DNA from: a virus
Length of the DNA: 64,000 bases
Virus record (IMG/VR): IMGVR_UViG_3300036851_000068
Coordinates: 1-64,000 of that record
Direction: 5' to 3' (one strand)
Positions 1-64,000 of the stretch are shown piece after piece. The first letter of the stretch is position 1. Each line of letters begins with the position of its first letter. The notes beneath the pieces are model-generated. The model searched no databases. It saw only the letters and a list, made by a program, of their open reading frames with translations, and was not told the DNA's origin. The position numbers were made by a program, and so were the translations under genes.

Positions 1-17
1 TGAAGATTCAATCTTCA
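1..17. repeat. 17-base perfect palindrome at left edge
   Basis: GAAGATT at 2-8 and AATCTTC at 10-16 form inverted arms around one C, and T1 pairs with A17. It lies just upstream of the first gene and may extend beyond the window. It could be an operator or a hairpin ending the preceding transcript; there is no T-run, so a terminator is not favoured. Confidence 0.4.
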
Positions 18-47
18 AGCGTGGAGCGCTGGGAAGGCGGGACGCGG

Positions 48-800
48 TTGAAGTTCGGGGTCGTGAGCGATACGCAGTTGTGCAGTCAGAAGCAGCAGTT
101 GACGTTCTTGAATCAAGTGTATGACAAGTTTCAGCGGGAGGGTATTGACACTGTTCTTCATGCCGGGGACCTTGTGGATGGAGACGGGCGCGTATACCCT
201 GGACAGGAATATGACCTGTTCGCACATGGGTTTGACCGTCAACTAGATTACGCGACTGAGATGTATCCCCGGCGTGAAGGCATCAAGACTCATGTAATAT
301 CGGGGAATCACGATTGGTCTTTCCATCAGCGCAAGGGAGCCGACATTCTGCGGTCACTTGCGGAGCGGCGCGACGACATTGTGTATCATGGTTACGGCGG
401 CGCGAAGATCATCCTCAGCGGCTTGAACATCTACCTCATTCACCTCAAAAGTGGCCTGACGTATGCGCGGTCGTACAAGATTCAGAAGATCATCGAGCAG
501 TTCGCGCCGAAGGAGAAGCCGGACCTGATGTTTGCCGGTGACAAGCATTCGTGGGCACACCTTCCGATGTACCGCAACGTGTTCGCGTGGCAGATGGGGT
601 GCTTCCAGGCGCAGACAGATCACGAGAAGCGCTTGGGATTGTACCCGGAGATTGGCGCGTTGGTGGTAGAGGCGCACTTCAATACGAAGGGCGCAGACAA
701 TCGCGATCAAGAGAAGCCGGGCCATGCGGGGCGCGTGTCGGTAGTTGAGTACGGCTTTAGGGTGTTGCCTCAGTATGTGCCGGTGGAGAACGACTGGTAA
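48..800 (+). CDS. Calcineurin-like metallophosphoesterase
   Basis: Predicted two-metal phosphoesterase of the calcineurin-like superfamily. In order it shows a first metal motif SDTQ (usually DxH, here Gln replaces His), GDLVDG, GNHDW, an IHLKSG segment and a final GDKH motif in place of the usual GHxH. The TTG at 48 is preferred because a purine-rich GGAAGGCGGG lies upstream and gives the typical family start MKFGVVSD. The frame stays open upstream through a GTG at 21 to the window edge, so a longer form is possible. In phages such enzymes act on nucleic acid ends, nucleotides or phosphoproteins; the substrate cannot be told. It precedes the lysis genes. Confidence 0.8.
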   Translation: MKFGVVSDTQLCSQKQQLTFLNQVYDKFQREGIDTVLHAGDLVDGDGRVYPGQEYDLFAHGFDRQLDYATEMYPRREGIKTHVISGNHDWSFHQRKGADILRSLAERRDDIVYHGYGGAKIILSGLNIYLIHLKSGLTYARSYKIQKIIEQFAPKEKPDLMFAGDKHSWAHLPMYRNVFAWQMGCFQAQTDHEKRLGLYPEIGALVVEAHFNTKGADNRDQEKPGHAGRVSVVEYGFRVLPQYVPVENDW

Positions 801-805
801 TCGCT

Positions 806-934
806 ATGCCACCGTGCGAAGTGTGCGGCGAGTCCCAGTCGGTAATAGGGTGCGATGATGGCGTTATGCGCTGCATGGAATGTGCTGTGGACGACGGGTA
901 TGATTTGACGACGGGCGAGAAGGCAGACTACTAG
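806..934 (+). CDS. Small zinc-ribbon protein (42 aa)
   Basis: A 42-residue ORF with two CxxC pairs (CEVC near residue 4, CMEC near residue 23) typical of a zinc knuckle. It starts 6 bases after the upstream stop without a strong Shine-Dalgarno, so it probably depends on translational coupling. No function is recognised. Confidence 0.5.
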   Translation: MPPCEVCGESQSVIGCDDGVMRCMECAVDDGYDLTTGEKADY

Positions 935-958
935 GGCCTGCGGGCCAGGGAGAAGGAC

Positions 959-1219
959 ATGGCTAACAAGCCAATGAATATCGCGGATGTGCTGTCGTCA
1001 GTGGCGAACAGCATTCGTGAAGCGGACATGAAGGACGGCATGACGATTGAGGAGATGGTGCTTGCGCTGGGCAAGCCGCGTGACTGGATTCAAGATCACT
1101 TGAAATTGTTGGCAGCGGCGGGCCAGTTGGTGGTCGGCAGGAAATTGCAGATGAATCTTGAGGGCGACATGGTGCCGACTATCGCTTACACAATCAAGAC
1201 TGCAAAAGCAAAGAAGTAA
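959..1219 (+). CDS. Winged-helix-like DNA-binding protein
   Basis: 86 residues, starting at ATG after AGGGAGAAGGAC. The middle (TIEEMVLALGKPRDWIQDHLKLLAAAGQL) has the spacing of a helix-turn-helix followed by a wing with a basic C-terminus, as in small winged-helix regulators. Target unknown. It is one of few DNA-binding candidates that could be the regulator of the TGTACA promoters, but nothing links it directly. Confidence 0.55.
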   Translation: MANKPMNIADVLSSVANSIREADMKDGMTIEEMVLALGKPRDWIQDHLKLLAAAGQLVVGRKLQMNLEGDMVPTIAYTIKTAKAKK

Positions 1220-1241
1220 AACTTACGGGGGGCCGCATGCG

Positions 1242-1703
1242 GTGGCAAAAATAAGTGACATCGGCATTCGCTTCATCAAAAACGAGGAAGGTCTAAGGAC
1301 AAAAGCCTACCGCGATGTTGTGGGTGTGCTCACGATTGGATATGGGCATACTGGACCGGACGTGTATGAGGGAATGGTACTGTCAGAAGATGAATGTGAG
1401 GTGCTGTTGCGCAGGGATGTTGACCGGTTTGAGCAAGGAGTGACTGGGGCATTGACTCGGGAAGCGAAGCAGTGGGAGTTCGATGCGATGGTGAGCCTGG
1501 CGTTCAACGTAGGGCTGGGGTCGTTCAATCCTCCGCGCGGATTCAGAGGAAGTACAGTGCGGAGGATGCACAATGCGGGCGATAGGAAGCGAGCCGCTGC
1601 CGCCTTCATACTGTGGTGTAAGGCTGGCGGTAAGATTTTGATGCCCCTTGTATACAGGCGGGCAAGGGAGATTGTGTTGTTCATGGGAGGTTATCAGTCG
1701 TGA
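1242..1703 (+). CDS. Endolysin, GH24 T4-type lysozyme
   Basis: Muramidase that cleaves the glycan backbone of peptidoglycan at lysis. From the GTG at 1242 (preceded by a run of six G) the protein has 153 residues with the GH24 signature: Glu16 in NEEGLR, Asp25 in AYRD, Thr31 in TIGYGH, spaced as in the T4 lysozyme triad (Glu-x8-Asp-x5-Thr). No signal peptide or extra cell-wall-binding domain is visible, so export should need a holin. The next gene overlaps its stop by 4 bases, and two membrane proteins follow, making a lysis cassette. An in-frame earlier start at 1158 would overlap the previous gene and gives an unlike-family N-terminus. Confidence 0.9.
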   Translation: MAKISDIGIRFIKNEEGLRTKAYRDVVGVLTIGYGHTGPDVYEGMVLSEDECEVLLRRDVDRFEQGVTGALTREAKQWEFDAMVSLAFNVGLGSFNPPRGFRGSTVRRMHNAGDRKRAAAAFILWCKAGGKILMPLVYRRAREIVLFMGGYQS

Positions 1704-2032
1704 AGACCATTCTGGCATTATTGCTGGCACTATCGTTGGTGCTGGTGGGCGGCGGTAACAAGCGTGTGATGGGGTCGCCGGAGTCGGATGATAGGTGTCC
1801 TCCGGGGTATTCATTGTACGATGGCGTGTGCAAGCGCGATGATTCGGGCAAGAGTGTCGTCATTGTTCCTGGCAAAGATAAGGACGATAAGGGCAAGGGT
1901 GACAAGGACAAGGATAAGGAAAAGGGCAAAGACAAGGGCAAGGGCGATAAGGATAAGGGGCATGGGAACGACGACGATAGAAATGACGACGACAATCCTG
2001 GGCAGGGTCATGGCAAGGGGCCAGGAAAGTAA
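1700..2032 (+). CDS. Exported Lys/Asp/Gly-rich low-complexity protein
   Basis: 110 residues with a hydrophobic N-terminal segment (residues 4-17, Leu-rich) resembling a signal peptide or anchor, a short disulfide-like CPPGYSLYDGVC segment near 33-44, and a C-terminal half of repeating KDKGKG and DDD units. It starts with GTG overlapping the endolysin stop and is followed by a membrane protein, so a role in lysis (spanin-like outer-membrane or wall step) is possible from position only. No lipobox cysteine follows the hydrophobic segment. The repeated codons also give the DNA a purine-rich tandem character. Confidence 0.65.
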   Translation: MKTILALLLALSLVLVGGGNKRVMGSPESDDRCPPGYSLYDGVCKRDDSGKSVVIVPGKDKDDKGKGDKDKDKEKGKDKGKGDKDKGHGNDDDRNDDDNPGQGHGKGPGK

Positions 2033-2373
2033 TGGAGATTGACGACGCCTTCAAGCAGTTGGGGGCATATGGTCTGATTATCAAGATGCTGACCGATGCC
2101 GTGCAGGGCATTTGGAAGCCGCGACAGGACTGGAAGATCAAGGCGCTCGTCGTGGCATTCTCGGCGCTGGCCGTGTATGTGTTCAGGGTCATAGACCCGG
2201 TGGGGTTGCTGGAGATTAGGTTGGCCGGACTGCATGAGATTGTACCGGCGGCGCGTAAGACGGTAGGCGTGGCGATTCTTGCGGGTAGTTCAATGGGAGT
2301 TCATGATGTAATGGATTACTTCAAGAACGCTGGGCATGCTAAGAAAGAGGAGTCAACCGATGAAGTCAGTTGA
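2032..2373 (+). CDS. Small membrane protein, holin-like
   Basis: 113 residues, ATG overlapping the upstream stop (TAATG). Two hydrophobic segments (about residues 37-55 and 77-92) and a charged C-terminus (KKEESTDE) fit a class II holin or related membrane protein. Its place directly after endolysin genes supports a lysis role; sequence alone does not prove it. Confidence 0.6.
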   Translation: MEIDDAFKQLGAYGLIIKMLTDAVQGIWKPRQDWKIKALVVAFSALAVYVFRVIDPVGLLEIRLAGLHEIVPAARKTVGVAILAGSSMGVHDVMDYFKNAGHAKKEESTDEVS

Positions 2374-2602
2374 GCGTTACGTTCATCATGGTACGGAAGT
2401 GACGGTGCCGAGCGATGTCAAGGGATTGCATCGGGAGAACTGTCTGTGTTTCAACGGGTGTAAGCACTTCAAACCAGGACAGCCGGACAACTGTCCTATC
2501 GCAGAAGCCGTATTTGCAAACTGTGTGAAGTTTAATCTTGTGACACCGGTGTATGAATGTCCGGTGTACGAGCAGGAGATGGTGAACGATGAAAAGGTCT
2601 GA
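2360..2602 (+). CDS. Cysteine-rich hypothetical protein
   Basis: 80 residues from ATG 2360 (GAGGAG upstream), overlapping the previous gene by 14 bases. Six cysteines (CLCFNGC, C near QPDNCP, ANC, YECP) suggest a metal-binding fold. No family recognised. It sits inside the putative lysis operon. Confidence 0.55.
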   Translation: MKSVERYVHHGTEVTVPSDVKGLHRENCLCFNGCKHFKPGQPDNCPIAEAVFANCVKFNLVTPVYECPVYEQEMVNDEKV

Positions 2603-2837
2603 AGTGTTCAGTCTCATTGATGGGGAGCGCGATTATCAAGACTTGCGCTGGAAGGATTCGTTGAGCCGGAGCGTGGGTGACTTTTTGGTGTACATGGATG
2701 ATTATATGCGTAAAGCCAAGGAGCGCTTTACGGCAGTGGAAGGTACAGACGAGGCTCTGGACGTAATTCGCAAAGTGACGGCGCTGGGCGTGGCTTGCAT
2801 GGAGAAGCATGGAGCACCAAGGAGAGGGGAACTATGA
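2589..2837 (+). CDS. Conserved phage hypothetical (ERDYQ...KHGAPRR type)
   Basis: 82 residues, helical. The pattern IDGERDYQ, SVGDFLVYMDDYMRKA, ALDVIRKVTALGVACMEKHGAP resembles a small protein family common in phage genomes, whose function I do not know. ATG overlaps the previous stop region by 14 bases and its own stop overlaps the next ATG (ATGA). Confidence 0.65.
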   Translation: MKRSEVFSLIDGERDYQDLRWKDSLSRSVGDFLVYMDDYMRKAKERFTAVEGTDEALDVIRKVTALGVACMEKHGAPRRGEL

Positions 2838-3415
2838 TTGCAACGATAACGGCGCTATGGCCTGTCATTAAGTGGGCACTTCAGGCGCTGGGGCTAATGA
2901 GCACGGAGGACCGCGAACTTGAGCGGACGTATAAACTGAAATTGCTTGAGGCGGCTGAGCGCAAGGATGCCGCGATGATTGAGGCATTTGCAGACTTTCA
3001 GAAGTTGTGGCGTCCTCCGGCTGAGCGCGTGTACGTGTGGGCGAACACAGCGATTGCCCTGTTTCAGCCAACCATTATTGCGCTCATATACTGGGATGTG
3101 TTCCTGGGTACGAGGAAGTCGGTAACTGCGGCCAATGAACTAGGCAGCACGATTGGCGGGCTATTCATCATGTCAATCATGTTGTTTCCGTTCTATGGTC
3201 CTGCACTGGTGAGCGGCGTTGGTGCTGCCTTCAGCAAGGCCGTGGAGGTGGCATTGGAAAAGAAGAATGGCAAGCGGGCGACCGTTAAGCCAGGGGATAA
3301 GCCGGGGAGTGAATCAGAACTGGAGCGGCTGGCGCGCCTGAACCGTGAGCGTAACGATGAGATCATTGAGCGTATCAAGCCAGACGACGAACATGGTGGG
3401 CCGAGGGACCTATGA
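2834..3415 (+). CDS. Putative 3TM-type holin
   Basis: 193 residues. An amphipathic N-terminus is followed by RPPAERVYVWANTAIALFQ and hydrophobic segments near residues 72-92, 108-130 and a weaker one after it, then a charged tail. The Trp-Arg-Pro entry into a membrane helix resembles GTA-type three-TM holins. It would form inner-membrane lesions that release the endolysin. ATG at 2834 overlaps the previous stop (ATGA). A TTG at 2795 in frame is less likely. Confidence 0.55.
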   Translation: MIATITALWPVIKWALQALGLMSTEDRELERTYKLKLLEAAERKDAAMIEAFADFQKLWRPPAERVYVWANTAIALFQPTIIALIYWDVFLGTRKSVTAANELGSTIGGLFIMSIMLFPFYGPALVSGVGAAFSKAVEVALEKKNGKRATVKPGDKPGSESELERLARLNRERNDEIIERIKPDDEHGGPRDL

Positions 3416-3555
3416 AGAACAAGGAAGACTGCAAACACGATTGGTTTCCCGTAGCGTTTGACTTTGATTGTGAGTTTGCTTTTTACGAATGCGGGGAATG
3501 CGGCGAACATGTGTGGAGGAATATACATCCGGCGTACCCGGAGGAGGCACTTTGA
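3412..3555 (+). CDS. Small zinc-finger-like protein (47 aa)
   Basis: ATG overlaps the upstream stop and its TGA overlaps the clpP start. It holds CKHDW and CGECGEH, arranged like a Cys/His metal site. Such microproteins recur through this genome. Function unknown. Confidence 0.5.
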   Translation: MKNKEDCKHDWFPVAFDFDCEFAFYECGECGEHVWRNIHPAYPEEAL

Positions 3556-4289
3556 TGGCGAAGAAGGACGAGTTGCCGATGCCGTTGACGCTGGGAGCGA
3601 TTTGGTCGGGGTTTGCAGGGAAGTACGCTGACGTTGAACGTAACTGGCCGATGCCAGGCAGCATGGGTGAGTGGGGAGCGCTCATGCAGATCACTGAGCG
3701 CCGCGTGTTCTTGTTCACGGAGATTATTGATGAGGACAAGGATGATGAAGTGCAGAGTATCGGTTGGCTGATAAAGGGCTTGTACACGCTGGACTCAATG
3801 GGCACAGACCCTATCACGATGTACATAAACAGTCCTGGTGGCGATATTGCGGCGGGGCTGGCGTTGGTGAATGTGATGCTGGACCTTCGCAGTCCAGTGT
3901 TCACTTTTGTTGTGGGCCAGGCGAGCAGCATGGCGGCAGTAGTGGCTGTGGCCGGGGCGAAGCGCAAGGCGTATCCTACGGCGAGATGGCTGCTGCATAG
4001 AGGCAAGAGCAGCGCACAGGGTGATGCGGAGGACTTGGCGATTGAGGCTAAGGAGTTCCGAACCCTGGACTCGTATGCTGACCAGGTGGTAATCAACGCG
4101 AGTGCGGGCAAGATTGACCACAAGAAACTGGGTAGGTTGCAGCGAAAGAACTACTATATGAGCGCGGAGGAAGCGAAGAAAGTTGGCTTGCTAGATGAGA
4201 TCGTGATGCCGTCGCAGTGGGCCGACAAGGTGTGGATTCCACCGAAGGGTTCAACGACATACGAGAGTGAGGAAGAAACCCATGAGTGA
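3555..4289 (+). CDS. ClpP-like serine protease, S14 family
   Basis: 244 residues from ATG 3555 (GGAGGAGG upstream). The ClpP core is clear: INSPGGDI oxyanion loop (residues 91-98), nucleophile Ser125 in GQASSMA, His148 in WLLHRG. The third triad position aligns to Asn199 (KNYYMSAEEA) instead of Asp; the same Asp-to-Asn change is known in Listeria ClpP1. It lies with replication and lysis genes, 36 kb from the separate HK97-type prohead protease, so it is unlikely to be the head protease. It could act with a host or phage AAA+ unfoldase to degrade selected proteins. Overlaps the next gene by 8 bases. Confidence 0.9.
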   Translation: MAKKDELPMPLTLGAIWSGFAGKYADVERNWPMPGSMGEWGALMQITERRVFLFTEIIDEDKDDEVQSIGWLIKGLYTLDSMGTDPITMYINSPGGDIAAGLALVNVMLDLRSPVFTFVVGQASSMAAVVAVAGAKRKAYPTARWLLHRGKSSAQGDAEDLAIEAKEFRTLDSYADQVVINASAGKIDHKKLGRLQRKNYYMSAEEAKKVGLLDEIVMPSQWADKVWIPPKGSTTYESEEETHE

Positions 4290-4689
4290 TAAGACAGCAG
4301 TAGCAATCAAGGCGCTTGAGGCACAGTCAAAGAAACATTATGACCTTGGTGTCCAGGAGCGCGCCATCAAGAAGGAGCGCAGCAAGATTGCCGCTTGGTG
4401 TAAGGCAATGCTGCAAAAGTTGGGTGCTCAAGATCACTTTTGGAAGACCGGCGGCGTACAGTATCAAGCAATGAAGTATGCGCAGGAAACAGTTGAATGG
4501 GACATTAAGGCATTGCGCGCGCTGGGTGTAAAGAAGCGCGCAGACTTGACCATGACGGCGGCTGATGTCTCGGCTATTCAGGCGGCAGTTGCAAGTGGTA
4601 AGATAACGGTCGAGGAACTGCGCGAGTGCGGCAAGGTATCCCGAGACTGGCGCTTCAAAGTGTTACCAGTGAAGGAGTCACATGAGTAG
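4282..4689 (+). CDS. Hypothetical helical protein (135 aa)
   Basis: Lysine- and alanine-rich, predicted largely helical, with AIKALEAQSKKHYDLG at the start and a DWRFKVLPV end. ATG at 4282 overlaps the clpP stop by 8 bases. It looks like a small SSB/exonuclease-accessory or Gam-type protein in composition, but no diagnostic motif is present. Confidence 0.6.
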   Translation: MSDKTAVAIKALEAQSKKHYDLGVQERAIKKERSKIAAWCKAMLQKLGAQDHFWKTGGVQYQAMKYAQETVEWDIKALRALGVKKRADLTMTAADVSAIQAAVASGKITVEELRECGKVSRDWRFKVLPVKESHE

Positions 4690-5026
4690 ACCGAAGGAAT
4701 ACAAGCCGGGTAACGCCAGAGACGACGCTGCTGTATTGAAGGAGAAGGCCGAGAAGTTAGAGGCGATGGTGCGCCAATTCTCCGGCGATGGCAAGCCAGT
4801 CCTGGTCGAGAGTAGCGTATACACCCCCGAGGGGCTACGCATTTCGTGCAAGAATGGCGAACAGGCGCGGCGTCTTTTGACCCTGGTGAAACTTCTAACC
4901 CCTGAGATCATGCATGTTCTTTATGAACTGCATGACCATGTTGTTCTTCTGAAGAATCCTCCAACGTGGCCTAATGCATTACCGAAGCCTGACGACAATC
5001 GCAGTCCTGGTCCGGGGGCGATATGA
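4682..5026 (+). CDS. Hypothetical protein (114 aa)
   Basis: ATG overlaps the previous stop by 8 bases and the stop overlaps the primase start (ATGA). N-terminal helix, central beta-like VLVESSVYTPEGLRISC, then a leucine-rich helix and a Pro/Asn/Asp-rich tail. Unknown function, translationally coupled to the primase. Confidence 0.6.
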   Translation: MSRPKEYKPGNARDDAAVLKEKAEKLEAMVRQFSGDGKPVLVESSVYTPEGLRISCKNGEQARRLLTLVKLLTPEIMHVLYELHDHVVLLKNPPTWPNALPKPDDNRSPGPGAI

Positions 5027-5937
5027 CGGGTTCACCCCCTGTGCTTCAGGCTGTTTCGCATTTTGGCCTGAGTGCGACTATAGAAAATGGGCAGGCGCAG
5101 ATGAAGTGCCCATTTCATGAGGAGGACACTGCGTCACTGGATATACGGTTAGACAACGGTATTTGGAACTGTTTTGGGTGTGGGGCGCACGGGAGTTTCC
5201 TGGACTTCGTGGCGCGCATGGATGGCGGCAGTCAGATCAAGGCATTGATGCTGGTAAACAAGTTGAAGAAGTTGCCAGCGCCGGACATTGAGGACCTGTA
5301 TGGCAGCGCGGGCGCGGCGATGGTCCGGCAGAACACAGCGAACTATGATTTGGAGAAGCAGTGGGCGAGGTTTCACAAGGTGAACTGGCACAAGATGAGT
5401 TCGAAGCATCCCGTGGCCGCGTATCTGTTGGGTGAGAGGAAATTCAGCCGGTACACGCTTGATACGTTTGATGTGCGGCTGACGGAGAGTGCGGAATATC
5501 CTCTGGTGATTCCGTGGTTGCGCAAAGACACGCTAGTCGGATATGTACGCAGGTGGATTGTGCCGGTACCGGGTAAGAAAAAGTACCGGTTCAACCTGGG
5601 ATTCAATGCGAAAGAGGCAATGGCGTATTACAAGGTGGGCGGTGGCAGCGTGTTGGTGTGCGAAGGCATCATGGACTTGCTGAAGGCGGCTGAGTATGGT
5701 TATCCGCATGCGGCATGTATTCCGTCGTGGCGGTTCAACGAGTCACATGCGGAGTTTTTCAGGAGTGAGGGGGTGAAGACGGCGATATGTGGGCTGGATA
5801 ATACGCCTACGGGGGAGCAGGGTTATCAACTGATGCGCACGTTGATGCTTCAGGTTCGAAGGTTCGCGTTTCCTGGTAAGTATAGGAAGGATATTGGTGA
5901 GTGCAACATCAATGAATTTTGGTTCGGGGTGACATAA
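5023..5937 (+). CDS. DNA primase, DnaG type (CHC2 zinc finger + TOPRIM)
   Basis: Synthesises RNA primers at the phage fork. 304 residues. Zinc motif Cys29-x2-His32-x17-Cys50-x2-Cys53 (CPFH and CFGC), RNA-polymerase-like basic region around 100-190, TOPRIM with Glu214 in VCEGIMD and Asp259 in GLDN. It is shorter than cellular DnaG (about 600) and lacks the C-terminal DnaB-interaction domain, so coupling to a helicase must differ. No helicase gene is recognised in this window. It begins a run of replication genes. Confidence 0.88.
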   Translation: MTGSPPVLQAVSHFGLSATIENGQAQMKCPFHEEDTASLDIRLDNGIWNCFGCGAHGSFLDFVARMDGGSQIKALMLVNKLKKLPAPDIEDLYGSAGAAMVRQNTANYDLEKQWARFHKVNWHKMSSKHPVAAYLLGERKFSRYTLDTFDVRLTESAEYPLVIPWLRKDTLVGYVRRWIVPVPGKKKYRFNLGFNAKEAMAYYKVGGGSVLVCEGIMDLLKAAEYGYPHAACIPSWRFNESHAEFFRSEGVKTAICGLDNTPTGEQGYQLMRTLMLQVRRFAFPGKYRKDIGECNINEFWFGVT

Positions 5938-5941
5938 AGTC

Positions 5942-6148
5942 GTGGATGCATTGTTGGGGTCAAAGTGTGATGTGTGTTGGTTGTTGGAGAATCAGGTTGT
6001 ACCTGCGGTGTTCTACTGTTCACGGTGTGATGCTCACTTCTGTCAGGCGTGCAGGGGTGACTTTCTACGAAGGGCGCGAGCGTTCTTGGAACGAAAGCGC
6101 AACAAACTGGACGCGGCCTTAACCGCGAGGAGGAACAACAATGGGTAA
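5942..6148 (+). CDS. Treble-clef/RING-like zinc protein (68 aa)
   Basis: GTG start 4 bases after the primase stop. CxxC-x13-CxxC-x4-CxxC (CDVC, CSRC, CQAC) is a six-cysteine arrangement like FYVE/RING-type zinc domains, followed by a basic helix. Ends 8 bases into the SSB gene. No good Shine-Dalgarno, so coupling to the primase is likely. Confidence 0.5.
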   Translation: MDALLGSKCDVCWLLENQVVPAVFYCSRCDAHFCQACRGDFLRRARAFLERKRNKLDAALTARRNNNG

Positions 6149-6788
6149 GGAAAAGAAAGAGGGCGTCCTGGATGCGATTCGTAAAGCGCTCAAGGGCGGC
6201 GGCAAGGGTCAGAACGGGCACACGATGCCCGAGGAGTTGCTGTTTGTTCCTGTTGATGGCGTCAAGGTGGTAAGGTTTCTATCAGACCTGAACGACGAGG
6301 AAGCGCTACCCCTTCAGATGCACGACAAGTTCAAGGAGTTCATGCCTCAGCCGTGTTTCAAGTATTACGGCAAGAAGTGCCCGTTTGATGGTCTTGGCGG
6401 CAAGTACCGCGAGTCCACATTCTACGGGTTCACGGTGTACGACTATGAGAACGAGCGCAAGCGGCTGTTTCTGGTGCGTCCGTCCGGGCTGAGCGCGATG
6501 GACGACTTGGTGGAAATTTACGAGAAGAACGGCACGCTGAAGGACCGGGACATCAAGATCATTCGTGTGTCCACCGGGGACAACAAGAGCAAGTACAAGG
6601 CGCGCGAGGTGCAGGGTCAGCCGACAGAGTACACGGTGAAGAACAAGAGAAACCCGTTCAGCACTGAGAAGGTGTACGCAATCGTGCGCGGCATGATTAC
6701 CGTGGTCAAGCCGAAGGCTATTGACCCGGACCTTGAGGACGACGACGGCGGCGGGAGAGATAACGATGCTGACTCAGACGCGGACTAG
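6141..6788 (+). CDS. Putative single-stranded DNA-binding protein (gp32-like)
   Basis: 215 residues, GGAGGAACAACA before ATG. Features match phage SSBs of the T4 gp32 kind: basic glycine-rich N-terminus (KKEGVLDAIRKALKGGGKG), a VRFLSDLND beta entry, CFKYYGKKCPFDG, an OB-fold-like core, and a very acidic tail (EDDDGGG...DADSDAD) typical of SSB partner-binding tails. It would coat ssDNA at the fork and recruit polymerase, primase and RecA encoded next to it. Only two of the usual zinc ligands are clear. Confidence 0.7.
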   Translation: MGKEKKEGVLDAIRKALKGGGKGQNGHTMPEELLFVPVDGVKVVRFLSDLNDEEALPLQMHDKFKEFMPQPCFKYYGKKCPFDGLGGKYRESTFYGFTVYDYENERKRLFLVRPSGLSAMDDLVEIYEKNGTLKDRDIKIIRVSTGDNKSKYKAREVQGQPTEYTVKNKRNPFSTEKVYAIVRGMITVVKPKAIDPDLEDDDGGGRDNDADSDAD

Positions 6789-6801
6789 GACGGTGGCACC
6801 C

Positions 6802-7278
6802 ATGACGAGGCTTCAGGTGTATTTGGCCGGGCCAATTACCGGCCTGACATTTGGCGACGCTAATGATTGGCGCGCGTATGCGGTTGATGTGCTGGAGTCG
6901 CACGGCATTGAGGGGTTATCACCCATGCGCGGCAAGGATTTCATAATGAAGCGCCTGGGCGAGCGCGAGGTGTTGGGCCAGACGTACGAGGATTCGCCAC
7001 TTAGCGCACAGCGCGGCATTGTGGCGCGTGACCGGTTCGATGTGGGGCGCACCGACATTGTGCTGTTCAACTTACTTGGCGCGGAGCGCGTGAGCATTGG
7101 GACGATGATTGAATACGGATGGGCCAGCGCGCAAGGCAAGGTTATTGTGACCGTGATGGAGAAGACGGCGAACATACACGATCATGCTTTTGTGCGGGAA
7201 CTGTCGCCGTTTCGTGTGGAGACGTTGGACGAAGCGCTTGACATCATTGCGGCTATTGGGAGGACTTGGAACCCGTGA
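6802..7278 (+). CDS. Nucleoside 2-deoxyribosyltransferase-like enzyme
   Basis: 158 residues from ATG 6802; an earlier in-frame ATG at 6766 (GGGAGA upstream) would add 12 residues overlapping the SSB gene. VYLAGPITGL opens a Rossmann-like fold, Asp in RTDIVLFNL and the GTMIEYGWASAQGK motif with the catalytic-type Glu match the deoxyribosyltransferase superfamily. Members cleave or exchange bases of (deoxy)nucleosides or nucleotides. With the next gene it suggests control of the nucleotide pool. Confidence 0.75.
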   Translation: MTRLQVYLAGPITGLTFGDANDWRAYAVDVLESHGIEGLSPMRGKDFIMKRLGEREVLGQTYEDSPLSAQRGIVARDRFDVGRTDIVLFNLLGAERVSIGTMIEYGWASAQGKVIVTVMEKTANIHDHAFVRELSPFRVETLDEALDIIAAIGRTWNP

Positions 7279-7631
7279 GTGACGCGCGCATGGTTGGTAT
7301 AGGTGGCGCGCCTACGCGGGCCACAACGCTGCCTGATGGCGGCAAGGAGCGCAAGGAATACCCGCTGGCGACGGGCTTGATGGATTACTTCCCGGATGCA
7401 TTGGTGGCGGTTGCCAATGTGTCATATCGCGGGAATGAGCAGCACAATCCGGGCCAGCCTCTGCATTGGGCACGAAGCAAGTCAGGGGACGAGGCCGATA
7501 CGATGATGCGCCATTTTGTGCAGCGTGGCACTTTGGATACAGACAAGGTGCGGCACTCGGCTAAGATGGCGTGGCGAGCACTGGCGCTGTTGCAGAAGGA
7601 AATTGAAAGTGAAGGAGATGAGAAGCCGTGA
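7275..7631 (+). CDS. dATP/dGTP diphosphohydrolase N-terminal-type protein (DUF5664-like)
   Basis: 118 residues, GTG overlapping the upstream stop, GGGAGGA upstream. The stretch LATGLMDYFPDAL, GNEQHNPGQPLHWAR, RHSAKMAWRALALLQ matches my memory of the phage family annotated DUF5664 or dATP/dGTP diphosphohydrolase N-terminal, which includes proteins linked to MazZ of 2-aminoadenine phages. Conserved His, Asp and Glu could bind metal. No purZ or datZ is seen here, so the specificity is open. Confidence 0.6.
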   Translation: MSDARMVGIGGAPTRATTLPDGGKERKEYPLATGLMDYFPDALVAVANVSYRGNEQHNPGQPLHWARSKSGDEADTMMRHFVQRGTLDTDKVRHSAKMAWRALALLQKEIESEGDEKP

Positions 7632-7816
7632 AAGTGTACGATGCGGTGGTGACCATGCGGTACATTATCAGCAATGTGTGTCATGATGAGGAACTGGCTG
7701 AAGGATTGACTTTCGATGTGCTGGCGCGCGACTTGATTGAGAGTGAAGGCGTGATTGGTCTGGCCGATGATGAGCCGGAGATCGTGTCTATCGAGCAGAG
7801 GGTGCGCGAGGAATGA
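7628..7816 (+). CDS. Small acidic hypothetical protein
   Basis: 62 residues, GTGA overlap at the start and ATGA overlap at the end. Acidic, helical N-terminus (AVVTMRYIISNVCHDEELAE). Unknown. Confidence 0.55.
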   Translation: MKVYDAVVTMRYIISNVCHDEELAEGLTFDVLARDLIESEGVIGLADDEPEIVSIEQRVREE

Positions 7817-8007
7817 GTAAGACGAGGTATATGTACAAGTGTCGCGAGGGGCATGAGAAATCGTTTCTGTTTGATACAGGGACAGCCCCTGACATGGTGC
7901 TGGTGGAATGTGCCCAGTGTCATGCGGAAAAGGAAATGCGCCGCGTGTACACAGCGCCACACATTATATTTCGAGGTACTGGCTGGGGAGGCACCAAGAG
8001 GACATGA
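7813..8007 (+). CDS. FmdB-type zinc-ribbon protein
   Basis: 64 residues. The YMYKCREGHE start, CAQCHAEKEMRRVY and the IIFRGTGWG end follow the FmdB/CxxC_CxxC regulatory-ribbon pattern (a second cysteine pair is partly replaced by C-x3-GH). FmdB-like ribbons occur in many phages with unknown role. ATGA overlaps at both ends. Confidence 0.65.
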   Translation: MSKTRYMYKCREGHEKSFLFDTGTAPDMVLVECAQCHAEKEMRRVYTAPHIIFRGTGWGGTKRT

Positions 8008-8165
8008 AGTGCCCGTGGTGTTTGAAAGAGTTTATCTACGAGGACAGACCGGCTATGGCATCACAGGCGTTCAGGCGTCATGTGATAACGTGTCCGAAGG
8101 CGACAACGGAGCAGCGCGAGGTAGCAAAGAAAGCAGCGCGGGAGAGGGATAAGCCGAGTGAGTGA
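8004..8165 (+). CDS. Small C2HC zinc-finger protein
   Basis: 53 residues: MKCPWC at the start, then H-x4-C (RHVITCP), followed by a basic helix with KKAARERDK. This resembles a C2HC nucleic-acid-binding finger. It overlaps the polymerase start by 8 bases. Confidence 0.55.
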   Translation: MKCPWCLKEFIYEDRPAMASQAFRRHVITCPKATTEQREVAKKAARERDKPSE

Positions 8166-10845
8166 CGCATACGTTTCCCTTCATAGGCATGATTCGTACA
8201 GCACCTTTGACGGTGTAGATTTGGCCGTCCGCGCTGTTGAACGCGCCAAGAATCTAGGACAGCAGGCGCTTGCATTAACGAATCACGGCAACGTATTCGG
8301 AGTGATAGAGCATTACCGGCAGTGCAATGAAGGCGGCATCCGTCCCATCCTGGGTATGGAAGCCTACGTGACTACTAGCGAGCGCAAGCCCGAGAAGGGC
8401 GAGAAGTTGCCAAACTACCACCAGACGCTGCTAGTTCAGAACTACGAGGGCTACAAGAATCTGATGCGTCTGGTTACGAAGTCTTACGATTACTTCTACT
8501 ATAAGCCGCGCATACCGCTCAAGATGCTTCGCGATCACAGTGAGGGTTTGATTGTGTTGTCGGGTTGTCCCAGCAGTCTGTTGCAGCGGTTGCTGCAAGA
8601 GGAGAAGTACGGGCAGGCTGAGAAACTTTTCAAGTGGTTCGTGGATGGTTTCGGGGACCGATTCTATGCTGAGGTGCAGCATAGCGACCTGACGACGAAG
8701 ACCTTGAAGCCGTTGCTGGAACTGGCCGACAAGTATCGCGTGGGGTTGGTGGCAACGAATGATGCCCACTATGTTGACCCGGAGGATAAGGCGGTTCATG
8801 ACCTGCTGCTACGTATGAGGCGCACGGGGCAGGGGGAGGAGAACCCGACATATGGCGAGGGCTATCACATAGCGACGCGCAAGGAGATGCAGCACTACCT
8901 TGCAGATCGTCATACGTGGATGCCCAGGAAGCGAATTACTGAGGCACTGAATAATACGGTGGTGATTGCGGAGCGTGTAGAGTTGGACCTTGAGGCGCAC
9001 AGGCCAAAGAGAATGCTGCCTGACCTATGGGGCAAGGATGCTTGGCAGAAGTTGGAACAGTTGGGATATGCTGGGCTACGCTTGAAGGGATTAGAGAAGC
9101 GGAAGGAGTATGTGGCACGGCTGAATGAGGAGATGCGCGTCATTCACAAGTTGAGTTATGACGAATACTTCCTGGTGTGTCATGAGTTGACTTCGTGGGC
9201 GCGCAGCGAGGGAATAATGATAGGGCCGCGCGGGTCTGTGTGCGGTAGTCTTCTGGCATTCGTGCTGGGCGTAACGATGGTGGACCCGATTGTACACGGC
9301 ACATTGTTCGAGCGGTTTCTGCATGATGAGAAGAAGTCGTTTCCTGATGTTGACCTGGACATTGACAGCCGGTACAAGGTGAAAGTGCACGAATGGTTTC
9401 ATGAACGCTTCAAGCCGTACACGTTGCCCATTATCACCTTCGGGCGGTACGCGGCAGGTAACTTGGTGAACGACTTGCAGAAGGCGTACCCGATGGAGAT
9501 AGGAAAGGACCGGCGCAAGAAACTGCGGTTTGCCATTGATAGGATAAGGACCGAGACAAAGGCACCGTTCTTGAATGATGAGCACCTTGAGCCGTATGGC
9601 ATATTCGATGCTGTAGAGGCTGACATTCCGGGGCTGAAGCGTACTGTGGAGAAGTTGTACAACATGGTTAGGTATATTGGGCGGCACCCTGGCGGTGTGT
9701 GTTTTGTGCCGGGCGATGCTGAGAACTGGACGCCAAAGATCAAAGTCAAAGACCGCGAGATGGCGTCGTTCAACTACACAGACATTGAGTACCTGGGTCT
9801 GTTGAAGTTCGACTTGCTGGGGCTGTCGGCGGTCAGCACGGTGCGGCGCACGATTGACCTGGTGAGCGAGCGGCACGATGGCATGGCAATTGTACTCGAC
9901 AAGATTCCGCTTAACGACCCGTCGTGTTACCAGAAGTTCAGCGAGGGCATTACGGATGGTATCTTTCAGTTCGAGACGCGCGGGGGCCGGAGCATCTTGC
10001 AGCAGATAGAGCCTGATAACTTCTCGGAATTGGCCGCGAGTACGGCGCTGAACAGGCCAGGCGTGAGCGAGAACGTGGATGCTTATGTGCGCGGCAAGCG
10101 TGAGGGCCGGACACACGGCTTCTTCGGTAGCACGTTCGGAACGGTGGTGTATCAGGAGGACATTGCGCGGGTGCTTATGTCGTTGGGCTTGCCCTGGACC
10201 AAGATAGACAAGTTCCTCAAGGGCATAAAGATGTTGAAATCATTCGCGGCGGTAACAGCGGACTTGAGCATTTATGATGAAGTTGAGGCGCTGTTGGTAT
10301 CGAAAGGAAAGGACCCGGAGAAGGTGAAGCGGTTTGTGGGACGACTGAAGCAATACTCGTTCAACAAGGCACATGCCATTGGTTACTCGCTGGTAGCCTA
10401 TTGGATGATGTGGTTGCGGCAGCACTACCCAATGGAGTTCTGGTGCAGCCTGCTGAACATGGAGAGTAACGACGGCAAGCGCGCAGCGTATGAGGGAGCG
10501 AGCCTGTTCGATGGCGTGGTGTTGCTGCCTCCGCATATCAACGGCACGGCAGACTATACGATTGACGGCAATGCTATCAGGGTTGGGTTGCGCACCATCA
10601 AGGGAGTGGGAGAGGTAGCGTCCAAGGTGATTGAGGCGAACCGGCCATATGCTCGACCGCATGACTTGCGCCGGTTGCCGAAGCGCCAGGTTAATGCGCG
10701 CGTGGTAAAGATGCTCGCGGCAGGTGGGGCGTTATACTTCAACCCGGACATGCTGCGGAGTCATGCTGTGAAGTACAACGTACAGCGGCAGGAAATGAAC
10801 AAGGGCATCTTGCTTCATGGAGGCGGAAAGGTGGAGGTTCCATGA
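8158..10845 (+). CDS. dnaE: DNA polymerase III alpha subunit, DnaE type
   Basis: Replicative polymerase of the C family, 895 residues from GTG. N-terminal PHP domain (HRHDSYS, His9/His11/Asp12; TNHGN; GMEAY), palm with PDVDLDID (Asp397, 399, 401, 403) and GPRGSVCGSL, fingers with GIFQFETRGG, YQEDIARV and FNKAHAIGYS, and a C-terminal helix-hairpin-helix (IKGVGEVASKV). Cellular DnaE is about 1,100-1,160 residues; the OB and tau-binding C-terminal parts seem absent, so interaction with the host clamp loader is probably reduced. Sits between zinc-finger microgenes and recA, with which it overlaps by 4 bases. Confidence 0.95.
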   Translation: MSDAYVSLHRHDSYSTFDGVDLAVRAVERAKNLGQQALALTNHGNVFGVIEHYRQCNEGGIRPILGMEAYVTTSERKPEKGEKLPNYHQTLLVQNYEGYKNLMRLVTKSYDYFYYKPRIPLKMLRDHSEGLIVLSGCPSSLLQRLLQEEKYGQAEKLFKWFVDGFGDRFYAEVQHSDLTTKTLKPLLELADKYRVGLVATNDAHYVDPEDKAVHDLLLRMRRTGQGEENPTYGEGYHIATRKEMQHYLADRHTWMPRKRITEALNNTVVIAERVELDLEAHRPKRMLPDLWGKDAWQKLEQLGYAGLRLKGLEKRKEYVARLNEEMRVIHKLSYDEYFLVCHELTSWARSEGIMIGPRGSVCGSLLAFVLGVTMVDPIVHGTLFERFLHDEKKSFPDVDLDIDSRYKVKVHEWFHERFKPYTLPIITFGRYAAGNLVNDLQKAYPMEIGKDRRKKLRFAIDRIRTETKAPFLNDEHLEPYGIFDAVEADIPGLKRTVEKLYNMVRYIGRHPGGVCFVPGDAENWTPKIKVKDREMASFNYTDIEYLGLLKFDLLGLSAVSTVRRTIDLVSERHDGMAIVLDKIPLNDPSCYQKFSEGITDGIFQFETRGGRSILQQIEPDNFSELAASTALNRPGVSENVDAYVRGKREGRTHGFFGSTFGTVVYQEDIARVLMSLGLPWTKIDKFLKGIKMLKSFAAVTADLSIYDEVEALLVSKGKDPEKVKRFVGRLKQYSFNKAHAIGYSLVAYWMMWLRQHYPMEFWCSLLNMESNDGKRAAYEGASLFDGVVLLPPHINGTADYTIDGNAIRVGLRTIKGVGEVASKVIEANRPYARPHDLRRLPKRQVNARVVKMLAAGGALYFNPDMLRSHAVKYNVQRQEMNKGILLHGGGKVEVP

Positions 10846-11822
10846 CAGGACTGAGTGACGCGCTCGCAGACTTAGAGAAGAAGATCAAGAAGGAGCACGG
10901 GCCGCACGCTGTTACTACCGGCGATAAGGTGCCGGACATTGGGCGTGTGCCGACAGGTTTTGCGAAGTTGGACAAGATTCTGCGTGGAGGATTTCCGAAG
11001 GGTAGGATTACGGAGGTGTGGGGGCCGCAGAGCGCGGGCAAGAGCACACTAATCTTCTTCATCATTGCGGCGATTCAGAAGGCTGACCCGAAGGCGCGCG
11101 TGGCGTACTTTGACCTGGAGAATACATTTGACAAGGCGTGGGCGGCACGGTGCGGAATCATCTTGGAGCGCTTGGTGGTAGTGAAGGCTATGACGGCTGA
11201 GCGCGCCGGGGACCTGCTGCTTCTTATGGTGCGCGACAAGTGGGATATGGTGGTGGTTGATAGCGTGGTGGAGTTGATTCCCGCTAGTGTACTGGAGAAG
11301 GAGACAGGCAAGGCAACGTATGCGCCGGTGGCTAACGTGCTAAGCGCGCTGCTTCCGAAGGTTGTGGTGTTGCAGAGTAACAGTCCAACAGTGGTTGTGC
11401 TGACTAACCAGGTGCGCGATAATATAGGATTCTTCCTGGGTAAAGGTACGAAGTCGCCAGGCGGTAATGCGCTGTTCCATATGGATAGCCTGAAGTTGCG
11501 GGTGCAGCGCAAGGAGCCGATTACTGGCGTCCTGATTGACCCGACATTGCAAAAGCACTTGGACACCATTGGGATAAAGTCCCCGAAGCCGAAGAAGGAA
11601 TACGGGTACATTATGGCGATCAAGGTAGTGAAGTCGAAGGTAAGCCGGGAGAAAGAGATGTGTTTGCTGCCGGTGTTGTTCGATATTGGAATCATAGAGG
11701 AGGGCACAGGACATGCGAAGGATTCTAGCCAGCCTAGCGTTAGTGTTGGTGCTGTCGGCACCAGTGCTGTCGAGCGGCGACTCGCAGGCAAGAGCACAGG
11801 CGTTGCGAGCGCTGCAAAGTAG
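10842..11822 (+). CDS. recA: RecA/UvsX-like recombinase
   Basis: ATP-dependent strand-exchange protein, 326 residues. Walker A GPQSAGKS (61-68), Walker B-like WDMVVVDSV, and the RecA L2/anchor pattern TNQVRDNIGFF...SPGGNALFHMDS. Overlaps dnaE by 4 bases. The last 36 residues (Ser/Gly/Ala-rich) overlap the start of the next gene by 110 bases, so the tail may be constrained by the signal peptide read in another frame. Works with the SSB, RuvC-like and RecB/Cas4-like genes around it in recombination-dependent replication. Confidence 0.92.
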   Translation: MTGLSDALADLEKKIKKEHGPHAVTTGDKVPDIGRVPTGFAKLDKILRGGFPKGRITEVWGPQSAGKSTLIFFIIAAIQKADPKARVAYFDLENTFDKAWAARCGIILERLVVVKAMTAERAGDLLLLMVRDKWDMVVVDSVVELIPASVLEKETGKATYAPVANVLSALLPKVVVLQSNSPTVVVLTNQVRDNIGFFLGKGTKSPGGNALFHMDSLKLRVQRKEPITGVLIDPTLQKHLDTIGIKSPKPKKEYGYIMAIKVVKSKVSREKEMCLLPVLFDIGIIEEGTGHAKDSSQPSVSVGAVGTSAVERRLAGKSTGVASAAK

Positions 11823-12402
11823 CGTTGCGCTGTTTGCTTCTAACAAACTTTATAGCGGGGCGTCGTTCTGTAGCGGGGTAATCATTGGCACGCGCCATGT
11901 GTTGACGGCTGCGCACTGTCTCCATAGCGGATTTGCTGTAGATCGAATGGTTGTGGTTACCTATGACGGCAAGACGCATAGGGCTACGCGCGCGGTGCGC
12001 GAGAAGGCGGGCTGGGACCTGGCTATCATTGAGATAGCCGACAACCTTGGAGGGCGCGTGGCAACGTTAACACAGGACATTGCACCGGGCGATGCACTGT
12101 TGATGGCGGGCAGCATGGATGGCGAGGAGTTCACCCTGTCGTATATTCGCCTGAGTAAAATTGTACCGAATGGTGTAGTGGGCGCTGAGCCTCATCAAAT
12201 GTTTATTGCTACGGGCGTTGTGTGGTTCGGGAACAGTGGCGGGGGAGCGTTTGATGAGCACGGAAACCTTGTGGGTATCTTCTCGAAGATAAGGCTGACT
12301 GTGGAGACTAGCGCACACGAGAAGGTTGTGGCGGGCGGGCCACTGTGGGGCTGGTTTGTGGGACCGGCGACAGTAGGCGCGTTCATGGAGCAGAAGCCGT
12401 GA
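11713..12402 (+). CDS. Exported trypsin-like serine protease
   Basis: 229 residues starting at ATG 11713 after GGAGGAGGGC, inside the recA 3' end. Residues 1-21 form a classic signal peptide (RRILASLALVLVLSAPVLS). Catalytic triad of the chymotrypsin/trypsin fold: His68 in LTAAHC, Asp102 in WDLAII, Ser175 in GNSGGG. It should be secreted to the periplasm or outside. A secreted S1-type protease in a replication operon is unusual; it might process surface proteins, help lysis or exclude other phages. Ends overlapping the next gene by 4 bases. Confidence 0.88.
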   Translation: MRRILASLALVLVLSAPVLSSGDSQARAQALRALQSSVALFASNKLYSGASFCSGVIIGTRHVLTAAHCLHSGFAVDRMVVVTYDGKTHRATRAVREKAGWDLAIIEIADNLGGRVATLTQDIAPGDALLMAGSMDGEEFTLSYIRLSKIVPNGVVGAEPHQMFIATGVVWFGNSGGGAFDEHGNLVGIFSKIRLTVETSAHEKVVAGGPLWGWFVGPATVGAFMEQKP

Positions 12403-12566
12403 AGCAGTTCGACATGGTGCGCATCAATGCTGTGGAGAATGGCTACGTGATTAGTGCGCGGCGGCGGGGACAGAAGCCGCAGTCGTATGCTTACTCCGAG
12501 TCGTTCGTGGCGAAGACATGGGCTGAGGTAATTGAAGTGCTGAAGAAAATGGATGTGCTGGACTGA
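12399..12566 (+). CDS. Small conserved-looking hypothetical (55 aa)
   Basis: GTG overlaps the protease stop; ends by touching the next ATG (TGATG). Beta-rich start (FDMVRINAVENGYVISARRRG) and helical end. Small phage proteins of this form are common, function unknown. Confidence 0.55.
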   Translation: MKQFDMVRINAVENGYVISARRRGQKPQSYAYSESFVAKTWAEVIEVLKKMDVLD

Positions 12567-13276
12567 TGAGCGCTCTGTCTAAGGTACTGACTGAAGACAT
12601 AGACATTGCTACGTTCAAGGTGAAACTGGGCCAGGGCGTGCGCGGGTTAACGGCTGAGCCTGAGCGCCACCGGAAGCGTGAGTTGCATGTGAGCGACTTC
12701 ACGCAGAGTGAGAAGCAGTTTTGTTATCGGAAATTGGTGTTGCGCTATTTCAAAGGTGAGGACCGTACGCGCGGCGTGAGCATGGTGCAGTTAGATGGTA
12801 AGTGGCGCGAGGATAAGTGGCGGCGAATATTTGAGTCGGCGGGTATTCTCAAAGACTATCAGGAAGTGTTGCGCGTGGGCATGCTTGTGGGGCATCCCGA
12901 CTTTCTCGTGGACTATGGCAGGGGCGACACGATTCTGGAACTGACCGGGCACGATAGCAAAATAGACCCGATACTGCGGCAGTCGCGCCTGGCCGTGAAG
13001 AAGCGCCAGTGTTTGACCTATCTCATTATGCGGGTGAAGATGTACCCTGGCTCACGGCGACGAGCGCTGGTTGTGGTGGAGAACAAAGGGAACAACGAGT
13101 TTCAAGTGTACCCGGTAGACTACGATGAGGAGAAGGCAACGCTGTTGATGAAGCGTGTGGTGCGAGTACAAAAGTTGGTAACCGCTATGGGCAAGGCGAC
13201 ACCGGAGCGTAGGACTGAGATTTACAGGCAGATTCCTCGCTGCGGGACCAAGAACTGCAAGGTGTGCTACGCATGA
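12566..13276 (+). CDS. Cas4/RecB-like PD-(D/E)XK nuclease with four-Cys cluster
   Basis: 236 residues. Cys53 (FCYRK) and C-terminal Cys226, Cys231 and Cys234 (CGTKNCKVC) match the Fe-S cluster layout of Cas4 and AddB-type nucleases. Asp112 in GHPDF, Glu125 in LELTG and Gln148-x3-Tyr152 (RecB motif) mark the nuclease fold. The usual ExK lysine is Thr127 here; a nearby lysine (Lys132) might substitute, or activity may be lost. Likely a 5'-3' ssDNA exonuclease in recombination, next to recA and ruvC-like genes. Confidence 0.75.
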   Translation: MSALSKVLTEDIDIATFKVKLGQGVRGLTAEPERHRKRELHVSDFTQSEKQFCYRKLVLRYFKGEDRTRGVSMVQLDGKWREDKWRRIFESAGILKDYQEVLRVGMLVGHPDFLVDYGRGDTILELTGHDSKIDPILRQSRLAVKKRQCLTYLIMRVKMYPGSRRRALVVVENKGNNEFQVYPVDYDEEKATLLMKRVVRVQKLVTAMGKATPERRTEIYRQIPRCGTKNCKVCYA

Positions 13277-13401
13277 AGTGCGGTAAGTGTAACGGTACCG
13301 GGAAGATATTGGACTGGTGGCCGCTAGTGGGCGTACCAGGAGCAACGTTTCAGGAGCAAGATTGCGACCGCTGTAAGGGTACGGGGGAGGAGCGCCGGTG
13401 A
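13273..13401 (+). CDS. DnaJ-type CxxCxGxG zinc microprotein
   Basis: 42 residues with two motifs, CGKCNGTG and CDRCKGTG, separated by 26 residues. This is the DnaJ central zinc-domain repeat isolated as a microprotein. ATGA overlap upstream and GTGA overlap with the resolvase gene. Confidence 0.6.
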   Translation: MKCGKCNGTGKILDWWPLVGVPGATFQEQDCDRCKGTGEERR

Positions 13402-13868
13402 GAGTTCTTGGCGTTGACTTATCACTAGCGAAGTGTGGGCTTGCCGTGGTGGAGAACGAGCGGCTTCTGTTTGTGGCTACGGCGCGGCCAGACCGCAGGC
13501 TGTCGCAAATGGGGAAGCGTGCGTCGGTGCTGAAGTATATCGAGGCGCTGTGGGAGAAGTACAACTTTGGTTTGATTGTGATGGAGTCAGCGAGGCTGTA
13601 TACGGGCGGCAAGAACGTGCCTTTGGTTAGCATAGAGGCGATCATAAGCCTGTCTACTACGATTGAAGACTGGGCGCAGCGTACAGGTAATGCTGGTGTT
13701 GTAAAGGTGGCAACAAATTCCTGGCGAAAAGTTGTACTCGGGGACGGGCGCGCGCAGAAGAAGGATGCACAAGTGTATGTGTTGCATCATTTTCGCAAGG
13801 ACTTAAACGAGGACGCAGCCGAGGCTATATGCCAGGCCGTGTATGGGGTGAAGACATGGCAACCGTAG
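13398..13868 (+). CDS. RuvC-like Holliday junction resolvase
   Basis: 156 residues, RNase H fold endonuclease. Asp7 in VLGVDLSL, Glu63 in IVMESARL, and Asp139/Glu142 in NEDAAEA match the RuvC acidic residues. It would cut branched DNA before packaging. GTG start overlaps the previous stop by 4 bases. Part of the recombination group. Confidence 0.8.
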   Translation: MRVLGVDLSLAKCGLAVVENERLLFVATARPDRRLSQMGKRASVLKYIEALWEKYNFGLIVMESARLYTGGKNVPLVSIEAIISLSTTIEDWAQRTGNAGVVKVATNSWRKVVLGDGRAQKKDAQVYVLHHFRKDLNEDAAEAICQAVYGVKTWQP

Positions 13869-14038
13869 AAGATCAGCCTGTTCGTGGCCGGTGCCCGTAT
13901 TGCGGAATATGGCTGCGGGCCAGTTCACAGGCAAAGTTGGCGAAGGCGACGAACGAGCACCTGATGAAGCCGGGGCCGTGCAGTGATGAATTGATGCGTG
14001 AAGTCGTGGAGGGCAAAGATCGTGACAGAATCCGGTAG
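13856..14038 (+). CDS. Small zinc-finger protein (60 aa)
   Basis: ATG 13856 within the end of the resolvase gene. CPYC near residue 13 and a His/Cys pair (NEHLMKPGPC) form a C2HC-type site. Acidic/basic C-terminus. Unknown role. Confidence 0.5.
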   Translation: MATVEDQPVRGRCPYCGIWLRASSQAKLAKATNEHLMKPGPCSDELMREVVEGKDRDRIR

Positions 14039-14408
14039 TCGCAGTAGACTCGGGCGTTGGGGTGAGGAGTTTGTTGCGAAGCACATGGGGTACAAGCGTG
14101 TGCCGTTCAGCGGTGGCGTGTGGCCTTACTTAGAAGACTTGGTGCGTGAGCGCATTGTGTCGTTCAAGGATAAAGGCGGTGGCGGGCGCGAGACGATGAA
14201 GGTACGGCACTTGGCACAGGTGAAGACTACGGAGAGTGATGCGTTCTTGAAAGAGTGGCTGAAGTTGGAGGAGCATGCGCAGACGGAGAACGCGGTGCCG
14301 CACTGGTATACCGTGGTCAAGACGCCACAGCAGGCATACATATTTGAGACGAGATTGGCGAAGGTAATTCTCCTGGGAATAGGAGGTGGCAACAATGGAC
14401 GTGAGTGA
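14022..14408 (+). CDS. Hjc-like or restriction-like endonuclease
   Basis: 128 residues from GTG 14022 (GGAGGGC upstream). GRWGEEFVAKHMGYK resembles the N-terminal helix and Glu of archaeal Hjc-type resolvases and VRR/PD-(D/E)XK enzymes; a later Asp (LEDL) and QVKTT supply the D and QxK elements. The fold call is moderate. A junction or nicking nuclease next to the RuvC-like gene is plausible. Confidence 0.55.
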   Translation: MTESGSRSRLGRWGEEFVAKHMGYKRVPFSGGVWPYLEDLVRERIVSFKDKGGGGRETMKVRHLAQVKTTESDAFLKEWLKLEEHAQTENAVPHWYTVVKTPQQAYIFETRLAKVILLGIGGGNNGRE

Positions 14409-14553
14409 GATTAAGTCATTGTGGCTGGCGTACATCCTGCTTGCTCTATTGCTGAGACTGGGATGGCTGGCGGGCGGATACGTAGCGCACCTTATTCTTG
14501 AAGGCGCGCTGTACGTGTATGACGAGATCAGATTGCGACTGGGAAGGGGCTAG
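14395..14553 (+). CDS. Single-pass membrane protein (52 aa)
   Basis: ATG after AGGAGGTGG. One hydrophobic helix (about residues 9-36, LWLAYILLALLLRLGWLAGG) and a basic C-terminus. Function unknown. Confidence 0.55.
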   Translation: MDVSEIKSLWLAYILLALLLRLGWLAGGYVAHLILEGALYVYDEIRLRLGRG

Positions 14554-14558
14554 GGCAG

Positions 14559-14915
14559 ATGGCTGTAGAGACGCGGTTTCTGGCAAGGGTGCAGAAGTTC
14601 TATGTGCAGGGCGGCTTCGTGCGCCTATTGCTGGACCTTGACCCGTCACAGTTGGGTCGTGTCATTCATCTTGCAGCATTTACGGGCGGTGGCGTGGATA
14701 ACCCCCGGCCCTTCGCGGTACGCATAGTCGCGAAGGAGATTCCGGGGCTTGCGTGGCGCGGGATGCTGAAGCGGTTGACGATCAATCAGATAGGCGGCAG
14801 CAGTGTAGATATGCTTATGGATAAAGGTTTTGACCTGGGCATACTCGCGCGCATGACTGACCGCGATGTGGCTATAGAGGCTAAGGAGGTAGACGATAGT
14901 GGACAACCGGCGTGA
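14559..14915 (+). CDS. Hypothetical beta-rich protein (118 aa)
   Basis: Starts 6 bases after the previous stop. Alternating beta segments (VRLLLDLDPSQLGRVIHLAAF, FAVRIVAKEI) and an acidic end. In some phages a similarly placed protein is a recombination or DNA-binding accessory, but I do not recognise a family. Overlaps the next gene by 17 bases. Confidence 0.6.
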   Translation: MAVETRFLARVQKFYVQGGFVRLLLDLDPSQLGRVIHLAAFTGGGVDNPRPFAVRIVAKEIPGLAWRGMLKRLTINQIGGSSVDMLMDKGFDLGILARMTDRDVAIEAKEVDDSGQPA

Positions 14916-15177
14916 ACGGTATGTGACGACGGGGGAAGTGCAGTTCGGTGAAAACCGGACGCTGGTGGTTAGTGTGCTGGGCGGGAGGATTGTTGTGGGA
15001 CAGCGCATTACGTTCCGCAATGACGACGGAAGCACGGGCAAGGCGTTCCTCAAGAATGCACCAAGCCTTGACGTTGCTGCGGCAGATGAGTTGATTGCGG
15101 CGCTGACGAAGGCGGTCGCAGAACTGAAGCGGCGGGGCACTGGTGCAACGCTGACTACGAGTACAGGGAGGGAATAG
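14899..15177 (+). CDS. Hypothetical protein (92 aa)
   Basis: GTG start. Beta-rich first half (VQFGENRTLVVSVLGGRIVVGQRITF) then a helix (ADELIAALTKAVAELKRR). Unknown. Two bases separate it from the next gene. Confidence 0.6.
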   Translation: MDNRRERYVTTGEVQFGENRTLVVSVLGGRIVVGQRITFRNDDGSTGKAFLKNAPSLDVAAADELIAALTKAVAELKRRGTGATLTTSTGRE

Positions 15178-15179
15178 AC

Positions 15180-15761
15180 ATGGCAAAGCAAGCAGACATG
15201 GCACGAGATGATTACAGCGTTGCGGACGTTGTGAACGCAATGCATCTTGGAAGCCTGGAGGGTACGGCGCGTGTGGCGCAGTTGTTTCCGGCGCTTGTGA
15301 GCGGCCTGTTGATTGACGCGATAGACACACTGGCAGCGATCATCGGGCAGCAGAAGGCAGCAGGCATTGAGGAGAAGGTGCGCGCGTCGTTTAAGCCGGG
15401 GTCCAAGAAGGACAAGGTGGAGGCAGCGGTTGATAAGGAGATTGCTGCTGAGCCGGAGCCTGAGCCAGCGCCGGAGCCAGAAGCACCCACACAGGGCGAC
15501 TTGCTGGATACGGTGCCAGGCGGTACAGAGGAACCAGCGCCAGCCCCTGAGAAGCCTGCCAAGGGCAAGGGGAAGGGCAAGGCAGCGTCGAAGACAGAGG
15601 CACCGGCTGTAGAGCCAGCCAAGGCCGAGAAGGGCACCAAGACCAAGGCCGAGGACGACCTGGATGCACTCCTGGATGAACTGGAGGACGCTGGGCCGGG
15701 CGACGCTGATGGCGAGGGTGAAGGTGAAGGAGACGGGGACGGAGACGGTGACGGAGAATAG
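15180..15761 (+). CDS. Protein with acidic low-complexity tail (193 aa)
   Basis: ATG after GGGAGG. Residues 1-60 form an ordered helical domain; the rest is an EPEP/APEP linker, a KGKGKG patch and a very acidic end (DGEGEGEGDGDG). It closes the replication operon, followed by a strong hairpin. The acidic tail could mimic DNA or serve as an SSB-like partner tail. Function unknown. Confidence 0.65.
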   Translation: MAKQADMARDDYSVADVVNAMHLGSLEGTARVAQLFPALVSGLLIDAIDTLAAIIGQQKAAGIEEKVRASFKPGSKKDKVEAAVDKEIAAEPEPEPAPEPEAPTQGDLLDTVPGGTEEPAPAPEKPAKGKGKGKAASKTEAPAVEPAKAEKGTKTKAEDDLDALLDELEDAGPGDADGEGEGEGDGDGDGDGE

Positions 15762-15775
15762 GCCCTGACGAGCCG

Positions 15776-15803
15776 GGGGCAGGGTTGTTGAGCGCCCTGC
15801 CCC
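15776..15803 (+). terminator. Hairpin terminating the replication operon
   Basis: GGGGCAGGG (15776-15784) pairs perfectly with CCCTGCCCC (15795-15803) around a 10-base loop, 15 bases after the stop. No U-tract follows, only GCACGTTT, so efficiency is uncertain. Confidence 0.65.
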
Positions 15804-15805
15804 GC

Positions 15806-15844
15806 ACGTTTGATGGAAGATAAGAAGTGTACGTTTGATGGAAG
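15806..15844 (+). repeat. Direct repeat ACGTTTGATGGAAG, two copies
   Basis: Identical 14-base copies at 15806-15819 and 15831-15844 with a 25-base period, directly upstream of a promoter. The second copy is joined to TGTACG (15828-15833). The spacing suggests a binding site array for an activator. Confidence 0.55.
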
Positions 15845-15863
15845 TTTCAGGGGCAGAAAGTGC

Positions 15864-15891
15864 TTGACGAATGGTGTACAAAGGCTATGAT
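15864..15891 (+). promoter_or_regulatory. Promoter with TGTACA in the spacer
   Basis: TTGACG (15864-15869), 16-base spacer, TATGAT (15886-15891). The palindrome TGTACA is at 15875-15880 within the spacer and AGTACACA follows the -10. It should drive the small-gene island after the replication operon, and a protein bound to TGTACA would block or remodel RNA polymerase binding. Confidence 0.7.
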
Positions 15892-15960
15892 TAGTACACA
15901 GGCCAACGACGATACACTGAAATCCCGGCGGATACCGGGGGCAGCACCAGCAGCGGCCAA

Positions 15961-16089
15961 GTGAACAGCAGGCGGAAGGGACGACGCGGCAAGGGCCGCA
16001 AGCGGTACAGCCCAAAGTGGGCGCTGCCCGCAGGTAACCAAAACCCTGAGAAACCACAGACTTACAATCGGAAGGTACGCGCTGCGTGA
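15961..16089 (+). CDS. Possible small basic protein (42 aa), in structured region
   Basis: GTG-started ORF, 42 residues and very basic (RRKGRRGKGRKRY). No clear Shine-Dalgarno. The DNA is full of inverted repeats (CCCGG/CCGGG at 15924-15939, GGGC/GCCC near 16018-16028), and a perfect 8-base stem 16080-16087/16094-16101 covers the stop codon. It may be a structured RNA instead of a gene. Confidence 0.35.
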   Translation: MNSRRKGRRGKGRKRYSPKWALPAGNQNPEKPQTYNRKVRAA

Positions 16090-16101
16090 TACTACGCAGC
16101 G
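16080..16101 (+). other. RNA hairpin, 8-bp stem
   Basis: CGCTGCGT (16080-16087) and ACGCAGCG (16094-16101) pair perfectly with a 6-base loop. It lies between the possible 42-residue ORF and the Shine-Dalgarno of the next gene. Confidence 0.5.
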
Positions 16102-16131
16102 AGCGCCACACAACGAGAGGAGATGATACCG

Positions 16132-16260
16132 ATGGGCGGATTGCATATCGAATGGAGCAACGTGAATCGAGCGTGGTTTCTGATGTGGTTTGACCAGGTG
16201 CTGCGAGTGTTCAATGAGAAGTCAGATGCTGAGATGGCATTTGAAGATTTGACTGCGTAA
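16132..16260 (+). CDS. Small acidic hypothetical protein (42 aa)
   Basis: ATG 16132 after GAGAGGAGATGATACC. Contains WSNVNRAWFLMWFDQ, rich in tryptophan. Unknown. An in-frame ATG at 16123 is too near the Shine-Dalgarno. Confidence 0.5.
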   Translation: MGGLHIEWSNVNRAWFLMWFDQVLRVFNEKSDAEMAFEDLTA

Positions 16261-16288
16261 GGAAGTCGTTCTGTAGGATAAAGGTACG

Positions 16289-16357
16289 TGCCGGGCTACA
16301 CCCCTTAACCCTGTTAGGGAGGGGCCGTGTACAAAAGGTCGTTGACCCTGCCCGGCG
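16289..16357 (+). ncRNA. Three-way-junction RNA fold in 5' leader
   Basis: An outer stem GCCGGGC (16290-16296) with GCCCGGC (16350-16356), plus a flanking T-G wobble, encloses two hairpins. Hairpin one is 16301-16324: CCCCT/AGGGG, a TAA bulge, then CCCT-GTT-AGGG. Hairpin two is GGTC-GTT-GACC at 16337-16347. TGTACA at 16328-16333 lies in the junction strand. The Shine-Dalgarno of the 16385 gene follows within 20 bases, so this looks like a leader element that could control translation. Seen by eye, not computed. Confidence 0.45.
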
Positions 16358-16384
16358 AACGCTGAGCCTACGGAGGTATTTACA

Positions 16385-16528
16385 ATGGGTACATGGGAGA
16401 TCAAGAGTACAGCGTCAGCCAAGGAGATCAATGCCTTGCGCACTATCGCCGAGGCTGAGGCTTTTGCGCATGGCGAGAATCCTGAAGATGTAAAGGTCGT
16501 GTTCGTTCTGGATGGTATCCCCGCCTGA
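16385..16528 (+). CDS. Small hypothetical protein (47 aa)
   Basis: ATG after ACGGAGGTATTTACA. Short beta/helix protein (GTWEIKST, AKEINALRTIAEAEAF, VKVVFVLDG). It directly follows the branched leader RNA. The TGAATG junction couples it to the next ORF. Confidence 0.55.
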   Translation: MGTWEIKSTASAKEINALRTIAEAEAFAHGENPEDVKVVFVLDGIPA

Positions 16529-16642
16529 ATGAGCCAGTTGATGGCGAAACGTGCGCCGCGCGCGCACGTCGCGGGCAGCACCACATTCGGCCCACACTTG
16601 GCGTTAGCCAGGGTCGGGCACAAACGAGGGTTGGTGACATGA
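16529..16642 (+). CDS. Possible basic microprotein (37 aa)
   Basis: ATG directly follows the previous TGA and its own TGA overlaps the next ATG (ATGA). 37 residues, basic and Ala-rich. It contains a perfect DNA hairpin, so the sequence may be shaped by RNA structure. Weak Shine-Dalgarno. Confidence 0.35.
   Translation: MSQLMAKRAPRAHVAGSTTFGPHLALARVGHKRGLVT
16549..16569 (+). other. RNA hairpin upstream of DUF932 gene
   Basis: ACGTGCGC (16549-16556) pairs with GCGCACGT (16562-16569), loop CGCGC. It lies 70 bases upstream of the DUF932 start and inside the possible 37-residue ORF. Confidence 0.5.
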
Positions 16643-17751
16643 ATCTATTCAAGGCACACAGGCAGTGGGCAGTTCGCCCAGCGGATGAGCGGTTCCCGAC
16701 GTTGCAGGCTTTGCATGCTGCTACTAAGGAATACGCTGACCAGGCGGGTGAGAAGCGAGTGCCCTGGTCTTCGCTTCGAGTCGAGGCGCAGGGCGAGGAT
16801 GTACGGTTGGTAGGGAAGGCCAACGTGCCAGCAGCGCTGACACATTGGTCCTTCGGACAGTTGAGTTCAAGGGTTGAGGCACCGGCTGAGTATCTGCGGC
16901 GCTTGCCGCCGACACTGGCCGCACAGAATCTCAATTACGGGCTAGCGCATAAGTCCGACGAGAGTGAATCTGATGCGCAACTTCTCTTTCACAAGGACGG
17001 CGACCTGCTACTGCGCGCTATCACTAGCGAGCGGTATTCGCGCATTTGGAATCACGAGGTAGCGCAGCGGTTGCTGAACCTTGAGCAGTATGGTTGGGAG
17101 CCAGCGGTGCCGGACACGCAGTTTGCACCGTCTATTGGTCAGATCGTAGCGCCAGCGCCTAACGGCAACACAGCGCTGTACGCCAGCGATCACGATATGT
17201 TCGCCTTCCTGATGAATCGCAGCAGCGATATTGCTGAGGCGGGCACGAACGAGCCTCTGAAGCGAGGCTTTATCGTGGAGAACAGCGAAGTCGGCGCGTC
17301 GGCGCTGAAGTTGACGCGCTTCCTCTACAGGATGATGTGCGGTAATCACATCATTTGGGATTCCTCGAAGGTCGTGGAGATCAGCCTGCGTCACATCGGT
17401 AAGGCGCGCGAGCGCTTTACAGACGAGTGGCTGGCTGAACTGAAGCGGTATTCGGAGGAGTCAGCCTCTGACGAGGAGGCTAAGATTGCAGCGGCTAAGA
17501 CGCGCGTGATTGGCGCGACGAAGGAAGAGGTACTTGACCGACTCTTCTCAAACCGCTCGCTTCAAATCACACGCAAGGCGCTGACTGCCGGGTACGAGAC
17601 GGCTGAGGTGTATAGAGACACAGACGGCGACCCGCGCACGGTTTGGGGTATGGTGAACGGGTTGACACGACACAGCCAGACTCTCCCGTATGCTGACGCA
17701 CGGACGCAGGTTGACCGCGCGGCAGGTAGGCTGCTGGAGATCACATTCTAG
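16639..17751 (+). CDS. DUF932 family protein
   Basis: 370 residues resembling phage/plasmid DUF932 proteins (TIGR03299-like). Typical elements are the N-terminal VPWSSLRVE, AEYLRRLPP, RAITSERYSRIWN near residue 130, NSEVGASALKLTRFLYRMMCGNHIIWD in the middle, and a TVWGMVNGLTRHSQ end. Function of the family is not established; it is frequent on mobile elements near anti-defence genes. It is the largest gene in the structured regulatory island, followed by hairpins. Confidence 0.8.
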   Translation: MNLFKAHRQWAVRPADERFPTLQALHAATKEYADQAGEKRVPWSSLRVEAQGEDVRLVGKANVPAALTHWSFGQLSSRVEAPAEYLRRLPPTLAAQNLNYGLAHKSDESESDAQLLFHKDGDLLLRAITSERYSRIWNHEVAQRLLNLEQYGWEPAVPDTQFAPSIGQIVAPAPNGNTALYASDHDMFAFLMNRSSDIAEAGTNEPLKRGFIVENSEVGASALKLTRFLYRMMCGNHIIWDSSKVVEISLRHIGKARERFTDEWLAELKRYSEESASDEEAKIAAAKTRVIGATKEEVLDRLFSNRSLQITRKALTAGYETAEVYRDTDGDPRTVWGMVNGLTRHSQTLPYADARTQVDRAAGRLLEITF

Positions 17752-17810
17752 GGTTCACGGTACGGGGCGCGCTGTCACCCGCCAGCGCGCTGACCGCTAC
17801 ACCCTAGCGG
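17748..17810 (+). other. Alternative RNA hairpins after the DUF932 gene
   Basis: GCGCGCTG (17767-17774) pairs with CAGCGCGC (17783-17790). Then CCGCTA (17794-17799) can pair with TAGCGG (17805-17810), or ACCCTAG (17801-17807) can pair with CTAGGGT (17748-17754) to close a branched fold. The two options share TAG 17805-17807 and exclude each other, a layout seen in switching leaders and attenuators. GCTACACCC at 17796-17804 also occurs in the leader fold at 16295-16303. Confidence 0.45.
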
Positions 17811-17834
17811 AATACAAAGAGAGGGGAGACTCAC

Positions 17835-17969
17835 ATGGCGATCACAGTTAAGGTGAAGGTTCAGGTTGACTCGGCCAATGGTGACCCTGATGCGATAGCG
17901 CTGGCAATGGAGAACGTAGCGATCAAGCATGGGGCACTGGTGTTGACCAAGATAGTTACTCGGGAATAG
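17835..17969 (+). CDS. Small hypothetical protein (44 aa)
   Basis: ATG after GAGGGGAGACTCAC. Beta strand (ITVKVKVQVDS) then a helix and strand. Similar in size to the 16385 product and likewise behind a structured leader. Unknown. Confidence 0.55.
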   Translation: MAITVKVKVQVDSANGDPDAIALAMENVAIKHGALVLTKIVTRE

Positions 17970-18010
17970 GGCTAACGCACAGGCGCAGGCGACTGGCGGT
18001 CGAACCGGCG

Positions 18011-18121
18011 AGCGCAGGTGCGCTACAGAGGAGAGTAAGGCCATACTTCCTGCCCTAAGCGGCGAGCGTGAACGGATGTCTGAGGCGCTAACGGCGCTTG
18101 CTCCCGTTCACGCGAAGCCGC
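18011..18121 (+). ncRNA. Structured RNA or attenuator region
   Basis: A small hairpin AGCGC-AGGT-GCGCT (18011-18024) precedes a long one: GCGGC (18059-18063) pairs with GCCGC (18117-18121), GCGTGAACGG (18066-18075) with CCGTTCACGC (18104-18113), and inside, AGGCGC with GCGCTT around TAACG. Nothing in the 265 bases between the 17835 and 18254 genes looks coding. A stable 63-base hairpin without U-tract, just upstream of a new promoter, fits a stable small RNA, a processing site or a terminator. Confidence 0.45.
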
Positions 18122-18182
18122 ATGGTTGGCTGTCAAGGAAAAGTTTTCGCAGCGTGAATGCGGCCAGCAGTGCGGGGCAGTG

Positions 18183-18234
18183 TGTACAAAATGCGGGCCG
18201 TGTACACTGTTTGTAAAACCTCGTATGCTATAAT
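18183..18234 (+). promoter_or_regulatory. Promoter with extended -10 and two TGTACA sites
   Basis: TATAAT at 18229-18234 with an upstream TGC (extended -10). The -35 region is poor. TGTACA sites lie at 18183-18188 and 18201-18206, 18 bases apart (nearly two helical turns), covering the -35 region. A bound protein could activate or repress. Predicted start near 18241 puts the Shine-Dalgarno GGAGG almost at the 5' end of the mRNA. It drives the long array of small genes. Confidence 0.65.
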
Positions 18235-18253
18235 TGGGATGGAGGTGAGAGAT

Positions 18254-18433
18254 ATGAAAGCCGCGTGTAAGAGGTGTGGGAGCAGGGCGCGTCCGTTAGA
18301 TGAGGAGCACATCTGTACACCATGTCGCGAGTATGGTCGTTTCCTGACATGGTATCGAGAACAAGGTGAGCGGAAGGAGGCGCGCCGTGCGAATAGAAAA
18401 CAAGACGGAGTACAGCACGAAGGCACTTCGTAG
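18254..18433 (+). CDS. Small zinc-ribbon protein (59 aa)
   Basis: ATG 18254, GGAGG at 18241-18245. CKRCGSRARPLDEEHICTPC gives two CxxC pairs, followed by a basic helix (REQGERKEARRANRK). First gene of the 18-28 kb array. It could bind nucleic acid. A longer frame from 18158 would start upstream of the promoter and is rejected. Confidence 0.6.
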   Translation: MKAACKRCGSRARPLDEEHICTPCREYGRFLTWYREQGERKEARRANRKQDGVQHEGTS

Positions 18434-18992
18434 AGTCCTGACAGTCGTTCACCAAAGCATTGCTCGTAACCGTGGCCGACTTCCTCAGTGGAGGCGGCTG
18501 TTGTGCCGGGTTCTGTATCGGAGGGCACGATGGCCTAGTGTGGCAGGTCGGGCTTACATTGGTGGGTCAATCATGTACCTGCTGCCTTCGCGCAAGCAGG
18601 CCGACACGGTAGACTTTGCAATCGTCGCATGGCACGAGTTACTTCATTGCTACGGGTTCGCCGAGGCTGACATACCGAAGACCTGGACTATGGCGAATTA
18701 CAAGCGCTGGGATGGGCTGGCGCAGGAGTTGGGGGCTACGATGCCCTTGCAGCCAGCGAAGGGCAAGGCGGGGCCGGTAGAGCGCCAGGCGCAGCGTCTA
18801 CGGAAGGCGCAGGCCGGACTGAAGCGGTGGCAGCGTAAGGCAAGGCTGGCTGGAACCAAGATCAAGCAGTACCGTAAGAAGGTTTCATACTACGAGAGGA
18901 GGGCTTCGCATGGGGAAGCAGAGGGATTGGGAATTGTGGCATCGTCAGATGGAACGCGAGAGGCAGTGGACTCCAACGGAGGGCAGTCCTGA
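18387..18992 (+). CDS. Putative HExxH zinc metallopeptidase
   Basis: 201 residues from GTG 18387 (GGAAGGAGGCGCGCC upstream). HELLH (His83, Glu84, His87) in a hydrophobic helix (VDFAIVAWHELLHCYGF) is the zincin motif; a downstream third ligand is not obvious, although Glu94 or Asp96 could serve. The second half is very basic and helical (RLRKAQAGLKRWQRKARLAG), suggesting nucleic acid binding, somewhat like SprT-type proteases. Overlaps the next gene by 83 bases. Confidence 0.65.
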   Translation: MRIENKTEYSTKALRRVLTVVHQSIARNRGRLPQWRRLLCRVLYRRARWPSVAGRAYIGGSIMYLLPSRKQADTVDFAIVAWHELLHCYGFAEADIPKTWTMANYKRWDGLAQELGATMPLQPAKGKAGPVERQAQRLRKAQAGLKRWQRKARLAGTKIKQYRKKVSYYERRASHGEAEGLGIVASSDGTREAVDSNGGQS

Positions 18993-19110
18993 TTGCCCGT
19001 CATGTGGGTCCTTCTTGCCGAATGAGTATCACGATGTAGATTGTGCATACGTGGCTGAGCGCCGGGCAATTCAAGAGGCGCAGATGCGCATGGAGCGTGA
19101 GCGGTGGTAA
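18910..19110 (+). CDS. Small CPSC zinc protein (66 aa)
   Basis: ATG 18910 after GAGAGGAGGGC, inside the 3' end of the metallopeptidase gene. CPSC and a later Cys in DVDCAYV may bind zinc; flanked by Glu/Arg-rich helices. Ends overlapping the next start by 7 bases. Confidence 0.55.
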   Translation: MGKQRDWELWHRQMERERQWTPTEGSPDCPSCGSFLPNEYHDVDCAYVAERRAIQEAQMRMERERW

Positions 19111-19364
19111 GGTTCGTGGCAGTTGCAGCGCTATCCTTCCTGGCTGGTGCGGGGCTGTGGGTCGCTAACGCGAGCATAGCCCTGCCTGCGTCTGATGCGC
19201 CACTCACGGCAGACGAGTGGTCGTTGTGGTCGGGAGAGGGCGTGTGGTATGCACACCTTGAGTTCTGTGAGTACGAGAACGAGAAGGACTGGCGAGTGTG
19301 CATGCGGCGCAACGGGCTTGAGCCGAACCCGACACCGTGGAACGTTGTGCCGACTTCGTTCTAA
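19104..19364 (+). CDS. Exported or anchored small protein (86 aa)
   Basis: GTG start, hydrophobic N-terminal helix (residues 2-26, FVAVAALSFLAGAGLWVANASIALPA) like a signal peptide, then an acidic domain with two cysteines (EFCEYEN, RVCMRRN). Possible cell-envelope protein, role unknown. Confidence 0.55.
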   Translation: MVRFVAVAALSFLAGAGLWVANASIALPASDAPLTADEWSLWSGEGVWYAHLEFCEYENEKDWRVCMRRNGLEPNPTPWNVVPTSF

Positions 19365-19375
19365 GGAGCGTGACT

Positions 19376-19705
19376 ATGGACCCGATGAGTCTGGAAGCCT
19401 GGCGCAAGGTGCAGCCAACGTTGCGCACAAAAGCACAGAGGCTGTTTGCGTACATTGAGGAACACGGGCCGCATACGTGTGATGAACTGGAGTTTCTGCT
19501 TACCATGCCTCATCAGACTGTGAGCGCAATGCTTAACATCATGATGGAGGCCGGGCTGGTGTTCAAGACGGGCAGCACACGTTTGACCCGGTACAGGCGC
19601 AACGCGAACATATGGGAACTGGAGTCGAGGCGTAAGGAAGGACGCTGGTTGAGTGATGGTGGTCAGGCGGCGTACCTAGCATTTCAAAAGGAGCGTGACG
19701 CATGA
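19376..19705 (+). CDS. Winged-helix DNA-binding protein (MarR/ArsR-like)
   Basis: 109 residues from ATG 19376 (AAGGAGCG upstream). AQRLFAYIEEHGPHTCDELEFLLTMPHQTVSAMLNIMMEAGLVF has the spacing of a winged helix-turn-helix with recognition helix near PHQTVSAMLNIM. Candidate transcription regulator for the phage promoters. Confidence 0.65.
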   Translation: MDPMSLEAWRKVQPTLRTKAQRLFAYIEEHGPHTCDELEFLLTMPHQTVSAMLNIMMEAGLVFKTGSTRLTRYRRNANIWELESRRKEGRWLSDGGQAAYLAFQKERDA

Positions 19706-20202
19706 AGAAGCAGCATAAGTTGACTTCAGAGCAAGCGCGCAAGATGGCAAGCCGTCCTCGCAGGCCGCGCACGATCAAGGTTGCTGTGCGTGACTTGTTG
19801 GAGTGCTCTGACGCGCAGGAGTTGAAGTCAGAGATGGAGGAATGGCGCGATAACATGGACGGGGCAAACATGACACACCTTCCAAAGTATGAGGAGGTGT
19901 CGGAGGCAGCGGACGAATGTGAGAACGTGGTGGATGAGTTGGAGCAGGGCTTGTCGAATCTGATTGAGGCACTGGAGAAGCACGATCAGGGCAAGACGTT
20001 ATTGGATACGGCGCTGGAGGTTAGTAATCGCCGGGTGTCGTCACGAGCAGATCGTGCAGGTGAAATCAGTGAGCGCGTGGGTGCAGCGGCGGATGCTATC
20101 AAGGCCGAGTTCGGTCCTGAGACTGAGGAGCATTCTCTGGCTGATGAAGTGGCTGAGGGCGCTGAAGCCGTGGGAATGGTTAACTTCCCAGGCATGTATT
20201 AG
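19702..20202 (+). CDS. Acidic coiled-coil protein (166 aa)
   Basis: ATGA overlap with the regulator gene. Basic start (KKQHKLTSEQARKMASRPRRPR) then long helices with heptad-like spacing (residues 65-100, ECENVVDELEQGLSNLIEALE) and an acidic end. No family recognised. Confidence 0.6.
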   Translation: MKKQHKLTSEQARKMASRPRRPRTIKVAVRDLLECSDAQELKSEMEEWRDNMDGANMTHLPKYEEVSEAADECENVVDELEQGLSNLIEALEKHDQGKTLLDTALEVSNRRVSSRADRAGEISERVGAAADAIKAEFGPETEEHSLADEVAEGAEAVGMVNFPGMY

Positions 20203-20214
20203 GAGGAGCAGACG

Positions 20215-20400
20215 ATGAAGGTACCTATCAAGTTCGATGAACTGAGGTTCGAGCCGGGGCAGTATGCTGACGGCCCTGGCCGCGTGACGTTCAGCCTGCG
20301 CGGGATTGACCTGTTTGAGATACCGATTATGGCGCAGGCAAACGAGTCTTTCCGCCTGAAGATTCAGGGAGATATTCATATCGTGGTTGAACCGGCATGA
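20215..20400 (+). CDS. Hypothetical protein (61 aa)
   Basis: ATG after AGGAGGAGCAGACG. All-beta looking (VTFSLRGIDLFEIPIM, FRLKIQGDIHIVVE). Overlaps the next ATG by 4 bases. Confidence 0.55.
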   Translation: MKVPIKFDELRFEPGQYADGPGRVTFSLRGIDLFEIPIMAQANESFRLKIQGDIHIVVEPA

Positions 20401-20723
20401 GTAATTCGGCGGCGCGTAAGCGCACGGAAATTGTGGGCAGTCGTGTACAGACCGAGGGAGCGCGGCCCTCTCCGACTGGCTGGGGAACGAACGTGGAATC
20501 TGCGCCACATGCTGAGGGTTCCCGCCGAATAGATTCGGGTTGGGTCGTAAAGCATGGCCTAACCCGCGTTCCTGTGGATGTACTGATAGACCATCCTGAT
20601 GCGGACGAGGTGCCTTGTGGTAGCACCACTAACGATGAGCAAGACGAAGTGGCTGGGCAGCAGAAAGGCAAAGGCCAAGTGTCGCCGTGCGGGGTGCGGA
20701 GAAAGGATAACGATGCTTGCTGA
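20397..20723 (+). CDS. Hypothetical hydrophilic protein (108 aa)
   Basis: ATGA overlap at the start. Low-complexity, Ser/Gly/Asp-rich. The last 89 bases overlap a zinc-ribbon ORF in another frame, so one of the two may be read differently or the stop region may contain an error. Confidence 0.45.
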   Translation: MSNSAARKRTEIVGSRVQTEGARPSPTGWGTNVESAPHAEGSRRIDSGWVVKHGLTRVPVDVLIDHPDADEVPCGSTTNDEQDEVAGQQKGKGQVSPCGVRRKDNDAC

Positions 20724-20838
20724 TTATTTCGGGGACCCGTATTGCAGCCGGGTGTGTTTGAGGATTCACTTGAATATCCCGGAGCCGGAGAATGACAGGT
20801 TTCGTGCGAGTACCTTGGTGAAACGTTATGGCGGGTAG
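20635..20838 (+). CDS. Zinc-ribbon protein (67 aa)
   Basis: CRRAGCGE and YCSRVC form a four-cysteine site, similar to small phage ribbons near WLGSRKAKAKC. No Shine-Dalgarno at ATG 20635 and a long overlap with the upstream ORF. The cysteine pattern supports it as real. Confidence 0.5.
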   Translation: MSKTKWLGSRKAKAKCRRAGCGERITMLADYFGDPYCSRVCLRIHLNIPEPENDRFRASTLVKRYGG

Positions 20839-21052
20839 GATTCTGACAGCAGCACAGTTGAGAGTCTTTGCGGCTGATGTGCAGCCGTCTGACAAGAGCG
20901 TGGTGTTCCTGGGATTATCAGGCGGGGAGTTGGCCGCTGAGGACCAGGTGTGCATCGGGCTGGACGTGAAGACGTGTGTACAGTTGCACGAAGCACTAAT
21001 GCTATGGCTAGCAAAGACGGTGCCGGTGACTCCGGGAGGGGCGGTGCACTAA
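20828..21052 (+). CDS. Hypothetical protein (74 aa)
   Basis: ATG within the end of the previous gene. AQLRVFAADVQPSDKSVVFLGLSG then a helix. Ends in TAATG, coupling it to the next gene. Unknown. Confidence 0.5.
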   Translation: MAGRILTAAQLRVFAADVQPSDKSVVFLGLSGGELAAEDQVCIGLDVKTCVQLHEALMLWLAKTVPVTPGGAVH

Positions 21053-21327
21053 TGGAGTTCTTTCGAACGTGGGGCGGGTTTGCGTGGTACACATCACCAC
21101 AGACTGAGGGATGGGGGCGGTTGCTGCGCGTGTATCTTCGCATTGGCAGTAAGCGCTTGTTGGAGGTGGCTATTCCTTACGACCAAAAGCGCGTCATGAG
21201 GGCGTTAGCCTTGGTGAATGCGGTAGCGCTGACAGCGATCATTGTGCAGCCGGGCGTGGTGAATGGATGGTTGCTGTTTGTGGTCGTTGCAACGCTGAAC
21301 CTATTCATGTGGGCGGTGGCGTGGTGA
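21052..21327 (+). CDS. Membrane protein, two segments (91 aa)
   Basis: Soluble N-terminus (residues 1-45) followed by two hydrophobic segments (about 50-66 and 69-90). Stop overlaps the next GTG. Role unknown. Confidence 0.55.
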   Translation: MEFFRTWGGFAWYTSPQTEGWGRLLRVYLRIGSKRLLEVAIPYDQKRVMRALALVNAVALTAIIVQPGVVNGWLLFVVVATLNLFMWAVAW

Positions 21328-21479
21328 AGAATCTGCGCGAGCAACTAGAGCAGGTGAAGAAGGACATTGAGCAGATCAGCAACAAGTATTCTGCGGAGCC
21401 GGGCCGCGATGTTGAAATGAATCCTGTAGCGCGGGCGCTGAGTGGGTTGGTAAATATCGTGGAGGACTTGCTGAGATGA
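21324..21479 (+). CDS. Short helical protein (51 aa)
   Basis: GTGA overlap. LREQLEQVKKDIEQISNKY has heptad spacing of a coiled coil. Ends in ATGA overlap with the next gene. Confidence 0.5.
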   Translation: MKNLREQLEQVKKDIEQISNKYSAEPGRDVEMNPVARALSGLVNIVEDLLR

Positions 21480-21727
21480 CAGATAGAAGCGCAACGGGAC
21501 AACCACCTGTGCAAATAACGGGAACGTGTTGCTGCGGGACATGCGAGGACTGCTTGGCTACGTGGGCCGGGCCGAGTATTCGAATGTCGTATGTCATGGC
21601 GCGCGCTAAGGTTCGTGATATGGCGGCGAAGGGTATCGAGGCGCATGTAGAGTGTGTGCATACGATAGATAACTTCTGGCACTGTGTTGTAAAAGGGCCG
21701 GACCCATACAGCGGTGACCGTAAATGA
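21476..21727 (+). CDS. Cysteine-rich small protein (83 aa)
   Basis: CCCGTCEDC near residues 18-26 and later HVEC and HC form a possible metal site. ATGA overlaps both ends. Confidence 0.5.
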   Translation: MTDRSATGQPPVQITGTCCCGTCEDCLATWAGPSIRMSYVMARAKVRDMAAKGIEAHVECVHTIDNFWHCVVKGPDPYSGDRK

Positions 21728-21894
21728 GAGGCATATGCGGAAACTGCGGGCATGTACGCGCGGACCATCCGACGCCAGACATTTGCACGGGAGAGGACGG
21801 GCTGGGATGCACCTGCGGTGAGTATTGGGAGAAGTACCGTTACGACGAGGACCTTGAATTCGATGTGAAGCGGGAGACGCCGCAAGACGAATGA
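21724..21894 (+). CDS. Zinc-binding microprotein (56 aa)
   Basis: CGNCGH near the start, then C-x7-CTCGEYW, a four-cysteine ribbon, and an acidic C-terminus. Overlaps both neighbours by 4 bases. Confidence 0.5.
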   Translation: MRGICGNCGHVRADHPTPDICTGEDGLGCTCGEYWEKYRYDEDLEFDVKRETPQDE

Positions 21895-22088
21895 ACAGTA
21901 ATCGTATTGGGGAGATCAGGCTGGAAATCGAGCGCTTGCTTATGGAGCATGAGCGCATAGCGAAGAAGTTGGGTAGGCGCGTTCCCAGGTTCAATTCGCG
22001 AGTGGCAAAGAAGTTCGGGGTGAGCCGACAGCGCGTGGGCAACATAGCGCGGGCAATGGGGTTAACAACCCCCAGGGAGAAGCGGTAA
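21891..22088 (+). CDS. HTH-type small DNA-binding protein (65 aa)
   Basis: NSRVAKKFGVSRQRVGNIARAMGL has a textbook helix-turn-helix (turn at FGVS, recognition helix RQRVGNIARA), after an N-terminal helix. A second regulator candidate in the array. Confidence 0.6.
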   Translation: MNSNRIGEIRLEIERLLMEHERIAKKLGRRVPRFNSRVAKKFGVSRQRVGNIARAMGLTTPREKR

Positions 22089-22270
22089 TGGAGATGAATC
22101 TGAGGCAGGCTATAAAGGTGCTGCTTATAAACGTACACGCACACGCAGCGGCAGGATACGAGTTGCATCCTACGGAGGAGAAGGCTGTTGCGATGCTTGA
22201 GCGCTATACGGATGGCTGGGTGCCCGGTGAACCGGAGCCTGAGTGGTTGAGAAAGGCAGGTAGAGACTGA
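22088..22270 (+). CDS. Hypothetical protein (60 aa)
   Basis: Starts in TAATG with the previous stop and ends in TGATG with the next. Helical, with HAHAAAGYELHPTEEKAVAMLERY. Unknown. Confidence 0.5.
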   Translation: MEMNLRQAIKVLLINVHAHAAAGYELHPTEEKAVAMLERYTDGWVPGEPEPEWLRKAGRD

Positions 22271-22629
22271 TGAAGCGAGCAATTAAGGCACGCAAGTCAA
22301 CACATACAAGTCGGTTCGGGCCGCTGATGCGAGCGCGTGACCGTGTGACAACGCGATGGGCTGGCAGCGCCGAGATGGTTCGCATTGGGCTATCGGCTGG
22401 TCACTTTGTGACTTTGCATGTGGTGGATGGTTGGCTGGTTGTGTCGGCTGACAGCACCATGACGGTGAGGCCGGTGAACGAGCGCGAGATATACATTCGA
22501 CCGGTGGGCTATGTGGGCGGATGGGTGCCCGAGTTTGCCATCGGCAAGATCAAGGAGAATGCTTACCTGGGCGCTATACGCCGGGTAAATGAGAAGCAAG
22601 AAAATAGGCGCTTAACGGGCAACCAGTGA
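22270..22629 (+). CDS. Hypothetical basic protein (119 aa)
   Basis: Basic N-terminus then a beta-rich domain (VRIGLSAGHFVTLHVVDGWLVVSA). Overlaps the next gene by 4 bases. Unknown. Confidence 0.5.
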   Translation: MKRAIKARKSTHTSRFGPLMRARDRVTTRWAGSAEMVRIGLSAGHFVTLHVVDGWLVVSADSTMTVRPVNEREIYIRPVGYVGGWVPEFAIGKIKENAYLGAIRRVNEKQENRRLTGNQ

Positions 22630-22865
22630 ACGTCGTGGTGGTTATGGTCCTGGCATGGGCCGTGCTTGTGCTGCTGATAACAGTGGCAGGCGTCTACATA
22701 GGACGGAAAGGACCGACGCAGCAGTTCATGACAGGGAAGTTGTCGTGCCCGTCGTGCCGGGGGTACTTCACGCCGTCGAGGTTGAAGTGGGAGAAGACGA
22801 GCAAGTGCTTGAACAACCTGGATTACTGTGATGAATGCAAACGAACAGGAGCGTGTGGATGCTGA
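22626..22865 (+). CDS. Membrane-anchored zinc ribbon (79 aa)
   Basis: Residues 2-23 are a transmembrane helix; CPSCRGYF, C (SKCLNNLDYC) and CDEC/ACGC follow. A membrane-bound ribbon. GTGA overlap at start. Confidence 0.5.
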   Translation: MNVVVVMVLAWAVLVLLITVAGVYIGRKGPTQQFMTGKLSCPSCRGYFTPSRLKWEKTSKCLNNLDYCDECKRTGACGC

Positions 22866-22960
22866 TGAGTGACTGGATTGGGCCTGTGTTTTTGTGGGTA
22901 GGTGGGTTTCTGTGCGGCGGCGCAGCAGGAGCCTATGTCATGTACAGGAGGCAGCGATGA
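22865..22960 (+). CDS. Transmembrane microprotein (31 aa)
   Basis: Shares TGATG with the previous stop and ATGA with the next start. One glycine-rich hydrophobic helix (IGPVFLWVGGFLCGGAAGAYVMY) with a basic end. The coupled position supports it as real. Confidence 0.45.
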   Translation: MSDWIGPVFLWVGGFLCGGAAGAYVMYRRQR

Positions 22961-23379
22961 TTACGCGCGAGGTGTGGCTCAAGCGCCCTGACGGGCGTAT
23001 CGAGGTTATGCTAGGGGAGTTTACCGTCATAGTTGACATGGCGGGCAAGCCGGTGTGGATTGAGGGGCGCGAGCGGCTAGGCGAAATAGGGCGACCGCGT
23101 GGTGGTGGTAATCTGTCGCCGCACGTACAGTGCTGGCCGATGGAGTCTGTACTGAAGTGGACCCAGGTACCCGATGATGTTGTTGACTGGAAGCATTGGA
23201 CATATAGAGGTATCGAGCGGGTAATGCGTCGCATGGAGCCAACATTTGTTATGGGCGAGGCTGTATTTACGCCTAAGATTGTCGGCGCTAAGACCGACGA
23301 TGGCATCGGCCCATTCAAACGATGGATGGATGAAGGTTTTGACCGTGGTTGGCTAATAATGCACAGGAGCGAGCGATGA
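22957..23379 (+). CDS. Hypothetical protein (140 aa)
   Basis: ATG 22957 (AGGAGGCAGCG). Mixed alpha/beta with many Trp and Pro. No family recognised. Confidence 0.55.
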   Translation: MITREVWLKRPDGRIEVMLGEFTVIVDMAGKPVWIEGRERLGEIGRPRGGGNLSPHVQCWPMESVLKWTQVPDDVVDWKHWTYRGIERVMRRMEPTFVMGEAVFTPKIVGAKTDDGIGPFKRWMDEGFDRGWLIMHRSER

Positions 23380-23669
23380 ATAAGCAATGGACGCGGTATC
23401 CTGTGCCGGACGGTAATGTGCGACAGTGTTGTGATGCGCTGAAGCAGTCTCGTCCTACCATTCACATAGGGACTAGGCTTCACGATCATTGGTGCAGTCA
23501 GATTACGGGACATAAGGGCTATCACAAGTGTTGGTGGTGTGGGCATGAGTGGAAATTGGAAGTGGAGGAGAAAGAGGTACATGCGCTGACTACACAGTTG
23601 TCGGCGCTGGAAGCCGAAGTTGGTAACGGTGAGACTCGTGGACGCAAGAAGCGCAAGGGGGTGAAGTGA
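23376..23669 (+). CDS. Zinc-finger-like protein (97 aa)
   Basis: Two possible ligand groups: RQCCDAL and HKCWWCGHEW, with DHWC between. A CxxCGH treble-clef-like site, then a coiled-coil segment and a basic end (RGRKKRKGVK). Confidence 0.5.
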   Translation: MNKQWTRYPVPDGNVRQCCDALKQSRPTIHIGTRLHDHWCSQITGHKGYHKCWWCGHEWKLEVEEKEVHALTTQLSALEAEVGNGETRGRKKRKGVK

Positions 23670-23924
23670 ATGGTGACCATTGAGGTAGGCAACGAGATGC
23701 TGACGAATCAGCGGCGCGGTACGCCGACAGTGAAGCCGTTCAGGTATTACCTGTTCTGCTATCGAGTGCGTACCTTCAAGGCAGCGGCGACGCGGAGGCA
23801 TTGGTTTCTTGAGATAATTGAGGCACCTACACAGAAGGGCGCGGATTCAAAGTTGGCTAAGTTTATTGCGCGCAAGGATGTGGTGCTGCTGAGCAGGAAC
23901 GGACGGAGGCTACGGAAGCCGTGA
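23670..23924 (+). CDS. Hypothetical basic protein (84 aa)
   Basis: ATG immediately after the previous TGA. Basic, aromatic-rich. Overlaps the next GTG. Unknown. Confidence 0.5.
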   Translation: MVTIEVGNEMLTNQRRGTPTVKPFRYYLFCYRVRTFKAAATRRHWFLEIIEAPTQKGADSKLAKFIARKDVVLLSRNGRRLRKP

Positions 23925-24070
23925 TTAGTAACTGGACTCTTGTGTACCTGTTTCTAATCATGGCGTCGATTGCTGTTGTGACGGCGGTGTCTATCGCGTT
24001 GTTCATAGTGGCCGTGGGCGCTGTGATGTACGGCATTCAGAAACTGTGGGAGTTCTTGTGGAGGGCATGA
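23921..24070 (+). CDS. Single-pass membrane protein (49 aa)
   Basis: GTGA overlap. Mostly one long hydrophobic stretch (residues 6-40). Unknown role. Confidence 0.5.
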   Translation: MISNWTLVYLFLIMASIAVVTAVSIALFIVAVGAVMYGIQKLWEFLWRA

Positions 24071-24414
24071 TGCAGACCGAGAAGCCAGTAAGCCTGTGGC
24101 AGCAGATATGGCGCAGGGTGTACCGTGGCAAGCCGCACCAGTATCGAGCGCCGCGATACTATAGGCGGGCCATGATGCAAGTGGCTGTACGGGAGCAAAA
24201 GCGCAAGGTGGGTAAGCACAATTCTGCGATTGAAAGGGCGCGCGTAGCAGCGGCGCACCGGCGGGCTACCGAGGCGCTGGTGGAGAGTAGTCAGACACCT
24301 GGGCAGCGCGCGGAGCCTGTCCTGGGGCTTCCTACAGGGCACGGCAAGGGGATTGAGGCACGATTGCGGCAGATAGCCGAATCTGTACTGCGGAAGCGAG
24401 AGGAGAAGCGGTGA
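24067..24414 (+). CDS. Basic hypothetical protein (115 aa)
   Basis: Overlaps the previous stop by 4 bases. Very basic helices (YRRAMMQVAVREQKRKVG, ARVAAAHRRATEALVE). Possible nucleic-acid binding, no motif. Confidence 0.5.
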   Translation: MMQTEKPVSLWQQIWRRVYRGKPHQYRAPRYYRRAMMQVAVREQKRKVGKHNSAIERARVAAAHRRATEALVESSQTPGQRAEPVLGLPTGHGKGIEARLRQIAESVLRKREEKR

Positions 24415-24662
24415 TGTACAAGGTTGAACTGGTGCGTTATGAAGACAAGGTTGGGGTAGGCGTCCAGGAGCATGAAGGGATTTGGCTGGGGGCATGGTTT
24501 TGGGTTCGTACTGGTGACCCCAAATACTTTCCTGCATTCGACCGCGATGGTATTCGAGAAGCGATTAAGAAGGCTGAAGCGTGGGTGCGCGAGCGCGTGG
24601 CGGGCGAGGAAAATGCAGAGGCTGTTGTAAAGGAATACAAGAAGACGGGGAGAATACAATGA
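24411..24662 (+). CDS. Hypothetical protein (83 aa)
   Basis: GTG-ATG start after GAGAGGAGAAGCG. Beta-rich N-terminus (YKVELVRYEDKVGVGV) and a helical, charged C-terminus. Unknown. Confidence 0.5.
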   Translation: MMYKVELVRYEDKVGVGVQEHEGIWLGAWFWVRTGDPKYFPAFDRDGIREAIKKAEAWVRERVAGEENAEAVVKEYKKTGRIQ

Positions 24663-24727
24663 GCATTGCACTGTTGATGGCACTGGTGTTTATCCTGATA
24701 GTGTTGATTGCGGAGGCAGGACGATGA
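24659..24727 (+). CDS. Transmembrane microprotein (22 aa)
   Basis: ATGA overlaps on both sides frame an ORF of 22 codons, almost wholly hydrophobic (IALLMALVFILIVLIAEA). The paired overlaps suggest it is translated. Confidence 0.4.
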   Translation: MSIALLMALVFILIVLIAEAGR

Positions 24728-24939
24728 ATCCGTGGAGAAGGTTTGTAGACGTGGTGCCGCCGCCGATTATAAGGACACAGAGTGGGCCGATGAGATTGCG
24801 GCGATGGGCCAGGCGAGTGCTAGGCCGGTGTCCTACGTGTGGCGGGCGCATGGTGCAGGGCCGCTGCATTGCATGGATGATGTTCGTGGCTCGTGTGCGG
24901 CGCGAGTGGGAAGAGAAGTCTAAGGAGGCGGGCCGATGA
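24724..24939 (+). CDS. Basic zinc-knuckle protein (71 aa)
   Basis: CPTCGGRMVQGRC (C-x2-C-x8-C-like) in a strongly basic chain with Trp. ATG after GGAGGCAGGACG. Unknown. Confidence 0.5.
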   Translation: MNPWRRFVDVVPPPIIRTQSGPMRLRRWARRVLGRCPTCGGRMVQGRCIAWMMFVARVRREWEEKSKEAGR

Positions 24940-25070
24940 GAAGCAACGAAGAGATCAAGGCACGTATCGAATACTTGAAGACTCAGCAGGAGAAGGAGCG
25001 CGCGAGGTTCCTGGAACTATTTCAGGATGCACGGATGCGGTGGGCGTTGAGCGAGGAGGCGGGTCGATGA
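24936..25070 (+). CDS. Short helical protein (44 aa)
   Basis: ATG after AAGGAGGCGGGCCG, overlap of 4 bases on each side. Charged helix (ARIEYLKTQQEKERARFLELF). Confidence 0.45.
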   Translation: MRSNEEIKARIEYLKTQQEKERARFLELFQDARMRWALSEEAGR

Positions 25071-25345
25071 AACTGTTGTGGTTTCTAATAGCCAACGTTG
25101 CGGCAATAGCCGGACTGTTGCTTTACGTAGTGCTGGATACGCTGCGCCGGGAGCGCAAGGTGCGCAAGCAAGAGTTAGCACAGTATAAGGCTGCGAGGTT
25201 GGCACAGTGGCAGGAAAATGAGAAGGGAATGAAGCGTGTGGCCGCACAGGGTTGGCACGGTGCGCTCAAGGTTCGCATGACGGTGCCCGAGATGCGCAAG
25301 TACCTGGATGAGACTATCGAGGTGTTTAAGAAGGATGCTTACTGA
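25067..25345 (+). CDS. Membrane-anchored helical protein (92 aa)
   Basis: N-terminal transmembrane helix (residues 2-22) then a charged helix and a soluble end. Start overlaps the previous stop. Topology resembles small phage inner-membrane proteins, function unknown. Confidence 0.5.
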   Translation: MKLLWFLIANVAAIAGLLLYVVLDTLRRERKVRKQELAQYKAARLAQWQENEKGMKRVAAQGWHGALKVRMTVPEMRKYLDETIEVFKKDAY

Positions 25346-25357
25346 GGAGTTGAAGAA

Positions 25358-25504
25358 GTGAGGAAGTGTCCTTCGTGCAAAAAGGCGCTGGCCGTGCGCA
25401 TACTGCATTGGTTGTTCCTGTTGAACGTGCCGCGAGGTGCGCGGGTAGCCTGCTTGGACTGCGGCTACACCTGGGATGATTGGGATGCGGAGGTGGTGAA
25501 TTGA
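25358..25504 (+). CDS. Zinc-ribbon microprotein (48 aa)
   Basis: CPSC near residue 4 and CLDC near residue 32 form a two-knuckle ribbon with a hydrophobic middle (LHWLFLLNV). GAGGAG upstream of GTG. Confidence 0.5.
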   Translation: MRKCPSCKKALAVRILHWLFLLNVPRGARVACLDCGYTWDDWDAEVVN

Positions 25505-25899
25505 TGAAGGCGCGTGATGTAGCCTGGATATTGTGGGTGTACCTGCTGGTGCTGGCTGTGGTGTTTGCTATTGTGACGTGGGCGGCACCCGAGACAGTAG
25601 ATCGTCGCATGCCACAGGTGAGCGGGTACAAACTGGATAACGGCGCACACATGGGAACGCTGCCATGTGGTGAGGCATACATGGAGGTGCGGCGCACAAA
25701 GGTTCCGAATGAGTGGGTAGTTGTGTGGTATCTGAACAAGAAGGTGCTGGCCGTGGTCTTTGTCTACGACGGCTACTATCAATACTTCGTAGACTCTGAC
25801 TTCGATGGCAGGTGGAACAAGAACGGCATTGGGAAGACCGGAGAGGGCAGCGCTGCGGACTTCTACAAGTTGGTGAATGGCTGCTATCTGACGACATGA
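25504..25899 (+). CDS. Membrane-anchored secreted protein (131 aa)
   Basis: Transmembrane segment at residues 8-29, then an extracytoplasmic-like domain with one Cys pair (LPCGEA, NGCYL) and an Asp-rich loop (DSDFDGRWNKNG) reminiscent of a calcium loop. No family recognised. Confidence 0.5.
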   Translation: MKARDVAWILWVYLLVLAVVFAIVTWAAPETVDRRMPQVSGYKLDNGAHMGTLPCGEAYMEVRRTKVPNEWVVVWYLNKKVLAVVFVYDGYYQYFVDSDFDGRWNKNGIGKTGEGSAADFYKLVNGCYLTT

Positions 25900-26075
25900 G
25901 CGTGAACTTCACTTTGGTAGCACCAACGTTTCAGGTGAGCGATTCGCGCGAGAACTACACTAAGGGCAAGAGCGTGCAGAGGCGCGAGGCGGTTCACTTT
26001 GCGCAAGACGCTGACGACATTAGCAAACGCGCTCGCGGTCGAGGGCGCAGCGATGGGCACAGGAGAAGCAAATGA
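25896..26075 (+). CDS. Hydrophilic basic protein (59 aa)
   Basis: ATGA overlaps at both ends. Basic tail KRARGRGRSDGHRRSK. Could bind nucleic acid. Unknown. Confidence 0.45.
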   Translation: MSVNFTLVAPTFQVSDSRENYTKGKSVQRREAVHFAQDADDISKRARGRGRSDGHRRSK

Positions 26076-26356
26076 CACTGGAGCGGTTCCTGGTTCGGTT
26101 GGCAAAGGTGGCCGAGGATAGACCTTTTGAGTTGACTTCGGGCATGTTGCGCACCAGCGATAGCGTGTACCACTGCCCCATTGAGGCTGTGGCCGGAGTC
26201 AAAGGGTATGTTACGGCAGCACATCGGCTAAAGTTACCGACGAGGCTGCGCAACAGAATCATGAAGGCTGCTGATGGCTTTGGTCTTAGCAGTAACGGTG
26301 ACCTTCGGCTGCGCGCATTGTTGTTGAGCGCAGTACGCTATGGCAAAGCGAGGTAA
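26072..26356 (+). CDS. Hypothetical protein (94 aa)
   Basis: Helical, mixed charge. CPIEAVAGVKGYV in the middle. Resembles small phage proteins that pair a Cys-Pro-Ile motif with a helix, no function known. Confidence 0.5.
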   Translation: MTLERFLVRLAKVAEDRPFELTSGMLRTSDSVYHCPIEAVAGVKGYVTAAHRLKLPTRLRNRIMKAADGFGLSSNGDLRLRALLLSAVRYGKAR

Positions 26357-26361
26357 TGTGA

Positions 26362-26544
26362 TTGAGGGGTTTGATTGAACGCATACAGTCTTGGCTTCGG
26401 CGCTGTCAAATATGTGGCGCGCGGCATGCATGGCAGTATCCTATTCGTGATTACCCAGCGTTGCGATTGTGTAAGCGCCATGCGCAAGAAGTATTTATTA
26501 AGTTGGTGGCGCGGGGGCCAATACGAATGAGGGTAAGAGACTAA
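26362..26544 (+). CDS. Zinc-finger-like basic protein (60 aa)
   Basis: TTG start. CQICGARHA and LCKRHAQE give a CxxC...CxxH site similar to small HNH-like treble clefs. No catalytic His pair is obvious. Confidence 0.45.
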   Translation: MRGLIERIQSWLRRCQICGARHAWQYPIRDYPALRLCKRHAQEVFIKLVARGPIRMRVRD

Positions 26545-26558
26545 ATTAGAGGTGATGC

Positions 26559-27038
26559 ATGGGACGAGGCATGATGTTGTTCGCGCTAGGATTCTTTGTT
26601 GCATCGCTGTTTGCAATGTGGACGTACAACACGGACTTTGATTGTGTAGAGAAGACGGCGCAGAAGCCGGACGTAAAGGTATTCACGCTGCTACCATCGG
26701 ACCCATTTGTGATTGGGGATGGCGAGCGCGCCTACCTGCTGGAGCCGCACACTATCTTAGATGCTGTGCGCAAGGTGGAAGGCGTGCCATCGTATGGTGT
26801 CATGACTCTTGCCCGGCGCTATGGTAGTCACAGGGTTGTACCCGAGGCGCTAGGGCGGGCCGAGGCAGCGAAGATCATGCACAAGATGTACCGGCGGTGG
26901 CGCGCACAGGGTAGGCCGGGTGATTTTCTTGATTACATGCACAAGCGGTATGCGCCGGTGGGCGCGAGCAATGACCCGACTGGGTTGAATAGGCACTGGC
27001 GCAGGAACCTTGAGAGGTACATGGAGGCACGACGATGA
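26559..27038 (+). CDS. Membrane-anchored protein, possibly peptidoglycan-active
   Basis: 159 residues. N-terminal membrane helix (residues 4-21), then a domain with GVMTLARRYG, HKMYRRWRAQGRPGDFLDYMHKRYAPVGASNDPTGLNRHW. The YMHKRYAP...DPTGLN..W arrangement resembles the C-terminal part of small phage muralytic or structural P5-like proteins. Catalytic residues cannot be assigned. ATG after AGAGGTGATGC. Confidence 0.5.
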   Translation: MGRGMMLFALGFFVASLFAMWTYNTDFDCVEKTAQKPDVKVFTLLPSDPFVIGDGERAYLLEPHTILDAVRKVEGVPSYGVMTLARRYGSHRVVPEALGRAEAAKIMHKMYRRWRAQGRPGDFLDYMHKRYAPVGASNDPTGLNRHWRRNLERYMEARR

Positions 27039-27118
27039 ATGTTACGACGTTGTTCTTGATTTGTTTCGTGCTTTTTCAGGCTATAAGTCTGGTGACGGCG
27101 TTGGAGGGACGACGATGA
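27035..27118 (+). CDS. Transmembrane microprotein (27 aa)
   Basis: ATGA overlaps on both sides. Hydrophobic (LFLICFVLFQAISLVTAL) with a basic end. Third coupled TM microprotein in this array. Confidence 0.4.
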   Translation: MNVTTLFLICFVLFQAISLVTALEGRR

Positions 27119-27336
27119 TGAAGACGGTATACATTCCAGTTCACTACGGTAGCGGTGGCGATGCAATACTTCCTGAGCCGTTGTTTGGGATTAAGGCTGA
27201 TAGCGAGAAGGAAGCGCGGGTGATTCTTACCTGGTGGGCAAGGGGACGACGCGAGAAACTGTATTGGGATAATGCTCACTTGGTGCCTGTGGTGACAGTG
27301 ATTAGTAGCGAGGAAGGGAGTGAGAACAATGGGTAA
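27115..27336 (+). CDS. Hypothetical protein (73 aa)
   Basis: ATG-ATG start after GGAGGGACGACG. Beta-rich start (KTVYIPVHYGSGGD) and a Trp pair (LTWWARG). Unknown. Confidence 0.5.
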   Translation: MMKTVYIPVHYGSGGDAILPEPLFGIKADSEKEARVILTWWARGRREKLYWDNAHLVPVVTVISSEEGSENNG

Positions 27337-27514
27337 ATATCCTCATGTGATGTATGTGCTGCGCGAGGCAGACGGCGATGAGCACTTCTTCTCAGCACAA
27401 GCACAGTTGAAGTCTTTTGCTGTGCCGGACGACAAGATCGTGGTAGCAAAGTACGTGTTAGAATCATTTGTGACTGTCACAGCGAACGTCAGTGGGAAGG
27501 AGGAAAGGGTATGA
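27329..27514 (+). CDS. Hypothetical protein (61 aa)
   Basis: ATG 27329 after GGGAGTGAGAAC, 8-base overlap upstream. Beta-alpha mixture; DGDEHFFSAQAQLKSF. Unknown. Confidence 0.5.
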   Translation: MGKYPHVMYVLREADGDEHFFSAQAQLKSFAVPDDKIVVAKYVLESFVTVTANVSGKEERV

Positions 27515-28083
27515 CGATGTTGCTGGGAGCATTCGGTATTGGACGAGGGAACTGGCCTGCTGCGCGAGCACTGGGCCTAAAGTTTGACTTTGGGCATGAC
27601 GTATGGGACATCGCTGAGCCGGGCTATGAGCGCGTGGTGGGCCGGTACGGTATGGACGACTTGCAGCCTGGTGTTCACACTGAAGCGGAACTTGGTGAGT
27701 GGGCTAAGGAGGTTCGGAGCGAGGGCCTGATGCCCTGTACATCCTGCATTCCATCGTTCTTAGGGTCGGTGGTTTCGACAGTGGGCGAGTGGTGTGGGAA
27801 GCATAGCGTGAGCCTTGGCGTGCAAGCCTACCACTACAGTCCGCGCATATACTCGGACATCGAGGTACTACTTCAGCGGATAGGGACCGGCATTCGCTTG
27901 CGCCACTACATGGGCTGGTACGGCGTGGCCGATTCTGTATATCCTGTCTACTCATCACAGGCACAGTGGAAGCCGAAGAAGCCGTGGGAGATCAGATTCA
28001 TCCGGTGGCAGTACAGGATGATGAGATGCAGGTTGCTGGTCTTCTTCCCCTGGAATGAGCAGGCGCTGAAGGCTCTGGTATGA
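27511..28083 (+). CDS. Hypothetical protein with CTSC motif (190 aa)
   Basis: The largest protein in the latter part of the array. Contains PCTSCIPSF near residues 75-83, WCGKHSV and a C-terminal aromatic/basic part (RWQYRMMRCRLLVFFPW). Alternating strands and helices suggest a globular enzyme domain. I do not recognise it. Confidence 0.5.
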   Translation: MTMLLGAFGIGRGNWPAARALGLKFDFGHDVWDIAEPGYERVVGRYGMDDLQPGVHTEAELGEWAKEVRSEGLMPCTSCIPSFLGSVVSTVGEWCGKHSVSLGVQAYHYSPRIYSDIEVLLQRIGTGIRLRHYMGWYGVADSVYPVYSSQAQWKPKKPWEIRFIRWQYRMMRCRLLVFFPWNEQALKALV

Positions 28084-28316
28084 CCACGATGAGCATGGCA
28101 GAGGTTCAGGAGAAACTGGCTAAGGCTAAGGCCACAGTGGTCGAAGCCTACGAAGCCTTTCAGGTCCACAAGAAGAGATGTCCGACATGCAAGTGTGGAG
28201 GCAGGTGCCAGAAGCGTCAGGACATGCTGTTTGAGGTTGGTCAACTGCACATGATGGTGAGCATGGTGGAAGTGTGGTTGAACGGCTATCGTGAGAGGCA
28301 AGGGCGGGGCATCTAG
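28080..28316 (+). CDS. Cys-rich helical protein (78 aa)
   Basis: ATGA overlap. Helix, then CPTCKCGGRC (four cysteines in ten residues), then helix. A zinc hook between two helices, like a small coiled-coil dimerisation unit. Confidence 0.5.
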   Translation: MTTMSMAEVQEKLAKAKATVVEAYEAFQVHKKRCPTCKCGGRCQKRQDMLFEVGQLHMMVSMVEVWLNGYRERQGRGI

Positions 28317-28328
28317 GAGGTGATTTGG

Positions 28329-28481
28329 ATGAAGCAAGCGATCATGGTACTTGCGCTCGTGCTGGCACTAGCGGCACCGGCGCTGGCGGGCGGGTTCCTG
28401 AAGTCGAGGAAATACATGAGTGCGCAAGGGTATGCCAGGTGGCAATACTTCCTGACTACCGGAGTGTGGCGAGCGAGGTAG
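28329..28481 (+). CDS. Small secreted protein (50 aa)
   Basis: ATG after a near-perfect TAGGAGGTGATTTGG. Signal peptide with an Ala-x-Ala cleavage site (VLALVLALAAPALA-GG) and a 30-residue mature part rich in Tyr, Arg and Trp. Secretion is well supported; function is not known. Confidence 0.55.
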   Translation: MKQAIMVLALVLALAAPALAGGFLKSRKYMSAQGYARWQYFLTTGVWRAR

Positions 28482-28489
28482 CAGGACCG

Positions 28490-28556
28490 TGGCGCGTGCA
28501 TAGGCATTAGCCGAAAAGGGTAGTGTGGACTCTGGCCTACCTCTAACGCAGCGCCA
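28490..28556 (+). ncRNA. Possible branched RNA fold in intergenic gap
   Basis: TGGCGC (28490-28495) pairs with GCGCCA (28551-28556), enclosing GGC-ATTA-GCC (28503-28512) and AGGGTAG/CTACCT with one bulged G (28517-28523/28537-28542). The 167-base gap 28482-28648 otherwise has direct repeats of CCTGGGCC and no convincing gene. Confidence 0.35.
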
Positions 28557-28648
28557 TAGAAGGGCAGGGCCTGGGCCTGGAGCGATTATGCCGGATGGGC
28601 TATCGCCTTTGGAGCCTGGGCCTTGTCATTTGTGGGAGGTGGGATGCA

Positions 28649-28903
28649 ATGGACAGTCAGGGGATTAGGGTGCGTGATGGTGTGCGGCTTGACCTGAGCC
28701 GGGTCTGCTACTGGGACAAGGATGGCGAGTGGTTCCTGTACCTGCCGGGTTGTGGGATAGGGAGCCTGCGGGAGCATGAGGTGGTGGAGCATGAGGACGG
28801 GACCATTACAGTGCAGCCGTCTATCCTCATGACAGGGCACAACCAGGGGCAGGAGACTACTGTACACGGCTACCTTGAGCGAGGGGTGTGGCGAGGGGCC
28901 TGA
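28649..28903 (+). CDS. DUF6527-like small protein (84 aa)
   Basis: ATG after GGGAGGTGGGATGCA. GEWFLYLPGCGIGSLREH...VQPSI...HGYLERGVWRGA follows the DUF6527 outline (Trp strand, Pro-Ser-Ile, His-Gly-Tyr/Phe-x-x-x-Gly-Val-Trp). Zinc ligands usual in that family are partly missing. A TGTACA site is at 28861 inside it. Last gene before the gene-free region. Confidence 0.45.
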   Translation: MDSQGIRVRDGVRLDLSRVCYWDKDGEWFLYLPGCGIGSLREHEVVEHEDGTITVQPSILMTGHNQGQETTVHGYLERGVWRGA

Positions 28904-29033
28904 CCCTGGGCTGTGTGGATAAAGGGGCAGAACTGTACACAGGGGGTTCATTAGCGGGCCTTGGAAGGGCATAATAGACCCTTGTAAGGGGGCACAACAG
29001 GGGGTGCAAAGTGTGGTACACTTGTACACAGGT

Positions 29034-29071
29034 GGGCCTGGGACTCGGGGTAAAACCCTCGTCCCACGCCC
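29034..29071 (+). other. Long imperfect hairpin in the gene-free region
   Basis: TGGGAC (29039-29044) pairs with GTCCCA (29061-29066); GGGT (29048-29051) with ACCC (29055-29058) around AAA; outer GGG/CCC adds 3 bp. AACCCTCGT in the stem (29054-29062) is repeated at 29123-29131. No T-run follows. It could end the small-gene transcript. Confidence 0.5.
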
Positions 29072-29709
29072 TGGTATCAACGCCTGATGCGAGGCAGGTA
29101 TAGGACCTGGGCGCATAGAGAGAACCCTCGTGGATACAGGCGCTTAGGCATCCCGAGTCCAAGAGATCAGGAAGCGCCGCGAGTAGAGCAAAGTGTACAC
29201 AGGCAGGGGTTGTACACAGGGGGGGAGGCAATGGGGGGCAGCGGGGGAGCGGTACTCCGCCCAGCCCCTCACCCCACGCGCCGCACCCATGTACCCCAGT
29301 GTCCATAGGGACACCAAGGCCCAGCACCCACAGCATGCAGCACAGGGCACAGCAGGGCCGTGGTGAGTACGCAGGGGCAGGACCCGATACCAGCAGGGGT
29401 ACCACAGTGGCGGGCCTTGGAGCCGCGAGCCTCTATGGACGTGGAGCAGGACCGTCCCCCCGTTCAGAACTTGCTGCGGGGCGGGCGGGCAGGACGATGC
29501 CGCGTTCTCGTAGCGTAGCAAGAGGGGTGTGTACACTTTTGAGCCAGTGTCGTGCAAAGGGTGTGTACACTACTTGCAGGGTGTGTACAGTTTTCGGAGA
29601 GGTATCCGGGATGTTAGGCCACGGTCCAGCAGCAGGGGCCTGAGCCGCGAGCGCAGTTGAGAGGAACCGGCCCGGCAAGCCTGCCGGTGAAACCGAACCT
29701 CTCGGGGAC

Positions 29710-29739
29710 TTGCACAAAATGTACATGGATGTGTACAAT
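29710..29739 (+). promoter_or_regulatory. Terminase promoter with TGTACA in spacer and over -10
   Basis: TTGCAC (29710-29715), 18-base spacer, TACAAT (29734-29739). TGTACA at 29720-29725 is in the spacer and the copy at 29732-29737 overlaps the -10; a third, TGTACACAGG, is at 29750. The terS start is 33 bases downstream of the -10. Confidence 0.6.
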
Positions 29740-29771
29740 AGATGGTAGGTGTACACAGGGGGTTGTAGCAG

Positions 29772-30368
29772 ATGGCAGACGATCAGAGCAAGCCAAAACC
29801 GCCGGTGCAAAAGAGGGTGCCGCGCGTATGGGATATGAAGCCGGACGAGCCTGCCAAGGCGTATTCCGCCTTCATGCTCTATCGGAGCCTCGGTGTCGGG
29901 CGTAAGTTAGCCGATGCCGCAGAGCGCCTTCACGTCCGGGTCTATGTGCTGGAGAAGTTGAGCCAAAGGTTCTCGTGGGCGTTTCGCGCAGATCAGTGGG
30001 ATGCATGGGCCTTGCGGCAGCGGAGTCACAGCGCTGAGAAGCGTGTGCTGCGCGAAGCCGAGTTGGAAGCACGTACGATCAGCGACCTGGTGCGCATGAC
30101 ACGCATTCTCACAAAGCGCACGATGCTCAACGTCATTCGTACAAAAGCAGCATCGTTGACTCCGCAGGGCGTAGCAACCCTGGCTGACATCGTTGTGAAG
30201 TTGAGCCGGTTGCAACGCGGCGAGCCTACTGACCGGCGCGAGAACATTGCGCGCAGCGCACGCGAGCGCGTGCGAGAGAAGTTGGACACTGTGGCAAAGA
30301 CTCTCGCAGACCAGATCAAAACAAAGGAGAAGCCGGGCGATGCGCCGCCGTCGAAAGAAGTCCACTAG
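29772..30368 (+). CDS. Terminase small subunit-like protein
   Basis: 198 residues directly upstream of the large terminase, which is the usual place. DNA-binding-like N-terminal segment (SAFMLYRSLGVGRKLADAAERL...VYVLEKLSQRFSW resembles a helix-turn-helix in small terminases), long central helix, charged C-terminus. It would bind the packaging site and load the motor. The TGTACA array just upstream is a candidate recognition region. ATG start after GGGGGTTGTAGCAG. Confidence 0.7.
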   Translation: MADDQSKPKPPVQKRVPRVWDMKPDEPAKAYSAFMLYRSLGVGRKLADAAERLHVRVYVLEKLSQRFSWAFRADQWDAWALRQRSHSAEKRVLREAELEARTISDLVRMTRILTKRTMLNVIRTKAASLTPQGVATLADIVVKLSRLQRGEPTDRRENIARSARERVREKLDTVAKTLADQIKTKEKPGDAPPSKEVH

Positions 30369-30507
30369 GTTCGCTCGTGTATGCTGCCCTCTGTGCCGCG
30401 AGCGCGCAGAGCGCCTGTCGGCTATCAAGGCCGTGAAGATGTACGCCTGGCGCTGCACAAAATGCGGCGCAAAGTTCTGGACGGAAATGGACAAGGACGA
30501 TGAGTAG
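30340..30507 (+). CDS. Zinc-ribbon microprotein between terminase genes
   Basis: 55 residues. CPLC and CTKCGAKFW form a classic ribbon with a basic N-terminus (RRRRKKSTRF). It overlaps terS by 29 bases and terL by 8. A similar ribbon between terminase genes could act in packaging, but this is inference. Confidence 0.5.
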   Translation: MRRRRKKSTRFARVCCPLCRERAERLSAIKAVKMYAWRCTKCGAKFWTEMDKDDE

Positions 30508-31876
30508 CGAAGATGTAGGCCGAATTGACCCGCGCAACCTTAGCATGGCCGAGAAGTTAGCGCTTCTCAGCGAGGAAGCGCGCACTGCCATGCTTGCGCA
30601 GTTCAGCGATGAGGAATGGGATGCGCTCGAATACGACTGGAATTTCTGGAGCCGCCCCTCGCAGCAAGCACCGTTAGGTAACTGGTTAGGCTGGCTCATC
30701 ATGACTGGTCGAGGCTGGGGCAAAAACCGTACAGCCGCTGAGTTTTGTGTCGGAGAGATCAGAGCCAATCGCAGCAGTCGCAGCGGATTCATTGCACGTA
30801 CCGGGCCGGACATGCGCGACGTGGTTATCGAAGGCGAATCAGGCATCATGCGTATCTGCCCGCCAGACTTCCGGCCACTGTGGGAACCATCGAAGCGCCG
30901 CTTGTCATGGCCGAATGGCGCGATCACACACACGTACAGCGCCGATGAGCCAGACGTGCTGCGCGGGCCACAGCACGATTTGATATGGGGCGACGAGTTG
31001 GCTGCATGGAAGTTTCGTGAAGCGTGGACAAATGCAATGTTCGGTCTGCGCATGGGATTGAATCCGCGTTGGATTGCAACCACTACACCAAAGGTTACTC
31101 CTCTTATGAAGTCGTTGCTTCTTGAAGCCAAGCCGCGCGAGCAGTACGAAAACATGAGCGTTGGTGACCAGCGCGGCGCAATCATATTGAGCGGCGGCAG
31201 CACGTATGAGAATCTTGCGAACCTCGCACCCGCGTTCATCAAGGAAGTTATCCGGCGCGCTGAAGGTACGCGCATTGCAAAGCAGGAAATCTACGGAAAG
31301 ATGTTGGAGGACAGTCCCGACGCGCTGTGGAAGCGTCAGCAGTTGGAAGACGACCGAGTTATCAAAGCGCCACCACTGCGCAATGTTGTTGTCGCCGTGG
31401 ACCCGGCTGCATCTGCTTCCGAAGATAGCAGCGAAACCGGTATCATGGTGTGTGGCGTTGACGAAGCGGGACACGGCTATCTCATAGAGGATTCAACGAT
31501 CAAGGGCAAGCCGGAACAGTGGGGAGCGGCTGCGGTCGCAGCGTTCCACAAGCACCAAGCGAATAGAATCATTGCTGAAACAAACAACGGCGGCGACATG
31601 GTTATCAGCGTAATCATGGCGGTTGACAAGATGGTTCCAACGAAGAAGATCACAGCGAGCCGGGCCAAGTACACTCGCGCGGAACCAGTAGCGGCATTGT
31701 ACGCACAGCACATCATGCATCATGTCGGCTACTACGCTGAACTTGAAGACCAGTTGTGTTTGTGGGTGCCCGGCGAAGAATCACCTGACCGGCTTGATGC
31801 GCTCGTGTGGGCGTTCAGCGATTTGCTTGTGGACTTGAAGGCGAAAGTATATGGGCGCGATTTCGGAATTGCGTAG
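30500..31876 (+). CDS. terL: Terminase large subunit
   Basis: Packaging ATPase and nuclease, 458 residues. Walker A-like GRGWGKNR (70-77), Walker B LIWGDE with Asp165-Glu166, coupling motif ATTTP near 193-197, RNase H-type nuclease with Asp301 (VAVDPA), Glu360 (IIAETNNGGD) and SPDRLDALVWA with Asp430/Asp433. The residue after the Walker A Lys75 is Asn76, where Thr or Ser is normal. It resembles Terminase_6-type motors of siphoviruses. Overlaps the ribbon gene. Confidence 0.93.
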   Translation: MSSEDVGRIDPRNLSMAEKLALLSEEARTAMLAQFSDEEWDALEYDWNFWSRPSQQAPLGNWLGWLIMTGRGWGKNRTAAEFCVGEIRANRSSRSGFIARTGPDMRDVVIEGESGIMRICPPDFRPLWEPSKRRLSWPNGAITHTYSADEPDVLRGPQHDLIWGDELAAWKFREAWTNAMFGLRMGLNPRWIATTTPKVTPLMKSLLLEAKPREQYENMSVGDQRGAIILSGGSTYENLANLAPAFIKEVIRRAEGTRIAKQEIYGKMLEDSPDALWKRQQLEDDRVIKAPPLRNVVVAVDPAASASEDSSETGIMVCGVDEAGHGYLIEDSTIKGKPEQWGAAAVAAFHKHQANRIIAETNNGGDMVISVIMAVDKMVPTKKITASRAKYTRAEPVAALYAQHIMHHVGYYAELEDQLCLWVPGEESPDRLDALVWAFSDLLVDLKAKVYGRDFGIA

Positions 31877-31896
31877 GGTTTCAACGGCGGGGGGTG

Positions 31897-32039
31897 TGTA
31901 CAAAAAGTGTACACCGTACACACCAAAAGAAAGGACACTCTCGCGCCGCCCAATGTAGTGCAGTATAGCACACTGTCAAGTGATATTGCATCACTCTTTC
32001 GGAAACAGTACAGTATTGGTGACTGTCGGAAAGTGTACA
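31897..32039. promoter_or_regulatory. TGTACA cluster upstream of the portal gene
   Basis: TGTACA at 31897, 31908 and 32034, with variants CGTACACACC at 31915 and AGTACAG at 32007. The gap 31877-32133 has no gene. The first two sites are 11 bases apart, about one helical turn. It is the second densest cluster after the pre-terminase array. Confidence 0.6.
31986..32014 (+). promoter_or_regulatory. Candidate late promoter 1
   Basis: TTGCAT (31986-31991), 17-base spacer, TACAGT (32009-32014). AGTACAG, a one-base variant of the TGTACA motif, overlaps the -10. Confidence 0.45.
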
Positions 32040-32059
32040 CGGGAACAAACGTTTGCCTG

Positions 32060-32097
32060 TGTACGTTTTGAAAACGTACATAGATAGAAGATAAAGT
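32060..32097 (+). promoter_or_regulatory. 21-base palindrome over a candidate -35 (late promoter 2)
   Basis: Arms TGTACGTTTT and AAAACGTACA surround one G (32060-32080). TTGAAA at 32068-32073 lies in it and is followed after 18 bases by TAAAGT (32092-32097). TAGACTGTAAACAG (32100-32113) is shared, with one change, by the capsid promoter at 40369. The portal start is 36 bases downstream. Confidence 0.6.
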
Positions 32098-32133
32098 GCT
32101 AGACTGTAAACAGCCTGGGCAGGAGGGGTTTCG

Positions 32134-35100
32134 TTGGCACGGAAGCGCTCGCTAGAGTCAGAACTGAATCAAGCCTCGAAGAACATCGGTAGGCGTGCGT
32201 CTGTCGGCAAGTCGGGACAGGGCGCTTACAGTCTTGTGCCCGTGCAGTCTTCACAGCATTTCCCTCTGAGATCACAACCTCGACCGTCGCAGCAGAACCT
32301 GTTGCGAGCGTATGCGGAGTCTCCGTGGCTGCACATCAAGATTGCACGGCTGGCAGCGTCATGGGCCAACGTACCATTCAAGGTTGTGGCTGAAGATGCG
32401 AAGGGCAAGGAGACGGACCTTCCTCGCGCGCACCCCCTGCACCTGCTGATGCGAAAACCGAACCCGGCGATGAGTGGCTGGGACTTGCGTTTCTTGACCG
32501 AGTTGTACATTCGCTCTGTTGGGGAATGCTACTGGCGCGTGCGAGGTAGTTCACTCGGGCGCGAACTGTGGGTGTATCCGGCCAACTGGGTTACGCGCGT
32601 GTTCGACCGGAATCGCCAGGTGTCAGAGTATCAGGTTGCGGAGACGCAGCCCGGTGGCGTGAATATCATTCGTGTTCCAGCGAGTCAGATGATTTGGTTG
32701 CGATCACCAGACCCGCTTGAGCCGTACAGCGCCGGACTTGGCGACGCGCTATCACTTGCCAGCGAGATTGATACATTTGAGTTGGCGTCTGAGTCTGACC
32801 GGCGTTTTTTCGAGAACGATGCATCACCACCTGGTGCGCTCGTAGTGCCGGGACGTTTGACACAGGACGAGAACGACCGGATGCGCGACGACTTTCAGCG
32901 CAAGCAGGGCGGGCCGGAGAATCAGGGCAAGCCGATGCTGCTGTGGGGCGGCATGGATTGGAAATCGTTCCGTGCGGGCCGTAAGGAAATGGATTTCATT
33001 GATGGGCAACGGTATCTGCGCGACGTGATTATCGCGGGCGTGCACAAGCACGTTCTTGGAATCACGGACGATGTAAACTTCGCGGCGGCTAAGGCGGCTG
33101 ACTACCAGGTTAGCAAGTGGGAGTTAGCGCCGCGCGTTCCGTGGTGGGAAGATAACACGGACAAAATTGCGATCATGTATGACGAGCGCGCGCATGTGCG
33201 ATGGGATAACCCTGTGCCGCAGGACGAGCAGATCGAATTGCAGAAGGCAAACGAAGGATTGCTGCGCGGCGCGATAACACGAAACGAGTGGCGCGTTATC
33301 AACAAGATGGAACCTCTGCCTGACGACATCGGCCATGTGTTCATCATTCCGCCGGGCCTTGTCGTTGTACCTGCGGATGAAGCGGCGCAGATGCCTGTGG
33401 TGTCACCACAGATTCCACCGGAGGCGAGGCCGGAGGGCGGCACGCCTGAAAATAGGCCACCGGCAGAAGACGACGACAAAGAACGTGGGAACCCTTTATC
33501 CGTTAAGCACACACCCGGAGGCCATGAGCACGATCAGTCTTCACACGGAGGCGAAGGCGGGGGCGGCGGCGATGAGGGCGACGGTGGCAAAGAGTCTAGC
33601 ACCGGGAAACTGAGCGGCAACAAGCCAATTGTACACGATGGCGGAAACGACGCTAACGTTAACGAATGGAAACCCGATGTGTGGAGTGCCGGAGATGTGT
33701 TGCTGGATGATAATGCGACCATTTTTTACCACAAGAGCGGAACTGTTCTTGTTGGAGGTCCAGGGTCGCAGCATTCTGAAGTTATCTACATAGCGGGTAA
33801 GAAGCCTTCGTATGAAGATGAAGGTTCACACGTTATGTGGACAAGTAGGCGCGGTAATGAAAAGAATACGTTGTATTTTGTTATGACAACGGAGCGAAAC
33901 GAATGGGATGCTACATTTGCTTTCCTAGAGGGGCTTGCTGAACGTGGCGTAAATGATTCGGTGCAGGCAATAATCGGTGGAGATATAAAACCAGTTAGAG
34001 AATGGTTGAAGCAGGGAAAGGCCGCTGCGTTGAAGGCATGGCGCAAGTATAAGGCACCAGTATTCGACCCACTTCATCCTAGTTGGCGGCGCGTGTTGGA
34101 GCAAGTTAGTGGTGCAGTGAAGACAGACGACACAATGGACGTGCTGCGACCTATCTACGAAGCCGTGATGGAATCCCGTATCTCAGATGTGAAAGAAGAA
34201 CTGGGCATCAACGTGGGCCTGAGCCTGACGGACCCGGACCTTCTTGCATATCTAAGAAGCGCAGCGGGCGAGCGCATTACGCGAGTGGACGAGAACACAC
34301 GCGATCAGATTCGTGAGGCGCTTGAGGAAGGCATTCGTGCCGGTGACAACTTGCGCGGGCTGGAAGAAAGACTTAACACGGTGTTTGACATTGCCAAGGA
34401 GCACAGGGCCGAAAGAATCGCGCGCACGGAAGTCATTGATGCGTCGAACGCGACAGCCTATGCATCGTACCAGCGTAGCGGTGTGGTTGAGGGCGTGGAG
34501 TGGCTGCTTGCGCCTGACTATGATGGCGAGGAAGACGATTTCGAATGTGAGGCTATCGAGGAAGCCGGGCCGGTGCGTGTGGGTGAGGAGTTTGTTCCTG
34601 GCATTGCTTGGCCGCCAGGTCACCCGAATTGTAGGTGCGCCATTGCTCCCGTGGTAGCGGGAGATGAACTTGCTGAGATCGTGGATGCGGAAGCCGTGGT
34701 CGAGGACCGCATGGGCGCGCGCGGGATGGTTGAGGACCAGAAGCGTGAAGCGGTTGAGAAGGAAGGATTGCCAGTGTTACCCATAACGTCTGAGGAGAAA
34801 CAGCGAATAATAAAGCAGTGGAACGAGGAGATTGTTCCCCAGTTCAATCAGTCGCGCAAGGATTTGCGTGCGGCAAGGGAGATACAAGGCGGCAGTATCT
34901 CACAATCTGTTGCTGATGAAAACCGTGCGATGGAGAAGTTTTTCGGTAAGTGGGCCGAGGTAACGTTTGAAGATATGAAGCGCTGGTTGCCGGAGAGTGT
35001 GCAGACTCCTTTGTACAAGGGATTTAAGATTACCAGTAAAAAGGGAGCCTTTTACGAAGAAGGATTCATACACATAAATCGGGAACTGGCGCTTAGCAAG

Positions 35101-35814
35101 ATGAGTCAGTTTAACGAGGTTGTTAATGGCCTTGGTCAAGTGCAGGATAATATTGACCTTTGGCACATGCAGACTATATTCCACGAAGTGAGTCATGCGA
35201 TGTTTGACTGGTCCGCTAACATGGTGCGGTTCTACAACGAGGGCGGAAAGTCATTGATAGAGGCCGTCAACGATATAATGGGTACCCAGCACACTAGAAC
35301 ATGGCTAGAAACCGTGGGCATAAAGGTGCAGCCGGAAGCAATAGAGTCATTCTTGTACGGAAAGGATTCATCGTATTCGGGCTACGTTCAGAACTGGGAT
35401 AGATGGTTCCAGGGCTTCAACGTGAACATTCGCGACGAGCGCGTAGCGTCTCGAATATATGCCTCGATGGTCGTGGACGATGCGAACGTTCCTCAGTTGA
35501 CGAGAATTGAGGGCGCAAGCGGCGGGGCACCGTTACTTCGACAGTTCAACATGGACCGCGTGTTCGATTCGATTGAGCCTGAGATTCGTTCTTCGATGAG
35601 CGATGAAATTCAGGCGGCATGGGATAAGACGATTGGCGGCGGGCAGACGCGGGCGATTCGTGAAGAAGCAAAGCGTTCATGGACTAGTGCGTCGAAGAAC
35701 TGGCTTGGTGAGCAAGATGTGGTTGGTAACGATCAGATAGATGCATGGACGAAGCAAGTCAAGGATGCCGTGCAGAATCGTTTTGATAAACTGCGTGCCG
35801 AGGGGAGCATCTAA
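32134..35814 (+). CDS. Portal-MuF-HExxH metallopeptidase fusion
   Basis: 1,226 residues from TTG (AGGAGGGG upstream). Residues 1 to about 435 are a HK97-type portal (AHPLHLLMRKPNPAMSGWD, NDASPPGALVVPG). A linker HTPGGHEHDQSSHGG starts at 459, followed by a glycine-rich stretch and an unknown domain (495-640). MuF/SPP1 gp7 head-morphogenesis core is at about 690-840 (ERIARTEVIDASNATAY; HPNCRC at 830-835). The C-terminal part holds HEVSH (His1017, Glu1018, His1021), a zincin motif. Portal and MuF are usually separate; a MuF-linked enzyme suggests a protein injected or used in assembly. Confidence 0.9.
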   Translation: MARKRSLESELNQASKNIGRRASVGKSGQGAYSLVPVQSSQHFPLRSQPRPSQQNLLRAYAESPWLHIKIARLAASWANVPFKVVAEDAKGKETDLPRAHPLHLLMRKPNPAMSGWDLRFLTELYIRSVGECYWRVRGSSLGRELWVYPANWVTRVFDRNRQVSEYQVAETQPGGVNIIRVPASQMIWLRSPDPLEPYSAGLGDALSLASEIDTFELASESDRRFFENDASPPGALVVPGRLTQDENDRMRDDFQRKQGGPENQGKPMLLWGGMDWKSFRAGRKEMDFIDGQRYLRDVIIAGVHKHVLGITDDVNFAAAKAADYQVSKWELAPRVPWWEDNTDKIAIMYDERAHVRWDNPVPQDEQIELQKANEGLLRGAITRNEWRVINKMEPLPDDIGHVFIIPPGLVVVPADEAAQMPVVSPQIPPEARPEGGTPENRPPAEDDDKERGNPLSVKHTPGGHEHDQSSHGGEGGGGGDEGDGGKESSTGKLSGNKPIVHDGGNDANVNEWKPDVWSAGDVLLDDNATIFYHKSGTVLVGGPGSQHSEVIYIAGKKPSYEDEGSHVMWTSRRGNEKNTLYFVMTTERNEWDATFAFLEGLAERGVNDSVQAIIGGDIKPVREWLKQGKAAALKAWRKYKAPVFDPLHPSWRRVLEQVSGAVKTDDTMDVLRPIYEAVMESRISDVKEELGINVGLSLTDPDLLAYLRSAAGERITRVDENTRDQIREALEEGIRAGDNLRGLEERLNTVFDIAKEHRAERIARTEVIDASNATAYASYQRSGVVEGVEWLLAPDYDGEEDDFECEAIEEAGPVRVGEEFVPGIAWPPGHPNCRCAIAPVVAGDELAEIVDAEAVVEDRMGARGMVEDQKREAVEKEGLPVLPITSEEKQRIIKQWNEEIVPQFNQSRKDLRAAREIQGGSISQSVADENRAMEKFFGKWAEVTFEDMKRWLPESVQTPLYKGFKITSKKGAFYEEGFIHINRELALSKMSQFNEVVNGLGQVQDNIDLWHMQTIFHEVSHAMFDWSANMVRFYNEGGKSLIEAVNDIMGTQHTRTWLETVGIKVQPEAIESFLYGKDSSYSGYVQNWDRWFQGFNVNIRDERVASRIYASMVVDDANVPQLTRIEGASGGAPLLRQFNMDRVFDSIEPEIRSSMSDEIQAAWDKTIGGGQTRAIREEAKRSWTSASKNWLGEQDVVGNDQIDAWTKQVKDAVQNRFDKLRAEGSI

Positions 35815-36182
35815 TGGCTACGCTGCCGGAGATCATGGGAATGGCGGATGGCTCGCGCGAGAATGTGGTGCGTGCCATTAAGACACTGGAGACGGAATTT
35901 GATGTGACGGACTACAACAACGTTGCGGTGCAGCGCGCCATGAGTGTGTTGCAGCGTATGCTCAGCGGATGGGATGTGCCGGGGCGCGCGAAGGGTCATG
36001 CGCCGAAGCGTCGCCTGCGCATTTGGTTCGGGGACAAGAAGATGAAGCACATTAACGCACTCGGGCGCGAACACACACGGCTTGAGCGCCATATGGAAAA
36101 CAAGTTGCAGCGTGTCTTTCAGAGCCAACGACGCGCGGCCATTCGTACATTGCGGCAGCAGGCCAAGGAACGAGGAGAATAA
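35814..36182 (+). CDS. Hypothetical helical basic protein (122 aa)
   Basis: ATG overlaps the previous stop (TAATG). Very basic, helical (ALGREHTRLERHMENKLQRVFQSQRRAAIRTLRQQ). Follows the portal fusion; could be a small head protein or, as the downstream neighbour of a possible MuF effector, an immunity-like partner. The latter is speculation. Confidence 0.55.
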   Translation: MATLPEIMGMADGSRENVVRAIKTLETEFDVTDYNNVAVQRAMSVLQRMLSGWDVPGRAKGHAPKRRLRIWFGDKKMKHINALGREHTRLERHMENKLQRVFQSQRRAAIRTLRQQAKERGE

Positions 36183-36184
36183 CG

Positions 36185-36598
36185 ATGCGAGGACGATATA
36201 ACCTTATATTCTTATATGCTGGGGCCATTCACATGATGTGGGCCATCCTGCTTCTATTCGGCAAGGAAGTTTTGTATTCTACACCGGCTTCTGCCATCGC
36301 TGGCCTGGGACAGTACGGCGCGGCGGCGGTACTGTTCGTTTCCTCATTGCTTGGAGTCATTGGTTATCGAAAGTCAGGACTCATCGAAACGCTTCTGCCA
36401 CAGCAGGCTATTCTGATGCTTAGCGCAGCGGCCAGCCTGCATGCGTCTGCGTTGAGTCAGTATGCCGATGGTATTCCTAGGCCGTTCCTGTTCATATTTG
36501 CAGATCAACTACCTACTATCCTGGCGGCAGTTCTACATTTGGTAGCACTCTTGTACGAGTCGCGCGAGTCGATTCTCATAAAGAGTGTCAAACTATGA
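36185..36598 (+). CDS. Four-TM membrane protein (137 aa)
   Basis: Four hydrophobic segments (about 8-26, 38-60, 66-90, 103-124). ATG after CGAGGAGAATAACG. A polytopic membrane protein between portal and tail fibre is not expected of virion genes. It might be a holin, superinfection exclusion or immunity factor. Confidence 0.6.
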   Translation: MRGRYNLIFLYAGAIHMMWAILLLFGKEVLYSTPASAIAGLGQYGAAAVLFVSSLLGVIGYRKSGLIETLLPQQAILMLSAAASLHASALSQYADGIPRPFLFIFADQLPTILAAVLHLVALLYESRESILIKSVKL

Positions 36599-36963
36599 TA
36601 GACAAGTCATTACTTGAACTTATCATCGCGGGCGTAGGTCTTGTGTCGGCCATGATAGCGGTTGCTCGCGTTGCAGTCTCTAGTCTTGCGGATACGATGC
36701 GTACAGTTATAATGCAGCAATCGAAGCGCGATGATGAAACGCGGTCCGCAGAGATTGTCCTGCGACAGGAAATACTGAGGCAGCAGGAACGGATTGCAAC
36801 GGTCATGGATAATCACCTGTCTGGAATATCAGCGGCACTAGGTAAAATCACGCTGACACAAGACTTGATTGTAGACCGCTTGCTAGATGCTGTGGTCATT
36901 CCAAAACAGGGATTGAAAGCGATCACCTTAGAGCCACGCGGCGATAAGGATGAGAAGTCATGA
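36595..36963 (+). CDS. Membrane-anchored coiled-coil protein (122 aa)
   Basis: ATG overlaps the previous stop by 4 bases. Transmembrane helix at residues 7-28, then a long charged helix. The layout matches small phage anchor or holin-like proteins. Coupled to the four-TM gene. Confidence 0.55.
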   Translation: MIDKSLLELIIAGVGLVSAMIAVARVAVSSLADTMRTVIMQQSKRDDETRSAEIVLRQEILRQQERIATVMDNHLSGISAALGKITLTQDLIVDRLLDAVVIPKQGLKAITLEPRGDKDEKS

Positions 36964-37019
36964 TAGTTTTACGTAGACAATGGTGGGACGCACGCATTCA
37001 TGCTGAAGGATGTGAGTGA
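36960..37019 (+). CDS. Possible microprotein (19 aa)
   Basis: ATGA overlap with the previous gene and GTGATG overlap with the next. 19 codons, basic and Trp-rich. Only the paired overlaps argue for translation. Confidence 0.25.
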   Translation: MIVLRRQWWDARIHAEGCE

Positions 37020-37333
37020 TGCAAGTCTATGTGGACCGCGAGGGCACTCATTACCTGCGCGAGAAGCCAGGAGCACGATGGGAGTCATGCAACGGAACTG
37101 TCATTGAAGATCATGAGGAGGTAGTACAGGATGGAAGTGCTGGGCAGCGCACAGGGCCTGGACAACACGGACCTAACCCTGACAATCGACATAGCGGAAT
37201 CGGCAGGCGTAAAGGTTTCGCAAGTGATGGTCGCATACAGCGCAGCCGTGACCGAAGACGTAGACGTGCTTCTCGACAGCCTGCTGGGGGAACCATTCGA
37301 CGTACTGCTCGTGAAGTTCGTATTGGAAAGTAA
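37016..37333 (+). CDS. Small protein with long out-of-frame overlap (105 aa)
   Basis: The first 40 residues (MQVYVDREGTHYLREKPGARWESCNGTVI) look like a normal protein. The rest is Arg/Gly-rich and lies in the shifted frame of the next gene for 203 bases. Either the gene truly overlaps, or a stop was lost. Tail-fibre operons often carry such short beta proteins. Confidence 0.4.
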   Translation: MMQVYVDREGTHYLREKPGARWESCNGTVIEDHEEVVQDGSAGQRTGPGQHGPNPDNRHSGIGRRKGFASDGRIQRSRDRRRRRASRQPAGGTIRRTAREVRIGK

Positions 37334-37466
37334 CCGCTACGGTGTGTGGATTCCCGAAAGTGAATGTGTGTTGGTGGCCGGTGACAAACTGGTCATTACT
37401 GCGCCTGCGGGCGGCGCGGGCATCACTGCAACGATCACAGTGTACGGAATCAGGAGACTTGACTGA
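37131..37466 (+). CDS. Beta-rich structural protein (111 aa)
   Basis: ATG after GAGGAGGTAGTACAGG. All-beta sequence (LTLTIDIAESAGVKVSQVMVAY, KLVITAPAGGAGITATITVYGI). Resembles small neck or fibre-adaptor proteins; overlaps the tail fibre gene by one base. Confidence 0.55.
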   Translation: MEVLGSAQGLDNTDLTLTIDIAESAGVKVSQVMVAYSAAVTEDVDVLLDSLLGEPFDVLLVKFVLESNRYGVWIPESECVLVAGDKLVITAPAGGAGITATITVYGIRRLD

Positions 37467-39613
37467 TGCCTGAGCCTGTTGGCTATTCTGGTGCGCCTTA
37501 CATTGATGGAGTCAAACCCGTCTTCACCCAGGCGATGGCGGATGATTTGTATGTGAACGTCACTGGCGACGTTATGACAGGCTTCCTCACGCTGAACGCA
37601 GACCCGACTTCCGCGCTGCACGCTGTTACTAAGCAGTACGCTGATGCGCTCATGATAGATCACCTGGCAGAAGGCGACCCACATCCGCAGTATCTATTGG
37701 TGGCCGAGGGTAACGCGGCATATGTCCTGAAGGCCGGGGACACTATGACTGGTGCGCTGACGATAGCGGTGGCTACTGGCGGGCAGTTGCTCACGCTGGC
37801 ATCTTCGGGCGTTGGTGACCCAATCCTTCATTTCCTCAAGACGGGCGTGCAGGCGTGGGTCATAGGAATTGACGACAGTGATGCCGACAAGTTTAAGATA
37901 GCGTCCTCCGGTGCATTGGAGACGGTCACTGCGCTAACTATAACAACGTCGAATCTAGTTGGCATAAATACGGCGACACCTTCTGGAAGGTTGGAAGTGC
38001 GCGGCGACGAGGGAATACTCGTAGGTCAGGTAGGGTCGTCTCGCGCCTTGGAGATATTGACTTCTGGCACGGTCTATAGAATTCGTTCGGCAGGCGGTGC
38101 AGCGGCAGACGACCTGCAAATCATGCAGGGCAACACTGGAATACTGACGCTTCATACGACGGCTGTGGAGCGCGTGAGGATTCTCGCCGGTGGCGACGTT
38201 GGTATAGGAATCGCTGACCCAACAATGTCGCCGAATCAAACGCGGAACGTGGCGATGTATGGGGCACCGACTGTTGGTTTGAAACTTATAGGTTCGCGTA
38301 CCATAGAAGCCGACATTGCTACGCTGTCGTTCATAAATAATCCTACAGGCACAACCTTCAATGAGTTGGTGCGTTTGGAGGGGGTGCGTGAGCAAGCCGA
38401 TAACAGCGGTCTGTTGAACTTCTATGTAATGACGGCAGGTGCATTGACCGCGCGGATGCAGTTGACGACGGCAGGGAAGTTGAGGCTGTTCAGTCCTGCT
38501 GCGATAACGGTGGCTGCGGCGTCTCTGCCCCTTCTGTTGCAAGGTGGCGGTGGTGGCACGACAGATATTCTGCAAATAGAGACGGCTTCCGGCTTCAGGA
38601 TTGCTACCTTCGATAGTGACGGCGACTTACTGTTTCGCGTAGATGAGTTGGCAAGCATCGGAGCAGCCGGAGCGAATAGGCCGACTGCCGTTTATGTAGT
38701 ATCGCAGGTCGCAGTAGGAGTGAATGCCGATATGCCCGCGTCTGGTTTGCTGCGATTGGCCGGTAGTTCGACGCTGTTCAGCGCAAAGCATACCGGCACT
38801 GGCGGAGCGATGTTCCAACTGGTAGGTACTGCTGCGCTTTTCAATGACAACGCCGTACAGATAAGTCTCGCAGGGGCATTAGGAAACTACTTGGCGGCGA
38901 GTGCGACTGGCGGCCTGCCGGTGACCCTTAGCCCTGTAGGCGTGACGATAGGTTCGGCCATTACTAGCCCTCCAACGAACAAGGGTATGCTGCGTCTACT
39001 CTCGCGAGAGACTTCACTGGAAGCGTTGACTGGCATCGAGTTCTCGCAGGCACCGAACTACGGCTACAAGGTGGCGGTGCTTGATAACACGGTGTCAATG
39101 ATATTTGCAAATCGCGAGGATTCAGCGACATGGACAGAACTTATGAGATTGAAGGGAAGGGGAACTATAGAGACGACCGGAGCCGTTGGCAATACGGCGG
39201 CTATTTTTGGCGCAGGAGGTAATGGCGTTGCGCTTGTTCGAAGTTCTCCGAGTGTGGGCTTGAACGCTTACTACAACGCAGGATGGAAGGCTATTTTTAC
39301 TGGCGCTGCGGCTATTCTCGGGGGCGATGGGGGCGGCGGTTTTGTTATATACACTGCTCCAAGTGCTGCTACGGATGCTGCATTAACGTTGACGGAGAGA
39401 TTGGTTCTGTCGGCTGGCGGCAGCGTTGTAATAGGAGCATTGGCTGACTTAGCATCAACCGCTACTGAGGGGTTTGTATATATCCCTTCGGATGATGCTG
39501 CGCCGACTGGTACCCCTAATGCATTTACTGGAAAGGTAGCAATGATGTTTGATAGAGCGAATAACAAGTTGATGGTATATGATGGCGGTTGGGTAGGAAT
39601 AACGTTGGCGTAA
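37466..39613 (+). CDS. Tail fibre / receptor-binding protein
   Basis: 715 residues. N-terminal fibre repeats with GDVMTGFLTLNADPTSALHAVTKQYAD and GDTMTGALTI, the common phage tail-fibre repeat, then beta-rich repeats (ERVRILAGGDVGIG, LVVSAGGSVVIGALADL) ending in NKLMVYDGGWVG. No S74 intramolecular chaperone is seen. It would bind the host surface. Location between portal and capsid genes, far from other tail genes, is unusual. Confidence 0.82.
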   Translation: MPEPVGYSGAPYIDGVKPVFTQAMADDLYVNVTGDVMTGFLTLNADPTSALHAVTKQYADALMIDHLAEGDPHPQYLLVAEGNAAYVLKAGDTMTGALTIAVATGGQLLTLASSGVGDPILHFLKTGVQAWVIGIDDSDADKFKIASSGALETVTALTITTSNLVGINTATPSGRLEVRGDEGILVGQVGSSRALEILTSGTVYRIRSAGGAAADDLQIMQGNTGILTLHTTAVERVRILAGGDVGIGIADPTMSPNQTRNVAMYGAPTVGLKLIGSRTIEADIATLSFINNPTGTTFNELVRLEGVREQADNSGLLNFYVMTAGALTARMQLTTAGKLRLFSPAAITVAAASLPLLLQGGGGGTTDILQIETASGFRIATFDSDGDLLFRVDELASIGAAGANRPTAVYVVSQVAVGVNADMPASGLLRLAGSSTLFSAKHTGTGGAMFQLVGTAALFNDNAVQISLAGALGNYLAASATGGLPVTLSPVGVTIGSAITSPPTNKGMLRLLSRETSLEALTGIEFSQAPNYGYKVAVLDNTVSMIFANREDSATWTELMRLKGRGTIETTGAVGNTAAIFGAGGNGVALVRSSPSVGLNAYYNAGWKAIFTGAAAILGGDGGGGFVIYTAPSAATDAALTLTERLVLSAGGSVVIGALADLASTATEGFVYIPSDDAAPTGTPNAFTGKVAMMFDRANNKLMVYDGGWVGITLA

Positions 39614-39622
39614 GCAAACTAA

Positions 39623-39643
39623 GTCGCGCTAAGGCGCGGGGAG
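39623..39643 (+). other. Hairpin abutting a Shine-Dalgarno
   Basis: CGCGC-TAAG-GCGCG (39625-39638) is followed directly by GGGGAGG and then ATG 39652. The same layout is at 49887-49900 before the tail chaperone. The hairpin could tune ribosome access. Confidence 0.5.
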
Positions 39644-39651
39644 GCAAGACA

Positions 39652-40035
39652 ATGGGAACAGTTACGGAGATCGAGAGAGTACAGTTGGACCTGGCGGCAC
39701 CAGCCTACAGGCTGACTGAGGGCGACAGGAAGGTACTGGGTACGGAAGACCCAGTGATGGGAGCCGTACGCGCAACGCAGTTCGTGTTGAGGACTGCGGT
39801 GACAACGCACTTTGCCCAGGGGATGGAGAATCACAACGCTCGCATTTGGAGCCGGTGGCAGAAGGTCTTGGACGGTGACTCCAGAGAGGTTGAGGTGAGC
39901 AATCCGGACTTTGAGTGGTTATGGAAAATCTACTCGGCTGACTCACTGAAACTGCCTGCGGCGCTGTCGTCCTGGCGGGTGCTGTTGGAGAACCATTTGC
40001 TGGACGTACGGGACAGCCTGCGCAAGCAAGAATAG
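39652..40035 (+). CDS. Hypothetical protein (127 aa)
   Basis: ATG 39652 (GGGGAGGCAAGAC). Helical, with EIERVQLDLAAPAYRLTEGDRKVLGTEDP. Located between fibre and capsid genes. Unknown structural or assembly protein. Confidence 0.55.
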   Translation: MGTVTEIERVQLDLAAPAYRLTEGDRKVLGTEDPVMGAVRATQFVLRTAVTTHFAQGMENHNARIWSRWQKVLDGDSREVEVSNPDFEWLWKIYSADSLKLPAALSSWRVLLENHLLDVRDSLRKQE

Positions 40036-40053
40036 TTGTTGGAGGGTACCTCT

Positions 40054-40329
40054 GTGAAGGTGAAGGGTCGTTATTTATATTGGTATAAAGGGCGCTGGGT
40101 GACGCGGCAAAGAAAACATGAGTTGAAATACCCGCAGAAGTTTTATGCGCAGATGGCTACGAGAGAAGCCGTAAAATGGGGTCTGATAAAGCGTGGTCTT
40201 TGTGAGGTGTGCGGGATTAGTAAAACACAGGCACATCACGTTACTTATACGCCACCATTGAAGATAAGGTGGTTATGCGCGAAGCATCATCGTGAGGAGC
40301 ATGGCCGGAAGCCTGGAGCAAGAAAATAA
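40054..40329 (+). CDS. HNH endonuclease
   Basis: 91 residues from GTG 40054 (TGGAGGG upstream). CEVCG, AHHVTY, then LCAKHHREEHG form the Cys-His-metal HNH layout (CxxC...HH...CxxHH). More AT-rich than neighbours (start TTATTTATATTGG), consistent with a mobile homing-type element or a head-packaging HNH. It lies between structural genes just before a promoter. Confidence 0.75.
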   Translation: MKVKGRYLYWYKGRWVTRQRKHELKYPQKFYAQMATREAVKWGLIKRGLCEVCGISKTQAHHVTYTPPLKIRWLCAKHHREEHGRKPGARK

Positions 40330-40343
40330 AATGACGTGAGGAC

Positions 40344-40379
40344 TTGACGACCAGGTGTACTTTGGCGGTAGACTGTACA
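40344..40379 (+). promoter_or_regulatory. Capsid operon promoter with TGTACA elements
   Basis: TTGACG (40344-40349), 19-base spacer to TAGACT (40369-40374), TGTACT in the spacer (40356-40361) and TGTACACAG (40374-40382) overlapping the -10 end. The layout copies the 15864 promoter, including TTGACGA. The long spacer makes an activator likely. Confidence 0.55.
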
Positions 40380-40420
40380 CAGTTGATGGCGCGGAGTACC
40401 TGCGCTTTGGAGGCTTGTAA

Positions 40421-41806
40421 TTGCCCATTGGACAGTATGAGGATTTTGCAGCGTGTGTAGCGGCAAACCGGGACAAGGAAGACCCGGAAGCATACTGCGC
40501 TGCTATCGAAAATTCACAGAGGGGAGCGGGTAAAGTGACCGAAGCACTGGAAGCGCTGAAGGCGCTGCAAGCGAAGGACCCGAAGGGGCAGCGGTTCTAT
40601 GTCACTGCCCAGGTGAAGCAGATTGATGAGGAAGGTTTCGAAGCAGACATCGTTGCGAGCACTGCGAATATTGACCGTGACCGTGAGGTTGTGAACCCGC
40701 ATGGGATGGTTGTGCCGAAGCCTCGGCGCGTTCCTCTTGTGTCGAGTCACCAGTACGGCGACCTTCGCAAGCAAATCGGTGATGTTCCAAGTGTGAAGTT
40801 GAACGGTGAAATAACCGCGCGGCCACGTTGGTTCGTCGGTATGGGTAACGACGAAGCAGATTGGGCGTTTGCTCTTGTGAAAATGGGAGTGGCCGCGTTC
40901 TCAATCGGATTCCTCCCTCTTGAGTGGACTGATGCAGACTTGGCAGATGAGAAGACGGTCGAGGAGATCGTGGCAGGCAAGAAGCCACTGCGCGAGTACA
41001 CCAAGTGGGAACTGGCTGAAATCAGTCAGGTCATTGTTCCATCGAATCGAGGTGCAGTGCAGCGCATGGTCGAGGCGGGCATTCTCCCGAAGGACTACAA
41101 GACTGAGGGCCTGAAGGATGGGCCAATGGACGAGAATGCACAGAAGGCATTCGACGCTGCACTGAAGTTGTGGCAGGAGCGGCAGGCGAAGAACGTGACG
41201 GTGAGCGTTATCGTCAACGAGGGGCCGGGCGATGGCAAGGTGCCAGCCGCACCGGTTCCCGAGAAGCAGCCGGAACACCCTGCTGCGCAGATTGCAGGTG
41301 AGCAGATGAATGCTCGTGCTGAGTGTCCCGAAGGTCAGGAGTGGGACGCGGCAGAGGGTAAGTGTGTGGACAAGAAGGCTGCGCCGGTTGTGGAGCCTGT
41401 AGTTGACCCGGCCAAGTCATTCGACTTGCTGTCGTTGTTTGAGGCGGCAGGCAAGAAAGAGATTGACGTGCCGAAAGTGGAAATAAAAGTACCGACGCCA
41501 AAGGCTGCGGCGGTGGTTGAGATCACGTTTGAGAAGGACATCCTTCCGAAACTGAAGGATGCTCTTGATGAGTTTGCGGACACTCTCCGCGTGGAAGTGG
41601 CGAATGCTGTCAATCAAAGTTTGAAGGAGTCTGAGGCCAAGGTCAGCGGCGCTGTGGAGGTTGCTATCGCAGCGAAGTTCGGTCCCGATTCAGCAGCACA
41701 CACAAAAACAACGGACCTTATCAAAGCCGTAATGTCTGGCGTAAAAGAGTTCGTAAAGACCGAGATTGCGCTAGCAAAGGGCAACGTTGATGCGTGGCTT
41801 CAGTAG
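40421..41806 (+). CDS. Prohead protease fused to scaffold
   Basis: 461 residues from TTG 40421 (TTTGGAGGC upstream). N-terminus PIGQYEDFAACVAANRDK is a motif frequent in phage head genes. HK97-type U35 protease: His110 in VSSHQYG and Ser161 in AFSIGF. From about residue 250 the chain is Ala/Glu/Lys-rich with long helices, fitting an internal scaffold (delta domain) cut during maturation. It sits directly before the capsid gene. Confidence 0.88.
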   Translation: MPIGQYEDFAACVAANRDKEDPEAYCAAIENSQRGAGKVTEALEALKALQAKDPKGQRFYVTAQVKQIDEEGFEADIVASTANIDRDREVVNPHGMVVPKPRRVPLVSSHQYGDLRKQIGDVPSVKLNGEITARPRWFVGMGNDEADWAFALVKMGVAAFSIGFLPLEWTDADLADEKTVEEIVAGKKPLREYTKWELAEISQVIVPSNRGAVQRMVEAGILPKDYKTEGLKDGPMDENAQKAFDAALKLWQERQAKNVTVSVIVNEGPGDGKVPAAPVPEKQPEHPAAQIAGEQMNARAECPEGQEWDAAEGKCVDKKAAPVVEPVVDPAKSFDLLSLFEAAGKKEIDVPKVEIKVPTPKAAAVVEITFEKDILPKLKDALDEFADTLRVEVANAVNQSLKESEAKVSGAVEVAIAAKFGPDSAAHTKTTDLIKAVMSGVKEFVKTEIALAKGNVDAWLQ

Positions 41807-41845
41807 GAATACCATTACAAATCTAATGCGAAAGGAGTGAACAAA

Positions 41846-42988
41846 ATGACCCCGGAGGAACTTCTCAAGGTTGTACGAGAGGAGATGAAGAACGCTTCAT
41901 CTGAGCAGGGCGCTGTGGTTGCTGCGGCTGCAATGAAGGCTGTCAGCGATTACATGGGCCGTGCGTTCGGCGGGCAGTTGCTTGACAAGGTGCTTAGCCC
42001 TGGCGAGCAGTTTGCTGCTGACCCACAAGTGAAGGACTTCGTTTCTACTCGTGCCAAGAACACTGCACCTATCGCTGTTCAGTTGCGCGGCTACGGCTTG
42101 AAGGCCGGTGAATACATTCCTGCGCGATTGAAGACGAATGTGCTGGCTACGGACTACCCGTCTGAGAGGACCTATCTGCCCCCGGCTATCCCTCCACAGC
42201 GCACGTTTCGGCTGCGGGATTTGATTCCGGTGGCGGGTCTGGCTACCCCACAGATTGAGTATGCCCGTATCATCACGCTCGGCAACAGCGCTGGCGGTGT
42301 CGCGGAAGGAAACGCAAAGCCTGAGTCCGCAATTCAGACTCAGATCATCACGCAGGCTGTGGTGACAATTGCGACCTTCATTCCTGCGACCCGACAGGCA
42401 CTGCGAGACGTGCAGGGTCTTGCTGCTTACATCAACCAGGTTTTGGGATACTTCTTGCAGTTGGAGGAGGACGACCAAATCCTGAACGGTGCTGGCGGCA
42501 ACGACATGACTGGCATCTACAACACAACCGGCACTCAGACTCAGGCGTTCTCGAATGACATCATCGAGACGGTTCGTAAGGCTGTTACAAAGATTCAGAC
42601 GGCGTTCATGTCTGACGAGCAAGCGTCAGGCTTTGACCCAACTGGCGTCGTGTTTCATCCGAACGACTGGGAGACTGCTGAACTTATCAAGGACCTTAAC
42701 GACCGATACATCCTCATCCCGGATAACAGGTCACCTGCTGACTCGGTACCTGCCCGGCTGTGGAGTATTCCGGTCATTGTGACTCCTGCTAATTCAGCGG
42801 GCAACGCCCTGATGGGTGCCTTTGACATCGGCGCAACGCTCTGGACGTACGAGGCGCTGACTCTGCGAACTTCTGACTCGCATAGCGATTGGTTCACCAA
42901 GAACATCGTCGCTATCCTGGCAGAGTTCCGTGAGTTGCTGGCCGTGTACTTCCCGGCAGCGTTCGTTGAGGTTGACGTTGTGGCATAA
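41846..42988 (+). CDS. Major capsid protein, HK97 fold
   Basis: 380 residues from ATG 41846 (AAAGGAG upstream); GTG at 41837 is an alternative. HK97 pattern: N-terminal delta helix, then FRLRDLIPVAGLATPQIEY, ATFIPATRQALRDVQGL, DDQILNGAGG, GVVFHPNDWE, IPVIVTPANS, AELRELLAVYFPAAF. Expected cleavage after the delta domain near residue 65-90. Followed by a paired hairpin-terminator. Confidence 0.93.
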   Translation: MTPEELLKVVREEMKNASSEQGAVVAAAAMKAVSDYMGRAFGGQLLDKVLSPGEQFAADPQVKDFVSTRAKNTAPIAVQLRGYGLKAGEYIPARLKTNVLATDYPSERTYLPPAIPPQRTFRLRDLIPVAGLATPQIEYARIITLGNSAGGVAEGNAKPESAIQTQIITQAVVTIATFIPATRQALRDVQGLAAYINQVLGYFLQLEEDDQILNGAGGNDMTGIYNTTGTQTQAFSNDIIETVRKAVTKIQTAFMSDEQASGFDPTGVVFHPNDWETAELIKDLNDRYILIPDNRSPADSVPARLWSIPVIVTPANSAGNALMGAFDIGATLWTYEALTLRTSDSHSDWFTKNIVAILAEFRELLAVYFPAAFVEVDVVA

Positions 42989-42993
42989 TGATA

Positions 42994-43038
42994 CTCACGC
43001 TATCGTGAGCGATGGGACCGGGGGCCTAGTGCCCCCGG
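42994..43038 (+). terminator. Twin hairpins after the capsid gene
   Basis: CTCACG-CTAT-CGTGAG (42994-43009) just after the stop, then CCGGGGGC/GCCCCCGG with loop CTAGT (43018-43038). No T-run follows. A near-copy of the first hairpin follows the major tail protein gene. They probably stabilise or end the very abundant mRNA. Confidence 0.6.
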
Positions 43039-43106
43039 CCCTTATCAGCGGGCCAGCGAGACTGACCCGGCGGTGAGGGAGAAAACGTGGAGGAGGAGGA
43101 ACGAAC

Positions 43107-43310
43107 ATGGCGCTACCAAGAATCATTGCTATGACGCTGGTGCGAAAGAGCGTGCAGAACGATGGCAACGTTCTTCTCGCATTTGAAGTCAAACTGGAAG
43201 ATGAAGGTGCTGGGTCACTGGGCTATGCGCGGCTGGTTGTCAACGCAGGTGCTGCGGACGACTTTGCTGTTGGCTCAGAGTTCACCTTTACCGGAACGGC
43301 GGGCGACTAA
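43107..43310 (+). CDS. Small structural protein (67 aa)
   Basis: ATG after GGAGGAGGAGGAACGAAC. Beta-rich (VLLAFEVKLEDEGAGSLGYARLVV). Right behind the capsid gene, it may be a decoration protein. Confidence 0.5.
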   Translation: MALPRIIAMTLVRKSVQNDGNVLLAFEVKLEDEGAGSLGYARLVVNAGAADDFAVGSEFTFTGTAGD

Positions 43311-43313
43311 TCC

Positions 43314-43745
43314 GTGTTAACATCCCGAATGTTTCCGCCTACGCAGGCGACACCTTGTCCTATCTGCGGAGGCGATTGCAAGAAGCCACAGGGTGAGTTC
43401 TCTAACCGGGGCATCACGGTAGTATCTGTTATGCGTGATGGTCCTGGTATGCAGAGCGGACCCGAATACAAGTATCGAAGCCGCGAGCGTGTGAAGTGGA
43501 ACAACCCAAAGACGGGGCGCTACGAGTTGCGCTACGGAGTGGGCGCACCGGTGCCGCTTATCGAGGCGCTGCGGCAGGGAATTGTGGAGGTGGGCGAGTT
43601 GTCAGAGGAGCAGAAGCAAGAGATAAAGGAGCATGCGGAGCGTGACCCGGCTGCGAAGTCGGCGCTTGTCAAGGCATTGCAGGCGCTGAAGATGTTGCGG
43701 CCATTGAATCGCATGGTCAAGCCGGATGATGTTGTTCAAAAGTAG
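43314..43745 (+). CDS. Zinc-ribbon head protein-like (143 aa)
   Basis: CPICGGDC near residue 15, beta-rich centre (KYRSRERVKWNNPKTGRYELRYG), charged helix at the end. The motif suggests a single zinc knuckle. No clear Shine-Dalgarno. Confidence 0.5.
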   Translation: MLTSRMFPPTQATPCPICGGDCKKPQGEFSNRGITVVSVMRDGPGMQSGPEYKYRSRERVKWNNPKTGRYELRYGVGAPVPLIEALRQGIVEVGELSEEQKQEIKEHAERDPAAKSALVKALQALKMLRPLNRMVKPDDVVQK

Positions 43746-43800
43746 TAGCGAGCGCGGCATACACTAGAGAGAGTATAACGGTAAGAAGGAGGCAATCGTT

Positions 43801-44190
43801 GTGGCTAATAACAAGACCACATATCTTGAGGATAAACTTATCAATCATGTCCTGCGCGCTACAGCAATGTCTTCACCAGCAACAGTGTATGTGGCGCTTT
43901 TTACTGCTGCACCGGGCGAGGCAGGCGGTGGTACTGAAGTATCGGGGGGAGATTACGCGCGGCAACCTGTAACCTTTGAAGCACCGGTAGACGGTGCTAC
44001 GGAGAACGATGCGGATGTTACCTTCGATGTTGCAACTGCTGACTGGGGCACTGTGACGCACTTTGCAATCTTCGATGCGCTGACAGTTGGTAACATGCTT
44101 TACTACGGTACGCTGACAACTGCGCGCGTTGTGAATAGCGGGGACCAGGCAAAATTCCTCGCGGGTGCCTTGGACGTGGCGGAACTTTAA
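43801..44190 (+). CDS. Conserved beta structural protein (129 aa)
   Basis: GTG after AAGGAGGCAATCGTT. NKTTYLEDKLINHVLRATAMSSPATVYVALFT...GGDYARQPVTF...WGTVTHFAIFDA...GNMLYYGTLT is a frequent phage tail or head-fibre-type family with an all-beta fold. Virion surface role likely. Confidence 0.7.
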   Translation: MANNKTTYLEDKLINHVLRATAMSSPATVYVALFTAAPGEAGGGTEVSGGDYARQPVTFEAPVDGATENDADVTFDVATADWGTVTHFAIFDALTVGNMLYYGTLTTARVVNSGDQAKFLAGALDVAEL

Positions 44191-44211
44191 GGGATGGCTG
44201 GGAACGGTGAG

Positions 44212-44258
44212 GGGACGGGTCTGGTGCCGGATGGTGCCGGAACTGTCCCTAGTTTTTT
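44212..44258 (+). terminator. Rho-independent terminator
   Basis: GGGAC (44212-44216) pairs with GTCCC (44245-44249), and an inner CCGG/CCGG pair shortens the loop. AGTTTTTT (44251-44258) gives the U-tract. The clearest classical terminator in the window. Confidence 0.6.
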
Positions 44259-44273
44259 GATGGAGGCTTTGTA

Positions 44274-44714
44274 ATGGCGGAATCGCACAGAGCAACTAGA
44301 AAAGAAGACTCCACGGGACTCCTGATTAGGCTTTATAAGATAGTCGAGGAGTTAGAGGAGCGCTATATGCAGTCGGTGGTTCTGTCGGACCCTGACACCG
44401 GCGAGAGTGTAAAGGTATCGCTTGCTGGTCTGAAGACAAATGACGATTATCAGGCCGGGGAAGTGTTGGCAGATCAGAACGGAGCAGGGGCAGCGCTTAC
44501 GTTTACGTTTTCGTCAGAGGTTCAGTTGGTTGTTGTGGAAAGTAATGGTACCCTGGACAGCCGGTGTGACCCATTTGGAGGCGTTCCTACGGCGATGCTA
44601 GGCATACCGTGTCGAGACAAGGTGCCGGTGTATATTCCAGTGGCGGCAACGGTCGTTCAGGTGTTTGCGCAGGTTGGGTCTGTTGTCAGCGTGTGGGGGT
44701 TCAAACGTGCCTAG
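44274..44714 (+). CDS. Structural protein (146 aa)
   Basis: ATG after TGGAGGCTTTGTA. Helical start, then beta-rich (VQLVVVESNGTLDSRCDPFGG, VPVYIPVAATVVQVFAQVGSVV). Likely virion component. Confidence 0.5.
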   Translation: MAESHRATRKEDSTGLLIRLYKIVEELEERYMQSVVLSDPDTGESVKVSLAGLKTNDDYQAGEVLADQNGAGAALTFTFSSEVQLVVVESNGTLDSRCDPFGGVPTAMLGIPCRDKVPVYIPVAATVVQVFAQVGSVVSVWGFKRA

Positions 44715-45441
44715 AATCATCACTATCATCAAGAGAGTAACGGAGGCAGTGGCCGGGGCCACTAACTTCCTGGCGCGTCCGCGAGCAGCCTCAAGAATAA
44801 TTAGTATTCTCGTGGCGAAGATGAATGTGGTGGCAGCGAGTGTGATTGACGCAGCGCGGGCGATTCTTATGACGCGGAGTCGGTCGGCTACGAATATGGT
44901 GCAGATAACGTTCGACCTTGTGCACGAGAATCCGGTGACAGGTGCCAGTCAGGATGCGGGCGGTAACTGGACTAACATTGCTAACTTCAACGGCACTGAT
45001 GATGGGGCTTATGCCGCTCTGGACGGCGCGACTCTGGCTGTGTTGGGGACGCTGCGCGGGAATCATGATGCGCAGCCGAATCGTCCAGCGGCCTTAGTAA
45101 TTTCAAAGGTTGAGTTACTGATGTTCTATAGGACGGTTGCTTTCGGTGTATTATCTACCTGGACGATGGGGTATCGCGTAGGCAACTTGGGTGTGGCGCG
45201 CGACTTCTACACGGAGTCTACTGTGAATCAGGACTTCAGGCGCGTGGGCGACGGCGGGCCAGGTCCAGAAGTCAGAGACATCACTGCGGCGCTGATGGCT
45301 AACGAAGGACTGACGTGGGCTAACGTAGCAGCGATGCAGCACTATTTTATTGGCATTATAGGTGCCAATTCACCTGCCGTGCACTTAACGGTTGATGCGG
45401 CTAAGATAAGGGTAACGGCGCGAGAGGTTTTGGCGCTGTGA
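44707..45441 (+). CDS. Virion protein, jelly-roll-like (244 aa)
   Basis: GTG within the end of the previous gene. N-terminal helical/basic part, then a beta-rich domain (VQITFDLVHENPVTGASQD, LTWANVAAMQHYFIGIIG, AVHLTVDAAKIRVT) like phage appendage modules. No family recognised. Confidence 0.5.
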   Translation: MPRIITIIKRVTEAVAGATNFLARPRAASRIISILVAKMNVVAASVIDAARAILMTRSRSATNMVQITFDLVHENPVTGASQDAGGNWTNIANFNGTDDGAYAALDGATLAVLGTLRGNHDAQPNRPAALVISKVELLMFYRTVAFGVLSTWTMGYRVGNLGVARDFYTESTVNQDFRRVGDGGPGPEVRDITAALMANEGLTWANVAAMQHYFIGIIGANSPAVHLTVDAAKIRVTAREVLAL

Positions 45442-45457
45442 AAGGAGAGTGGACTGA

Positions 45458-45838
45458 ATGGCTGCGGCAATCTTAGATCAGGGGCAAACGGTTATCAGGG
45501 ATGGCGTCAATACTGTGGTAACGCACGTTGGCGTGGCGACTGATGCGACGGCGTTCGTGGCGACGCAGACGGTGCTTGACCCGGCAGGCGGTGGTGCGGC
45601 CAACCGTCTTATCAAGGCGGCGACAAAGGCCATTGTGGACTTTCAAACACGCGACTACACCATGACCATTGATGGCACGCTGGAAATGACGGGTAAGACA
45701 ATCTTTACGATAGGTATTTTGAATGGGTCAGCAACGGGCAATGCTGTGACTCGTTCGGTACGGTCGGCTGGCATTGGCGTGCAGGCAGGAGATTCATTCA
45801 CGATTGGCGTGAGGGTTAAGCACGAGGATAATTCGTAA
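45458..45838 (+). CDS. Structural protein (126 aa)
   Basis: ATG after GGAGAGTGGACTGA. Beta-rich: TVVTHVGVATDATAF, TMTIDGTLEMTGKTIFTIGIL. Stop overlaps the next ATG by one base. Confidence 0.5.
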   Translation: MAAAILDQGQTVIRDGVNTVVTHVGVATDATAFVATQTVLDPAGGGAANRLIKAATKAIVDFQTRDYTMTIDGTLEMTGKTIFTIGILNGSATGNAVTRSVRSAGIGVQAGDSFTIGVRVKHEDNS

Positions 45839-46260
45839 TGCTTCTTCTCATCCTTGATAGTCACAAGGAGGGGGTGCTGGTATCCTTAACGGGCGAAGTG
45901 GTTGGGGATGCTAATGCTACCCTAGATGCACTAATACGATTGTGGTTGTTGGATGGGGCAGTGTCGGGCGATAGCCTCGTTGCTTTTGCTGAACTATTGA
46001 TAAGCAGGATGGCTCATGAGATACCGCTTAGGCACGGGCATGATGGGTTGGCAAGGATGGTTCACGACGCTGTTGAGCGAGGCGGTCATGAGGCCCTTGT
46101 TCGAGAGATAGCCGAAGCCGTGGCAAGAGTGGTAAAGGCGGCAGCAGAACGATTGGCTAGTGGTTCAGGTTCACGCGAGGAACACGATGGTATAATTAGA
46201 CCAAGCGGCACAGCGACAGAACGCAAGAGTCATGGCGTGCCGGGGAGGAAGATTCACTGA
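45838..46260 (+). CDS. Alpha-helical protein (140 aa)
   Basis: Start TAATG-coupled. Leucine-rich helices; His-rich in the centre (MAHEIPLRHGHDGLARMVHDAVERGGHEAL). Possible metal ligands. Unknown role in head or tail assembly. Confidence 0.45.
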   Translation: MLLLILDSHKEGVLVSLTGEVVGDANATLDALIRLWLLDGAVSGDSLVAFAELLISRMAHEIPLRHGHDGLARMVHDAVERGGHEALVREIAEAVARVVKAAAERLASGSGSREEHDGIIRPSGTATERKSHGVPGRKIH

Positions 46261-46589
46261 TGTCGCGTCCTGTATTTTGGGAGTTGCCAAAGCAGCCGGG
46301 GGAGCAGATTGTTGTTCCCGGCTTTGACTTTGCTAATCAGATGGTGGGAGAAGAATTAGACGACGAAGCGGAGGTCAAGATTTTCGAACGATTGTCGGGC
46401 GAGGAAGTGACGGATGATATGTTGGTAACGGATAGCGTGACGGTAACGGGGTCGGTTGTCTCCTTTGAACTGAAGGCCGGAGATCATAACCTGGATTACT
46501 ATTGTGAGATTGTGGCGACAACCGCTGCCCCTAAGAGCAGACCGCTGCATGGCGTTGTAATCATAGGAGTAAGAGATAGGCCCTATTAG
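46260..46589 (+). CDS. Beta-rich structural protein (109 aa)
   Basis: TGATG coupling. FWELPKQPGEQIVVPGFDF then Ig-like strands (VTVTGSVVSFELKAGDHNLDYYCEIVATT). Phages often carry such proteins near connectors. Confidence 0.5.
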   Translation: MSRPVFWELPKQPGEQIVVPGFDFANQMVGEELDDEAEVKIFERLSGEEVTDDMLVTDSVTVTGSVVSFELKAGDHNLDYYCEIVATTAAPKSRPLHGVVIIGVRDRPY

Positions 46590-46610
46590 GGGCCATGTTC
46601 AATCGCGGGA

Positions 46611-46841
46611 GTGGTTCGCGTGCGTGTAGAATATCGGATTTGGCAAGATGTAGCGAAGCCGCTGGCCGGGAAAATAATTCTTCGTCCCGAGTCGCCGGAG
46701 GAGGAGCAGGGACTGCGCATGTTCAGAGATCACATTGCTAGCCCTCAGAAGGGGCGCAAATTCGAAATTATATATAAGCGCAGGGTAGTTTCGGCACCTG
46801 AAATTCATAGGCTGTTGCGGGAGAGGAATGATGGGCGGTAA
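46611..46841 (+). CDS. Hypothetical protein (76 aa)
   Basis: GTG start, beta then charged helix. Precedes an HNH gene. Unknown. Confidence 0.45.
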   Translation: MVRVRVEYRIWQDVAKPLAGKIILRPESPEEEQGLRMFRDHIASPQKGRKFEIIYKRRVVSAPEIHRLLRERNDGR

Positions 46842-47166
46842 GAAAGTTTGGGTGCACAGGAATCTGACTCAGCCCGAGAAGCATGAACGTTGGTATTCGG
46901 CGTTGAGGACAAGAGTTATTGTTTTACTGGGCGCACGGTGTGAATGCTGTGGTGAGACACATCATGAGTTTCTTGCCATAGATCATGTGGAAGGTGGAGG
47001 TTTTCAGGAGCGCAAGAAGATGAATGCGGTGCAGATGTTGAAACAAATTGAGGGCATGAATGTGATGGAGCGACAGCGAAAGTATCGTTTGCTCTGTCAC
47101 AACTGCAATGCGTCATTAGGCTTTTACGGCTACTGCGCGCATGAGATGGAAGGGGTTGATTGGTAA
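46828..47166 (+). CDS. HNH endonuclease, second copy
   Basis: 112 residues. CECCGETH, FLAIDHVEGGGFQERKK, YRLLCHNCNASLGFYGYCAHE make a typical phage HNH: two CxxC pairs and a His-based active site. It interrupts the connector genes, like the 40054 gene among head genes. Homing or packaging nuclease. Confidence 0.8.
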   Translation: MMGGKKVWVHRNLTQPEKHERWYSALRTRVIVLLGARCECCGETHHEFLAIDHVEGGGFQERKKMNAVQMLKQIEGMNVMERQRKYRLLCHNCNASLGFYGYCAHEMEGVDW

Positions 47167-47762
47167 TGCCGCTTGACACGGACATAAACTTAGTAGATGT
47201 GGATGATGCCGCGCAGGAGTTGGGTACTGCGGAGGCAGACCTGTATCGTCTTGAGCGCTTGATTAACTTCGTCAGTGCGCGCATTGAGCGGTATTGTCAG
47301 ACGAGGTTCAAGAAGCGTACGCTGACGTTGACCCTGAATGGGCCGGACTTTGACCTGTTAGATGTGGGTAGTCCTATCGTTAGCATTACCAGTGTTACTG
47401 TGGGCGGCGAGGCGCTGGCGACAACGGACTACAGTATTTTGAGTGAGCGAGGCCAGTTATATCGTGGGGCCAAGTGGAGCGCGCCAGAGAATGGGAAGCC
47501 TGCCGGTATTCGCAACGTTGTGGTTGCGGGTTCCTTTGGGTACGACACGATTCCTTATGATGTTGTAGAGGCAGCGATCATCTTGCTGCGGTTTCGCATG
47601 AACAACAGCAGCATGGGCGGGGCCGGAATGAGGTCTGAAAGAATAGGGGACTATTCGTATGAGCGCGCTGGTCCGACTCCGGGTGTTGTGGATGTGGGAG
47701 CGCACGATTTGCCCGAGGAGGTACGGGCGCTGCTTGACCCTTTCGTCAGGCATCCTGTGTAA
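47166..47762 (+). CDS. Head-tail connector, gp6-like
   Basis: 198 residues. LINFVSARIERYCQTRFKKRTLTLTLNG...PIVSITSVTVGG, then VVVAGSFGYDTIPYDVVEAAIILLRFR is the adaptor family of HK97 gp6. TAATG start. Forms the ring under the portal. Confidence 0.8.
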   Translation: MPLDTDINLVDVDDAAQELGTAEADLYRLERLINFVSARIERYCQTRFKKRTLTLTLNGPDFDLLDVGSPIVSITSVTVGGEALATTDYSILSERGQLYRGAKWSAPENGKPAGIRNVVVAGSFGYDTIPYDVVEAAIILLRFRMNNSSMGGAGMRSERIGDYSYERAGPTPGVVDVGAHDLPEEVRALLDPFVRHPV

Positions 47763-47764
47763 AC

Positions 47765-48094
47765 TTGTCATACGTTGAACTGCTAACGCAGCGCGCGGAC
47801 ATTCAGAAGGCTACGATCACGCGGTCAGAAACCGGCGAGGAACTTGAGTCGTGGGCAACTGTGTATTCCGAAGTGCCCGTGCTTGCTAGATTCTTGACTC
47901 TGGAGGCAGACGTTCCTATTGGTCTGAGTGAAGCAGTGACGCACATGGTGCACATGCAGGTGAATGATGCATTGTTAACGGGGCGCTGGCGCTTTGTTAT
48001 CGAGGGGTTTGCGTATCGAATCGTAAGCGTGAAGGACCCCGGTAACAGGCATCATCATTATGAAGTGTTATCCCGAAAGTTGGAGGAAGTGTAG
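47765..48094 (+). CDS. Head closure / head-tail joining protein
   Basis: TTG start, 109 residues: LLTQRADIQKATITRSETGEELESWATVYSEVPVLARF is typical of SPP1 gp16-like closure proteins. Follows the adaptor as usual. Confidence 0.75.
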   Translation: MSYVELLTQRADIQKATITRSETGEELESWATVYSEVPVLARFLTLEADVPIGLSEAVTHMVHMQVNDALLTGRWRFVIEGFAYRIVSVKDPGNRHHHYEVLSRKLEEV

Positions 48095-48097
48095 CAG

Positions 48098-48661
48098 ATG
48101 GTTGGAACGAAGTTGCCTGTTCAGGTTTTCGTTCGCAAGGCGCTGAAGGCGGCAACGCTTGCGAAGCGCGCCGTAGATGCTGCTGCGCGCGAGTTGAGTC
48201 GGGAAGCGTTCATTATGGAGCGCTCGATGAAGAAGAACGTCTCGGTTAACTTTGACATCTTGCGGTCGCATATTGGCGTTGTGGGTCCGAAGCGAGAAGC
48301 AGGTTTCGTGAGTGGTGTGTTCTATGAGGTTGGCGTGCGCGGCGTGGATTATGCGAAGTTCATAGAGTTCGGCACAGGACCTGCGGGCGCAGCGACGGAC
48401 CTTCTTCCGGTGGCGAAAGAGGCTATGCACGAGTTGGGATATGTGCACGGGTCAGGAAACTTCATGCCACCGGTGAAGGAAATAGAGCGGTGGTTGAGGC
48501 GTAAGGGTTTGCCCTTGGAGATGGCGTGGCCGGTGGCGCGTGCTATTGGACTGAGGGGAATGAAGCCTCACCCATTCATCTTTCCGGCCTACGAAGAAAG
48601 GCGCGCCGGGATACCCAGTAAGGTGTCGCGAGCAGTTGCGCGTGTCCTGGAGGTTGGATAA
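48098..48661 (+). CDS. HK97 gp10-like tail/neck protein
   Basis: 187 residues. N-terminal helix, KNVSVNFDILRSHIGVVGPKREAGFVSGVFYEVG, FIEFGTGP and PHPFIFPAYEERR are hallmarks of the HK97 gp10 family. The canonical insertion in the middle is normal. Confidence 0.82.
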   Translation: MVGTKLPVQVFVRKALKAATLAKRAVDAAARELSREAFIMERSMKKNVSVNFDILRSHIGVVGPKREAGFVSGVFYEVGVRGVDYAKFIEFGTGPAGAATDLLPVAKEAMHELGYVHGSGNFMPPVKEIERWLRRKGLPLEMAWPVARAIGLRGMKPHPFIFPAYEERRAGIPSKVSRAVARVLEVG

Positions 48662-48663
48662 AA

Positions 48664-49083
48664 TTGAAGGCGGTCAAGGCAAGTTTGTTCAGTCGGATAA
48701 CGGGTGACGCTACTTTGATGGCAAAACTGGGCGCGTCTCCTTACATGGGTCGTTTGCCGGACAGCAGTAAGTTGAGCAAGACGAAGGCAATGATTGTTAT
48801 TAACGGGGACGCGATTCGCGATCACGCTGACCGTGAGACGCAGTTGTACACGATGGATGTGTATTCCTACTCGCACGATCAGGTTGAGGATGTATACGAG
48901 GATTTGCTAAGGGTATTTGGGGTGACGGTGGATGCGCGCCGAATATGGCTCAAGTTGACCGTCAATCCTCCTGGTGCGCAACTGTTCATCAAGTTTGAGA
49001 GTAGCGAGGACATTGCGGACCCGACAAGCGAACTGTTTCGCAAGGCTGTAAGAATGAGAGTGAAGGTAGCGCGGACTATATAG
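48664..49083 (+). CDS. Tail terminator/completion protein
   Basis: 139 residues, TTG start. KASLFSRITGDATLMAKLGASPYMGRLPDSSK, then IVINGDAIRDHADRETQLYTMDVYSYSHDQVEDVYEDLLRVF resembles DUF3168-type tail completion. Position between gp10 and the major tail protein agrees. Confidence 0.75.
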   Translation: MKAVKASLFSRITGDATLMAKLGASPYMGRLPDSSKLSKTKAMIVINGDAIRDHADRETQLYTMDVYSYSHDQVEDVYEDLLRVFGVTVDARRIWLKLTVNPPGAQLFIKFESSEDIADPTSELFRKAVRMRVKVARTI

Positions 49084-49088
49084 AGACG

Positions 49089-49209
49089 TGCGGGCCGGGC
49101 CAAAAGTGGCCGGTAAAGATGTGCCGACGCACATTGCCCGCAACAAGTTTCCTTCCTCGCTGTGCAGGGAGCGGAACCCTGCGTGAATCGCGACGGCTGC
49201 GAAAAGCCG
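49089..49209 (+). ncRNA. Branched RNA fold plus two hairpins before the major tail gene
   Basis: TGCGGGC (49089-49095) pairs with GCCCGCA (49136-49142) and encloses GGCCA/TGGCC (49098-49111) and ATGTGC-CGAC-GCACAT (49119-49134), a three-way junction. GCAGGG/CCCTGC (49164-49182) and CGGCT/AGCCG (49194-49209) follow. The 180-base gap 49084-49263 is gene-free. It may be a leader controlling the abundant tail protein or a processing site. By eye only. Confidence 0.5.
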
Positions 49210-49263
49210 AGTGTCTTCGTGGCCTGACGATTCAGGACGATGCAGTGAAGGAGGGGAACTAAT

Positions 49264-49767
49264 TTGCCTACACCACCTAATACGGATAACTACCAGGTAG
49301 GCGGCGTCAAGATCATTGTTGGCGGGCTGGACCTGGGTAACGTTGCGGGATTCGGTGTTGACCCATCGGACGTTGAGGTGTTGCAGCACTTCAGCGCGCG
49401 AACTGGTGCACGAAAGGTAGACAAGCAGGTCATTGTGCAGAAGCGCATGACCTTCCGGGCTACCCTGGATGAGCACCAGGCAGACCTGTACTCGAAGTAT
49501 TTCATGGGCGAAGTGTCGGGTAGCCAGGTGCTGCCGCTGACGAATCCGTTGGCTGAGACGAACATTCTTATTACCTATCTGAATGAGGATGCGACCATTT
49601 GGACGTATTCTCACACGAAGGTAACTGTTCGACCTTCGGCTGCAATGGACTTTGGCGACTTCTCAGACTGGGTTGGGTTCGAAGTGGAAATCGAATCCTT
49701 GCAGGATGAGGACGCTGCCGAGGTTGGCGGAACGGTTCCGACACACGGAATCTTCACCTTTACATAA
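49264..49767 (+). CDS. Major tail protein
   Basis: 167 residues, TTG start after GAAGGAGGGG. VGGVKIIVGGLDLGNVAGFGVDPSDVEVLQHFS, KDRKVDKQVIVQ-type beta segments and FGDFSDWVGFEVEIESLQDED are as in siphovirus tail-tube proteins. Forms the tube by hexamer stacking around the tape measure. Confidence 0.8.
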   Translation: MPTPPNTDNYQVGGVKIIVGGLDLGNVAGFGVDPSDVEVLQHFSARTGARKVDKQVIVQKRMTFRATLDEHQADLYSKYFMGEVSGSQVLPLTNPLAETNILITYLNEDATIWTYSHTKVTVRPSAAMDFGDFSDWVGFEVEIESLQDEDAAEVGGTVPTHGIFTFT

Positions 49768-49773
49768 ACCATA

Positions 49774-49865
49774 CTCGCGTAATCGCGAGGTAAGGCTGTG
49801 GGAGCATCCTATAGATGCGAAAGGGGAGGCGTGCACAGGCATTCAGCCGGAGACGCAGCCTCCCC
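49774..49865 (+). terminator. Hairpin series after the major tail gene
   Basis: CTCGCG-TAAT-CGCGAG (49774-49789), GCATC-CTATA-GATGC (49804-49818), and GGGGAGGC (49823-49830) paired with GCCTCCCC (49858-49865). The first hairpin mirrors the one after the capsid gene, including the preceding ATA. Likely transcript stabiliser or partial terminator. Confidence 0.55.
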
Positions 49866-49884
49866 TGTCCCCACACAAAACGAT

Positions 49885-49907
49885 GTCGCGCTGACGCGCG
49901 GGAGGTA
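49885..49907 (+). other. Hairpin abutting a Shine-Dalgarno (tail chaperone)
   Basis: CGCGC-TGAC-GCGCG (49887-49900), then GGAGGTAAGGAAC and ATG 49914. Matches the 39625 element: GTCGCGC, four-base loop, GCGCGGG(G)AGG. Confidence 0.5.
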
Positions 49908-49913
49908 AGGAAC

Positions 49914-50384
49914 ATGGCAGAGATTCGCGATGATGGTCGCGGAAGGGCACCGGAAGGGGATGTGAATAGTGAGCAGGCATCAGCCAGCCCGCTAAGTGCA
50001 GTATGGCCGGGTGAGGCTGTTTCTGTTTCTGGACGCACGGTGTTTGTAAAGCCGTGGGGCGTTAAGGCACTCATGACAGAGGTTCCTGGACTGTTGGGGT
50101 CCTTGATGGGCAAGTTGGCACCGGTGTATGAGGCGGCGCGAGCCGGTGGTGGTAATGAGGCAATGCTGAAGGTTCTCATGGAGCAGGCAGGCACTGAACT
50201 GATGGACTTCGTGGCGGTGACGGTGCGCCTGACGCCTGCGGAACTTGAGGCAGCGACAGCGGCTGAATTTGTGAATTTGATTCGAGCCGTTGTGAGGCAG
50301 AACAAAGATTTTTTCGACAGCGTGTCGGGACTGTACAGCGACCTGGGCCGTCCGATAGGGAACGAACCCGTAGAGAAGTCCTGA
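49914..50384 (+). CDS. Tail assembly chaperone, gpG-like
   Basis: 156 residues from ATG 49914 (GGGAGGTAAGGAAC). It carries the G part of a gpG/gpGT pair: unique N-terminus (AEIRDDGRGRAPEGD), VWPGEAVSVSGRTVFVKPWG, then helices up to VVRQNKDFFDSV. A T TTT TTC slippery heptamer at 50309-50315 allows a -1 shift into the downstream ORF. It would bind the tape measure during tail assembly. Confidence 0.8.
   Translation: MAEIRDDGRGRAPEGDVNSEQASASPLSAVWPGEAVSVSGRTVFVKPWGVKALMTEVPGLLGSLMGKLAPVYEAARAGGGNEAMLKVLMEQAGTELMDFVAVTVRLTPAELEAATAAEFVNLIRAVVRQNKDFFDSVSGLYSDLGRPIGNEPVEKS
50309..50328 (+). other. Programmed -1 frameshift site
   Basis: TTTTTTC (50309-50315) sits in the zero frame as T-TTT-TTC, a canonical X-XXY-YYZ slip site. 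CGACA-GCG-TGTCG (50316-50328) forms a 5-bp hairpin right after it. The -1 frame has no stop from 50315 to 50710. Confidence 0.8.
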
Positions 50385-50710
50385 CTGTTCTTGCAGAGTT
50401 GCGTGCATCGGGCTTCTCGCTTGAGGAATTGGGCGAGTTGCCTTTGAAGTCGTGGATTGAATTGTATGGCGCACTTAGGGCGCGGTACTGGGACGACAAG
50501 TCAGTGGATGTTGGCGTTGTGCATCCTGCGAAGCCGCGCGATGCGCAGAAGAATTTCTTGAGGGCGGCGCGCAAAGCATGGGGTGCGGGCGGGAAGCCAA
50601 TATGGGCTGACCCGGCGCGCATGAAGTCATGGCTGAGACGGATTGGGGTGCCGGTACGTGAGCGCAAAAGCGAAGGAGAAGGAAAAGGCGGTAGTGATAG
50701 CAGCGCCTAG
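50315..50710 (+). CDS. Frameshift extension, gpT-like part of tail chaperone
   Basis: 131 residues read after the shift (first codons CGA CAG CGT), giving a 265-residue GT fusion with residues 1-134 of the upstream protein. No independent ATG; a TTG at 50399 is the only late start and has no strong Shine-Dalgarno. Ends basic/Ser-rich. Position between major tail and tape-measure genes fits lambda gpGT. Confidence 0.78.
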   Translation, partial: RQRVGTVQRPGPSDRERTRREVLTVLAELRASGFSLEELGELPLKSWIELYGALRARYWDDKSVDVGVVHPAKPRDAQKNFLRAARKAWGAGGKPIWADPARMKSWLRRIGVPVRERKSEGEGKGGSDSSA

Positions 50711-50882
50711 CCTCAAGAAACAAAACAGAACTTCGGGAGATGCGAAGGGTCCGGGGTTCGGTAAGTGGGGCGGGCTGAATCGCAAGGTGCTGATAGTGCC
50801 GGGCGGAAGGGGCGCGCGGCGCTTCGAGGTGCGCGACGATCAATGGTGGGAGAACTACAGGAAGCAACTGGGGGTAAAGTGA
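50658..50882 (+). CDS. Small basic protein (75 aa)
   Basis: GTG 50658 overlaps the chaperone extension by 53 bases. Very basic (SAKAKEKEKAVV, KGPGFGKWGGLNRKV). It may be an accessory to tail assembly. Alternative TTG at 50643. Confidence 0.5.
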   Translation: MSAKAKEKEKAVVIAAPSLKKQNRTSGDAKGPGFGKWGGLNRKVLIVPGGRGARRFEVRDDQWWENYRKQLGVK

Positions 50883-50883
50883 A

Positions 50884-53800
50884 GTGGCGTTAGGCGGGGG
50901 AGGGACCATAGCCAGCCTTATCGTGAGCATCGGCGCGGATATTTCGCGCCTTGGTTCCTCATTGAAGGAAGCCGAAGGACAGATTGATGGGTTCATTGTA
51001 AAGACGGAGGCGGCAGGTGCAGCGCTGGGCCGCGTTGCGCTTATCGCTGGCGCTGTTGGTGCGGCCTTGGTTGGTGTGCTTGCCCTGAGCACTCGCGCTG
51101 CGGGTCAGGCGCAGTTTGCGCAGGAGAAGTTGAATAACGCAATTCTTGGAAGCGGTAAGGCGATTGACAAGGCGAAGTTGGAAAGGCTGGCCGCTGCGCT
51201 CCAGAAGACTACCGCGTTCAGTGATGAAACCATTCTATCTATGCAGTCGTTGCTCATTACCTTTGGTTCTACCGAGAAGCAGGTAGAGCGATTGTCTCCT
51301 TTGCTTTTGGATGTCAGCGCGCGGCTGGGCATTGACCTTAACACAGCAGCGCGTGCGTTCAGTAAGGCTATGGCGGGAAGCGAGGGTGCCTTACAACGAT
51401 TCGGTATCGGTATTGGCGACAATATAGACCTGTTGCGCGACTTCGATGGTTCGATGAGGCGGCTTGAATCGCGCTTCAGTGGCGCAGCGGTAGCAGCCGG
51501 TAACACTTTCTTCGGTGCATTGTCTAAGTTGCGCAACGCCTTCAGCGAATTGCAAGAATCTATTGGTGCTCCTCTGCTTCAACCACTAACGCTAATCATC
51601 AACGCTTTTGCTAGCCTCGTGAATGGCGTGGCTGGGCTGATAAAGGCGTTTCCTATACTGGGTCCCATAGTTGGGGGAATCATTGGCGGTCTGGCATTAT
51701 TGGCGCTAACGGTGGCACTGGTAACGGCGGCTATGAGTGTCGCTGGGCCTGCGACGGCAGCGTGGGGATTGATAGTTGGCGTGCTGTCGAATGGCGTGTC
51801 GTTGTTGAATGGGCGATTGGTCATTCTTGCGGCTAATGTTTCGGCCTTCAAGGTTCTGCTGGGCGCTGGCTTAGTTGGGGTAATCGTTGCGGTTACTCTT
51901 GCTATTATTCAGTGGGTGCGCGCAAATGACGATGCGAACAAAGGCATGACCGAATTGATGCTGCGCGTGGACTTGTTCTTTGCCAAGTTGTCGGGTCCGC
52001 GCGGCAAGAAGGCCGTTGAGACGTTGGAGCAGGCCATTAGAGATTTGAATGAGGCACATGCACGCGCCAAGGAAGGCTTCAAGGGTACAACGCAATCCGC
52101 TGAGGAAATGGCGCGTAGCATGTTGTCGGCAAAGGAAGCAGTAAAACTGCTTCGCTTAGAGGAGGAACGAGCGGCAGCGGGGCGTGCGTCTGATGCGCTC
52201 AAGAAAGCGGGAAACACAGAGGCAGACATTAAGGCTATTGAGCGCAGGCGTGTTGCAGATGTGCGGGCGGCGCAGCAGAAAGAGTTGAACGCAAACATAA
52301 AACAGAACCTTCACGACCTGAATCTTCATGAGACGACGGCAGAGCGCAAGAAGGAAATACTGATAGAACTGGAAGATCAGCGGGGCGCGCTTGCTCAGTT
52401 GGCGCTTCAGAATGACCAGGAGGTTGCTGACGAAACGGTATCTATTGAGAAGCGTGCTGCTGAAAAGCGCCTGAAGATAGACAGCGACAAGATAGACCAG
52501 GAGATGGAACTGGAGCAACAGAAGTTGACGGACATTACGCGCCTGGAGTCTGTCCGTGAGTCCAACAGGGCGGCGGTGGCACAGCGCGCCTTTGCGACGC
52601 AGAGGCTGGAAGAAGAATTGCGCATTGGCATGTTGACCCGCATGGCGGCGCTGGAAAAGAGTTTGCAGAAGGACATTCTGGATACGCGGCTGACGCTGAT
52701 TAACGTTCAGAACAAGCGACTGGAGGCACAGTTTATAACGTCCGAAGCACGGCGCGCGGACCTGGTGCGCCAGGGTTTCTTATCGGAAGGGGAGGCTGCA
52801 CGGCAGTCAGCGGTTGAGCGATTTGATATTGAGCAGCAGAAGATTACGGCTGAGTTGTCATTGCTCAAGAAGCGTGAGGAGGCCCTTGAGCAGCAATTCA
52901 TTCGCGACAAGGAGATAGCGCTTGCTACTTTCACGTCAAAGGTAGCGCAGTTGAAGTTGGAGAGTGATGCGCAAAAGGCAGCGCTCGACAGCCAGCAGAA
53001 ACTTCGCGAGATAGACCTGAAGGCATCCGTGGCGATAGGTGAGGCCGAAACGAAAGCGAAGATTTCTCAGTTGGACCTGGGCTTGAAGGCTGCGCTCAAA
53101 GTTATTGAACTAGAGTTGAAGGCGAAGGAAAAGGCGGGTGCGATACCGGAGGGCACAGCGGCGGCGTTTGCTGAGGAATCAAAGACGCTGGAGGCCGAGT
53201 TTCGGCAGACTACTGACTCGTTGACGGCAGCGCAGGCGCAGAGGTCTGCGGCAGTAACGACTCTGTTGGCTGAACAAAACAAAGAAGTGGTAGCGCAGAA
53301 GAATGCGCTCGATAAGCAGAATGCGATTCAACAGGAAGTGCTGAAGCAGCAGTTGGGAACTGACCTTGCGAATGCTGTACAGACCAGGAATGCGAACCTG
53401 CGCGACTTGGCACAGCAGGCTGCGAATCTTGGCGTTGATGTGGCCGGGTTTGTGGCTGAGCAGCGCAGACTCACTGAGGAAATGTTTGAGCGTGGGGATA
53501 TTGTGCCGGAAGAAAGGCGCAGGCGCTTGGCGTTTCTGGATGGTCTGAATGATGAAGTGAGCAAGGTAACAGATGTTGCTACGGGTAAACTGAAGACGAC
53601 GCTGGAAGACAGCAAGTCGTTGTACACGAATTTCGCGGAGGCTGTGACAGCGAAGTTGCAGCCGGTGGCTGACCTTATCAAGCAGATCAGTGACCCGGCG
53701 GCGCTGGCAGGTCTAATCAGTTCTCTGTTCGCGGCCAACAATCTGCGACCGGGTGCGGCGGCACAGGCTGGTGCTGCGCCGAATATCACACAGAACGTGG

Positions 53801-53937
53801 ATTTTTCATTCCAGGGCGTGACAATGAGGTTGACGGCAGATGAGCAGGCGGTAATGGAGCGCGTCATTAAGCGGCTGTTAGGGCCGGATGGCGAACGGTT
53901 GTACAGCATTCTTCAGGCTTCACAGGGGGCTAAGTAG
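50884..53937 (+). CDS. Tape measure protein
   Basis: 1,017 residues, GTG start. N-terminal TMP-like core (IVSIGADISRLGSSLKEAEGQIDGF, QSLLITFGSTEKQVERLSPLLLDVSARLG, AFSKAMAGSEGALQRFGIGI), two to three hydrophobic segments near residues 210-335, then about 500 residues of coiled coil rich in Glu/Lys/Ala and a short ordered end. At about 0.15 nm per residue the tail would be near 150 nm. No lytic transglycosylase domain is seen. Confidence 0.9.
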   Translation: MALGGGGTIASLIVSIGADISRLGSSLKEAEGQIDGFIVKTEAAGAALGRVALIAGAVGAALVGVLALSTRAAGQAQFAQEKLNNAILGSGKAIDKAKLERLAAALQKTTAFSDETILSMQSLLITFGSTEKQVERLSPLLLDVSARLGIDLNTAARAFSKAMAGSEGALQRFGIGIGDNIDLLRDFDGSMRRLESRFSGAAVAAGNTFFGALSKLRNAFSELQESIGAPLLQPLTLIINAFASLVNGVAGLIKAFPILGPIVGGIIGGLALLALTVALVTAAMSVAGPATAAWGLIVGVLSNGVSLLNGRLVILAANVSAFKVLLGAGLVGVIVAVTLAIIQWVRANDDANKGMTELMLRVDLFFAKLSGPRGKKAVETLEQAIRDLNEAHARAKEGFKGTTQSAEEMARSMLSAKEAVKLLRLEEERAAAGRASDALKKAGNTEADIKAIERRRVADVRAAQQKELNANIKQNLHDLNLHETTAERKKEILIELEDQRGALAQLALQNDQEVADETVSIEKRAAEKRLKIDSDKIDQEMELEQQKLTDITRLESVRESNRAAVAQRAFATQRLEEELRIGMLTRMAALEKSLQKDILDTRLTLINVQNKRLEAQFITSEARRADLVRQGFLSEGEAARQSAVERFDIEQQKITAELSLLKKREEALEQQFIRDKEIALATFTSKVAQLKLESDAQKAALDSQQKLREIDLKASVAIGEAETKAKISQLDLGLKAALKVIELELKAKEKAGAIPEGTAAAFAEESKTLEAEFRQTTDSLTAAQAQRSAAVTTLLAEQNKEVVAQKNALDKQNAIQQEVLKQQLGTDLANAVQTRNANLRDLAQQAANLGVDVAGFVAEQRRLTEEMFERGDIVPEERRRRLAFLDGLNDEVSKVTDVATGKLKTTLEDSKSLYTNFAEAVTAKLQPVADLIKQISDPAALAGLISSLFAANNLRPGAAAQAGAAPNITQNVDFSFQGVTMRLTADEQAVMERVIKRLLGPDGERLYSILQASQGAK

Positions 53938-54345
53938 ATGGCGCGGCACGAGATCACTCTGGATGATGGCGGTGCGAACGAGGTCACCCTTGAGGTGCTT
54001 CCGTTTGAGTGGCCGCGCAGCGTCTTTGAACTGTTGCAGGTACAGGCCAGTGAAGTAACGGGATGGCGTTATGCAACGGGCGCTGTGGTGGTGAAGTTGA
54101 AGGCATTGTATGGTGGCGCGCATGGTCAAGTGTTGCGCGGCCTGGGCGGGCCGATTGTGCAATATGCGGAGACGACCGGCGGGGCGGCGTTCACTGTTAC
54201 GGATTGGCGCGGTAACACAGGAACATTCGCGTTTGTTCCAGTGGATGGTCTGACGATTGAGGAGATTCATGGCAGTGCCGATGAGGGTGACCCCACTGGG
54301 AGCGCCTTCCATCGGCTTACTCTACGGCTTGTGAAATTATCCTAG
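53938..54345 (+). CDS. Minor tail protein (135 aa)
   Basis: Starts directly after the tape measure stop. Beta-rich (EITLDDGGANEVTLEVLPFEWPRSVFELLQVQ, AFTVTDWRGNTGTFAF). Probable distal tail component; the usual Dit family is not confirmed. Confidence 0.6.
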   Translation: MARHEITLDDGGANEVTLEVLPFEWPRSVFELLQVQASEVTGWRYATGAVVVKLKALYGGAHGQVLRGLGGPIVQYAETTGGAAFTVTDWRGNTGTFAFVPVDGLTIEEIHGSADEGDPTGSAFHRLTLRLVKLS

Positions 54346-54364
54346 TTGCGAGGGAGTGTGTCGC

Positions 54365-55327
54365 ATGAGAGTTCTCATCACTGGGGCCGCAGGTTTCATT
54401 GGGTCACACGCGGCGCGGTACTTTGCACGGAAGTATCCGGCCTGGGATTTGCTGACGCTGGACCGGCTTAACTACGCGGCTGCACTGAACCGGATGGAGG
54501 AAGTGCGCGGGCGCATTAAGGTGGTTCTACATGACCTGCGAGCGCCGCTTACAGACTACGTGGTAGCGCAATTGGGACCGCTGGATTACATCCTGCACTT
54601 CGCGGCTGAGACGCATGTGGATAGGTCAATGGTGGACCCACATCCGTTCATAGAGTCGAACATCCTGGGCACGTATAATCTGCTGGAGTATGCGAGATTG
54701 CATCAGCCAGCGCTCAAGATGTTCTTCATGGTGAGTACGGACGAATCGTATGGCGCTGCGTCGCCGGGCGTAGATCATAACGAGTCGTCACCACATAGGC
54801 CAAGTAACCCATACAGCGCGAGCAAGGCGGCGGCTGAGGACCTGGCTTATGCCTGGGAGCACAGCATGGGCGTGCCAACGATAATCACGAATACAATGAA
54901 CAACATTGGTGAGATGCAGCACCCTGAGAAGTTTGTACCAAAGATCATTAGAAGCCTCTATACACAGCAGATCATTCCAGTGCACGGTTCGCCGGACGAG
55001 CCTGGGAGCCGGAAGTATTTGTATGCTGGAGATCATGCTGATGCCATTGACTTCCTCATGAAAGACGGGAGGCGCGGCGGGCGCTATAACGTTGTTGGTG
55101 CTGAGGAGATCAGTAACCTGGAGATGGTGCGGCGACTGGAGAAGGTGACGGGACGCGAGGCAAAGATCAAGTTCGTGGACTTTCACAGCACTAGGCCGGG
55201 GCACGACCGGCGCTACAGCCTGGATGGTAGCAAGATGGCTGCGATGGGTTGGACACCTCCATCCCCGATTGATGATGTGCTGCGCGTCATGTGCGGGTTC
55301 TATGTCGCGCGAGAGGATTGGCGATGA
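54365..55327 (+). CDS. dTDP-glucose 4,6-dehydratase-like SDR
   Basis: 320 residues from ATG 54365 (GGGAGTGTGTCGC). Extended SDR: GAAGFIG (7-13), catalytic Thr125-Asp126-Glu127 in STDESYG, Tyr150-x3-Lys154 in YSASK, as in RmlB-type dehydratases that make 4-keto-6-deoxy sugars. First gene of a five-enzyme sugar cassette between tail genes. Sugar nucleotide could be dTDP- or UDP-linked. Confidence 0.85.
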   Translation: MRVLITGAAGFIGSHAARYFARKYPAWDLLTLDRLNYAAALNRMEEVRGRIKVVLHDLRAPLTDYVVAQLGPLDYILHFAAETHVDRSMVDPHPFIESNILGTYNLLEYARLHQPALKMFFMVSTDESYGAASPGVDHNESSPHRPSNPYSASKAAAEDLAYAWEHSMGVPTIITNTMNNIGEMQHPEKFVPKIIRSLYTQQIIPVHGSPDEPGSRKYLYAGDHADAIDFLMKDGRRGGRYNVVGAEEISNLEMVRRLEKVTGREAKIKFVDFHSTRPGHDRRYSLDGSKMAAMGWTPPSPIDDVLRVMCGFYVAREDWR

Positions 55328-55569
55328 GGCTCGTTGGGTTTCTGTCGGTGATGGTGTTGCTGTTTGCATCGTTCAGCAGGCCACCGGACTTCTATTGGCA
55401 CGGGTGCCACTTTTTCTACATGGGCGGCGAGGGTTATCCCCTGCCTGTTCCCATGAAGGGGTTGCGAGGATACATGATTGGCCTGGAGTCGGGAGAGACA
55501 CTATCAGGTAACGTTCTGCTAGATGAGTATGGTCGTGTTGTGGAACATGAAGTGAGGTGTGAGAGATGA
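55324..55569 (+). CDS. Small secreted protein (81 aa)
   Basis: ATGA overlap. Signal-peptide-like start (LVGFLSVMVLLFASFS), short mature domain with two Cys (GCHFF, VRCER). Located inside the sugar cassette, overlaps the next gene. Unknown. Confidence 0.5.
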   Translation: MRLVGFLSVMVLLFASFSRPPDFYWHGCHFFYMGGEGYPLPVPMKGLRGYMIGLESGETLSGNVLLDEYGRVVEHEVRCER

Positions 55570-56318
55570 GGCTTCTACTGGGAGCGGCGACGCTGGCGAA
55601 TCCAGCGCTGACGAATGACTGGACGGTTCGTGCGCTGAAACAGAAGGGCGTAGAGCCGCGCGATATTGTGTTGGTTTGCAACAGTGACCGGGTGAAGGCG
55701 GCATGTCAGGCATGGGAGAAGCAGGGCGTGACGGTGCACTACCCGGAGGCCAACATGGGGACATGCGCGTCGTGGAATTACATATTGGAGAAGGCATGGG
55801 AGCGGCGGTATGAAGGCGCGCTAATTTTCAATGATGATGTGCTGTTCAACGACGACCTTGTGATGGAAAAGATGCTGGAGCGTGTGACACAGTTCGACCG
55901 ATTCCTGTACATGGTGCAAAACCTGGGCTTCTCGGGGTTTTGCATTACGCGCACGGTGTGGGATTTGGTTGGGCGCTTCGATGAGGGCTTTTGGCCTGCT
56001 TACTTCGAAGACAACGACTATCACTGGCGAGCAAAGGCGGCGGGCATTCCGTGGGTTGATGTGAATATGGACGTGGCGCACCTGGGTAGTGCATCGTTGA
56101 AGAAGTGGAAAGAGTGGGAGGACTGGAACGCCAAGATCGTGTTCGTTATAAATAGGATGCGATACGTGGAGAAGTGGGGCGGGCATCCGTCCGGGGAACG
56201 CTTCACGGAGGCGTGGGGCGGGAAGCCGGAGCGTGCATGGAACACAAAAGAGTGGTTGCGGACGCATGGGCATAAACCACCGTGGCCGGACCCATACTTT
56301 GAGAGGGTGAAGACATGA
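55566..56318 (+). CDS. Family 2-like glycosyltransferase
   Basis: 250 residues. GT-A fold: NMGTCASWNYILEKAW (donor-binding), FNDDVLF (DxD-like metal motif), GRFDEGFWPAYFEDNDYHWRAKAAG (acceptor and catalytic loop of GT2), then a basic end. It should transfer a sugar onto a cell or virion acceptor. ATGA overlaps with both neighbours. Confidence 0.8.
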   Translation: MRLLLGAATLANPALTNDWTVRALKQKGVEPRDIVLVCNSDRVKAACQAWEKQGVTVHYPEANMGTCASWNYILEKAWERRYEGALIFNDDVLFNDDLVMEKMLERVTQFDRFLYMVQNLGFSGFCITRTVWDLVGRFDEGFWPAYFEDNDYHWRAKAAGIPWVDVNMDVAHLGSASLKKWKEWEDWNAKIVFVINRMRYVEKWGGHPSGERFTEAWGGKPERAWNTKEWLRTHGHKPPWPDPYFERVKT

Positions 56319-56854
56319 TATTCGCCAACGAAGTTGCAAGCGCGGTGACAGAGAACGAGTGCAAGGCGCTTGCGAAGGCCGCTGAAGGCAAGGTGGTGCT
56401 TGAGGTTGGCTCGCACCTGGGGCGCTCCACGATTGCGTTGGCATCTACCGCCAAGATAGTGCATGCGGTGGACTGGCACAGGGGCGATGCGCATGCCGGG
56501 TTCGGATGGACTCTTGATAAGTTTGTGGCTAATCTCAACATGTATGGCGTGCTGGATAAGGTAGTGATTCATGTGGGCAGGTTCGAGGATGTGTATTTGG
56601 CAATGAGTCGTGCCTTCTCGTTTGCGTTCCTTGATTCGTTTCATGATAGGGGCACCGTGGATATGCACATGAGGATGATTGATTCGTTGTTGGTGCCGCG
56701 CGGCGTTATTGCGATGCACGATTACATGCAGCCGACGTTCATGAAGGATGTACACAACGGAGCCGGGGATTGGCTGCGGTGGTCGCAGCGTGCATGGGAC
56801 GGGCCTGTAATGGTGGACTCAACGGCATTCTGGACGGAGAAGCCAGCATTATGA
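56315..56854 (+). CDS. SAM-dependent methyltransferase
   Basis: 179 residues. Rossmann SAM motif VVLEVGSHLGRSTIAL near 29-44, AVDWHRGD and AFLDSFHD (Methyltransf_24-like). Such enzymes cap or methylate sugars or oligosaccharides. Lies between the two GT2-type genes. Confidence 0.8.
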   Translation: MIFANEVASAVTENECKALAKAAEGKVVLEVGSHLGRSTIALASTAKIVHAVDWHRGDAHAGFGWTLDKFVANLNMYGVLDKVVIHVGRFEDVYLAMSRAFSFAFLDSFHDRGTVDMHMRMIDSLLVPRGVIAMHDYMQPTFMKDVHNGAGDWLRWSQRAWDGPVMVDSTAFWTEKPAL

Positions 56855-57669
56855 TTACTTGTGTAATAGCGCTTAACAGAGCGGACATACTGGCGCGAAC
56901 GTTGCCACAGTTGCTGTCGGTGACGAGTTCGCCGGTGATAGTGTTGGATAACGGTAGTCAGCCACCATTGGAGTTTGAAGGTGTGGCCGTTCATAGAGCG
57001 CAAGAGAATGCGGGGAACTACAAATCTTTTGAGGTGGGCCTGGGTATTGCAGGTATATGGGGCGCTGAGGTGATTGGCTTCATGCACAGCGATGTATTTG
57101 TGTACGATGATGGATGGGATAAGCGCGTGCAGAGTTTGTTCGATGCAGACCCAAAGTTAGGTCTAGTGGGGTTTGTAGCGTCGAATGAGATCGAGAGTCA
57201 TGGCGGGCGCGGGATGGGTACAGTTCTGAACTTTCAGGGACGGCAAGAATGTGGCGGCGGGTGTAGTGTTCACGGGCGTTGTAGTGCGGGATTTGAGCCT
57301 GCGGCGCAGGTAGATGGTTGTGTGATGATATTCAGGCGCGCAGCACTGGCACAAGTGGGCTTCAAAGACTTTGCGCCACATCACTTTTACGACAGGCTAA
57401 TGTCGTGTCAGATGCTGGAGGCGGGATGGCGCGTTGGCTATGTGGGCGTCGCCTGCGATCACCTTGGCGGGCGCACAACAATGTTTGAGCAGGCGTATCA
57501 TGATGTAGCAAGGCGCTGGTGTGAGGAGCGAGGAATTTCAAGAGCGGACGGTAATTGGGACTATGCGCTGTATCGTGAAGCCGAGAAGCGTTTCCTGGAT
57601 GAATACTCAGTGCGCAAGCGGTTCATTCCGTTGAAGGTTAGCAAAAACTGGGAGGTGCACAAGCGATGA
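56851..57669 (+). CDS. Family 2 glycosyltransferase
   Basis: 272 residues from ATG 56851. MITCVIALNRADILARTLPQLLS, IVLDNGSQPP, NAGNYKSFEVGLGIAGIWGAEVIGFMHSDV (DxD-like) and a later DGCVMIFRR, ACDHLGGRTT. A Cys-rich insert (ECGGGCSVHGRC) is unusual. Overlaps neighbours by 4 bases each. Confidence 0.82.
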   Translation: MITCVIALNRADILARTLPQLLSVTSSPVIVLDNGSQPPLEFEGVAVHRAQENAGNYKSFEVGLGIAGIWGAEVIGFMHSDVFVYDDGWDKRVQSLFDADPKLGLVGFVASNEIESHGGRGMGTVLNFQGRQECGGGCSVHGRCSAGFEPAAQVDGCVMIFRRAALAQVGFKDFAPHHFYDRLMSCQMLEAGWRVGYVGVACDHLGGRTTMFEQAYHDVARRWCEERGISRADGNWDYALYREAEKRFLDEYSVRKRFIPLKVSKNWEVHKR

Positions 57670-58913
57670 AAATTCTTGGCATGAGTGACCCGCTGAGCAG
57701 CCCAACTGGGTTCGGGCGTGTGGCGCGCGAATTGTTTATACGGCTTGGCACGATGTACGAGGACAAATTTCAACTGGGTTACTTGTCGCGCGGATGGGTT
57801 GGTACACGCAAGTTTCCTAACGTTCAGACGTATAGTTCGAGCCTGACTGATGCGGTCAACAGCGGTGCGTTCCCGATTGCCGCGCAGGACTTCGAACCGC
57901 CATTCATTTTGTGGACGCTGACAGACCCGTGGCAGACGGGTTGGATTAGTCACATGGAATCGAATACATACTCTACGCAGGCATCGGCTGAATGGTTGAA
58001 GGCTAATCGCGAGAAGATGTTGTGGATTGGGCATTACCCGGTTGACGGTGAGGGTATTAACGGTCCCCCGTTCTGGTACGATGCATTCATGAATGGGCCG
58101 GATGTTACGGTGTTCATGAGTGAATACGGACACACGCTGATGAAGGACCATCTTTCAACGCAGACAAGGTTCATTTCACATGCTGTGGATACAAACCTGT
58201 TTCATCCGGTGGCACCCGAGGCACGCGAAGCGGCAAAGGCGAACGCGGGGCTAGGCGGGCGCTTCGTGGTAATTAGTGTGATGGCGAATCGCTATCGCAA
58301 GTATTGGCCGGAGTTGCTGTATGGCTTCAAGATGGCTTTGCGCAAAAACCCGGACCTGCATCTATTGGCTATATGTGGGGACCCGATGGGCAACGCTGAG
58401 GATACATGGTCACTGGTCGAGATAGCGAAGACGCTGGGCTTGATGGAGAAGGGCAAGGAGCGCGTGACGTTTATTAGTAGCGTGCCGGAGCATGTTCTGG
58501 CACGCATGTACATGTTGAGCGATATGGCGGCGCTGGTGAGCGCGGGCGAGGGCTTTGGCCTTCCACAGTTGGAAGCGCATGCTTGTGGTTTGCCGTGCGT
58601 TGTGGGGCGGTACAGTGCAAGTGAGGAACTGATTGTGAGCGCAGGCGAGGGATTGAGTCCTGCGGGATGGACGTATCATGGGAACAATGTTATCAAGAGA
58701 CCTGTGTATTCTCCTGCCGATATTGCTGACCGCATTCTGTTCTGGTCACGCAGTTCGGCTAGAATGGGAGAGGTGGCGCGCCTGGGTCTGGAGCAGGCCC
58801 TGGAACGATCATGGGAGAAGGTTTTGCCGCAGTGGGTAGCGTTGTTCGAGGAACAGTGGGCTGTGCTGATGTCGAAGCATAAGGAGCCTGAGCCAGTTGC
58901 CGGACCAGCATAA
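57666..58913 (+). CDS. Family 4-type glycosyltransferase
   Basis: 415 residues. GT-B fold: N-terminal SSPTGFGRVARELFIRLG, C-terminal ISVMANRYRKYWPELLYGFKMA and SAGEGFGLPQLEAHACGLPCVVGRYSA (the EX7E motif). Retaining transferase using a nucleotide sugar. Last enzyme of the cassette, overlapping the next structural gene by 17 bases. Confidence 0.88.
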   Translation: MKILGMSDPLSSPTGFGRVARELFIRLGTMYEDKFQLGYLSRGWVGTRKFPNVQTYSSSLTDAVNSGAFPIAAQDFEPPFILWTLTDPWQTGWISHMESNTYSTQASAEWLKANREKMLWIGHYPVDGEGINGPPFWYDAFMNGPDVTVFMSEYGHTLMKDHLSTQTRFISHAVDTNLFHPVAPEAREAAKANAGLGGRFVVISVMANRYRKYWPELLYGFKMALRKNPDLHLLAICGDPMGNAEDTWSLVEIAKTLGLMEKGKERVTFISSVPEHVLARMYMLSDMAALVSAGEGFGLPQLEAHACGLPCVVGRYSASEELIVSAGEGLSPAGWTYHGNNVIKRPVYSPADIADRILFWSRSSARMGEVARLGLEQALERSWEKVLPQWVALFEEQWAVLMSKHKEPEPVAGPA

Positions 58914-59631
58914 GAATTTCTCGTACAGCACGGTAGCGACTGCGCCGGACCCGGCTACTACTGGTACGTCTCTGGTGGTGGCGGCTGGCGACGGAGCGAA
59001 GTTTCCCGCTGTTCCTTTCAACGCGACGGTCTGGCCTGCCGGAGCGCAGCCGACAACCGCCAATGCGGAGATCGTGCGCGTTACGGCGCGGGCTACAGAC
59101 ACGCTGACCATTGCGCGTGCGCAGGAAGGAACGACGGCGCGGTCTATAGTGGTGGGCGATCAAATTGCGGCGACGGTAACCGCTAAGACACTTCAGGATG
59201 TTGAAGCGATTGGCTGGAAGGTAAACAGGTCAGCGGCGCAGAGCATTAACAACGACACAAATACGCCAGTAGACTTCACGGCAGAAGTCTTTGACGACGA
59301 TGATTTCCATAGTCTTGTAACGGCTGACGAGCGAATCACCTTTGACGCTGACAATGCAGGAAGATACGCGATGGAAGTGACGGCTGACTTTGCGTTTCAT
59401 GCTACGGGTTTCAGGCGCGTGTTTATACGGTTGAACGGTGCTACTACAATTGCCGGTGCCATAGCGACCATCATGGCGGTAACAACGGACCAAATTGGGA
59501 CAATCGTAAACGTGTCTTGTGAGCATGAGTTTGTAGCCGGTGATTATGTTGAAGTTCTGGTGCGGCATTTGGCGGGTACGGCTATTAACTTGACCAACTG
59601 TCACTTCAGCGGGCACAGGGTGCGGAAGTAA
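58897..59631 (+). CDS. Virion surface protein, fibre-like (244 aa)
   Basis: TTG start with AAGGAGCCTGAGCCAG. NFSYSTVATAPDPATTGTSLVVAAGDGAKFPAVPFNATVW...RAQEGTTARSIVVGD is a repeat in phage tail or fibre proteins; the C-terminal half is C1q/TNF-like beta-rich. Follows the glycan cassette and could be its target. Confidence 0.65.
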   Translation: MPDQHKNFSYSTVATAPDPATTGTSLVVAAGDGAKFPAVPFNATVWPAGAQPTTANAEIVRVTARATDTLTIARAQEGTTARSIVVGDQIAATVTAKTLQDVEAIGWKVNRSAAQSINNDTNTPVDFTAEVFDDDDFHSLVTADERITFDADNAGRYAMEVTADFAFHATGFRRVFIRLNGATTIAGAIATIMAVTTDQIGTIVNVSCEHEFVAGDYVEVLVRHLAGTAINLTNCHFSGHRVRK

Positions 59632-59632
59632 A

Positions 59633-59935
59633 ATGTTCGGTGCTAACTATTTGGGTCAACCATACTTTGGGCAGGGATATGCTGGCACGGTGGGCGGCAC
59701 TGTGTGGACCCTGGAGGGTTCGGTGTCGGGCATGGCGGATGTGGAAGACCTGGCGCTTGCGCTTATTGTTGTACTGGACGGAATCATTGACGGTACGGCT
59801 GATGCGGTGGCCGCTCTGATTATGAACCTGGAGTTAGCAGGCATCATTAGCGGCAGTTCGGAGGCAGCGCTTAACCTGACCTATAGGCTTGCGCGCCTGG
59901 CTACATACGGATACAGGATTACCTGGGAGGATTAG
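59633..59935 (+). CDS. Small hydrophobic tail protein (100 aa)
   Basis: ATG. YLGQPYFGQGYAG, then Gly/Ala-rich strands (VSGMADVEDLALALIVVLDGIIDGTADAVAALIM). Similar in character to the next protein; perhaps tail tip. Confidence 0.45.
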   Translation: MFGANYLGQPYFGQGYAGTVGGTVWTLEGSVSGMADVEDLALALIVVLDGIIDGTADAVAALIMNLELAGIISGSSEAALNLTYRLARLATYGYRITWED

Positions 59936-59937
59936 GC

Positions 59938-60210
59938 GTGGCAGATCAGTTGCTGGATGGTAGCATGACCGGCGAGGGAAGCGTGCCGGATGCAGCGTTA
60001 CAGGCTACGCTGGGGCCGGAATCTGTGGCTGGCGAGGGGAACATTGGTGGAGGGCTTACGGTGACCCAGGCGCAGTCCTGGATGAGCGGGGCTGTTACGG
60101 GAGCGGCTGAGGTCATGGAGGCCAATCTGACCGTCCTAACGCGCGTAGCGCCTACCTCTAGGCGGCAACTTGTGAAGCATGGCGGTAGAGTGCTGTGGGA
60201 GACACCTTAG
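59938..60210 (+). CDS. Small tail protein (90 aa)
   Basis: GTG 59938. Gly/Ala-rich (LLDGSMTGEGSVPDAAL, VTQAQSWMSGAVTGAAEVMEAN). Paralog-like to the 59633 product in composition. Unknown. Confidence 0.45.
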   Translation: MADQLLDGSMTGEGSVPDAALQATLGPESVAGEGNIGGGLTVTQAQSWMSGAVTGAAEVMEANLTVLTRVAPTSRRQLVKHGGRVLWETP

Positions 60211-61932
60211 ATGGCGATTAACGAGGTAAAGGGAATCCGGTGGCGCGTCTCGCATGACCTGGGCGGCGGGCTGTCTGCACGTACGTTCGACGTAGCCTAT
60301 ACCAAAGTGGGCGCGCTGAACGTGTGGGACTCCGGCCAGTACGATCAGATCGAGTTGTACCGTGGCGAGGCAGCGCCGGACCTTATCCGAATCAAGGCTG
60401 AGTGGGATGGCGATGAGCGCGACGTAATCCTGGGCGTTGTTGACCGAAGCGGACGCGAGCAGACCGACGAGGGCGTGGCGGCGCATGTGATTGGACGCGA
60501 CAAGGCGGCGCTGGTGCTTGACCGTTTTCCGGCTGCGGCGTTCACGCTTCAGGGAAACGATGTTGTGGATAACGTTTTGGTGCCGAATCTGACATATCGC
60601 GAGGCTGTGGAAGAAGTTGCAGATCAGGCCGGGTTGACTGTTTCGTGGAACGTTGGGACGGATGATTACAACCTGGGTCGAAGCATTGCGGTAACGACGG
60701 ACCAGTCTTTCGGTAAGATCATTGCGCAATTGATGGAGCCGTGGCGCTTTGGCGAGAAGTACAGTCATGATGCCTGGGTTAGCGATGATGGTCTGGTGCT
60801 GCATGTGGTACGGCGCAACCTGTTGGGGTCTGTCAACGTTGACTTCAATCGCATGACAGTGAACAGGTACGAGAAGCGCGTGCTACCGGACATCAATGAT
60901 GTGCGCGTTGAGGGTCAGTCGTATGAGACTGTGGTGGCGAGCGGGACGTTGGGCTTGTGTGACCCGATATTCCCGGAGACGTTTGTTAGGAGTTTTGGCG
61001 GGGGCCTTCCATCACAAAACTATACTGAGACTACGAAGGTGTACAAAAATACTGTGTGTCAGGTGACGAAGGTTGAGATCACGCAGCAGTATGCGGACAA
61101 CCTGAAGACAGTTGTTAAGACGGTATTGTTCACCTATTGGTCTGCGCCGGGCACACCAAAGGATGGAAAGGTAAAGACACAGACGTATGAGCATCGGGAA
61201 ACGAACAGTCAAACAGGCGCGGTGAATCCGCTGAAGACTGATGGCACGCAGGGCGCTTCGGTAAACGTGACGTTCTCATATTCGAATGTGCTGCGTGAGT
61301 CTATGACCAAGGAGTTTGATTACTACAGCGATAATGGTGACACGAAGACGACCGATGAGAGTCATGAAAAGGCTGACAGGCCGGTGGGTCCTACTGGGTT
61401 GGACCCGACTGCGGGCGGGTTGGTGGCGGATTACAGGCCGTCACATCGGACGTTCAAACAGTTCACGTATGCGCGCGGCGTGGGCCAGACGTATCGCATT
61501 GTGGCTGTTCAGAATCACAGGTTGATTAACGAGCGCATTGAGCCAACAAACAACGAGGTGCAGGTGGAGATTCCACCGTACACTGTTAGCGAGGCTACTT
61601 TGGCGGCTGTGAATCAGGGGTTTAAGCAGGAGACGGTAACGTTGTCGGCGGGCGGCGAGGATGCGAAGCGTGTGGAACAGTCGGACCTGTTGGGAGATCA
61701 AACGTCTATTGACCTGATTCGTACGCGGTTGCTGGAGGAGCAAGACCTGAAGATCGTGGAGGCATCGGTGAACATGCTGCCAGACCACCTTGTGAAGCCG
61801 GGATGGACGTTGGTTATAGAGGGAGCACCGTCCTGGTTTGACATTAGCAGCCTGTACATTCTGTCGTCGGATATTGACGCTGATGAGCATGGTGCGATTC
61901 AGATGTTGCGCTGCATAGGGTTCCTATCATGA
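60211..61932 (+). CDS. Tail hub / baseplate protein (573 aa)
   Basis: Directly after the previous stop. N-terminal beta domain (RWRVSHDLGGGLSARTFDVAY), DQIELYRGEAAPDLIRIKAEWDGDERDVILGVVDRSGREQTDEGVAAHVIGRDKAALVLDRFP resembles gpD/late-control type hub proteins, then long beta-rich modules ending in LRCIGFL. Likely the siphoviral Tal/tip. Confidence 0.7.
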   Translation: MAINEVKGIRWRVSHDLGGGLSARTFDVAYTKVGALNVWDSGQYDQIELYRGEAAPDLIRIKAEWDGDERDVILGVVDRSGREQTDEGVAAHVIGRDKAALVLDRFPAAAFTLQGNDVVDNVLVPNLTYREAVEEVADQAGLTVSWNVGTDDYNLGRSIAVTTDQSFGKIIAQLMEPWRFGEKYSHDAWVSDDGLVLHVVRRNLLGSVNVDFNRMTVNRYEKRVLPDINDVRVEGQSYETVVASGTLGLCDPIFPETFVRSFGGGLPSQNYTETTKVYKNTVCQVTKVEITQQYADNLKTVVKTVLFTYWSAPGTPKDGKVKTQTYEHRETNSQTGAVNPLKTDGTQGASVNVTFSYSNVLRESMTKEFDYYSDNGDTKTTDESHEKADRPVGPTGLDPTAGGLVADYRPSHRTFKQFTYARGVGQTYRIVAVQNHRLINERIEPTNNEVQVEIPPYTVSEATLAAVNQGFKQETVTLSAGGEDAKRVEQSDLLGDQTSIDLIRTRLLEEQDLKIVEASVNMLPDHLVKPGWTLVIEGAPSWFDISSLYILSSDIDADEHGAIQMLRCIGFLS

Positions 61933-62159
61933 GCGGACTCTTTGACCGCATGAGCGAGGACGCTGTGAAGTCTGCGCCCATTGAGCGCGAGGATAAGGCA
62001 GTGGTGGTCGCGTTCGATCAGGATAGCGCCGCGTATACCTTGACTTATCGCGGAACTGATGTGGGTCCGGTGTGGAGTCTGAACGCTGTCCGTTATGAGG
62101 TTGGTGCGGTCGTTAAGGTTGTTGTGGTAGGAAACGTTGTAAAGTCGGTAATACCCTAG
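61929..62159 (+). CDS. Small beta protein (76 aa)
   Basis: ATGA overlap. Beta barrel-like (AVVVAFDQDSAAYTLTYRGTDVG, VVKVVVVGNVVKSVIP), like the OB-type small hub-associated proteins. Overlaps the next GTG by one base. Confidence 0.55.
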   Translation: MSGLFDRMSEDAVKSAPIEREDKAVVVAFDQDSAAYTLTYRGTDVGPVWSLNAVRYEVGAVVKVVVVGNVVKSVIP

Positions 62160-63430
62160 TGGGCAATCCTCTGCTAGATGCCATCCTTCGTAGGTGGCGC
62201 AAGGACTTGTTTGAAAAGTCGGCGCGCGTAAAGCCGCTGGTGTCTGCATTTTCTGTTCCTGGTAAACGCAGCAAGGGGTTTGACTTTGCGTCGCAGTATG
62301 TGGATGTGTTGCCAGGCATTGGTGCGGAGGCTGACTGGCAGGCATATGCGGTGTTTCTTGAGGACGGGGCGATGAATATTGACAGTATTGAGTTTCATCG
62401 TTCTATTGACTTTGACGCGGCAGATCGAATATACGTTGTGTGGGTCGGTGAGGACCAGAGCGCATTCGCATTTCACTATAATTTACAATACTCTGACGAC
62501 GGTGGTGTTACGTGGAGCGCGATGGACTCCCTGAATGTTAGCACTACTGTTCCGCCGTTGGGACGTTCCGAGTCAAGATTCGGCGGTATCATTGTTCACA
62601 GCGATAAGGTGATGGCCTATTCGAGAGGATTGGTGGCTACCGGGGCAGACCCACCGGCAAGGAAGATTTATAAGAGTGTATGGGATGCAGTATGGACAGG
62701 CCCTGTACTGTGGCACTCTGTCACTGGGCATAATCTATTCTCGATGAGGCCGCTGCGAAGCAGGGACCGAAGCGTAGCGGGCATGTTGTACGGTCAGCAG
62801 CAGTTAGCAGTGCCGAACAGAATGAGGTTTTTTTACGCACCTTTGGATGCTAACGGCAATGCCACAGCGCATGAGGAGGTTGCGGACTCAGACGATGGCG
62901 ACCCAACGAATGAACTGTCAGCGTCTCCTGCGTTGGCGTTCAATGAGTCAAACGAGGCTGTAGTGCTTTTTTTGCATGAATCTTTGAGCGAGATATGGTA
63001 CAAGGTTCGCACGGGCGGGGCGTGGCCTGCGGAGTTCACGAAGGTTGCGCTGGGGGACGTGGATGCGCCTGTTGTGCCGGAGGCGTTCAGGGTAATTTTC
63101 TTTGCGAGTACCCCGACGTGGGGAGGCGGTCAGCATTTGGCGAACGGGGATGCTCACGCACTGCGGGACGACGTTAGCGAGCAGGATGCGAAATTCGTGT
63201 ATCGAAAGAGAGAGTCGGGCGTGTGGTCAGCCGAGGATGTAGACTTTGCCAGCGTGGACGACTCGTCGCCGCAGATGAGCGGCGCAGGGTCTGAGTTTTA
63301 CTCGGGTGAACACTGGATGGGGCCTTATGAGTTGAACGGAAGAATCTTTGCGCTGGTGTGGATGACTAGCCCGCCTTTTCCTTCGTTTCCTCATCCGTGG
63401 TCACTTTGGTTTGTGACTCGCGAGATATGA
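62159..63430 (+). CDS. Sialidase-like beta-propeller tail protein
   Basis: 423 residues, GTG. A clear Asp-box SDDGGVTW (112-119) and propeller-like strands (IYVVWVGEDQSAFAFHYNLQY, FALVWMTS). Catalytic arginines of true sialidases are not obvious. Probably binds or cuts glycans at the host surface. Ends the tail operon before a new promoter. Confidence 0.7.
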   Translation: MGNPLLDAILRRWRKDLFEKSARVKPLVSAFSVPGKRSKGFDFASQYVDVLPGIGAEADWQAYAVFLEDGAMNIDSIEFHRSIDFDAADRIYVVWVGEDQSAFAFHYNLQYSDDGGVTWSAMDSLNVSTTVPPLGRSESRFGGIIVHSDKVMAYSRGLVATGADPPARKIYKSVWDAVWTGPVLWHSVTGHNLFSMRPLRSRDRSVAGMLYGQQQLAVPNRMRFFYAPLDANGNATAHEEVADSDDGDPTNELSASPALAFNESNEAVVLFLHESLSEIWYKVRTGGAWPAEFTKVALGDVDAPVVPEAFRVIFFASTPTWGGGQHLANGDAHALRDDVSEQDAKFVYRKRESGVWSAEDVDFASVDDSSPQMSGAGSEFYSGEHWMGPYELNGRIFALVWMTSPPFPSFPHPWSLWFVTREI

Positions 63431-63447
63431 TGGGCCGGAAAGGGCTG

Positions 63448-63476
63448 TTGCCAAAACGGTTGAAAATGGATAAGAT
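63448..63476 (+). promoter_or_regulatory. Promoter for the FtsH-like gene
   Basis: TTGCCA (63448-63453), 17-base spacer, TAAGAT (63471-63476). No TGTACA element. AGGAGGC lies just before ATG 63504. Confidence 0.65.
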
Positions 63477-63503
63477 ACGTCTAATCCTGTTCAGGAGGCA
63501 GAC

Positions 63504-64000
63504 ATGAAGTTCAAGTATCGTGTGCTGCATTTGGTAAAGCGTACTGTATTCTGGCTTGGTGTCGCGTGGTTGTCATTGTGGCTCATTAGGTCCCCGAACT
63601 GGGAGATCATCAAGATTGCTCTGCAAGTTGCCATGCAGGTTCTCATCGTTGTTATCTTCGTGGGCGGTCAGATTCTCATGTTCGTCTATTTCATGGCGCG
63701 TACCCGCGATGAGTTGATTCTGCCTGGCAGTCCTATGGCGACGACTCTGGATGATTACTGGGGCCAGCCGAGGCTGAAGGAACTTGTGCAGCAGTGGGTA
63801 ATTCTACTGAAGAATCCGAAGGCGTATCGCATGCTAGGAGGGCTGAAGCCGAAAGGCGCGCTGCTGGAAGGTCCTCCGGGGTTCGGCAAGTCATTCCTGG
63901 CGAAGTGTATCGCTGGCAGTGCGGGCATTCCATTCATTAGCATGGATGCGGCCAGCCTGCGCAGCGTGTGGATGGGCATTGGTAGCGTAAAAATCATGAT
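63504..64000 (+). CDS. Membrane-anchored AAA+ ATPase, FtsH-like (partial)
   Basis: ATG 63504; the gene runs off the right edge after 165 codons. Two transmembrane segments (about 14-28 and 36-64), then the FtsH-type entry DYWGQPRLKELVQQWVILLKNP, KPKGALLEGPPGFGKS (Walker A 123-130, with Ser for Thr), FLAKCIAGSAGIPFISMDAAS. Whether the M41 protease (HExxH) follows cannot be seen. It is behind its own promoter, after the tail operon, and may act with the ClpP-like protease or in the membrane. Confidence 0.85.
   Translation, partial: MKFKYRVLHLVKRTVFWLGVAWLSLWLIRSPNWEIIKIALQVAMQVLIVVIFVGGQILMFVYFMARTRDELILPGSPMATTLDDYWGQPRLKELVQQWVILLKNPKAYRMLGGLKPKGALLEGPPGFGKSFLAKCIAGSAGIPFISMDAASLRSVWMGIGSVKIM

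Follow-up and report, generated by a model that had tools for sequence, protein, structure and literature searches.

Paired TGTACA sites in the non-coding DNA of an uncultivated bacterial virus, densest before its terminase genes, as candidate operators of one regulator

The TGTACA array before the terminase genes

Why does a virus carry ten copies of one short palindrome directly in front of its terminase genes? We analyzed this locus in a 64,000-nt stretch of DNA (the window) from an IMG/VR record of 65,821 bp, which represents an uncultivated virus of bacteria. All apparent genes of the record are on the plus strand, and they include a DnaE polymerase, a recombinase, a primase, and a full structural module. 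The original prediction had left three readings of the array open: operators of a phage regulator, origin iterons, or a terminase recognition site. The locus has the following parts.

28904..29771, no strand: gap of 868 bp holding the ten-site array, non-coding by codon scores
28934..28943, plus strand: TGTACACAGG site, just upstream of promoter-like TTCATT-17-CATAAT (28947-28975)
29023..29032, plus strand: TGTACACAGG site, with GGTACAC 8 bp upstream
29194..29220, plus strand: two TGTACACAGG sites 17 bp apart
29525..29594, minus strand: three GGGTGTGTACA sites (29530, 29564, 29584), in the orientation opposite to the left group
29732..29755, no strand: dyad TGTGTACA-N12-TGTACACAGG with 18-bp spacing (29732/29750)
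29772..30368, plus strand: small terminase subunit (TerS) gene (PHROG 6299, E 1.5e-17)
30500..31876, plus strand: large terminase subunit (TerL) gene (PHROG 979, E 9e-26)

The ten exact TGTACA copies originally reported between 28934 and 29755 are all correctly placed, at 28934, 29023, 29194, 29211, 29530, 29564, 29584, 29720, 29732, and 29750. Successive spacings are 89, 171, 17, 319, 34, 20, 136, 12, and 18 bp, and both orientations are present. An eleventh copy, at 28861, is within the ORF preceding the gap. The whole window contains 45 TGTACA versus 12.0 +/- 3.3 in dinucleotide shuffles. Within the array, the 10 copies compare with 0.38 expected from the coding rate (P about 1e-11), a figure close to the chance expectation of about 0.2 given before. 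The longer form TGTACACAGG occurs five times, the number first counted, and always within the array; rather than being equally common in coding DNA, it is absent from it and from the rest of the window.

The array occupies non-coding DNA just before the terminase genes, as proposed, with TerS starting at 29772 and TerL at 30500. All ORFs tested within the gap had codon log-odds of -0.35 to -0.67, compared with about +0.1 to +0.2 in most genes compared; the ORF directly upstream of the gap (28595-28903) scored -0.06. The 3' end of the gap is the TerS start codon, and the right half of the 29732/29750 dyad ends 16 bp upstream of the TerS ATG. The gap at 15762-16638 nominally exceeds it in length (877 bp), but short ORFs with ribosome-binding sites are present there, and thus 28904-29771 keeps its description as the largest gene-free region.

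Dispersed pairs and predicted promoters

The sites are dispersed over the phage DNA, and nowhere else are they as dense as in the ten-site array. The remaining strictly non-coding DNA (3.6 kb, array left out) contains 9 TGTACA versus 1.59 expected (P 4e-5) and 8 GTGTACA/TGTACAC versus 0.79 expected (P 2e-6), figures that depend on the choice of boundaries, since we picked those of genes and short ORFs by hand from ORF lists. Several of these sites form a second cluster.

31896..32098, no strand: second cluster, in the gap between TerL and the portal gene (sites 31897, 31908, 31915, 32007, 32034, 32060, 32075)

This cluster includes a promoter-like sequence, TTGAAA-18-TAAAGT, and part of it coincides with the window's 150-bp stretch of lowest GC. 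Downstream of its single sites at 32060 and 32075 comes the portal gene.

For spacing, we counted as near-exact any site with the GTAC core intact and at most one mismatch. Five pairs of near-exact non-coding sites are exactly 18 bp apart (15875/15893, 18183/18201, 29732/29750, 31897/31915, and 40356/40374), and every other spacing is represented by at most one pair. When sites were placed at random within their own regions, at least five pairs at any one spacing from 7 to 40 bp arose in 0.1% of 50,000 trials (P = 0.001). Before short ORFs were masked, there were six 18-bp pairs (P 2e-4); the pair at 16388/16406 was omitted from the strict count, as it is at the start of a short ORF. Coding DNA has no 18-bp pairs, and the array pair at 29194/29211 is spaced by 17 bp. 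The left member of the pairs tends to TGTGTACA and the right member to TGTACACA, so that a pair amounts to the dyad TGTGTACA-N12-TGTACACA. This arrangement changes one part of the original prediction, which had taken the motif to be directional. The extension to TGTACACAGG stands, but its direction is better read as that of a half-dyad: TGTACACAGG is the right half, and TGTGTACA, with other flanks, is the left half.

Promoters were scored with hand-written E. coli sigma-70 matrices, which makes this a modest test. Four of the resulting sites, and one gene downstream of the second, are listed here.

15864..15898, plus strand: best promoter-like site of the intergenic DNA, TTGACG-16-TATGAT
18183..18234, plus strand: 18-bp pair (18183/18201) just upstream of an extended -10, TGCTATAAT
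19337..19705, plus strand: gene for a winged-helix protein, MarR-like (PF12802 E 1.1e-5, under Pfam's curated cut-off)
29710..29739, plus strand: predicted TerS promoter, TTGCAC-18-TACAAT
40344..40379, plus strand: promoter-like TTGACG-19-TAGACT with an 18-bp pair (40356/40374)

At 15864, one core is in the spacer and the 18-bp pair (15875/15893) brackets the -10. The pair at 18183..18234 precedes an operon that includes the winged-helix gene. The predicted TerS promoter has one TGTACA in the -35/-10 spacer (29720) and another over the -10 (29732), 12 bp apart, with a third core (29750) following 18 bp after 29732. The site at 40344..40379 precedes the next structural gene (ORF 40421).

Promoter-like sites 32068, 18207, 40344, 29710, and 28947 are all among the top nine on the plus strand, and all have TGTACA sites. 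On that strand, 7 of the 12 best promoter-like sites carry a site versus a background of 29%; the count on the minus strand, which has no genes, is 3 of 12. One plus-strand candidate (63628) is inside the gene that starts at 63504, and leaving it out gives 7 of 11 (binomial P about 0.02, calculated by hand). Top-ranked promoter-like sequences underlie four of the five 18-bp pairs, and the genes after pair-bearing promoters include the terminase genes and ORF 40421. Several array sites, 29194 and 29211 among them, have no promoter-like sequence nearby.

The recurrence of the sites in non-coding DNA, their 18-bp pairing, and their overlap with promoters make operators of a phage regulator the best supported of the three original readings. 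The sites are probably paired operators through which one regulator acts on packaging, capsid, and some early promoters, with the array as their densest part. From the layout we infer binding, cooperativity, repression, and timing. A homodimeric DNA-binding protein would recognize the palindromic core (G)TGTACA(C), and two dimers would occupy a pair of cores cooperatively, at a spacing of 18 bp or, at the terminase promoter, of 12 bp. The bound protein would cover the -35/-10 spacer or the -10 and thereby repress the promoter. Promoters repressed in this way would be those of the terminase genes, the portal gene, ORF 40421, and the 15.9-kb and 18.2-kb operons, and their shared repression would allow packaging and capsid genes to be switched on jointly. 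The extra sites in the 868-bp leader could provide a higher local concentration of the protein or permit looping. Most metagenome phages have no known regulator, and a dispersed, precisely spaced dyad points to likely switch points and a testable set of promoters.

Candidate binders and likeness to antitoxin operators

The winged-helix protein is a candidate regulator only, proposed from its domain match; its predicted structure was of too low quality for use. The operator geometry suggests another type of binder. YefM and Axe repress their own promoters via two TGTACA cores 12 bp apart, and in the axe-txe promoter the spacer contains one core, while the second partly overlaps the -10 (PMC7730913, PMC4803016). 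The layout of the TerS promoter matches the YefM-YoeB and Axe-Txe systems in core, 12-bp spacing, and spacer/-10 placement. A TGTACA core overlapping the promoter, a trait of the Phd/YefM type, is present at 29710-29739, 15864-15898, and 40344-40379. The virus differs in that several predicted phage promoters carry such sites, 18-bp pairs are commoner than 12-bp pairs, and no antitoxin gene was found. A spacing of exactly 12 bp occurs only at 29720/29732, and 11 bp at 31897/31908, while the other pairs are at 18 bp.

We found no Phd/YefM-family gene next to the operators: PF02604 had no match in the whole record (best E of 1.2 with a local HMM), nor did the ribbon-helix-helix family PF01402. 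Thus, the set would act like antitoxin operators without qualifying as such, and either a diverged phage protein or one from the host could be the binder. As a tentative extension, the packaging and capsid promoters may form a phage regulon on antitoxin-type operators, controlled by a diverged protein of the Phd/YefM kind or by a host toxin-antitoxin complex. If the binder is of the antitoxin type, the DNA-binding module of antitoxins would serve to switch phage genes, or phage promoters would be directly reading the host's toxin-antitoxin system. To our knowledge, there is no phage case of switch sites with an antitoxin-like binding pattern, and literature searches for phage operators with a TGTACA core yielded none.

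A scan of public DNA for the 12+18 layout returned 63 genome and 35 viral stretches. Many of these are coding repeats or precede genes for tyrosine integrases that have a PF13356 N-domain, and the geometry is therefore not specific to YefM. One viral stretch (L263) has four cores spaced 12-18-12 bp directly upstream of yefM (PF02604 E 5e-23). In an Anaerolineae contig (L189:380-565), a solo Phd/YefM-domain gene follows a 150-bp stretch with eight or nine GTGTACAC sites, and its product matches PF02604 just under the curated cut-off (E 2.8e-6). Only 3 of 199 genomes of its class have a match to this solo Phd-like protein, and around the gene in the other two there is no TGTACA. Separately, TGTACA triplets at 12/18 bp are directly upstream of tyrosine integrases in L172, L252, and many genome loci among L185-L247.

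We also compared the sites with the stoperators of Cluster A mycobacteriophages, which are likewise many short sites over phage non-coding DNA and thought to be linked to a regulator. Stoperators are asymmetric and are bound by an immunity repressor that is monomeric (PMC9283540), whereas the sites described here are palindromic and paired. That class, which belongs to temperate phages, was rejected, given the palindromic core and the lack of any match in the whole record to the HTH_3 repressor (PF01381) or integrase (PF00589) domains.

Replication, decoy, packaging, and RNA leader alternatives

The main rival to paired operators is a replication origin, in which an initiator would bind the TGTACA sites as iterons or DnaA-like boxes and the AT-rich gap at 31950-32100 would melt. 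Arrays with a TGTACA-like core are present in two other phage groups (L264:830-1070 in one, L010:100-480 and L012:5970-6340 in the other) beside AT-rich DNA and replication-like genes, helicase/primase-like and nuclease-like by sequence reading rather than by family search. These arrays are probably iteron-type origins, judging from that setting. In the virus studied here, a perfect TTATCCACA DnaA box on the minus strand (28914-28922) precedes the first site by 12 bp. The window has its lowest-GC 150-bp stretch at 31952, next to the second cluster and 2.2 kb from the array. The array resembles iteron or DnaA-box origins as a cluster of short repeats with one perfect box beside it. However, 12 of the 14 GTGTACA matches in the L264 record are in one 250-bp cluster, whereas the sites here extend over at least five regions and are on promoters. 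The array is GC-rich (61%); its spacing is irregular and its orientation mixed, in contrast to regular same-orientation repeats. In addition, GC skew shows no sign change, the array has no initiator gene next to it, and position five of TGTNCACA is invariably A among the array sites but variable in DnaA boxes. Origin iterons are a weaker reading than operators, and an origin remains unlikely yet worth weighing because of the TGTACA arrays by replication-like genes in L264 and L010/L012. Within the window, TTATCCACA recurs only once, at 60564-60572 in coding sequence of a gene.

Rather less likely again is a decoy or sensor function, in which a host Phd/YefM-type antitoxin or toxin-antitoxin complex binds the sites, and phage promoters respond or the phage titrates the protein. 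The YefM-like core and spacing at the terminase promoter would fit, as would the finding of no such gene in the phage record, but a diverged phage protein accounts for the same facts more simply.

The third original reading, a cos or pac site recognized by TerS, is disfavored and appears very improbable. The array adjoins terS, and in lambda, cosB abuts Nu1. The lambda cosB R-sites are similarly repeated directly before terS, but in this virus such sites are also present well away from the terminase genes: matching dyads are found at 15.9, 18.2, 31.9, and 40.4 kb, which places sites 14 kb upstream and 11 kb downstream. Moreover, TGTACA upstream of TerL is not enriched (1.14-fold) in 107 distant relatives. 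Together, these two results make a role in packaging alone unlikely. We likewise rejected the idea of palindrome clusters near terminases in general, as TGTACA is not special family-wide. Close relatives of the virus were not found: IMG/VR scans with TerL, DnaE, or portal as single proteins returned no relatives, and scans with a TerL profile and with segments gave best relatives of ~51% identity or less with few other genes in common.

The only other TGTACA cluster found near a terminase is in an unrelated terminase-bearing phage contig (L129), where a 140-bp stretch immediately preceding a small ORF has five TGTACA, an arrangement that speaks for operators. By eye, the ORF product looks like a ribbon-helix-helix protein; it had no Pfam or PHROGs match, and its structure model was of low confidence. 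Repeated TTCACTGAGTGAAC palindromes are present near this cluster (L129:1100-1850).

Least probable of all is a structured non-coding RNA leader with incidental sites, which nested inverted repeats (29300-29440), a closing helix (29038-29163), and a fold z of about -2 in two segments would suggest, but a z of -2 is ordinary in GC-rich DNA, a third segment has z -0.2, there is no Rfam match at gathering scores, and the sites elsewhere would be left without explanation.

Other features of the record were noted in passing. In the gap, segments 29036-29166 and 29296-29444 are enclosed by inverted repeats of 8-10 bp, and GCCGCGAG occurs at 29176, 29422, and 29644. In a 1226-aa protein (32134-35814), a head-morphogenesis (MuF-like) region comes after a portal region. 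By eye, the tail region (54356-58913) includes sugar-epimerase-like and glycosyltransferase-like genes, and a 564-aa FtsH-like AAA+ protease with an HEAGH motif is encoded from 63504 to the end of the window at 64000, continuing in the record to 65198 (L281:105-1799).
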